A stretch of 34,295 bases of DNA from Bacteroidota bacterium (GTDB lineage: Bacteria > Bacteroidota > Bacteroidia > Sphingobacteriales > Sphingobacteriaceae). Under the pieces are notes generated by a model. That model saw only the letters and a list, made by a program, of their open reading frames with translations, searched no databases and had not been told where the DNA came from. Position 1 is the stretch's first letter. Each line of letters starts with the position of its first letter. The stretch covers positions 1 to 34,295 of the forward strand of contig VGGW01000006.1 of assembly GCA_016868395.1 (NCBI GenBank), given 5' to 3'. Positions 1-34,295 of the stretch are shown here, piece by piece. The position numbers and the translations under genes were made by a program.

Positions 1-386
1 TAGGCCAATAAATATAACAAGGCACCGGCAATTCCACCAGCTAGATAGGTAAAAATAAACTGGCGTTTATTTAGAAAATCTAAAAAAATGATTCCCATCC
101 AGTATAGCCAAAGAAGGTTGAAAAGAATATGGAAGAACTCGCGCTGAACGAACATATAACTTATGATGGTCCAGGGTTTGTAAGCAAGGGTTTCCAAATT
201 TGCCGGCATGGCTAACTGCCGGTTGAGCCAGTCGGCGACAGTTGTGCCGGAACCGAATAAAAAACCGATAACTGCGAACAGGCCTAAACCAACAAATACC
301 AGAATATTTAGGCCAATGAATAAAAAAAGTGGATTTCCTGAGCGGAATGCCTTGAAAAATAATTCATTCAATAAATTCTTATTCAT
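1..386 (-). CDS. Rhomboid family intramembrane protease, N-terminal part (runs off window start)
   Basis: Minus-strand reading from ATG at 386: MNKNLLNELFFKAFRSGNPLFLFIGLNILVFVGLG...PWTIISYMFVQREFFHILFNLLWLYWMGIIFLDFLNKRQFIFTYLAGGIAGALLYLLA; rhomboid-like 'W..I.YMF.H..F.HILFN' segment; open to window edge. Confidence 0.85.
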   Translation of the reverse strand, partial: MNKNLLNELFFKAFRSGNPLFLFIGLNILVFVGLGLFAVIGFLFGSGTTVADWLNRQLAMPANLETLAYKPWTIISYMFVQREFFHILFNLLWLYWMGIIFLDFLNKRQFIFTYLAGGIAGALLYLLA

Positions 387-1128
387 AAAAATTAGTGTGG
401 CGTTTAAGATGCCACATTTTTACTAAAATAAAACCAAAAAGGGCTCCTCCCAAATGTGCAAAGTGTGCAACTGAATCGCCCGAGAGTTGTTCAACCCCCA
501 GAAATAGTTCCAATAAGACATAAATTGGAATAATATATTTTGCTTTTACAGGCACAGGAATGAACATAATGAATAGTTCTGCGTTTGGGAAAAGCATTCC
601 AAATGCGATTAATAATCCAAAAATTGCACCTGAAGCTCCAACCATTGGTGTAAGGTAAATACCTAAAAGTGTAGAAGCCTCATCTTTTGAAATCAGGTCG
701 GGATTAAAAGAAATCGTTCTATTCAATGAATCTACCATAAAGGTACCATTGTTTACTGCGCTGCCCGAAATGCTGTAAACTTCAAAACTTTGAACAAGTA
801 ACTGTAGTGCCAGTGCACCCAAACCGGTAATCAGGTAAAAATTGAGAAATCGTTTTGAACCCATAATATATTCAAGAGAAGACCCAAAAGTATACAGGGC
901 GAACATATTGAACAGTATGTGGAATAAGGAGGAATAATCATGCATAAACATGTAAGTAATCACCTGCCAAATTCTGAAATTAGGACTATCAAAATAATGG
1001 ACTCCTAATACCTGAGTCATCATCGGGCCACCGAACATCAAGGTAGCAACATAAAAAATGATGTTGATTATTAAAAGGTTCTTGACAACCGGAGGGATAT
1101 GTGCAAACGGGGACATTCTATCATTCAT
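379..1128 (-). CDS. Rhomboid family intramembrane serine protease
   Basis: 249 aa; HILFNMFALYTFG, catalytic GASGAIFGLL and AHLGGALFGF motifs; overlaps the next rhomboid by 8 bp. Confidence 0.93.
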   Translation of the reverse strand: MNDRMSPFAHIPPVVKNLLIINIIFYVATLMFGGPMMTQVLGVHYFDSPNFRIWQVITYMFMHDYSSLFHILFNMFALYTFGSSLEYIMGSKRFLNFYLITGLGALALQLLVQSFEVYSISGSAVNNGTFMVDSLNRTISFNPDLISKDEASTLLGIYLTPMVGASGAIFGLLIAFGMLFPNAELFIMFIPVPVKAKYIIPIYVLLELFLGVEQLSGDSVAHFAHLGGALFGFILVKMWHLKRHTNFYE

Positions 1129-1145
1129 AGCCTAATATGCTGGAA

Positions 1146-3050
1146 TTATTTTTCAAATCTTAATAAAAGTTCTTCAAGAGTAAAAGTACTGATTACCGGT
1201 TTCCCGCTGAGTGAGGTATTAGGCATTTCACAGGCGAATAATTCGTCTATAAGAAGATTCATCTCATCAACAGAAAGACTCAGTCCGGCCTTGATTGAGG
1301 TATTCCTCGCGAGCGCACGGGCCAGACTATCCCTTTTGTTTATTTTTAACGTGCTTTGGTTATTTTTGAAGCCTTCAATCAATCGTTCTAGGATTTCAAG
1401 CTCACTGATGCTTGTTCCGATGTCAGCAGGAATTCCATCAATAATGAATGTGTTTTTCCCGAATGTTCGAATTTGGAAACCCAGTGCATGAATATCAGGT
1501 AACAGTTCTTTTACCAGCTCAAAATCATTAGTTTTTAGCCTAACGGTTTGGGGGAAAAGACTTTGTTGACAGGCGCCCTGTCGGTTTTCTAAGTGAAGTA
1601 AAAATCGCTCGTATAAAATTCTCTCGTGGGCAGCCTGCTGATCAATAAGCATAAAACCAGACTTGATTTGAGAAATGATAAATCGGTTGTGTAGCTGAAA
1701 AATCTGTTTTCCAATTACTTGTAGCACTTGTTTGTCAATTTCAACTTCCCGATTCACACTGAGCTCCATTCCGCTCTGTCTGGATTTCTCAGGTTCAACT
1801 ATTTCGTACAAAGAGCCCCAATTCTTACTGACACTTTTTCTTTCTTCCCCGGCATTTCGAAGAAATGGTATTTCCCGTTCAGCTCTTCCCTGACTAAAAG
1901 GGTTGAAATCTGGATTAAATGAAATGGAAGGAACAATAATATCTTCATGAGGCTTTGATGTGATCATTTGGCTGAAACCTGTTTCTTGATTAAAATCAAG
2001 AGTCGGACTGATATTGTATTTGCCCAGAGAACGTTTTACGGCAGAACGGATAATAGCATATATGGCCTTCTCATCTTGGTATTTAATCTCGGTTTTGGTC
2101 GGATGAACATTGATGTCAATTTTTGAAGGGTCGATATCAATAAACAAAACGTAAAGCGGGAAGCTATCTGTACTTAAAACCTCTTCATAGGCATTCATTA
2201 CTGCATGATGGAGGTAAGGATCTTTAATAAAGCGATTATTAACAAAAAAGAATTGTTCTCCTCTGGTTTTTTTTGCGTATTCAGGTTTACCAATGTATCC
2301 TTTCAGCACAATGATGGAAGTATCTTCTTCAACAGGCACTAATTTTTGATTGTAGGCATTCCCGAAAAGATGGATAATTCGTTGCTTTAAGCTCCCTTTT
2401 GGTAAATGAAAAATCTCATTACCATCATGATGAAGAGTAAAGAATACTTCCGGATTTGCCAGTGCAACTCGTTGAAATTCATCATTGATATGGCGCATTT
2501 CCACGGGATTACCTTTTAAAAAGTTGCGCCTGGCAGGGGTATTATAAAATAAATTTTTAACACTGATACTGGTTCCGGAAGGGCATGAATCAGGCTCCTG
2601 ACTGATAACCTCTGAGCCTTCTATGCGAATGCAAGTGCCGAGTTCATCTTCATGACGTTGAGTTTTTAATTCAACCTGAGCAATCGCAGCAATGGAGGCC
2701 ATCGCCTCCCCTCGGAAGCCCATAGTTCGAATTGCAAAAAGATCTTCGGCCTTCCTGATTTTGGAAGTGGCGTGCCGCTCAAAACACATTCGAGCATCGG
2801 TAATGCTCATCCCACATCCATTGTCTATTACTTGTATAAGTGATTTTCCGGCATCTCTAACCAAAATCTGAATCTTATCTGCACCTGAATCAATTGAGTT
2901 TTCAATCAGTTCTTTCAATGCAGAAGCCGGTCTCTGAACTACTTCTCCCGCTGCAATTTGGTTGGCAACAGAATCAGGTAAAAGCTGTATTATATCAGAC
3001 AAAGTTGTATAGTTTATGGTAATAATGAGAATTATATGGCAAATTCTCAA
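1146..3050 (-). CDS. mutL: DNA mismatch repair protein MutL (likely start TTG at 3002: SDIIQLLPDSVANQIAAGEVVQRPAS)
   Basis: GHKL ATPase motifs IAAGEVVQRPASALKELIENSIDSGA, DNGCGM, TMGFRGEAMASIA; C-terminal DQQAAHERILYERF. Confidence 0.96.
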   Translation of the reverse strand: MRICHIILIITINYTTLSDIIQLLPDSVANQIAAGEVVQRPASALKELIENSIDSGADKIQILVRDAGKSLIQVIDNGCGMSITDARMCFERHATSKIRKAEDLFAIRTMGFRGEAMASIAAIAQVELKTQRHEDELGTCIRIEGSEVISQEPDSCPSGTSISVKNLFYNTPARRNFLKGNPVEMRHINDEFQRVALANPEVFFTLHHDGNEIFHLPKGSLKQRIIHLFGNAYNQKLVPVEEDTSIIVLKGYIGKPEYAKKTRGEQFFFVNNRFIKDPYLHHAVMNAYEEVLSTDSFPLYVLFIDIDPSKIDINVHPTKTEIKYQDEKAIYAIIRSAVKRSLGKYNISPTLDFNQETGFSQMITSKPHEDIIVPSISFNPDFNPFSQGRAEREIPFLRNAGEERKSVSKNWGSLYEIVEPEKSRQSGMELSVNREVEIDKQVLQVIGKQIFQLHNRFIISQIKSGFMLIDQQAAHERILYERFLLHLENRQGACQQSLFPQTVRLKTNDFELVKELLPDIHALGFQIRTFGKNTFIIDGIPADIGTSISELEILERLIEGFKNNQSTLKINKRDSLARALARNTSIKAGLSLSVDEMNLLIDELFACEMPNTSLSGKPVISTFTLEELLLRFEK

Positions 3051-3468
3051 CTAAATTAATCGAAAACACCCTCCTTAAAATATGAGAAAGCTTTCAGGCT
3101 TCGAATATTTCAAATTTTCCTATCTCCAAAGATAAGTTGTTTTGGGCTTAGAGAAAGCATTTTAAACACAAAGGGAGATTATCATGATCTTATATCCTGA
3201 ATTTATCAATCCAATAATATTATTCAAGTTAATATCAGCGGTCTGCTTATTAGCAAAAAGACCAAATTATAATTTTTGCCTTGTTTGAAATCGGTTTTAC
3301 CCACTGCATACGGCTAAAGTTGGTTTTAGAATCACCGGTTTTCTTGTTTTCGTAAACGGAGTACAGGGCATCACTTCATTGAATTCATTGTTTTTATTTT
3401 TCAATTCCTGTTCTGATTTTAAATAAATGACAAAAATTTCTGGATTTTGTCCATTTAAAGATTTTGAC

Positions 3469-4194
3469 TTAAACCGAGTTCGACATGAGGGGCTAAAAAT
3501 ATCCTTTTAATGGATTTCATGACGCTCCGAACTAGTGTGACTTGATTTTTGAAAGTAATATCCGGGTGCTTTCGTTTCGAGCAGTCCTTTACTACGGAAT
3601 ATTTCCGGAAAGAAATTATACCTTATTTTAGATCATCCATAGCCGGAAGATACCTGCTAAACCAAGCAGGTTCTCGATATTTTGAGAATGAAGTTTCGAG
3701 AGGAGATTCGGGTTCAGATTGGAAATAGCGTAGGTTCTCGCTTCGCAATAATGACCACTCATCAGGTCTGGAAAATAGATTGGGGCTCAGATAGAAAACC
3801 AAAGAGGTTCTAGCCTGAGCGAGATTCGATTGTTATCGGATGACAAGGCATAAGGTGGGGTAAGGAGATTCCCTTTGGTCTTACAAAGAATCATTTAGCA
3901 CTTATTGTTATTGTTAAAATGAGGGGGTCGCGGCCGCCTATCTATTGGCCAGTCATGGCATCTTGGCTGACGGTCCATTCCGATGGGAAACAGCACCGGG
4001 TTAAGCAAACCCGGGTTGCAGCCCTATCTTTTTTGCCATCCTGATTCTCATGACAAGGATTCAATTTTCAGCAAAAAAATAGTACAGAACACGGGGCCGG
4101 AATAAGCGAGGAGCAACAAACCCTGCTTTCCAAATACTGAGCAAAATAAGCAGGCTAGGGCAAGATCTATTATCGATCTCAGGTTAACTTAAAA
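3469..4194 (+). repeat. Copy A of dispersed MITE-like non-coding element, interrupted and degenerate
   Basis: Aligns by eye along most of its length to the reverse complement of 11807-12283 (e.g. GCAGTCCTTTACTACGGAATATTTCCGG, AGCCGGAAGATACCT, GCAGCCCTATCTTTTTTGCC, AGAACACGGGGCCGG, AACAAACCCTGCTTTCC); ends TTAAACCGAGTTCGACAT / TATCGATCTCAGGTTAA. Confidence 0.8.
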
Positions 4195-4335
4195 TATGCA
4201 AAATATCAATGGCTCATCCTATTGATAAAATTTTGCTTGGAGACCTTTCGAGGTTTTTTAATTCAGTTTTCCAAGGTTATTGATTTAGCATCCTTTATCT
4301 TTACCGATTGAAAGAATCTCTCAACTAAATTCTGT

Positions 4336-5964
4336 ATGATTAGAAACTTCTTTTTTCTGGCCATTTGTATTCTATTTATTTCCTGTAACTCTCAGGAACA
4401 AGCCGATTTGATTGTTCATAATGCGGTGGTCTACACGGTGGATGAGCAATTTTCAGTTGCTGAGGCATTCTCCATCCGGGATGGGAAAATTCTGGAGACC
4501 GGAAGTTTGAAAGCTATTTTGAAGAAGTGTAAAGGGGAATTACTCGATGCCGGTGGCCGGCCCGTATTTCCAGGTTTTATTGACGGGCACTCGCATTTTT
4601 ATGGCTACGGGCAAGGTCTGCAGCAGGTGGATCTTGTGGGTACCAAAAGTTGGGATGAAATTCTTGAGAGGGTATCAAAATTTGCAAAAGAGAATCCCGA
4701 TGGTTGGATCATTGGCAGGGGTTGGGATCAGAACGATTGGGCAAAGCGCGAATTTCCTGATAATTCAATGTTGAATAAGTTGTTTTCTGATCGCCCGCTT
4801 ATACTTACCCGGATTGATGGCCATGCGGCAATCGCAAACAAAGCTGCGCTTGATCTCGCCGGACTTAAACCCGGGCAAAAAGTTAGTGGTGGTGAGGTAG
4901 AAACGATTAATGGAAAGCTTTCAGGTATTTTAATCGATAATGCACAGGGAGCGGTTTATTCTAGAATTCCGGATCAAACTCCAGCTCAGATCGCTGAATC
5001 ACTGATGGATGCTCAAAAGAATTGTTTCGCCGTCGGATTAACTTCGGTCACCGATTGCGGTATCAGCCATAAGCTCATACCAGTCATAACTGAACTTCAT
5101 AAAAAAGATCAATTAAAAATGCGTATTTACGCTATGCTGAGTGATAATGAAGAGAATTTTGATTTTCTTTTTAAACGGGGTGCGCTAAAAACTGAACGAT
5201 TGAATGTTCGGTCTTTCAAGGTTTACATGGATGGGGCTCTGGGTTCTAGAGGAGCATGCCTGTTGAAGCCTTATAGCGACAAGCCGGGCTACTCAGGATT
5301 TCTGCTCAGGGAAAAATCGTATTTTGCTGAGGTAGCTCAAAAAATTGCCAAGGCAGGTTTCCAGATGAATACCCATGCTATTGGTGATTCGGCAAATCGT
5401 GAGATTCTGAACGTTTATGCTAGTGTCTTAAAAGGTAAAAATGATTTACGGTGGAGGATTGAACATGCCCAGGTCGTAGACCAGGGCGATTTTAAATTAT
5501 TTGCTGAAAACAACATCATTCCCTCGGTTCAAAGTACACATGCTACCTCAGACATGTATTGGGCAGGCGATCGTCTGGGTTCTGAAAGGATTAAGGGGGC
5601 TTATGCATTTAAGCAGTTATTGAATCAGAATGGTTGGCTTATTTTAGGTACTGACTTTCCTGTTGAAAATATAAATCCAATCTATACTTTTTATGCCGCT
5701 GTAGTCAGAAAAGATATGAAGGGCTATCCGGTAAACGGTTACCAGATGGAGAATGCGATAAGCAGGGAAGAGGCTTTACGGGGGATGACAATATGGGCGG
5801 CTAGGGGCCAATTTGAAGATAAGGAAAAAGGTAGTCTTGAAGCAGGCAAGTTCGCAGATTTTGTTATCCTCGATCAAGATATTATGGCCGTTGATGCTAA
5901 AGATTTATATAAGGTTCAAGTCTTAAAGACCTATTTAAATGGTCATAATGTTTATGCTAAATAG
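4336..5964 (+). CDS. Amidohydrolase family (YtcJ-like) lipoprotein
   Basis: 542 aa; signal/lipobox LFISCNS; FPGFIDGHSHFYGYG, VTDCGIS, NTHAIGDSANREIL, LGTDFPVENINPIYTFYAAV motifs. Confidence 0.92.
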   Translation: MIRNFFFLAICILFISCNSQEQADLIVHNAVVYTVDEQFSVAEAFSIRDGKILETGSLKAILKKCKGELLDAGGRPVFPGFIDGHSHFYGYGQGLQQVDLVGTKSWDEILERVSKFAKENPDGWIIGRGWDQNDWAKREFPDNSMLNKLFSDRPLILTRIDGHAAIANKAALDLAGLKPGQKVSGGEVETINGKLSGILIDNAQGAVYSRIPDQTPAQIAESLMDAQKNCFAVGLTSVTDCGISHKLIPVITELHKKDQLKMRIYAMLSDNEENFDFLFKRGALKTERLNVRSFKVYMDGALGSRGACLLKPYSDKPGYSGFLLREKSYFAEVAQKIAKAGFQMNTHAIGDSANREILNVYASVLKGKNDLRWRIEHAQVVDQGDFKLFAENNIIPSVQSTHATSDMYWAGDRLGSERIKGAYAFKQLLNQNGWLILGTDFPVENINPIYTFYAAVVRKDMKGYPVNGYQMENAISREEALRGMTIWAARGQFEDKEKGSLEAGKFADFVILDQDIMAVDAKDLYKVQVLKTYLNGHNVYAK

Positions 5965-7780
5965 ATTCTTGAGGGTCATCACCCTGCAAATTACGATTTG
6001 TTTTTTCAGCGCTTTTATCCGGCTGGCTCAAGCTCAAATGCTCGAAAAAAGCAGTAATACCCCTCTTTTAATGCAATGGAAAGAAGTTGAAAGTTCAACG
6101 GTATTATTAAATAATGATAATGAGCTTGTTCCATTGAAGGATTTGAAGACCTTATCCATTGCCAGTGTCAATATTGGTTCGGCTTATGCTTCTCAATTTG
6201 ATAGTATTTTAAATAAGTATACCAAGGTTCAATGCTTTACTGCAGCATCTTACAATGATGATATGCTTAGTTTCAATGATCTGAACGATGATCTGAAGTT
6301 TTTTAATACCATTGTCGTTCAGCTTACCGATCAAGCTTTAAATGACCCTCGGACTATTCCTTTCTTAATTGATATTCAGTTAAATAAGAATTTAATTGTT
6401 AGTTTAACAGGTGATTTGGCAAGTCTTAGATTGTTGGATCCCCTAAATTCCTCCATTATCTTCTCTGCGAAGAAAACGGCAATATCAGCAAATTTTACTG
6501 CACAATTAATTTTCGGAGGAGTTGCTGCTAATGCCCGTCTAACGGAGGGAGTTTCTTCCAAATATTTTTTAGGTTCCGGTTTTTCAACCCATACTATACG
6601 CTTAAAATATACATTTCCGGAAGCCATAGGAATCAAAAGTGCCTCGCTAAACCGGATTGACGAAATCGTTGAGGAAGCTATTCGTCAGAGAGCTACCCCT
6701 AGTGCTGTAGTTTTGGTTGTGCACGATGGGAATGTAATTTTTAATAAGGCCTATGGTACGCGAACTTATATTGATCGTACTCCAACCCGAATTTCTGATA
6801 TTTATGATTTAGCTTCCGTAACCAAAATTTCAGCTACTACCATGGCAGTCATGCGCTTATATGAAGAGCGGAAAATCAAGCTTGACACCAATCTGGGTGC
6901 TTATATTCCAAGAGCCCGCAACACCAATAAGAAGGATATTCCGGTGCGGGAGGTGATGTTACATCAAGCGGGATTCATTCCATATATTCCTTTCTACAGA
7001 AATTTATCAGCAACCGATTACAGCCCTGATTCTTCCTCGATTTTTCCGGTCAAGGTAGCGGATAATTTTTACCTCCGTAAAGATTATTTCAAGCAAATTA
7101 TGTGGCCTCTTATGTTGAATTCAACACTTTCGAACCAGGGTAAGTATGTTTACAGTGATCTGAGCATGTATTTCATGAAAGATATTGTTGAACGTCAATC
7201 CGGATTGCCCATTGAAAGTTATGTCATGGATCAATTCTATAAGCCGCTCGGCATGATTAGGGCAGGTTTCAATCCGCGTATTCGATTTCCAAAAGAAGAA
7301 ATTATACCAACAGAGGATGATAAGGAATTCAGAAAGACTTTGCTGGAAGGTTATGTTCATGACCAAGGTGCTGCTATGGTTGGGGGAGTTTCGGGGCATG
7401 CCGGACTTTTTTCAAGTGCGAATGATTTGGCAATCCTGTATCAGATGATATTGAACGGGGGGACATATGGTGGAGCGAGATATTTCAAATCTGAAACCGT
7501 GAATTTGTTCACCGCAAAACAATCGGCTGTTAGTCGCCGCGGCTTAGGTTTCGATCGTTATGATGAAGAAAGTACCAGAGGCTATCCGTCTAAGTTGGCC
7601 TCACCCTCAACATTTGGCCATACCGGTTATACGGGAACTTGTGTTTGGGTAGATCCTAAGTATAAACTGGTTTATATTTTTTTATCCAATAGGGTTAACC
7701 CCGGAGTGACCTCCAAACTCATTGATTTAAATATTAGAGGGCGTATTCAGGATGTGATTTATGAAGCAATACAAAAGTAA
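5939..7780 (+). CDS. Serine hydrolase (beta-lactamase-related/class C family) with N-terminal region resembling the C-terminal domain of GH3 enzymes
   Basis: 613 aa; DLASVTKISATT (SxxK), YSDLSMYFM (YxN-like), FGHTGYTGTCVWVDP; N-terminal NNDNELVPLKDLKTLSIASVNIG; likely start ATG 5954. Confidence 0.9.
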   Translation: MVIMFMLNRFLRVITLQITICFFSAFIRLAQAQMLEKSSNTPLLMQWKEVESSTVLLNNDNELVPLKDLKTLSIASVNIGSAYASQFDSILNKYTKVQCFTAASYNDDMLSFNDLNDDLKFFNTIVVQLTDQALNDPRTIPFLIDIQLNKNLIVSLTGDLASLRLLDPLNSSIIFSAKKTAISANFTAQLIFGGVAANARLTEGVSSKYFLGSGFSTHTIRLKYTFPEAIGIKSASLNRIDEIVEEAIRQRATPSAVVLVVHDGNVIFNKAYGTRTYIDRTPTRISDIYDLASVTKISATTMAVMRLYEERKIKLDTNLGAYIPRARNTNKKDIPVREVMLHQAGFIPYIPFYRNLSATDYSPDSSSIFPVKVADNFYLRKDYFKQIMWPLMLNSTLSNQGKYVYSDLSMYFMKDIVERQSGLPIESYVMDQFYKPLGMIRAGFNPRIRFPKEEIIPTEDDKEFRKTLLEGYVHDQGAAMVGGVSGHAGLFSSANDLAILYQMILNGGTYGGARYFKSETVNLFTAKQSAVSRRGLGFDRYDEESTRGYPSKLASPSTFGHTGYTGTCVWVDPKYKLVYIFLSNRVNPGVTSKLIDLNIRGRIQDVIYEAIQK

Positions 7781-8139
7781 TGAGAAAGTTCATTTAGATG
7801 GCTTTTGATTTGTTACATTGAACTAACAATTATCTCCATTTAAAGAATTTACTTTGTAAGTGGCAACAAAAACTATAAATTTCTCAGAAAAATATTATTA
7901 TCCCAAAAAGAAAAATTAGTTTCAAGAAACCCTCGATAGGTAGTCATGGTGAATATTGTCCTCAATCATCATCTTGAAGTGGAGCATGACCGACGCCGTA
8001 ATTTTATGTAGTAAATTTAATATAAATGAAACAATCAAGTTGTTGCCTATAACCCTTAAGGGGATGTTAACTAAATCTTGAACCTTCAATTGGCCTTGCC
8101 GCCTGAATGGTATTAACCTCATAAAAAATAAAAAAATAG

Positions 8140-9276
8140 ATGAAAATTGGAATTGTTTGTTATCCTACTTTCGGAGGCAGCGGGGTGGTAGCCACCGAAT
8201 TGGGAAAAGGACTAGCTGATAATGGGCACCAGGTTCATTTTATCACCTACAGGCAACCTGCTCGCCTGGATTTTTTCTCTGAAAACCTGTTCTATCATGA
8301 AGTTTCTGTTTCAAACTATCCATTGTTTGATTATCCGCCCTATGAATTAGCCTTGGCCAGTAAACTTGTTGATGTGGTAAGATTTGAGAGACTTGACATA
8401 TTGCATGTGCACTATGCCATTCCTAATGCCTCGGCAGCCTTTATGGCGAAGCAGATTCTGGCAAGTTTTGGTATTCATATACCTGTGGTCACAACCTTGC
8501 ATGGGACGGATATTACCTTGGTAGGTAAAGATCCAACGTATAAGCCGGTTGTAACCTTCTCCATTAACCAGTCGGATGGTGTCACTGCCGTTTCAGAAGA
8601 TTTAAAAGAGGATACTTACAAACATTTTGATGTAGTTAAGGAGATTAAGGTTATTCCAAATTTTATTGATTTGCAGCGTTTTAGTTTAAAGACTAAAGAT
8701 CATTTCAAGTTAGCAATAGCCCCGAATAACGAACGTATTGTAGTACATACATCCAACTTTCGTAAATTAAAAAGGACTCAGGATGTTGTACACATTTTTG
8801 AAAAAATTCAAAAGGAAATTCCTTCAAAATTATTAATGGTTGGTGATGGACCTGAAAGAGTTTATTGTGAGCAATTGTGCCGGGATCTGGAGATTTGTGA
8901 AAATGTGAGATTCCTTGGCAAGCAGGATGCAGTTGAGGAAATATTATCGATCTCTGATCTCTTCATTATGCCTTCTGAATCAGAGAGTTTTGGCTTGGCA
9001 GCTTTGGAGGCCATGGCCTGTAAAGTGCCTGTGATAACTTCAAATGCTGGGGGTTTACCTGAACTCAATATTGATGGAGTAACTGGATTCATGGATAATG
9101 TAGGCGACATAGAGGCAATGGCCAAGCACTCTATCTTTATTTTAAATGATGATAATCGATTGGCTAGCTTCAAGGAAGGAGCATTGAAGCGTGCCAAGCA
9201 ATTTGATTTGAGTCTCATACTTCCGATTTATGAGCAGTATTATTTGGATGTATTGAATCAGGCTGTTTCTAAATAA
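8140..9276 (+). CDS. bshA: N-acetyl-alpha-D-glucosaminyl L-malate synthase BshA (bacillithiol biosynthesis)
   Basis: 378 aa GT4; MKIGIVCYPTFGGSGVVATELGKGLADNGHQVHFITYRQPARLD; VVTTLHGTDITLVGKDP; SESESFGLAALEAMACKVPVI. Confidence 0.95.
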   Translation: MKIGIVCYPTFGGSGVVATELGKGLADNGHQVHFITYRQPARLDFFSENLFYHEVSVSNYPLFDYPPYELALASKLVDVVRFERLDILHVHYAIPNASAAFMAKQILASFGIHIPVVTTLHGTDITLVGKDPTYKPVVTFSINQSDGVTAVSEDLKEDTYKHFDVVKEIKVIPNFIDLQRFSLKTKDHFKLAIAPNNERIVVHTSNFRKLKRTQDVVHIFEKIQKEIPSKLLMVGDGPERVYCEQLCRDLEICENVRFLGKQDAVEEILSISDLFIMPSESESFGLAALEAMACKVPVITSNAGGLPELNIDGVTGFMDNVGDIEAMAKHSIFILNDDNRLASFKEGALKRAKQFDLSLILPIYEQYYLDVLNQAVSK

Positions 9277-9641
9277 TTCAGAATCGCATCAGCAAGAAGG
9301 CCGGTCATTTCGATGAGCATCTTGATTGGGGAATGGATAACCGTTTTATAGGCGAAGAGAAATCTCATTTTCAAGCTTAAACTCGCAAAAGAGATTGCCC
9401 CTAAACTTGGTCAGATTGGTAAGAAGATGGTTCCGCCTGGTTCAAAATAGCGGAATTTATCTCTGAAAACGATTTTTTCCTGTATTTATTAGGGTGCAGC
9501 AGATACTAAAATTAAACTTAGCGTCTAGATCGTAAGGATAATGCCTTTTCGAGAATGGAGTGTGGAAGCATCAGATTTATTGACTCGCAGATTCTTATCA
9601 CGAGCCTTGCCTGTGCTCTATAATCCAATCTGCCTTAAGAT

Positions 9642-9677
9642 AAAAAGGCTTTCCTGATAATTCAGGAAAGCCTTTTT
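9642..9677. terminator. Bidirectional rho-independent-type terminator
   Basis: AAAAAGGCTTTCCTGA-taat-TCAGGAAAGCCTTTTT, 16-bp perfect stem between bshA and the FKBP gene. Confidence 0.85.
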
Positions 9678-9693
9678 AAATAAAAAAACTTAA

Positions 9694-10632
9694 TTACTGC
9701 TTTGGAGCAGCAGCAACCGGTGCTGTACCAGGAATAATATTTACAATATCCAATTCAAATACAAGTGGTGAATATGGGGGAATACCTTGATTACCTTGTT
9801 CACCATAGGCCAATTTTGATGGAAGAATGATTGTTGCTTTAGCGCCCTTGTTCAGAAGCATCAAACCTTCTTCAAAGCCTGGAATTGAACCGCCTAATCC
9901 AACCGGAAGTTTTAATGGCTCGTATGGCCGCTGTGGGTTGAAAGTTCCGTTTTTCTTGGCTACATCAGGAAGACTACTGTCAAATACTTTACCACTCAAA
10001 AACATGCCTGTATAATTGACTACTACCGTATCACCCGGATTAGCTTTTGCACCCGCACCCTCCTTTGAAATGACATAATTCAAACCTGAGGCTGTCACTT
10101 TTGGTTTCATATTTTTTGCAGAGACATATGCCTTAACCTTGGCAACTTCCCCTGTTTTTGCCTGCTCCATTTCGGCCTTAAGAAACTCATCTATCTTTCC
10201 GCGGAAAAGACTATCGTTCATTGTGCCTTTTGGGATTACCTTGTCAATTTTAATGGTGTAAACCAGATACTTTTTGGTGGTATCCGAAGGTTGGGGGCGA
10301 CCCATCTTCTGTACCATGGAGTCAATGTTTATTTTAAAAGTTGCACTGTCGCCTTCACTTAAAAGACCCAAAGCTGCAAAAAGATCACCTTTGAATACAG
10401 ATTTTTCTTTGATTAGAAGCGATGGACGATCATAGTCATAAGAACTATAAAGAACCGAATCACCTTCGGTTTTTTCTATTGCCTTGAAAGCTACGAAATC
10501 ACCTTCCTTAATTGTTTGGCCAGATTTATCGGTGTGGATCTTATATAACATATCCCCTTCACCTTTGTTAAATTTGTTACAAGCCGTTAATCCCGTAACT
10601 GCCAGCCCTAATACGATTGTTAATTTTTTCAT
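9694..10632 (-). CDS. FKBP-type peptidyl-prolyl cis-trans isomerase lipoprotein (ORF extends to 10659; MKKLTIVLGLAVTGLTACNKF is the likely start)
   Basis: Lipobox LTAC; C-terminal GDTVVVNYTGMFLSGKVFDSS...LPVGLGGSIPGFEEGLMLLNKGAKATIILPSKLAYGEQGNQGIPPYSPLVFELDIV. Confidence 0.95.
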   Translation of the reverse strand: MKKLTIVLGLAVTGLTACNKFNKGEGDMLYKIHTDKSGQTIKEGDFVAFKAIEKTEGDSVLYSSYDYDRPSLLIKEKSVFKGDLFAALGLLSEGDSATFKINIDSMVQKMGRPQPSDTTKKYLVYTIKIDKVIPKGTMNDSLFRGKIDEFLKAEMEQAKTGEVAKVKAYVSAKNMKPKVTASGLNYVISKEGAGAKANPGDTVVVNYTGMFLSGKVFDSSLPDVAKKNGTFNPQRPYEPLKLPVGLGGSIPGFEEGLMLLNKGAKATIILPSKLAYGEQGNQGIPPYSPLVFELDIVNIIPGTAPVAAAPKQ

Positions 10633-10772
10633 TTGTTTTATTTGTTGTGAAATATACATTGTTTTTTGATTGAATCCATCAAGAGCTGTAATATTTTCTA
10701 TTTTTTTTAAGACACCTGACAGACTTTTTATGTTTATTGTTTTTATAGTTTAATAGTCAATTCAATTTTAGA

Positions 10773-11783
10773 TTATTCGATGAGTTGTGTTTTGTATTCA
10801 GGCAATATCAGATCAAATTTTTCTCGGACCGATTCAATACTCTGATCTGAAAATCCTCCGGCAGCATTTTTATGACCACCACCGTTGAAATATTTCTTAC
10901 AAATTTCATTTGCAGGAAAATTGCCGGTTGAACGCACAGATAGTTTTACAACATCTGTTCTTTCGATAATTAAGATTGCAAGACGGATCCCGGTAATTGA
11001 AAGAGCGTAATTAACGATACCCTCGGTATCACCTGTTGAAATTTCATATTCTTCAAGCTCTTGTTTGGTGATGACAATGATTGCAGATTTATAATCGTTT
11101 AAAACTTCCAGTTTATTGAGAAGGCAATGCCCAAGAAATCGTAGCCTGTTTTCTGAAAAGTCATCATAAACCAACTGATGGATCAAAGTGTTATCAGCAC
11201 CAAGATCAATCAGATCAGCCACAATCCGGTGTACATTCGAAGTGGTAGATCTAAAGCGAAAAGAACCGGTATCCGTCATTATTCCGGTGTAAAGACAACT
11301 TGCAATTTCTTCGTTTATGAACTGCCTTTCACCCATTTCGTTGACAATAAACTCGTAAATCAGCTGGGCAGTAGCACAAGCACTGGTAGTCCAAAGGCGA
11401 TAATCCTCAAATCCTTCAGGTTCTAAATGATGATCGATCAACACTTTCTTAGCCTTAGATTCACGAACATAATTGCCCATTTCATCAATTCTAACCAATG
11501 AATTGAAGTCAAGGCAAAAAATTAAATCTGCCGTGGCCACCAAATGCTGAGATTCATCAGTTTTTTCTGTATAAACCATGACCTTGTCATTATTTGGTAA
11601 CCATTGTAAAAAGCTTGGATAGTCTGTTGGAGTAATTACATTTACCCGGTGCCCTTTCAAGATTAGATAATTGTATAAGCCTAAAGAAGATCCCATGGCA
11701 TCACCGTCCGGTTTCGGATGGGTAGTGATCACAATCTGCTTTGGTTCAGCTAAAAACTCTTTTAGAGAGGTTAATTCCAACAT
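10773..11783 (-). CDS. DHH-family phosphoesterase / bifunctional oligoribonuclease-PAP phosphatase, NrnA type
   Basis: 336 aa; ITTHPKPDGDAMGSSLGLY, VLIDHHLEPE, TGIMTDTGSFRF, FNGGGHKNAAGGF. Confidence 0.92.
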   Translation of the reverse strand: MLELTSLKEFLAEPKQIVITTHPKPDGDAMGSSLGLYNYLILKGHRVNVITPTDYPSFLQWLPNNDKVMVYTEKTDESQHLVATADLIFCLDFNSLVRIDEMGNYVRESKAKKVLIDHHLEPEGFEDYRLWTTSACATAQLIYEFIVNEMGERQFINEEIASCLYTGIMTDTGSFRFRSTTSNVHRIVADLIDLGADNTLIHQLVYDDFSENRLRFLGHCLLNKLEVLNDYKSAIIVITKQELEEYEISTGDTEGIVNYALSITGIRLAILIIERTDVVKLSVRSTGNFPANEICKKYFNGGGHKNAAGGFSDQSIESVREKFDLILPEYKTQLIE

Positions 11784-11806
11784 GTACAGTTAAAAGAAAG
11801 GCAAAG

Positions 11807-12283
11807 TTATTAAAATAACCTGAGTTCGATATAAACAATCTAATTAATGTGAGATTGATAAAAGATATTGCCGGGTCTTGATTATTTTTCTCAGATAATG
11901 GAAAGCAGGGTCTGTTGCTCCCGACCCCGTGTTCTGCCCTATTTTTTGCAGGAAATGGAATCCTTATCCTAAGATTCAGTAAGGCAAAAAAAGATAGGGC
12001 TGCCACCCGGTTTTGCTTAGCAGGATCTGTGCTTCTATTACCGGACTGCCCGTACCGATGAAACACAACAGCGGGTAAACTAAACCTTGCCGAAGGAGGT
12101 ATCTTCCGGCGATGGAGCATTTGAGATAAGGTACCATTTTTTACCGGAAATACTCCGTAGGAAAGGACTGCACGAAGCGATAGCACGCAGGGATTGCTTT
12201 CCAAAATCAAATCAATGGTCTCCGGAGCAATAGGAGATCCATCAAAAGGATAATTTCTAATATCGAACTGAGGTTAAAATAAG
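11807..12283 (-). repeat. Copy B of dispersed MITE-like non-coding element (more intact)
   Basis: Ends TAACCTGAGTTCGATAT (11816-11832) and ATATCGAACTGAGGTTA (12260-12276) form a TIR; internal GGAAAGCA (11900-11907)/TGCTTTCC (12195-12202) inverted pair; homologous to 3469-4194 in opposite orientation. Confidence 0.82.
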
Positions 12284-12364
12284 TGATTCACTTTGCTCAA
12301 TTTTTAAAATCCTTTATCCTTTGATTAATTAGCTGTACTTTTGAAGCAATTTTGATAACTTAAA

Positions 12365-12784
12365 ATGGCAACGAACAGAACTTTTACAATGATTAAACCC
12401 GATGCTGTAGCCAATGATCACACCGGAGCAATTTTAGATGATATTATTAAGGGAGGATTTAAAGTAATCGCTTTAAAATATACCCGATTAAGCAAAGCTA
12501 CTGCAGGACAATTTTATGCGATACATAGTGAACGACCTTTTTACAATGATTTGGTTGATTTCATGTCATCCGGACCAATTGTGGCTGCCATATTGGAAAA
12601 GGATAATGCTGTTGAAGATTTTCGCAGGCTGATTGGTGCGACCGATCCGAGCAAAGCCGAAGCAGGAACCATCCGCAATAAATATGCAAAATCTATTGAT
12701 GCAAATGCAATTCATGGATCAGATTCAGATCAAAATGCAGAAATAGAAGGACGTTTCTTCTTTAATTCATTCGAAAGATTCTAA
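12365..12784 (+). CDS. ndk: Nucleoside-diphosphate kinase
   Basis: 139 aa; [39 protein letters not shown]. Confidence 0.97.
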
Positions 12785-13066
12785 GCAACAGGATAGTGTC
12801 GCCCTTTTTTATTCTGATAAATACAAGGGCAGCTCTATAAAATTGTGATTAACGTGAATCGATATTAAACGATCTAAATATTTAGTTTTAACTATATTCA
12901 TTGGCGTTTTAAATACCTTTTAAAGGGGAATAGCCAGTAGATTGAAGCCAGGCTTCATGTTTATTTGAGCCCAGAAGGTAGCTTGGAAACTATAAAAGGC
13001 AATGTTTCCCTGCCGATCTGCAGGTGTGCGGTTTCTTTAAAAAAATTATGTCGAGTTCAGGTTATT

Positions 13067-13256
13067 ATGAAAATTCTGCAGATCCGTTTCTTCATTTTTT
13101 TTGGTCATGCTGATTGTGCCTGCCACTATATCCTACCTGGGAGGTTGGGATCGAAATATTGATTATTTGTTTTTTCTCAAGGCAGTATCAATCGCCTTTT
13201 TTATAACCGTTTTGTATTATCTGCTGGTAAAGAATTACAACGAAAAAAATAGGTAA
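13067..13256 (+). pseudogene. Small two-TM membrane protein interrupted by a +1 frameshift in a T8 tract (pseudogene, sequencing error or phase-variable)
   Basis: Removing one T from 13095-13102 gives MKILQIRFFIFLVMLIVPATISYLGGWDRNIDYLFFLKAVSIAFFITVLYYLLVKNYNEKNR* ending at 13256, directly abutting the DUF721 gene. Confidence 0.6.
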
Positions 13257-13547
13257 TCATAAAAAGATTATCTCATCAATGATATTGCTTCCGGCACGTT
13301 CATTCATTTTTTCTAAGATACTAGAACGCATCATCAGCAACTCATTCTTGATTACAGCTGATTCCAGGCGGATAAATAACTTTCGATCCCGAACAAAGAT
13401 ATCTTTGGTGCGGTTGGCAATGGCTTTACCCATCATTTCAGGCCAAGCTAACACTAATGAAGTTTCATCAAACTTTCTTCTAAGTTTATAAACTTGAAGC
13501 ATCTGTTCGATTACATCTTTCAATGGTTTGTCGTTAGCTCGGCTCAT
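13257..13547 (-). CDS. DUF721 / DciA-like protein
   Basis: 96 aa; LKDVIEQMLQVYKLRRKFDETSLVLAWPEMMGKAIANRTKDIFVRDRKLFIRLESAVIKNELLMMRSSILEKMNE; adjacent to recF. Confidence 0.88.
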   Translation of the reverse strand: MSRANDKPLKDVIEQMLQVYKLRRKFDETSLVLAWPEMMGKAIANRTKDIFVRDRKLFIRLESAVIKNELLMMRSSILEKMNERAGSNIIDEIIFL

Positions 13548-13608
13548 AGCATTAGAATCGATTTTAGATCTCGATAGTTAAATTTACGGAATACCGCCTA
13601 ATTAAAGA

Positions 13609-14712
13609 TTATTCTTCCGAAATTTCCCCGCTCACTATATTAAAAATAGTAATTGGAACATCCAGCTTATTAAAAATATTCTCAATTCTATCTCGACTGG
13701 TATCGGTAATAAAAATTTGTCCAAAATCTTTTTCTGATACCATTTTCATGAGTTTGGTGGTTCTGGCATCATCCAGCTTATCAAAAATATCATCCAGTAG
13801 TAATAGGGGCTCAAAACCTTTTTGTTGATGCAGGAAGGTGTACTGTGCCAGTTTTAATGCTATGAGAAATGATTTTTGCTGCCCTTGGGATCCAAATTTT
13901 TTAAGTGCCATTCCGTGGATACTGAAATTTAGTTCATCCTTGTGGACCCCGCCGGAAGTGCGTTCCAAAATCCGGTCGCGCTCTAAATTCCTGATCAATA
14001 GCGTGGAAAAGTCATCCTGAAACAAAGGTGAGTCATAAATCAGCTCTACCCGTTCTGCATCTTCAGTCAAGTATCGATAATGCTTGTTGAAGATTTTGGT
14101 AAACTCTTCCATGAATAATTTCCGCTTGTTGAAGATTTTATTACCCGAAATGACAAGTTGCTGGTCATAAATTTCCATGAGTGTTGGATCATACTGCCCC
14201 GAAACTGCCATTTGCCTCAATAAAGCATTCCTGTTTATCAAATTTCGATTGTAATTTATCAGTTCATCTAAGTAATGACTATCAGTTTGAGAAATTACAT
14301 TATCAATGAATTTTCTACGTTCTTCACTGCCTTCAATTATCAGACTGATATCATTCGGGGAAATTATCACTAATGGGAAAAGACCAATATGATCGGCCAG
14401 CCTTTGATATTCTTTTTTGTTGCGTTTAAACTTCTTTTTTTGGTTTCGTTTCAAACCGCAGTAAATCACATCATCTGCATCCTCTTTTTTAAAAGTCCCC
14501 TGGATCATAAAAAGATCCTGACCTTGTCTAATCTGTTGACTGTCGATGGGGTTAAAATAGCTTTTACAGAGTGATAGGTAATGAATTGCATCCAATAAAT
14601 TGGTTTTTCCTGCGCCGTTATTACCTGTAAAGGCATTGACAGTATTCGAAAAAACTAACTCAGCTTCAGAATAATTTTTGAAATTGAGGACAGATAATTT
14701 TTGAAGCCACAT
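13609..14712 (-). CDS. recF: DNA replication and repair protein RecF
   Basis: 367 aa; LNFKNYSEAELVFSNTVNAFTGNNGAGKTNLLDAIHYLSLCKS; GSQGQQKSFLIALKLAQ; LLLLDDIFDKLD. Confidence 0.96.
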   Translation of the reverse strand: MWLQKLSVLNFKNYSEAELVFSNTVNAFTGNNGAGKTNLLDAIHYLSLCKSYFNPIDSQQIRQGQDLFMIQGTFKKEDADDVIYCGLKRNQKKKFKRNKKEYQRLADHIGLFPLVIISPNDISLIIEGSEERRKFIDNVISQTDSHYLDELINYNRNLINRNALLRQMAVSGQYDPTLMEIYDQQLVISGNKIFNKRKLFMEEFTKIFNKHYRYLTEDAERVELIYDSPLFQDDFSTLLIRNLERDRILERTSGGVHKDELNFSIHGMALKKFGSQGQQKSFLIALKLAQYTFLHQQKGFEPLLLLDDIFDKLDDARTTKLMKMVSEKDFGQIFITDTSRDRIENIFNKLDVPITIFNIVSGEISEE

Positions 14713-14881
14713 AGTTGATGCCTGTGCTGAGAAGCGCTTTTACAAATTTAGTCTTTTCAGCTTGTTTTAGCATCGAATTAAAAAAAATCAATCTGTCTGA
14801 TTTAAAAGTTGATACTTCACGCGAAAAATGTATTTTTGCGGAATTGGATTAAGTGTAACGGTTTATATTTTTAATAGACAG

Positions 14882-15562
14882 ATGTCAAAAGATCAAAAAG
14901 ATAACATAACAGAAACTGACAATCAGCTTGGAAATACAAGCAAATTTGTTCAGGAAAATGCGAGGAGCCTGGCGATAATCGCTGCTGCCATCATCCTTCT
15001 GGTTGCATTATATTTCGGTTACCAAAATTTCTATCTGGCACCAAGAGCAGAAAAGGCAGCAAATGAAATGTTCAAGGCTGAGGAATACCTAGCCATCGAC
15101 TCCTTGAAGGATAGGGCAATTAAGGGAGACGGTTCTTATCCCGGATTTAAAAAAATTGCGGATGAGTATTCAAGCACAAAATCAGCCAACCTAGCCAATG
15201 CTTATCTTGGGGGTCTTTACCTTCAAAAAGGTGAATATCAAAAAGCGGTTGATGCCTTAGGTAAGTATAGCAATACCGGTAGTCCGGTGATTGATCCGCT
15301 AGTTTTGGGAATGCTTGGAGATGCCTACAGCGAATTAAAGGATTATAACAGGGCAATAACTTTCTACAAAAAGGCAGCAGATAAGAATAAAAACACATTC
15401 ACAAGTCCCCTATTTTTGAAGAAACTTGGATTGGTTTATGAGGAGCAAAAAGAATTTAAATCTGCCGCTGAAGCCTACAATAAAATTAAGACGGAATATC
15501 CTGAAAGTGTGGAGGCAAGTTCAGTTGATGCCTATATTGCCAGAGTGGAAGCAAAATTGTAA
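14882..15562 (+). CDS. Tetratricopeptide repeat protein with N-terminal TM anchor (likely start MSKDQKDN)
   Basis: SLAIIAAAIILLVALYFGYQNFYL TM; TPR-type repeats (ANAYLGGLYLQKGEYQKAVDALGKY, AYSELKDYNRAITFYKKAADKN). Confidence 0.88.
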   Translation: MSKDQKDNITETDNQLGNTSKFVQENARSLAIIAAAIILLVALYFGYQNFYLAPRAEKAANEMFKAEEYLAIDSLKDRAIKGDGSYPGFKKIADEYSSTKSANLANAYLGGLYLQKGEYQKAVDALGKYSNTGSPVIDPLVLGMLGDAYSELKDYNRAITFYKKAADKNKNTFTSPLFLKKLGLVYEEQKEFKSAAEAYNKIKTEYPESVEASSVDAYIARVEAKL

Positions 15563-15626
15563 TTTGAAAGTTTAATAATGGTGGTGTACAAGTTTTGTGC
15601 GTAATAACCACTTCCGATTTTGGAAC

Positions 15627-16121
15627 ATGGCCAGTTCGCTAAAAAATCTATCAGATTTCTCTCACGTGGAAGTTCCCTCCGGTAAAGATTACCGATTTGG
15701 AATTGTGGTTTCTCAATGGAATGCTGAAATCACTGGCTCGCTTTACAGAAGTGCCTACGCCGCGCTTTTAAAACATGGAGTACTTGAAGAGAATATCACG
15801 AGTATTCAGGTGCCCGGAAGTTTTGAATTAACCAGCGGTTCCGATATATTGTTGTCTTCAAAGAATCTGGATGCTGTTATTTGTTTAGGATGTGTTATTC
15901 AAGGAGAAACACCGCATTTTACTTTTATTTGTAATGCCGTGGCAAACGGGTTAGTCAATGTTTCCTTAAAATACAATAAACCGGTAATTTTTGGGGTCTT
16001 AACCACTGATAATCAACAGCAGGCAAAAGAGAGATCGGGTGGAATACATGGTAATAAAGGTGAAGAGGCAGCGCTAACTGCAATTATGATGGCTAAGGTT
16101 AATTCGGACGCCACGCAATAA
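15627..16121 (+). CDS. ribH: 6,7-dimethyl-8-ribityllumazine synthase
   Basis: FGIVVSQWNAEITGSLYRSA, VPGSFELTSGSDIL, VICLGCVIQGETPHFTFICNAVANGL, VIFGVLTTDN; likely start MASSLKN. Confidence 0.95.
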   Translation: MASSLKNLSDFSHVEVPSGKDYRFGIVVSQWNAEITGSLYRSAYAALLKHGVLEENITSIQVPGSFELTSGSDILLSSKNLDAVICLGCVIQGETPHFTFICNAVANGLVNVSLKYNKPVIFGVLTTDNQQQAKERSGGIHGNKGEEAALTAIMMAKVNSDATQ

Positions 16122-16171
16122 ATATTTATTGATTATTGAATTAATTTCGATAATTTTAAAAAACTGTAAGC

Positions 16172-16285
16172 ATGAAAAAAGTATTAATCGGTATAATTGC
16201 CTTATTTATCGCCACAACTGTATTGCAAGCATGTTCTTCCAGATTATGCCCGGCATACGGTACTTATCCGAAATCCAGGCGGTAA
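16172..16285 (+). CDS. Small lipoprotein, 37 aa (not in ORF track)
   Basis: ATG16172: MKKVLIGIIALFIATTVLQACSSRLCPAYGTYPKSRR*; lipobox LQAC; A-rich upstream region. Confidence 0.72.
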   Translation: MKKVLIGIIALFIATTVLQACSSRLCPAYGTYPKSRR

Positions 16286-16383
16286 TTCTTCTAATTCTTT
16301 CATTTTTCAATTTGTCTTCAGATTGTCTTCTGATTGCCTTTTTCTCATAATTTTGCCGGCTAATTATAAAATTGTTCTCAATT

Positions 16384-16719
16384 ATGAATTGGATTGAACT
16401 TAATACTCAAGCACAATTACAGCAAATCGTTGATGCTGAAGGATACAGCGTCATATTTAAACATAGTACCCGATGCTCTGTGAGTAACATGGCGAAAAGA
16501 AGATTTGAGAAGGGTTGGGAGGGCATTCCTGAGGGTACTCCGGTTTACTATCTTGATTTAATTAGTTATCGGGACATTTCTAATGCCGTTGCGACTACGT
16601 TCAGTATTCATCATGAATCTCCACAACTGCTGCTGATCAGGGACGGAGATTGTATCTATGAAACCTCGCATGGTGAGATTTCAGCGGAAGACTTAGTTGA
16701 GCAAATAAAGCTGAGTTAA
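16384..16719 (+). CDS. ytxJ: Bacillithiol-system redox-active protein YtxJ (monothiol bacilliredoxin family)
   Basis: MNWIELNTQAQLQQIVDAEGYSVIFKHSTRCSVSNMAKRRFEKGWEG...VYYLDLISYRDISNAVATTFSIHHESPQLLLIRDG. Confidence 0.9.
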   Translation: MNWIELNTQAQLQQIVDAEGYSVIFKHSTRCSVSNMAKRRFEKGWEGIPEGTPVYYLDLISYRDISNAVATTFSIHHESPQLLLIRDGDCIYETSHGEISAEDLVEQIKLS

Positions 16720-16746
16720 AATTATAAAGCGAAAAGCCATTCTTGC

Positions 16747-17157
16747 CTACTCTTTAAAATTAAAGGAGATATTCTGAACCAGATCTGGATGAAGGCTTTT
16801 AGCAACAGGACAATTTCTTGCTGATCGTTCTAGAATGTCCCTTTGCTTTTCTGTATAGATTTGATCAGGGAAGTTAAAGTTTATTTGTATTTCACATACT
16901 CTTCTCGGAGCTGCTGCCATAATTTTAGTGATTGAACAGGTACTGCCGTCAATGTTGAAACCGTGTTCTCTAGCAGCAATACCCATGATGGTAAACATGC
17001 AACTTCCAAGAGAGGCCGACAACAAATCGGTAGGTGAAAATGCCTCCGCTTTTCCCTGATTATCAAGAGGTGCGTCGGTAATCAGCTGATTTCCTGAATA
17101 GACATGAGTAGCTATAGTTCTAAGTTCACCTTGGTAAATAGTTTCAATTGTTGCCAT
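16747..17157 (-). CDS. OsmC family protein
   Basis: 136 aa; SPTDLLSASLGSCMFTIMGIAAREHG, ARNCPVAKSLHPDL. Confidence 0.92.
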   Translation of the reverse strand: MATIETIYQGELRTIATHVYSGNQLITDAPLDNQGKAEAFSPTDLLSASLGSCMFTIMGIAAREHGFNIDGSTCSITKIMAAAPRRVCEIQINFNFPDQIYTEKQRDILERSARNCPVAKSLHPDLVQNISFNFKE

Positions 17158-17306
17158 TTTTCAGATTATTGACTTCAAAAGTAATTAAATTGTTTAATTC
17201 CCGAGTAATGATTGTAAGGTCTTGGCGTTAAATACAATCAATTGTCAAAATATCTGACCAAGTCAATATCTCCTCAATTCTTATTAAAATTCTTTACTTT
17301 TGCTTC

Positions 17307-18185
17307 ATGATTGAACTACCGGTTATTCCAGTTAATCAAATACAACGGAAGCCCGATTGGCTGCGGGTCAAACTTCCTGTTGGGAAGGAATATGCACATG
17401 TCAGGGGCTTGGTGGATACCCACAAGCTTCATACCATTTGTGAAAGTGGTAATTGCCCCAATATGGGTGAATGTTGGGGTGCCGGTACGGCCACTTTTAT
17501 GATCCTTGGAAATATTTGTACCCGTTCCTGTTCTTTTTGTGCCGTTGCTACCGGAAGGCCTCTTGCAGTAGATACAGATGAGCCAAATCGGGTGGCCAAC
17601 TCAGTCCGCCTGATGCAGGTTAAGCATTGTGTGATTACTTCTGTAGATCGTGATGATCTAAAAGACGGAGGTTCAACTATTTGGGCTGAAACCATCAACA
17701 TGATTCGTTCAGAAAGCCCTGCCACTACTCTTGAAACGCTAATTCCTGATTTTAGAGGTATCTGGGAGAATCTGGAACGAGTACTTGCTACAAAACCCGA
17801 AGTAGTTTCTCATAATCTGGAAACTGTTCGTCGTTTGACTAAAGAGGTTAGAATTCAGGCAAAATATGATCGCAGTTTGGAATGCCTTCGCCGGATTAGT
17901 GAGGCAGGGTTAAGAACTAAATCAGGTATTATGCTTGGCTTGGGAGAAACCGAGGAAGATGTCTATGAGGCGATGGCTGATCTTCTTCAAGCCGGAGTGC
18001 ATATACTTACCTTAGGACAATACCTTCAGCCAAGCAGAAATCATCATCCTGTTGTAGATTGGATTACACCAAAGCAATTCGAAAAATATAAAATCAGAGG
18101 TTTGGAGATGGGCTTCAAATACGTTGAAAGTGGTCCGCTTGTACGGTCTTCTTATCACGCAGAAAAGCATCTTTTTGAATTCTGA
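17307..18185 (+). CDS. lipA: Lipoyl synthase (radical SAM)
   Basis: [66 protein letters not shown]. Confidence 0.97.
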
Positions 18186-18203
18186 TTAATGAGCTGAATG
18201 AAT

Positions 18204-19709
18204 CTAGGAATGCTCACAGAAACTATGAATTATTTCAGGTAGTAAAAGAGTAAGCTCTCCTGGCGGAATACTGTACATCCCCATAGTCTGATTTAATACA
18301 TCACCTGTTTTACCATGAATATAAGTGGCTAGCATGGCTGATTCTTTTGGTTTATGGCCCTGAGCTAAAAACGCAGCAACCATCCCGCTTAATACATCTC
18401 CCATTCCACCAACAGCCATGGCAGGGTTGCCTGTAGGATTGATCAGGATATCGCCATCAGGTAGAGCAATGAAGCTATATTTGTTTTTTAGGAGAATAAT
18501 CAGTTTTAAATCTATTGCTTTTTTTTGCGCTAGGATTACCCGGTCCCACCAAGTTGAGGAAGTGTTGAACAGGCGATCAAACTCCTTCATGTGCGGACTA
18601 AGAATAGTCTGTTCCGGTAATTTATGCAGAAGTGAAGGATTTGAAGCTAAAATATTCAAGGCATCTGCATCAATAAGCATGGGGATTTTAAAACTTATAG
18701 CCTGCTTGACTAATTCTGCAGCCTTGCGACTGGTTCCCAGTCCGGGGCCTATTACTACGGAATTAAATTTATTGGAATGTACTTCAGCTGCCGATGCTGA
18801 CCTCGGGAGGGTCATCACCTCGGGTGCATAAGCATTTAATGCTGATACGCCCTTTTCAGGGACACTTGCAGTAGTCAAACCAGCTCCTGAATGTAAACAT
18901 GCGTCGGCGCATAGGAGTGCTGCTCCCATCGTTCTGGCACTTCCGGCGATAATTAAGGCATGACCATAAGTACCCTTATGACTAAAAGGTTTTCGGGTTT
19001 TGATTAAACCCTTCAGGTCTTTTTCCTCGAGGAGTTTCCATGAGCTGGATTGAGATTGAATATATGGTTCATGAAGGCCAATATCAACGACTATGAATCG
19101 CTCCGTGGCTTGCTCCGATTCAGGAAAGAAAAAATTAATCTTGGGTCGTTGGAAGCTGATGGTTAAGGTTGCTTTAAAAATGGTGGCAAGGGGATCAATC
19201 CGACCTTCCGAAGGGAATCCGGTGGGTATATCAACAGCAATTACTTTTCTGTTTAACTTATTGAGGTTCTTAATAAGTCCCCGATAATCTCCTTCGAGGG
19301 CTTTATTTAGGCCGGAACCAATTATCGCATCAATTATTACATGAGCCTTTTCTTTTGGAAAGTTTTTTAGATCATATAGCTCGCAAATTGGAATAGCTGA
19401 AAATTTTAGACGTTCAAGATTTGTTTTAAAATCTAAACTTTCCTTAGCACTAAAGCGTAGGATTTTAACAGAAATATTGGTGTAACCCTGCTCTTTAAGC
19501 AGTCGTGCAATGGCCAATCCATCACCACCATTATTCCCGGTACCGCAATAAAAACTTATCCCGGAATCCCGCTCTGTCACCTCAGTCATAAATGCCTTAA
19601 CAAATGCCCTAGAAGCCGCCTCCATCAGATCAATCGAACGGATCTTTCTCTTCTTTATCGTGTATGCATCGGCTTGCCGAATTTGCGGTGATGTGAGTAA
19701 TTGGAGCAT
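18204..19709 (-). CDS. nnr: Bifunctional NAD(P)H-hydrate epimerase / ADP-dependent (S)-NAD(P)H-hydrate dehydratase (ORF extends to 19838 through repeats; MLQLLTSPQ is the likely start)
   Basis: GTGNNGGDGLAIARLL, DAIIGSGLNKALEGDYRGLI, KGTYGHALIIAGSARTMGAALLCADACLHSGAGL, NPTGNPAMAVGGMGDVLSGMVAAFLAQG. Confidence 0.93.
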   Translation of the reverse strand: MLQLLTSPQIRQADAYTIKKRKIRSIDLMEAASRAFVKAFMTEVTERDSGISFYCGTGNNGGDGLAIARLLKEQGYTNISVKILRFSAKESLDFKTNLERLKFSAIPICELYDLKNFPKEKAHVIIDAIIGSGLNKALEGDYRGLIKNLNKLNRKVIAVDIPTGFPSEGRIDPLATIFKATLTISFQRPKINFFFPESEQATERFIVVDIGLHEPYIQSQSSSWKLLEEKDLKGLIKTRKPFSHKGTYGHALIIAGSARTMGAALLCADACLHSGAGLTTASVPEKGVSALNAYAPEVMTLPRSASAAEVHSNKFNSVVIGPGLGTSRKAAELVKQAISFKIPMLIDADALNILASNPSLLHKLPEQTILSPHMKEFDRLFNTSSTWWDRVILAQKKAIDLKLIILLKNKYSFIALPDGDILINPTGNPAMAVGGMGDVLSGMVAAFLAQGHKPKESAMLATYIHGKTGDVLNQTMGMYSIPPGELTLLLPEIIHSFCEHS

Positions 19710-19747
19710 GTTTAAATTTAAGAAATTTGATGGTATTTCATCGCCCT

Positions 19748-19936
19748 TGTCATTGCGAACATAGCGCGATCTGTCATTGCGAGTGTAACGAAGCAATTGC
19801 GAACGCAGCGATTTGTCATTGCGAGCGCAGCGAAGCAATTACGAGTGTAACGATCTGTCATTGCGAGTGCAGCGAAGCAAAAGACTATTAGCACTAAACA
19901 TCATGAGATTGCTTCGTCGTGCCTTCTCGCAATGAC
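19748..19936. repeat. REP-like repeat cluster (TGTCATTGCGAGYGYARCGAAGCAAT family), four direct copies plus one inverted
   Basis: TGTCATTGCGA at 19748, 19772, 19814, 19856 (last three spaced exactly 42 bp); inverted GATTGCTTCGTCGTGCCTTCTCGCAATGAC near 19907-19936. Confidence 0.9.
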
Positions 19937-19999
19937 CATAAACAAAAGGCTGGAAGGGATAAAACCCTAGTGACCGCAGTTCATCGAAATGTCAGTATA

Positions 20000-22846
20000 T
20001 CAAGAAGCTCCCATCTCTAAGGCAAGAAATTTACCCGTATGGCTATTTTTTACCTTAATCAGTTCTTCTGGAGTCCCTTCAAAAAGAATCTCTCCACCAC
20101 CGGCCCCCCCTTCAGGGCCCAAATCAATTACCCAGTCGGCAACTTTGATTACATCCAAATTATGTTCAATAACAAGAATAGTATTCCCCTGATCAACCAA
20201 ACGGTTTAAAACGCCAAGAAGAACACGGATATCCTCAAAATGGAGCCCTGTGGTAGGTTCATCCAGAATGTAAAAAGTATTTCCGGTATCTTTTTTAGAT
20301 AGTTCAGTGGCTAATTTTACGCGCTGAGCTTCTCCTCCAGATAGGGTAGTAGAAGATTGTCCAAGACGGATATAGCCAAGTCCGACTTCCTGTAAAGTTT
20401 TAATTTTACGATGGATAGCTGGTATCGATTGAAAAAAAGAAACAGCATCCTCAATGCTCATGTCCAATACATCGCTGATGGATTTACCTCTGTAGCGAAC
20501 TTCTAATGTTTCGCGATTATAACGTTTTCCGCTGCATTCCTCACAAGGCACCTGCACGTCGGGGAGAAAGTTCATTTCGATCAGTTTCATGCCTGCACCC
20601 TGGCATGTTTCGCATCGCCCACCTTTAACATTGAATGAAAAGCGGCCGGGTTTATATCCCCTGATCTTTGCTTCCGGAAGCATCATAAAAAGATTCCTGA
20701 TGTCTGAAAATACCCCGGTATAGGTTGATGGATTAGAACGTGGAGTTCGACCGATTGGCGTCTGATCAATCTCAATTACCTTGTCAATATGACTGAGACC
20801 CTCAATTTTTTTGAAAGGTTTTGGTTTTTTCTTTGCCCTGAAGAAGTGATGATTCAAAATAGGGTATAGGGTTTCGGCAATTAATGTTGATTTGCCACTT
20901 CCCGAAACTCCGCTCACACAAATTAGTTTTCCGAGTGGGAATTCAACGGATACATCCTTCAGGTTATTTCCACTCGCATTTTTTAGGATAAGTGATTTTC
21001 CATTACCCATTCTTCTTGCAATAGGTATAGCGATCTCTTTCCTCCCACTGAGGTAATCATTTGTTAAGGTTTTAGCTTTTTCGAATTCCTTTGGACTACC
21101 CTCTCCAACAACTTCACCGCCATGTTCTCCGGCAGCAGGCCCCATATCAATGACATGGTCGGCATGCATGATCATATCTTTATCATGTTCAACAACCAAT
21201 ACAGTATTACCAATATCCCTCAGATTTTTTAAAGCTGATATCAAGCGGGCATTATCCCGCTGATGCAAGCCAATGCTAGGCTCATCAAGAATATAAAGTA
21301 CATTTACCAATTGTGACCCAATTTGTGTCGCTAAACGAATGCGCTGTGCTTCACCTCCTGACAAGGTCTTGGCGGTACGATCTAAGGTCAAGTAGTTTAA
21401 TCCTACATCCAACAAGAAACCAATTCTTGAGCGAATTTCCTTCAATATTTCCCGGGCAATGGTATTCTGGCGTTCGTTTAATTTTGATTCCAGATTATCA
21501 AACCACTCAAATAGCATTGAAATATCCATACAGGCCAGCTCATAAATATTTTTTTGATTCACCTTGAAATGGAGCGACTCTTTTTTTAGCCTTGCGCCAA
21601 GGCATTCAGGACAGGTCTTCAGAACCCTGTAATTTTCAAGATCTTCTCCAACCTCATCTCCGCGTCGCTCAGTTTGTTCTTCCAGCATTTTAATGATCCC
21701 ATCAAAGGAGATCTGGTAATTTTGAACATTCCATTTATTGTATTCAACCGGTACGGTTATGATATCATGCGAGCCGTTCAGAATAATGTTTAGAATTTCT
21801 TCAGGAAATTTCTCAAGTGGTGTAGAAAGAGAGAAATTGTACTTTTTTGCAAGCGCTTTTAGAATCTGGAAGACCCAGGTTTCGCGGTATTCGCCAAGTG
21901 GTGCGAGTCCGCCCTGAATAATGCTCAACTTTGGATTTGGAATTACCGAGTGCCGGTCGACTTCAAAAATATAACCTAAACCACCACAGCGTTCACATGC
22001 TCCATAAGGTGAATTAAAAGAAAATGTATTAGGCTGCGGCTCATCATAGGAAATCCCCGAAACAGGATCCATCAGAAATTTACTGTAAAAGAATTCTTTG
22101 TTTTCTTTATTGCTGATTTTTATTATCCCCTTTGATACTTTTAATGCCGATTGGATAGAATCATATAGCCTTTTTTTATCCTCATTAATAACCATTAAAC
22201 GGTCGATAACCATTTCAATATCATGGATTTTATAGCGATCAACTTGCATTTTAGGACTGATATCCATGATTTCACCATCGACTCTCACTTTTAGGTAACC
22301 CTGTTTTCGGATTTGTTCAAAAAGTTCCCGGTAATGCCCTTTACGTCCTTTTACAACCGGAGCCAAAATGCTGACCGCCTGGCCTTCAAATTTTTCAAGT
22401 ATGCTTTTTAGGATTTGATCCTCAGTCATACGCTCCATTTTCTCACCACTGATGTAGGAATACGCTTCTCCGGTTCGGGCAAAAAGTAAGCGCATGAAAT
22501 CGTAGATTTCTGTAATGGTTCCAACGGTAGAGCGGGGATTTTTACTCGTTGTTTTTTGTTCTATAGCAATTACCGGGCTTAATCCAGAGATTTTATCAAC
22601 GTCAGGTCGTTCCATACCTCCAAGAAACTGCCGCGAATAGGCACTGAAAGTTTCCATATAACGGCGCTGACCCTCCGCATAGATGGTATCAAAAGCGAGA
22701 GAAGATTTTCCACTACCACTTAATCCGGTTATAACAACCAGTTTATTTCGAGGAAAAGAGACATCAATATTTTTTAAATTATGTACCCTGGCACCGAAAA
22801 CTTCAACTTCACTTTGCTCTCCAAGGTCAAGATTAGATTTATTCAT
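20000..22846 (-). CDS. uvrA: Excinuclease ABC subunit UvrA (likely start MNKSNLDLGEQ)
   Basis: VITGLSGSGKSSLAFDTIYAEGQRRYMETFSAYSRQFLGGMERPDVDKISGLSPVIAIEQKT; C-x2-C zinc motifs; two LSGGEAQR signatures. Confidence 0.97.
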   Translation of the reverse strand: MNKSNLDLGEQSEVEVFGARVHNLKNIDVSFPRNKLVVITGLSGSGKSSLAFDTIYAEGQRRYMETFSAYSRQFLGGMERPDVDKISGLSPVIAIEQKTTSKNPRSTVGTITEIYDFMRLLFARTGEAYSYISGEKMERMTEDQILKSILEKFEGQAVSILAPVVKGRKGHYRELFEQIRKQGYLKVRVDGEIMDISPKMQVDRYKIHDIEMVIDRLMVINEDKKRLYDSIQSALKVSKGIIKISNKENKEFFYSKFLMDPVSGISYDEPQPNTFSFNSPYGACERCGGLGYIFEVDRHSVIPNPKLSIIQGGLAPLGEYRETWVFQILKALAKKYNFSLSTPLEKFPEEILNIILNGSHDIITVPVEYNKWNVQNYQISFDGIIKMLEEQTERRGDEVGEDLENYRVLKTCPECLGARLKKESLHFKVNQKNIYELACMDISMLFEWFDNLESKLNERQNTIAREILKEIRSRIGFLLDVGLNYLTLDRTAKTLSGGEAQRIRLATQIGSQLVNVLYILDEPSIGLHQRDNARLISALKNLRDIGNTVLVVEHDKDMIMHADHVIDMGPAAGEHGGEVVGEGSPKEFEKAKTLTNDYLSGRKEIAIPIARRMGNGKSLILKNASGNNLKDVSVEFPLGKLICVSGVSGSGKSTLIAETLYPILNHHFFRAKKKPKPFKKIEGLSHIDKVIEIDQTPIGRTPRSNPSTYTGVFSDIRNLFMMLPEAKIRGYKPGRFSFNVKGGRCETCQGAGMKLIEMNFLPDVQVPCEECSGKRYNRETLEVRYRGKSISDVLDMSIEDAVSFFQSIPAIHRKIKTLQEVGLGYIRLGQSSTTLSGGEAQRVKLATELSKKDTGNTFYILDEPTTGLHFEDIRVLLGVLNRLVDQGNTILVIEHNLDVIKVADWVIDLGPEGGAGGGEILFEGTPEELIKVKNSHTGKFLALEMGAS

Positions 22847-23059
22847 AAATTCAACACATTCTCCAAGATCTAGACAAAGATGCAATTTTTTCCGAACTGA
22901 TTCAGGTGTATGGTGACCCGAAAATTTTACCTTTCACCACCATCAAAACCTCAGATTGGATAGTTATGAAAATTCAAACTAGTCAATTTGACCATTAACC
23001 CTAAATCTATTGGTATACCTTGATAAGGTATCATTTAAAAATGGAGTCTGTTTTTCAAA

Positions 23060-23980
23060 CTATTTTGAAAATATGCTGGAGATTACTTTCATGTGAGGAG
23101 CAGTTAATATGGCAATTGCCATAAAAAAAACCGCTAATAGTCTCTCTAAATTACCTTGAAAAACAAAAAATAAAATCAGGATCATCGCAAAAGAAGCAGT
23201 ATTTGTTAACCATGATTTTTGATAAATGAACAGATAAGGTTTATTTTCCCAACCTAAAAATTTCTTGATTTCATCCATTGAAAGACCTGCATGCCAAATA
23301 TTAAAATAAAAACCAAACCCCAGTAAAATAGGCATATTAAAAACAAGAAGAACTAATGCTGAAAGTTGAACCATGGCCAACATTCTCTTAGAGCTTAATT
23401 GCTTCGTTATTTGGAGATAAATCAATACTATAGGGATGAATAATAAGGATGTAAGCATGATAGGCTTTTGATAGCCAAATAAAATTTTAAGCAGTTGAAC
23501 ATTTTCTTGCTTAAAACCGGGGAAACTCAAAATAATATTTTCTACCTGTGGAAATTGATACAAAAGGTAGTTTATGAGAAATAGAATGCCGTAGATGAAA
23601 GATAATATTCTAGAGCTTGTACCAATCTTTATGGATAGTTCTTTCAAATCCATCTCACCAAAATGATAAGCTGATATTAAGATGAACAATAAAATAGATA
23701 ATTCTGCGCTTATGACCCAGAGAAAACCGTAAATGATAGCAAAACCCAGGTAAAATAATAAAAATCTGATTATCGATCGGATGCTTATTTCTTCTTTGCG
23801 CTCATGATGATAAATAAAATGATCTAATGAGCCATGGGGAATACCGAATAACATAACTCCTAAGCTGAAGAAAATAATTTGAATCGTATAATTGATTGAA
23901 AAAATGTATTCAACGGCAAAAAGTAAGGCCGCAAGCAAAAGATAGACTGTCCTTTTATTTTTGAAATTTAAACCAAACAT
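23060..23980 (-). CDS. blh: Brp/Blh family beta-carotene 15,15'-monooxygenase (retinal synthesis)
   Basis: 306 aa multi-TM; GIPHGSLDHFIYHH, SAYHFGEMDL, FGFYFNIWHAGLSMDEI; overlaps crtY by 26 bp. Confidence 0.92.
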   Translation of the reverse strand: MFGLNFKNKRTVYLLLAALLFAVEYIFSINYTIQIIFFSLGVMLFGIPHGSLDHFIYHHERKEEISIRSIIRFLLFYLGFAIIYGFLWVISAELSILLFILISAYHFGEMDLKELSIKIGTSSRILSFIYGILFLINYLLYQFPQVENIILSFPGFKQENVQLLKILFGYQKPIMLTSLLFIPIVLIYLQITKQLSSKRMLAMVQLSALVLLVFNMPILLGFGFYFNIWHAGLSMDEIKKFLGWENKPYLFIYQKSWLTNTASFAMILILFFVFQGNLERLLAVFFMAIAILTAPHMKVISSIFSK

Positions 23981-25121
23981 ATTTTAAAACCTCTTTAAGG
24001 AATAATCTTTTAGGCAATGTATAAAAAAGGCTTATCTCCTGCAAAATACTGGTTCTCTCATCCAAAAAGGATAAAATTTTATAAAATGAGTTTTTGGTGA
24101 AAAGCTTGTTCATGATCATAGCTACCTGTTCCGGCTGATCTTTAATTATCTGCAAAAGTAAAGTATCGTAAAAATGAAATCGTGCTAAACCCTGCTTTTT
24201 ATAGATTGACTTATTATTATCTAAAAAAGATTCAAGCAGATAGGCAGTATGTCGGCTAATTCGGTTAAAGGCATAGCCAGTACTAGGTTTGATCGAGCCT
24301 GCCAGTGACCCAATGTGTATGACACCTTCCTTTGAAGTTGCCGGAAATTTAAAATCAGTCATTGGGATTTTTCCCTTTTCTTCCCTTAGAATGGTATAGC
24401 TGCAGTTGAATTTCTCATCAATATAATTTTTGATGAAAGAATCATAATTTTCATCAGAATAACCACTAGGTATCGAAAAAGCTGTGAATTCAATCAATGC
24501 TTCTGTTTCAGAAAATGGCAATACATACATAAAATGAGAGGCTTTTTCTTGTGGAATATTGAAATCCATCATGGTCGCCTGACTGGGTTTAAAAGTGGCT
24601 TGATCGGTTTTGATAAACCACCCCTTAAAATGTTGCCAAAGTAAAATTCTTTCACTGTCAATTGTAGTGAAATCAAGGGCACTATTATAAACATGCTGAG
24701 CTTGATACTCATTGTTTCGCGTAAATACTCGTTTAATTCCGTTTACAGATTGGATTTTTTCTACTTCCTCATAAACTAATTTAACTCTTGGAGAGTTTGA
24801 GATCAGCTGAAAGTGAAAGTCGAAAAATGCTTCACTGTTGATATAGTTGTAGCGATAGGGGGCAATTTCTTTCGATAAATCGGAGGATACTGAACCAAAT
24901 TTCAATTCTGTCCAATACTTTGAAATTAAAAAGTCGTATTCAGTTTTATTTTTAGACCAAAAGCACCAAGATTTGTGGGTAATTTCCCGATTACTTTCAA
25001 TTAGTATGATATTTCCGGTTTGCTCAAGCGGCAATTTCAATAGACTATGAATCAGTTGCATGCCGGCACAACCGCCTCCTACTACAATGATATTGGCATC
25101 CAACATGTTGTTAAAGAACAA
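23955..25121 (-). CDS. crtY: Lycopene cyclase family protein (start may be MLDAN at 25106)
   Basis: ANIIVVGGGCAGMQLIHSLL; ESNREITHKSWCFWSKN; HIGSLAGSIKPSTGYAFNRI. Confidence 0.92.
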   Translation of the reverse strand: MFFNNMLDANIIVVGGGCAGMQLIHSLLKLPLEQTGNIILIESNREITHKSWCFWSKNKTEYDFLISKYWTELKFGSVSSDLSKEIAPYRYNYINSEAFFDFHFQLISNSPRVKLVYEEVEKIQSVNGIKRVFTRNNEYQAQHVYNSALDFTTIDSERILLWQHFKGWFIKTDQATFKPSQATMMDFNIPQEKASHFMYVLPFSETEALIEFTAFSIPSGYSDENYDSFIKNYIDEKFNCSYTILREEKGKIPMTDFKFPATSKEGVIHIGSLAGSIKPSTGYAFNRISRHTAYLLESFLDNNKSIYKKQGLARFHFYDTLLLQIIKDQPEQVAMIMNKLFTKNSFYKILSFLDERTSILQEISLFYTLPKRLFLKEVLKYVWFKFQK

Positions 25122-25135
25122 TTAGTAAGGTAGTA

Positions 25136-25174
25136 AACAACAAAAGGTATCCGTGAAGGATACCTTTTGTTGTT
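25136..25174 (-). terminator. Intercistronic hairpin between rhodopsin and crtY (terminator/attenuator or processing site)
   Basis: AACAACAAAAGGTATCC-gtgaa-GGATACCTTTTGTTGTT, perfect 17-bp stem. Confidence 0.8.
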
Positions 25175-25195
25175 AAGATTAAATCTTGGAACAGT

Positions 25196-25960
25196 TTACG
25201 CATTTTTAGCTTTTGCTGTTTCAGCAACTGCTACAGAATAGATAACTAAGCCAAATCCGATTTTGTTAATTGCATCGGCAAGGTTATAGAATAAATCAAT
25301 TGAACTAACTTCAAATGCTCCTGATAGTAAATTTCCAGGTAACACCATGTAACCGATTGGATAGATAGACCAGCCTAATGTGATGAAGATTTTTAACAAG
25401 AACATTGCTCTTGATAATGCTGCACTGTTTGATTCTTTAGTTAGTTTGGCAACATCACCTGCAAATACTTCATATACGATGTACAAATAACCTACTGTAG
25501 AAAGTACTCCCCATAAAATGTTATTGTCTCTTCCTGAAGTTTCACCAATGAAACCAAAAATCAGCATCGCTAATGAACCAAGAATCAACTTGAATAATGT
25601 TGAACCTTTAGCACCAAATGGCTTGGTTAATAAATAAAACTCAACACACATCAATGGAACGGTTAAGGTCCAATCTACATAGCGAAAAGCCGTTGGACTT
25701 TGACCTGTGGCAAGATAAAAGTCTCTCATGTAATAGTAGTGTACAGCGGCAATTCCAGTAATTAATCCTGAAACCAAAAGAGAGATTTTCCATTTTGAAT
25801 CTACAGAGCCTCTTTCAGCAAAAAAGAATACTGCAGAAGCTAACATAGCCATGTAACCTATAAAAAAGGTTATGGCTATTGGGTCACCGTTGGTAATACG
25901 TGCTAAAGCATCCGATCCGGACTCCATAGCACTAGTTGCGTTTAGAAATAATGTTGACAT
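25196..25960 (-). CDS. Proteorhodopsin-type light-driven proton pump (DTE motif, Met at spectral tuning site)
   Basis: 254 aa; H74 (AAVHYYYMR), RYVDWTLTVPLMCVEFYLL with D96/T100/M104/E107; Schiff-base K233 in YNLADAINKIGFG. Confidence 0.95.
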   Translation of the reverse strand: MSTLFLNATSAMESGSDALARITNGDPIAITFFIGYMAMLASAVFFFAERGSVDSKWKISLLVSGLITGIAAVHYYYMRDFYLATGQSPTAFRYVDWTLTVPLMCVEFYLLTKPFGAKGSTLFKLILGSLAMLIFGFIGETSGRDNNILWGVLSTVGYLYIVYEVFAGDVAKLTKESNSAALSRAMFLLKIFITLGWSIYPIGYMVLPGNLLSGAFEVSSIDLFYNLADAINKIGFGLVIYSVAVAETAKAKNA

Positions 25961-26649
25961 GTTATTGATTTGTTGTTAACCCTACTCGTGAGGCTTTTCA
26001 GTTACGCCCAGTTTTTTTAAAGTGCGACTGCTAGCACTGTTTAAATATCTTTTAATAAACTTAAACGAAATAATGATTAATCGTCTCTCAAGTTTGCCAT
26101 ATGATAGTCATAAAATTTGAGTTGCCTCAAAGATTAGCTTCAATTTTATATTGAATTTACTAAAATTTTTGAAAAAAAAAAACGAATAATCATTTTTCTT
26201 TAAAAAATTGATACTTAAAAACTTACAAAACTTTTAAAGATTTAATTGAATTGTTGTTTAATTTGATTATGGATGAGTATAAGTACTCTTTTTTTTCTTT
26301 ATCCTAATTTTACTTGTTTTTAATCCAAAAAAATGCTCAACCTGAACGGAGCAGTAAAATCAGGTTTCTAATTCAGGTGATTTTAAGGTGGTAGGCCGTA
26401 TATTAGTAAGCTAATACTAAAATGTTTCAGGATTCCGGAAGCAACGCGGGTATTCGACTTAAATATTTTGATGAAACTTATTCAATGAATTATTTTGCAG
26501 ATCTGATTTGATTCCAAGGCCGAAAGTTCAACTTGAAATTCTTGATAATCATATTTTAAAATTTATATCCTAATTCAGTTATTGGAAAACAGTTGATTTT
26601 TTGAGTTTGATACTTGATTCCGTACCAGACCTAAACTGAATGTTTCATA

Positions 26650-26687
26650 AAACGAAAAGGGCCGGATTTATCCGACCCTTTTCGTTT
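26650..26687. terminator. Hairpin terminator downstream of the lytic transglycosylase gene
   Basis: AAACGAAAAGGGcCGGA-ttta-TCCGaCCCTTTTCGTTT. Confidence 0.8.
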
Positions 26688-26699
26688 GGTTAAAATTGG

Positions 26700-27524
26700 T
26701 TAGTTCTTTAGAATTTGAATGTAATTAGCCTTGTTTCTTCTGTTGTTAGGATCAAAAATGGGGTTGCTTTCTGCATTAGAATTTGCCAATAATCTGCTGG
26801 CTCTGTTATGATAACCGTAGCGGGTTGGGTTTTCAATTATCTCTTTTATTGAGATTAGTTTATAAACATAGGAGGCAGTTTCTTTATTAAGCTTCATTTT
26901 AAAATAGTCATCCTGACTTTGCTTTAACATTTGACGTTTTAATCCTCCCTCACCGATATTATATGCTGCAGCTACCAATGTCCAGCTATTAAATTCACGG
27001 TATAAAGATTTGATGTATTTGGCAGCAGCGATACTTGATTTGCGAATATTATTCCTTTCATCAAGCTCATTCGTCACCTTAAGACCAAAATCTCGAGCAG
27101 TTTGTGGCATGAACTGCCAATACCCGGATGCTCCTTTAATGGAAGTCCCCCACCTAAGTCCACTTTCAACCAAAGGCACATATTTAAAATCTTCCGGAAT
27201 TCCATATTGTTTCAAGATCGGCTCGATGATAGGAAACCATTTTTCTGCCTGACGATGAAGTTTGGATGTCTGCAGGGCCTCATAAGAGTGAGCAATTAAT
27301 GTTGAATTCATTTTTTGCTTGATGCGCGGATCCCCCAAAGGCAAAGGTTCATTGGCGAAATTAAGTGAGTTGAAATAGGGTTCAATTGAAAAATTATCCT
27401 TTGGGCTCCCTTTTGATTGCCAGAAATAAGTTTCAAATGAAGTAGGAGTACTATAAATAAAAATCTTGACGAGCAGCAACAAACCAAAAATCACAGAACA
27501 CGTAATCAAGTGTTTCTTAATCAT
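26700..27524 (-). CDS. Lytic transglycosylase, SLT domain (ORF extends to 27701; MIKKHLITCSV is the likely start)
   Basis: YGIPEDFKYVPLVESGLRWGTSIKGASGYWQFMPQTARDFGL; AAAYNIGEGGLKRQM. Confidence 0.92.
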   Translation of the reverse strand: MIKKHLITCSVIFGLLLLVKIFIYSTPTSFETYFWQSKGSPKDNFSIEPYFNSLNFANEPLPLGDPRIKQKMNSTLIAHSYEALQTSKLHRQAEKWFPIIEPILKQYGIPEDFKYVPLVESGLRWGTSIKGASGYWQFMPQTARDFGLKVTNELDERNNIRKSSIAAAKYIKSLYREFNSWTLVAAAYNIGEGGLKRQMLKQSQDDYFKMKLNKETASYVYKLISIKEIIENPTRYGYHNRASRLLANSNAESNPIFDPNNRRNKANYIQILKN

Positions 27525-27721
27525 TTTTAACTCTTTATTTAGGTCAAAGGTACAAAATATAGATCTAATTATCAAATAGTTATGAAATTTCTTCAAAAAA
27601 CGGAATCTAATTGGCCTGATTTCTTTATCGGGAGTACCTTCTGTTTTTCCATTTTTAATAAATTCAGTTATGGTATTTTTGTGTATTTTTGTGGTTCTCA
27701 TTTAAGGAGATAAAACGCATC

Positions 27722-29128
27722 ATGCCATTTAAAAATAAAGGGAACAGTCGTGACGACAAATCCGAAAAATTCAAGCGTTCCGTAGTAAACGACTCAGGTT
27801 TTAGTTCAGAAAGTAAATTCGTTAAACCTGATCCTCAGGGTAAAAAAAGCAATACGAATAAGAAATTATTTTTGAAGGGTTCAAAGAAAACGTTCACCAG
27901 CGGTAGCGGAAATTTAAATGATAAGTCAGGATCTGGCTTTTCAACAGACAACAGAAGTCCAAAAAGTTTCGGACGCCCCTTGGTGAATGATAATCGTAAT
28001 TCTTCTGTCAATGGGCCGGTAAGAAGCACTTATTTTGATCAAAAGCCTTTCGCGAGTCATCCTAAGACGGGAGAGAAAAAATTTTACAATGTTAAAAATT
28101 CTTCGGAAAAAAGATCTTTTCCAGATAAAAATGAAGGCAAAATAAAAACATTTGATAAAGCTAAGTTCGGCAGAAACCCCTATTCTGAAGCTAAGGAGCC
28201 CGTTAAAAAAACTTTGCAACCTCGCTTTGATAACAAATCAGATAAAAATACGTCTTTTAAAAAGGCTAACGAAAGGCCTTTCAAGCCGTGGATGGCTAAT
28301 GATCCCTCTAAATTAGACCGGCCAAAATACAGATCTGATGATCAAAAATGGAGTTCAGAGGAGCATTATGGCAATAAACGAAACAAAAAACAAAGTCCGG
28401 CAAAAGACAATGGCCTCATTCGCCTGAATCGTTTTATTGCAAACGCGGGTATTTGTTCAAGAAGAAAGGCAGATGAATTGATAGCAGCAGGTGTGGTGTC
28501 TGTTAATGGAGTTCCGGTAACTGAGCTTGGTTTTAAAGTTGACCCCGCAAAGGATTTGGTCCGTTATAATGGCGAGAATCTGAAAAGGGAGAAAATGGTA
28601 TATGTTCTTTTAAATAAGCCTAAGGATTATATTACTACAACTGACGATCCACAGGAGCGTAAAACGGTTATGAGTCTGGTAGAAAAAGCTTCCAGGGAGC
28701 GAATTTATCCAGTAGGGCGGCTGGACCGAAACACCACCGGTTTATTACTCATGACCAATGACGGTGATCTGGCAGAAAAACTCTCCCACCCAAGAAACAA
28801 TATTACCAAACTTTATCAGGTTGAACTGAATAAAAGCCTGTCTCAGGGAGATCTCAACAAGATCCAATTCGGTATAGAGCTTGAAGATGGATTTATCAAG
28901 CCTGATCAGGTTAGTTATGTTACCGGTGGAAGTAAGAAAGAAGTAGGGATTCAAATCCATAGTGGTAAGAACAGGATTGTCAGGAGGATTTTTGAGAGCC
29001 TGGGTTATGAGGTAGTCAAGCTTGACCGCGTAGTTTATTCCCATCTTACCAAGAAGGATCTTCCAAGGGGGAGGTGGAGATATCTCGAAGAAAAAGAAAT
29101 CATTCAGCTGAAACACCTGATTAAATAA
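27722..29128 (+). CDS. RluB/RsuA-family pseudouridine synthase with long basic low-complexity N-terminal extension
   Basis: S4 domain IRLNRFIANAGICSRRKADELIAAGVVSVNG; catalytic YPVGRLDRNTTGLLLMTNDGDLAEKLSHP; GKNRIVRRIFESLGY; ~235-aa K/S/N/F-rich N-terminus. Confidence 0.94.
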   Translation: MPFKNKGNSRDDKSEKFKRSVVNDSGFSSESKFVKPDPQGKKSNTNKKLFLKGSKKTFTSGSGNLNDKSGSGFSTDNRSPKSFGRPLVNDNRNSSVNGPVRSTYFDQKPFASHPKTGEKKFYNVKNSSEKRSFPDKNEGKIKTFDKAKFGRNPYSEAKEPVKKTLQPRFDNKSDKNTSFKKANERPFKPWMANDPSKLDRPKYRSDDQKWSSEEHYGNKRNKKQSPAKDNGLIRLNRFIANAGICSRRKADELIAAGVVSVNGVPVTELGFKVDPAKDLVRYNGENLKREKMVYVLLNKPKDYITTTDDPQERKTVMSLVEKASRERIYPVGRLDRNTTGLLLMTNDGDLAEKLSHPRNNITKLYQVELNKSLSQGDLNKIQFGIELEDGFIKPDQVSYVTGGSKKEVGIQIHSGKNRIVRRIFESLGYEVVKLDRVVYSHLTKKDLPRGRWRYLEEKEIIQLKHLIK

Positions 29129-29131
29129 AAT

Positions 29132-29166
29132 TCGAAGCCTTTGGGAGTACCTGAAGGCTTTTTTTA
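29132..29166 (+). terminator. Rho-independent-type terminator after pseudouridine synthase
   Basis: GAAGCCTTtgGGagtaCCtgAAGGCTTTTTTT. Confidence 0.7.
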
Positions 29167-29176
29167 AATTAGCCAT

Positions 29177-29944
29177 ATGATTTTGACGGATACGCATACC
29201 CATTTATACTACGAAAAAGACCCCAAAAGCCTGACAGAACTGATGCGAAGAAGTCTGGATAATGAAGTTAGTCGGCTCTTTTTGCCCAATGTTGATTCAA
29301 AATCCATGCCTCTGGTTTTTGGCTTGGCAGAGCAATATCCTGAGCATTGTTTTCCTATGCTTGGTTTGCATCCCTGTGATGTGAAAGCAGATTTCGAAGA
29401 GGAGTTAGACCATATTTATAAAGAAGTAAACCTTAGAAAGATTTATGCTATTGGCGAGATCGGCATTGATCTTTACTGGGATAAAACGACCTTGAATATC
29501 CAGCAGGAGGCTTTTCGTACACAAATTGGGTGGGCAAAACAAATGAGTCTGCCTATTGTGATCCATTGCAGAGAAGCCTTTGATGAGATCTTTCAAATAT
29601 TGGATGAACTGAAGGATGATAAATTGAGGGGGATATTTCATTGTTTTACCGGAGATGCCGTTCAGGCAGAAAAAGTAATTGGACTCGGATTTTATCTTGG
29701 TATCGGGGGAGTCTTAACGTATAAAAATTCAGGTTTGGACAAAGTAATTCAGAATATTTCATTAGATCACCTTGTTCTTGAGACTGATTCGCCATACCTG
29801 ACACCCGTTCCTTTCCGCGGAAAACAAAATGAAAGCAGTTTCCTGGTTTATGTGGCACAGAGGCTTGCAGATTTGAAACATATTTCTCTTGAAAATGTTG
29901 CACAAATCACCACCCGGAATTCAGAGATAGTCTTTGGAATTTAA
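29177..29944 (+). CDS. TatD family metal-dependent hydrolase
   Basis: DTHTHLYY, LGLHPCDV, AIGEIGIDLYWDKT, PIVIHCREAFDEI, GIFHCFTGD, LETDSPYLTPVPFRGKQNES. Confidence 0.95.
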   Translation: MILTDTHTHLYYEKDPKSLTELMRRSLDNEVSRLFLPNVDSKSMPLVFGLAEQYPEHCFPMLGLHPCDVKADFEEELDHIYKEVNLRKIYAIGEIGIDLYWDKTTLNIQQEAFRTQIGWAKQMSLPIVIHCREAFDEIFQILDELKDDKLRGIFHCFTGDAVQAEKVIGLGFYLGIGGVLTYKNSGLDKVIQNISLDHLVLETDSPYLTPVPFRGKQNESSFLVYVAQRLADLKHISLENVAQITTRNSEIVFGI

Positions 29945-30031
29945 CTTTTGGCGCCCGCTAACTTAAGCTTGAGGATGACATCATTACCCTTCTTTTTATA
30001 TCTTTAGTAGTCCATAAAACAATAAATAACG

Positions 30032-31051
30032 ATGACCAATGTTCTGATAATATATACAGGTGGTACAATTGGTATGATCAATGATCCTGTCAGTGGAGTA
30101 TTGGTTCCTTTTAATTTTGAGCAAATTACCGATCATGTTCCTGAGCTAAAACGACTGAACTATCGCTTGACAGTTCATTCCTTTGATCCTTTGATTGATT
30201 CCTCGAATATGAGTCCGCAGATTTATAAAGAGCTTGCTTTACGTATTCAAAGAGATTATGATCGATACGATGGCTTTGTTATTCTGCATGGTTCAGATTC
30301 CATGGCTTATACAGCTTCGGCTCTAAGTTTCATGATTGAAAATCTGGACAAGCCTATTATTTTTACAGGTTCACAATTGCCCGTCAATGGTATACGTACC
30401 GATGCCAAAGAAAACCTGATTACTGCTTTGGAAATTGCTGCAGACAAAAGAAAGGGGAAGGCCATGGTACCAGAGGTTTGTATTTATTTCGACTATAAGC
30501 TTTTTAGAGGTAATCGCTCATTCAAATACAATTCTGAGAAGTTTGAAGCATTCCGGTCGCCAAACTATCCCACACTTGCCGAAGCCGGTGTCTATCTTAA
30601 ATTCAACAGAAATTATATTTTAAAACCAAATTCTGAGCCTGTAAAGTTTTATACCAAGCTGGACAGTGCCATTGGAATCTTGAAATTATATCCGGGGATT
30701 AGTCCGCCCGTCGTAAAATCAGCTCTTTCAGCAGAGTGTAAAGCAGTAATCATGGAAACCTTTGGTTCAGGAAATACCTCTACCGAGAAGTGGTTTTTGG
30801 ATTTATTGAGGGAAGCGATTCAAGAAGGGAAACTCATATTAAACATTTCCCAGTGCAAAGTCGGTACGGTAGAGCTTGGCCGGTATGAAACCAGCAGGGA
30901 ACTTAAAGAAATGGGGGTGGTTAGTGGTTATGATATGACCTTTGAAGCTGCTGTAACCAAACTGATGTTTCTCCTGGGTAATTTTAAGAGCAATAAGAAA
31001 ATTGCTGAATATCTTGAAACTGATCTGAGGGGTGAGTTGACAGTATATTAA
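30032..31051 (+). CDS. Type I (cytoplasmic-type) asparaginase
   Basis: VLIIYTGGTIGMIND; GFVILHGSDSMAYTASALSFMIENLDKPIIFTGSQLP; ETFGSGN. Confidence 0.94.
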   Translation: MTNVLIIYTGGTIGMINDPVSGVLVPFNFEQITDHVPELKRLNYRLTVHSFDPLIDSSNMSPQIYKELALRIQRDYDRYDGFVILHGSDSMAYTASALSFMIENLDKPIIFTGSQLPVNGIRTDAKENLITALEIAADKRKGKAMVPEVCIYFDYKLFRGNRSFKYNSEKFEAFRSPNYPTLAEAGVYLKFNRNYILKPNSEPVKFYTKLDSAIGILKLYPGISPPVVKSALSAECKAVIMETFGSGNTSTEKWFLDLLREAIQEGKLILNISQCKVGTVELGRYETSRELKEMGVVSGYDMTFEAAVTKLMFLLGNFKSNKKIAEYLETDLRGELTVY

Positions 31052-31118
31052 AATCATTTCTTTACAACTTAAAATTCCATTTTTTTTGATAGGTTTATTT
31101 AATCAAACTGCTGCATGT

Positions 31119-32774
31119 ATGCAAACACCAGACTACATAGTATTCTTTATTTATTTTATCATAGTCAGTACCTACGGTTGGTACGTATACAAAAAAAAGA
31201 AACATGAAGATTCTAAGGATTATTTCCTTGCCAAGGATTCTCTAACCTGGTGGGCAATTGGAGCATCATTAATCGCCTCAAACATATCTGCTGAGCAATT
31301 TATCGGTATGAGTGGTTCCGGATTTACAATGGGACTTGCCATTGCAGCCTATGAATGGCTGGCAGCAGTAACTCTTATTGTGGTCGCGGTTTTTTTCATC
31401 CCGATCTATCTCAAAAATAAGATCTATACCATGCCTCAGTTTCTTAAAACCAGATATAATGAGACTGTAGCAATGATCATGGCGGTTTTCTGGCTTTTAC
31501 TATATGTGGTTGTAAATCTAACTTCCATACTTTTTTTGGGTGCTTTGGCAATCAGCAGTATCTCCGGACTTGATTTTGCGGTTTGTATGGCCGGTTTAGC
31601 ATTATTTGCCATAGTGATTACCCTTGGAGGGATGAATGTGATTGGCTACACCGATGTGATTCAGGTGGTTTTTTTGGTGTTGGGAGGATTAGTTACAACC
31701 TATTTGGCTCTGGATATGGTAGCTCAGCATTTTGGCTCAGCAGGTCCAATAAATGGATTCAATCTCTTGACCCAAAATTCAGGCGATCATTTTGAAATGA
31801 TATTCGAAAGGGATGATCCCTATTTTATTGATCTTCCCGGACTTACCATACTTGTTGGTGGGATGTGGATTGTGAACTTGAATTATTGGGGTTGCAATCA
31901 GTACATTACCCAGCGAGCTTTAGGCGCAGATCTTCAAACTGCGCGCAGTGGAATTCTTTTTGCAGCATTTTTGAAATTATTAATGCCCATAATCGTAGTT
32001 CTTCCGGGTATTGCAGCTTACGTTTTGTTTAAGGAAAATGTATTTCGGAAAGAAATGACGTTGAACGGAGAAGTTATGGCCGACCGTGCTTATCCGGTGC
32101 TGCTGAATTTATTGCCTGTAGGTTTGAAGGGGCTGGCTTTTGCTGCACTTACTGCTGCGGTAGTGGCTTCTCTTGCCGGAAAGGCTAACAGCATTGCGAC
32201 TATTTTTACTCTTGATATTTACAAAAAAGTTTTAAATCCTGTAGCCGATGAGAAAAGACAGGTAGAAGTTGGTCGCTGGGTTATTGTGATCTCCATGATT
32301 GTGGCTGTGCTTATTGCACCCTATTTAGGAATTGATAAAAAGGGTGGTTTCCAGTACATTCAGGAATATACGGGTTTTGTTTCTCCTGGTATTTTAGCCA
32401 TGTTCTTACTTGGGTTTTTTTGGAAACGAGCAACTTCCAATGCAGCTTTATTTGCCACTATTGGCGGCTTTTTGCTTTCCATTATTTTTAAATTCATTCC
32501 TAACTATGTGGATTTGGAATTTCTGTATTCCAGTGGTTTTGCCGTAGCTAACGCTGATGCTGTTTACGAAATACCCTTCATCGATCGTATGGGTTTCGTT
32601 TTCCTTATTTGTGTCCTGGTGATGTATCTGATCAGTAGCTATGAAAATAGAAATGGGATCATTCCAAATGCCTTGAAGGTAGATCAAGGCATGTTCCGGA
32701 CCACGACTAAATTCGCCGTTGGGGCTTTATTCATCATTGGAATAATCGCAGCCTTGTATGGAATTTATTGGTAA
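31119..32774 (+). CDS. Sodium:solute symporter (SSS family, sugar-type)
   Basis: 12+ TM; KDYFLAKDSLTWWAIGASLIASNISAEQFIGMSGSGF; NYWGCNQYITQRALGADL; AALTAAVVASLAGKANSIATIFTLDIYKK. Confidence 0.93.
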   Translation: MQTPDYIVFFIYFIIVSTYGWYVYKKKKHEDSKDYFLAKDSLTWWAIGASLIASNISAEQFIGMSGSGFTMGLAIAAYEWLAAVTLIVVAVFFIPIYLKNKIYTMPQFLKTRYNETVAMIMAVFWLLLYVVVNLTSILFLGALAISSISGLDFAVCMAGLALFAIVITLGGMNVIGYTDVIQVVFLVLGGLVTTYLALDMVAQHFGSAGPINGFNLLTQNSGDHFEMIFERDDPYFIDLPGLTILVGGMWIVNLNYWGCNQYITQRALGADLQTARSGILFAAFLKLLMPIIVVLPGIAAYVLFKENVFRKEMTLNGEVMADRAYPVLLNLLPVGLKGLAFAALTAAVVASLAGKANSIATIFTLDIYKKVLNPVADEKRQVEVGRWVIVISMIVAVLIAPYLGIDKKGGFQYIQEYTGFVSPGILAMFLLGFFWKRATSNAALFATIGGFLLSIIFKFIPNYVDLEFLYSSGFAVANADAVYEIPFIDRMGFVFLICVLVMYLISSYENRNGIIPNALKVDQGMFRTTTKFAVGALFIIGIIAALYGIYW

Positions 32775-32813
32775 GCCCGGTCAAAAAATCAGTGAATAAG
32801 CGGATAATTTAAC

Positions 32814-33788
32814 ATGATACTTGATTCAAAGGAAGCTGTAATTGCTTACATTAAACAGGAAGGTTTAATCAAAAAAGAGGATGATGCGCAGGTAGAATAC
32901 CTTTCAGGTGGGGTATCCTGCCGGGTTTGGAAAATTATCCTGAATAATGATCGCTGGGTTATCAAGCAGGCGCTTGAAAAACTGGATGTCGAAGCAGATT
33001 GGTTTTCGGATGTGGAGCGAATCCATCGTGAACATAAAGCGATGAAACAACTGGAACTGGTGATTCCTGATTGTCATATTCCCAAGATATTGCATGTGGA
33101 TTATGTCCATCACATTTACCTGATGACTTGTGCCGAGGAGGGTGTTCAAACCTGGAAAGATCTGCTGATGAGGGGGACATTTAATTCAATCAGCGCGAAA
33201 AGTGCTGCGGATGTCTTAAGTCAAATACATCTCCTGAGTACTAAAATGGGTGAGCAGGTAAAGACAGAATTTAGTGATCAGAAGTATTTCATTGAACTTC
33301 GGATTGATCCATTTCATCGTTATCTAATAAAAAAATACCCTGAACTTTCGAGTGAGATTAATGCTTTAATAAGCGAATTAACTGAACAAAAAATTTGTTT
33401 GGTTCATGGTGATTTCTCCCCTAAAAACATGCTGGTTGAGCGAAATGGGAGTATTGTTTTGATTGATTATGAGGTGGCGCATTGGGGAAATCCAATATTT
33501 GACCTCGCCTTCTGCCTGGGTCACCTGATGTTAAAGGCCTGGCATCTGAAGCGGTCTGGCGAATTAATAAAGCTGATTAGTGTGTTCCTTGACCATTATC
33601 AAGGACAGGTTGATAATTTACTTCCACATCTCGGTTTAATGTTACTCGCCCGTATGGATGGAAAATCACCCGTCAACTACATTCAAGATGAAGATTTAAA
33701 ACAAGTTATTCGTTCAGTGGCTATCAAATGGATCAAAGGAGAAGATTCAGGCCTGAATATTTTAGATGCTGTCAAAAAGCAGTATTGA
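32814..33788 (+). CDS. Phosphotransferase, APH/choline-kinase fold
   Basis: 324 aa; Brenner-type LVHGDFSPKNMLV and VLIDYEVAHWGNPIFDLAFCLGHL. Confidence 0.85.
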   Translation: MILDSKEAVIAYIKQEGLIKKEDDAQVEYLSGGVSCRVWKIILNNDRWVIKQALEKLDVEADWFSDVERIHREHKAMKQLELVIPDCHIPKILHVDYVHHIYLMTCAEEGVQTWKDLLMRGTFNSISAKSAADVLSQIHLLSTKMGEQVKTEFSDQKYFIELRIDPFHRYLIKKYPELSSEINALISELTEQKICLVHGDFSPKNMLVERNGSIVLIDYEVAHWGNPIFDLAFCLGHLMLKAWHLKRSGELIKLISVFLDHYQGQVDNLLPHLGLMLLARMDGKSPVNYIQDEDLKQVIRSVAIKWIKGEDSGLNILDAVKKQY

Positions 33789-33848
33789 ATGACCTGATTT
33801 TATATTTTACATCGAAATTCTCATTTATAACTTCAATTACACTAAAAT

Positions 33849-34295
33849 ATGTCAAAAATAAAAGATCTAAAAGCCAGAGAAATTTTCGATTCACGCGGTA
33901 ACCCAACAGTTGAAGTTGATGTATTTCTTGAATCAGGAGTGATGGGAAGAATGATGGTTCCTTCAGGGGCATCAACCGGGCGTTTTGAGGCATTAGAGCT
34001 TCGTGATGGAGGAAGTAGACATCGTGGTAAAGGGGTTAGTAAAGCGGTTTTGAATGCGAACACAGAAATCAGAAGTTTGTTATTAGGAAAAGATATTGAG
34101 GTTCAGGAACGCCTGGATAGCCTGATGGTTGAACTGGATGGGACTTCTGAGAAGTCGCGATTAGGTGCGAATGCCATACTTGGTACTTCTTTTGCCTGTA
34201 TTCATGCAGCGGCGAATGAGGCCCGACAGCCCTTATTCAGGCATCTTGCCAAAAAATATCTGGCAGATCCGGATGAAGTTTCTATGCCTGTGCCA
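33849..34295 (+). CDS. eno: Enolase (phosphopyruvate hydratase), 5' part, runs off window end
   Basis: [55 protein letters not shown]...[19 protein letters not shown]. Confidence 0.9.

Follow-up and report, generated by a model that had tools for sequence, protein, structure and literature searches.

The stretch of DNA analysed here (hereafter the window; 34,295 nts) belongs to a Daejeonella-like Sphingobacteriaceae MAG (G000) and carries nrnA (minus strand; DHH/DHHA1 domains) next to ndk. The two genes are separated by 581 bp, instead of the 582 bp given in a first-pass annotation, which had also sought relatives of the host among Cytophagales when the host belongs to Sphingobacteriales. Within this spacer lies a 457-bp element, copy B (11818-12274, plus strand), with limits set by its terminal inverted repeats (TIRs) and target site duplication (TSD) and by alignment with about 60 copies from the same genome. 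The 15-bp left TIR ACCTGAGTTCGATAT (11818-11832, plus strand) shares its first 13 bases with the IS982 element L119, and the right TIR (12260-12274, minus strand) was located by inverted-repeat comparison together with the TSD. The terminal inverted pair can be extended to 24 nt with 83% complementarity. Both ends are flanked by TAAAATA, exactly repeated at 11811-11817 and 12275-12281. The inverted ends noticed earlier at 11816-11832 and 12260-12276 are present, as is an inner inverted pair, GGAAAGCA/TGCTTTCC; the inverted-ended unit built on them stands, its length of about 475 bp being reduced to 457 bp by the TSD. At 11816-11860, and in about half of the copies of the genome, an extra outer 30 bp carries a second terminal repeat external to an older one (TAACCTGAGTTCGATATAAACAATCTAATT + TAGGTGAGATTGATA); in many copies the end of the element thus looks doubled.

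Between its TIRs, copy B is composed of two arms, both assigned to the Flavo-1 type as detailed below. The left arm (11894-12028, minus strand), aligned to sister copies only, would be a diverged module in reversed orientation; it includes a hairpin GCCCTATTTTTTGC/GCAAAAAAAGATAGGGC (11936-12000) with compensatory changes over 92 copies. The right arm (12074-12216, plus strand) is a module followed by a GCTTTCCAAAA tail, and its stem (12085-12166, plus strand) is composed of CCTT/AAGG, a 1x1 G-A, CC/GG, a 3x3 loop (GAA/GGA in the family consensus) and an apical hairpin. The spacer separating the modules (12029-12073) measures 37-51 nt in 24 element copies, and all 24 two-arm copies are arranged head-to-head. 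Two copies of another genome (L039 and L050 of G009) carry a GC-rich insert of about 60 bp (AGATAGCGCATGCGTGTCGCG...) in this spacer.

We compared the locus with its orthologues. The genes nrnA and ndk are adjacent in 18 of the 19 other genomes of the genus, and all 18 spacers are element-free (116-211 bp), with TAAAATA not duplicated. Close relatives carry a single copy of the target, GTTATTAAAATAA, which reads GCAAAGTTATTAAAATAA(A/C)... These empty spacers with a single target argue that copy B was inserted in the host lineage and not lost elsewhere. To define the duplication at family level, the element end was fixed at ACCTNAG... and left and right flanks of 41 copies were compared with shuffled pairings. 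Flank agreement peaked at exactly 7 bp (z 6.5; 11/41 copies exact), all other lengths giving z < 3, and the target consensus was TANNNTA. The alignment of copies for which the first-pass annotation had called thus yielded 15-bp TIRs and a 7-bp TANNNTA duplication over 41 copies.

The insertion lies about 34 bp upstream of the nrnA start codon (11802-11818), beside a conserved TAACTTTG which looks like a Bacteroidota -7 box. The DNA upstream of this putative box has been displaced by copy B, and the insertion may affect how nrnA is expressed. For ndk, the putative promoter (TTTG...TACTTTTG-like) seems untouched.

Copy B is one of many. A search with a profile of 30 copies, carried out on sampled stretches covering 1.16 Mb of the 2.99-Mb host genome, retrieved 62 distinct elements; scaled to the whole genome, this gives about 160 copies or about 2% of host DNA. 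In BLAST of the host genome with the copy B region, 40 full or near-full copies were scored among 191 first-look candidates; the TIR pattern was found at 229 sites compared to 46 for a reversed control, and right-arm matches amounted to 129 genome-wide. The number of distinct elements and the TIR pattern count greatly exceed random expectation. Median pairwise identity in the family is 80%, and nearest neighbours share about 88% and at most 92%. As judged by this divergence, the copies are old. The family looks quiescent in the host genome, since no near-identical copies were seen and no transposase was found. Several host contigs (C12, C15, C17, C27, C40 and C48) end within, or a few hundred bases from, family copies. 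The host assembly is probably fragmented by the repeat, and the copy number given above may be an underestimate.

No copy was found inside called genes in the 1.16-Mb sample. Tandem, convergent and divergent gaps are all occupied, with a modest enrichment of convergent ones (15/52 versus 57/415, p 0.008), as expected if promoter-proximal insertions are purged; copy B departs from this bias by its place in a divergent promoter region. A protein-coding element was rejected: the arms of different copies differ by indels of 14 and 16 bp, which are not multiples of 3, and the mean longest stop-free stretch (77.7 aa versus 67.0 in shuffles) showed no excess of open reading frame. TIRs, a TSD of fixed length, short size, multiple copies and the lack of a transposase gene are together those of a MITE. 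The first-pass annotation had considered that its proposal would fall if further copies or consistent ends were missing or if a coding signal appeared; copies are numerous, ends are consistent and coding signal is absent.

The same annotation had pointed to a second, diverged copy with matching ends in the opposite orientation, and this proved correct. Copy A (3470-4186, minus strand) was recovered by the family profile, its two arms matching at 4189-3996 and 3664-3468, and its ends differ from the TIR by 2-3 mismatches. It is flanked by TGACTTA (3465-3471) and TAACTTA (4185-4191), identical at 6 of 7 positions. Its middle (~3665-3995) is foreign, having been replaced by other repeats; copy A is a rearranged member of the family, and an older one. 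Long composite forms were observed at several places (window 3665-3995; L114:3828-4962; L118, L086, L065, L089), in which the MITE left arm is followed by another module (GAGCTGTTTTCCATCGGATTGGACAGTCCGCC...); they also hold short REP-like hairpins such as ATTCCAGCGAAAGCTGGAACC.

By DNA match the family was detected in 12 of 41 genomes, namely the host, ten other members of the genus and, as a weak match, one genome outside it. A pattern scan of GTDB genomes gave matches only in Daejeonella, Sphingobacteriales and related MAGs. Among 295 genomes of the class, the core model matched, besides the host, just two genomes, both from a single further genus of the host family.

We next consider the interior. 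Flavo-1 (Rfam RF01705) is a motif described by Weinberg et al. in 2010 (PMC2864571), typed by Rfam as 'Gene; sRNA' with function unknown, and ranked with the most abundant sRNA families of bacteria (PMC9029176). Known Rfam RNAs gave no match in the window at gathering threshold, and only low-scoring chance matches at E 10; the Flavo-1 model itself misses copy B at both settings. We therefore used three covariance models: R1, built from MITE cores; R2, free of MITE sequences, from 10 Flavo-1 copies of another genus, two of which had first been found with R1; and R3, from 15 copies found solely by Rfam's model in G198, excluding both MITE sequences and copies found with R1. R1 picked loci in another genus, of which L220 is an Rfam Flavo-1 (52.8 bits for a cut-off of 42), others scoring 30-33 bits. 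In the reverse direction, a search of 1.16 Mb of host DNA with R2 gave 78 hits at E<1. Of these, 74 fell inside MITE copies, which cover 2% of the sequence searched, and R3 reproduced this result. The right arm of copy B was matched by R2 (E 0.014 in 1.16 Mb) and R3 (29.2 bits, E 1.7e-5 in 701 bp). Its left arm was below detection with both models and is assigned to the Flavo-1 type via sister copies; in these, the best E values for the left arm reach 1.7e-7 with R2 and 5e-6 with R3. Copy A carries one module at 3549-3676 (minus strand; R1, E 1.4e-14) and another at 3999-4137 (plus strand; R2, E 2e-4).

MITE and Flavo-1 modules share a common anatomy. With TAAACC and GGACTG as conserved sides, stems of 4 and 2 bp are separated by a 1x1 mismatch and followed by a 3x3 GNA/GNA loop (mostly GAA/GGA in Flavo-1 and in the MITE family consensus) and an apical hairpin; the GCTTTCCAAAA tail, also shared, falls outside the 76 positions of the Rfam model. 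Rfam's model has three hits in the host genome, among them L276, a bridging copy in which a bona fide Flavo-1 sits in an element with a MITE-like left arm and tail. Sequence and structure together indicate that both arms of the element are diverged Flavo-1 homologues. The earlier suggestion of a structured ncRNA is thus borne out in part only: the arms are structured and homologous to an Rfam family.

Flavo-1 is itself multi-copy, with at least 71 hits in G198 and 40 in G456. RF01705 copies are solo and mostly devoid of TIR and TSD, in Flavobacterium-like and Pedobacter-like genomes with 40-71 hits each; the MITE modules, in contrast, form a head-to-head pair carried by a transposon, and their stems have diverged beyond the reach of the Rfam model. 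Similar doublets occur in genus g24, and G198 carries a tandem array of head-to-head Flavo-1 doublets with a direct-repeat unit of about 340 bp (L346:472-1802). In G456 (L289-L308), solo copies show exchangeable apical hairpins (GGCGGGGTTCGCC, GTCTCGTTTCTTTAACGAGAC or T/A-rich) on a constant base, and flanks conserved beyond Rfam's model. At one orthologous spacer (L310-L328), some Flavobacterium-like genomes have Flavo-1, whereas in others the spacer is short or occupied by another repeat (AAATTCCAAATTCCAA...); this presence/absence polymorphism of a solo copy is compatible with insertion or loss alike.

Are the hairpins maintained as RNA or as DNA? The arms could function as RNAs, either as Flavo-1 sRNA genes or in cis-regulation, with the transposon as their vehicle and the RNA role as the reason for their retention. 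The Rfam classification as sRNA speaks for this, as do the conservation of structure with covariation and the cross-species conservation of the Flavo-1-type core, which is higher than anywhere else in the element. An RNA made from one strand should give an excess of G-U pairs. In the Flavo-1 stems of G198, 98% of cells are paired, with 33 two-sided changes compared to 10.6 in shuffles, and the only single-sided change in 150 cells is a G-U. In the MITE stems, 55 G-T and 58 A-C deviations were counted among 3,715 cells. Near-pure Watson-Crick covariation, with G-U almost absent in the former and not above A-C in the latter, is better explained by a hairpin in DNA than by an RNA made from one strand, although post-insertion decay would also equalise G-T and A-C. 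Two opposed copies of the module in each element, and the occupation of tandem, convergent and divergent gaps alike apart from the modest convergent excess, also argue against RNA function. Transcriptomics of F. psychrophilum speaks on both sides (PMC9723704): in favour of RNA, a number of Flavo-1 hits overlap structured 5′ regions; against it, hits fall indifferently sense or antisense of transcribed regions, many lying outside them. We consider RNA function unlikely as the reason for keeping the arms. Since conservation of the core exceeds that of much of the remaining element, the doublet probably either matters for amplification or is tolerated as inert. As DNA structures, the hairpin arms would be maintained in those copies that give rise to new ones, and Flavo-1 would not be a dedicated RNA gene but a hairpin that travels with the element as a passenger or helps it.

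The source of mobility was sought among transposases of the genus. A transposase domain search revealed two intact IS982 elements, in G004 and G008 (NCBIfam IS982, E about 1e-71). IS982 elements are about 1 kb long, with 5′-AC ends and variable direct repeats, of 7 bp in Bacteroides IS1187 (PMC7335449). The inverted ends of the two elements, detected without any MITE reference (20 and 26 nt; TAACGTGAGTTCGGGTTAAG and TTCTTATTAACCTGAGTTCGATTAAT), contain TAACGTGAGTTCG and TAACCTGAGTTCGAT, the ends of congeneric MITEs and of those of the host. The MITE ends, ACCTGAGTTCG/ACGTGAGTTCG, begin with 5′-AC and are shared with both IS982 elements; the match extends over 11-13 terminal bases, and congeneric MITE copies read AACGTGAGTTCGATAT. 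A permissive shuffle test of TIR matching to IS982 gave 4/150 and 44/150; being too permissive, it was replaced by this comparison with the IS elements' own inverted ends, which covers the only two IS982 elements available. With its TIRs, 7-bp TSD and empty site, and congeneric IS982 elements of the same TIR, copy B is a non-autonomous mobile element, one of the options listed in the first-pass annotation.

No match to the IS982 transposase (PF13612) was obtained in the host MAG (320 contigs, 96.75% complete), and the parental element is for this reason deduced from congeners; the host gene may have been lost, left unassembled or externally supplied. The MITE interior gave no profile match to the IS982 elements L119 and L120. 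Origin by internal deletion of an IS was rejected, the interior being Flavo-1-like instead. These two absences would also suit mobilisation by a transposase of another family, with convergent IS982-like ends. Against this stand the first 11-13 bases common to two independent IS982 elements, the AC start of IS982 ends and the 7-bp repeats of IS1187, together with the precedent of an IS982-derived MITE in Cardinium, of the same phylum (PMC9769881); mobilisation outside IS982 appears quite improbable. Still further from likely is a REPIN-like system with hairpin pairs moved by a Y1 transposase (RAYT) and incidental TIR and TSD: the presence of a hairpin module in inverted pairs and, elsewhere, alone, at high intergenic copy number, does resemble REP/REPIN, but DDE-type TIRs with a fixed 7-bp TSD are foreign to REPINs, and RAYT mobilisation was rejected as no Y1 transposase was found in the host, in the MITE-rich G017 or in the Flavo-1-rich G198.

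Taken together, these results make copy B very probably a MITE of IS982 type with a cargo of a head-to-head Flavo-1 module pair. A Flavo-1 doublet that already existed would have been enclosed by IS982 ends and would then have multiplied along with the genus. Recognition of the TIRs would be due to a transposase of IS982 type supplied in trans, which would have placed the element at AT-rich TANNNTA targets in intergenic DNA. The nearest parallel is MITECca01 of Cardinium, likewise non-autonomous, with IS982-type terminal repeats and high copy number in Bacteroidota. It measures about 240 bp and has copies of its parental IS in the same genome (PMC9769881), in contrast to the 457 bp of copy B and a host genome where the IS was not found; the passages that describe it mention no Flavo-1 link, unlike the Flavo-1 pair inside copy B. 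The MITEs of Porphyromonas gingivalis, including BrickBuilt (PMC4596501), are also Bacteroidota MITEs with internal repeats, and come from a different host order.

As a MITE, copy B is ordinary; its cargo is unusual, and a MITE spreading Flavo-1 pairs appears to be undescribed. In this lineage, part of the Flavo-1 'RNA family' is mobile repeat DNA. One could extend this, tentatively and beyond what we would regard as probable, to Flavo-1 as a whole: a DNA-level hairpin repeat of Bacteroidota, with the doublet as mobilisable unit, spread by capture between IS ends such as those of IS982 and with stems conserved as cruciform or single-strand DNA substrates. A mobile DNA hairpin offers a concrete, testable alternative for Flavo-1, listed as sRNA since 2010, and a match to an RNA family in Bacteroidota may flag a transposon insertion.
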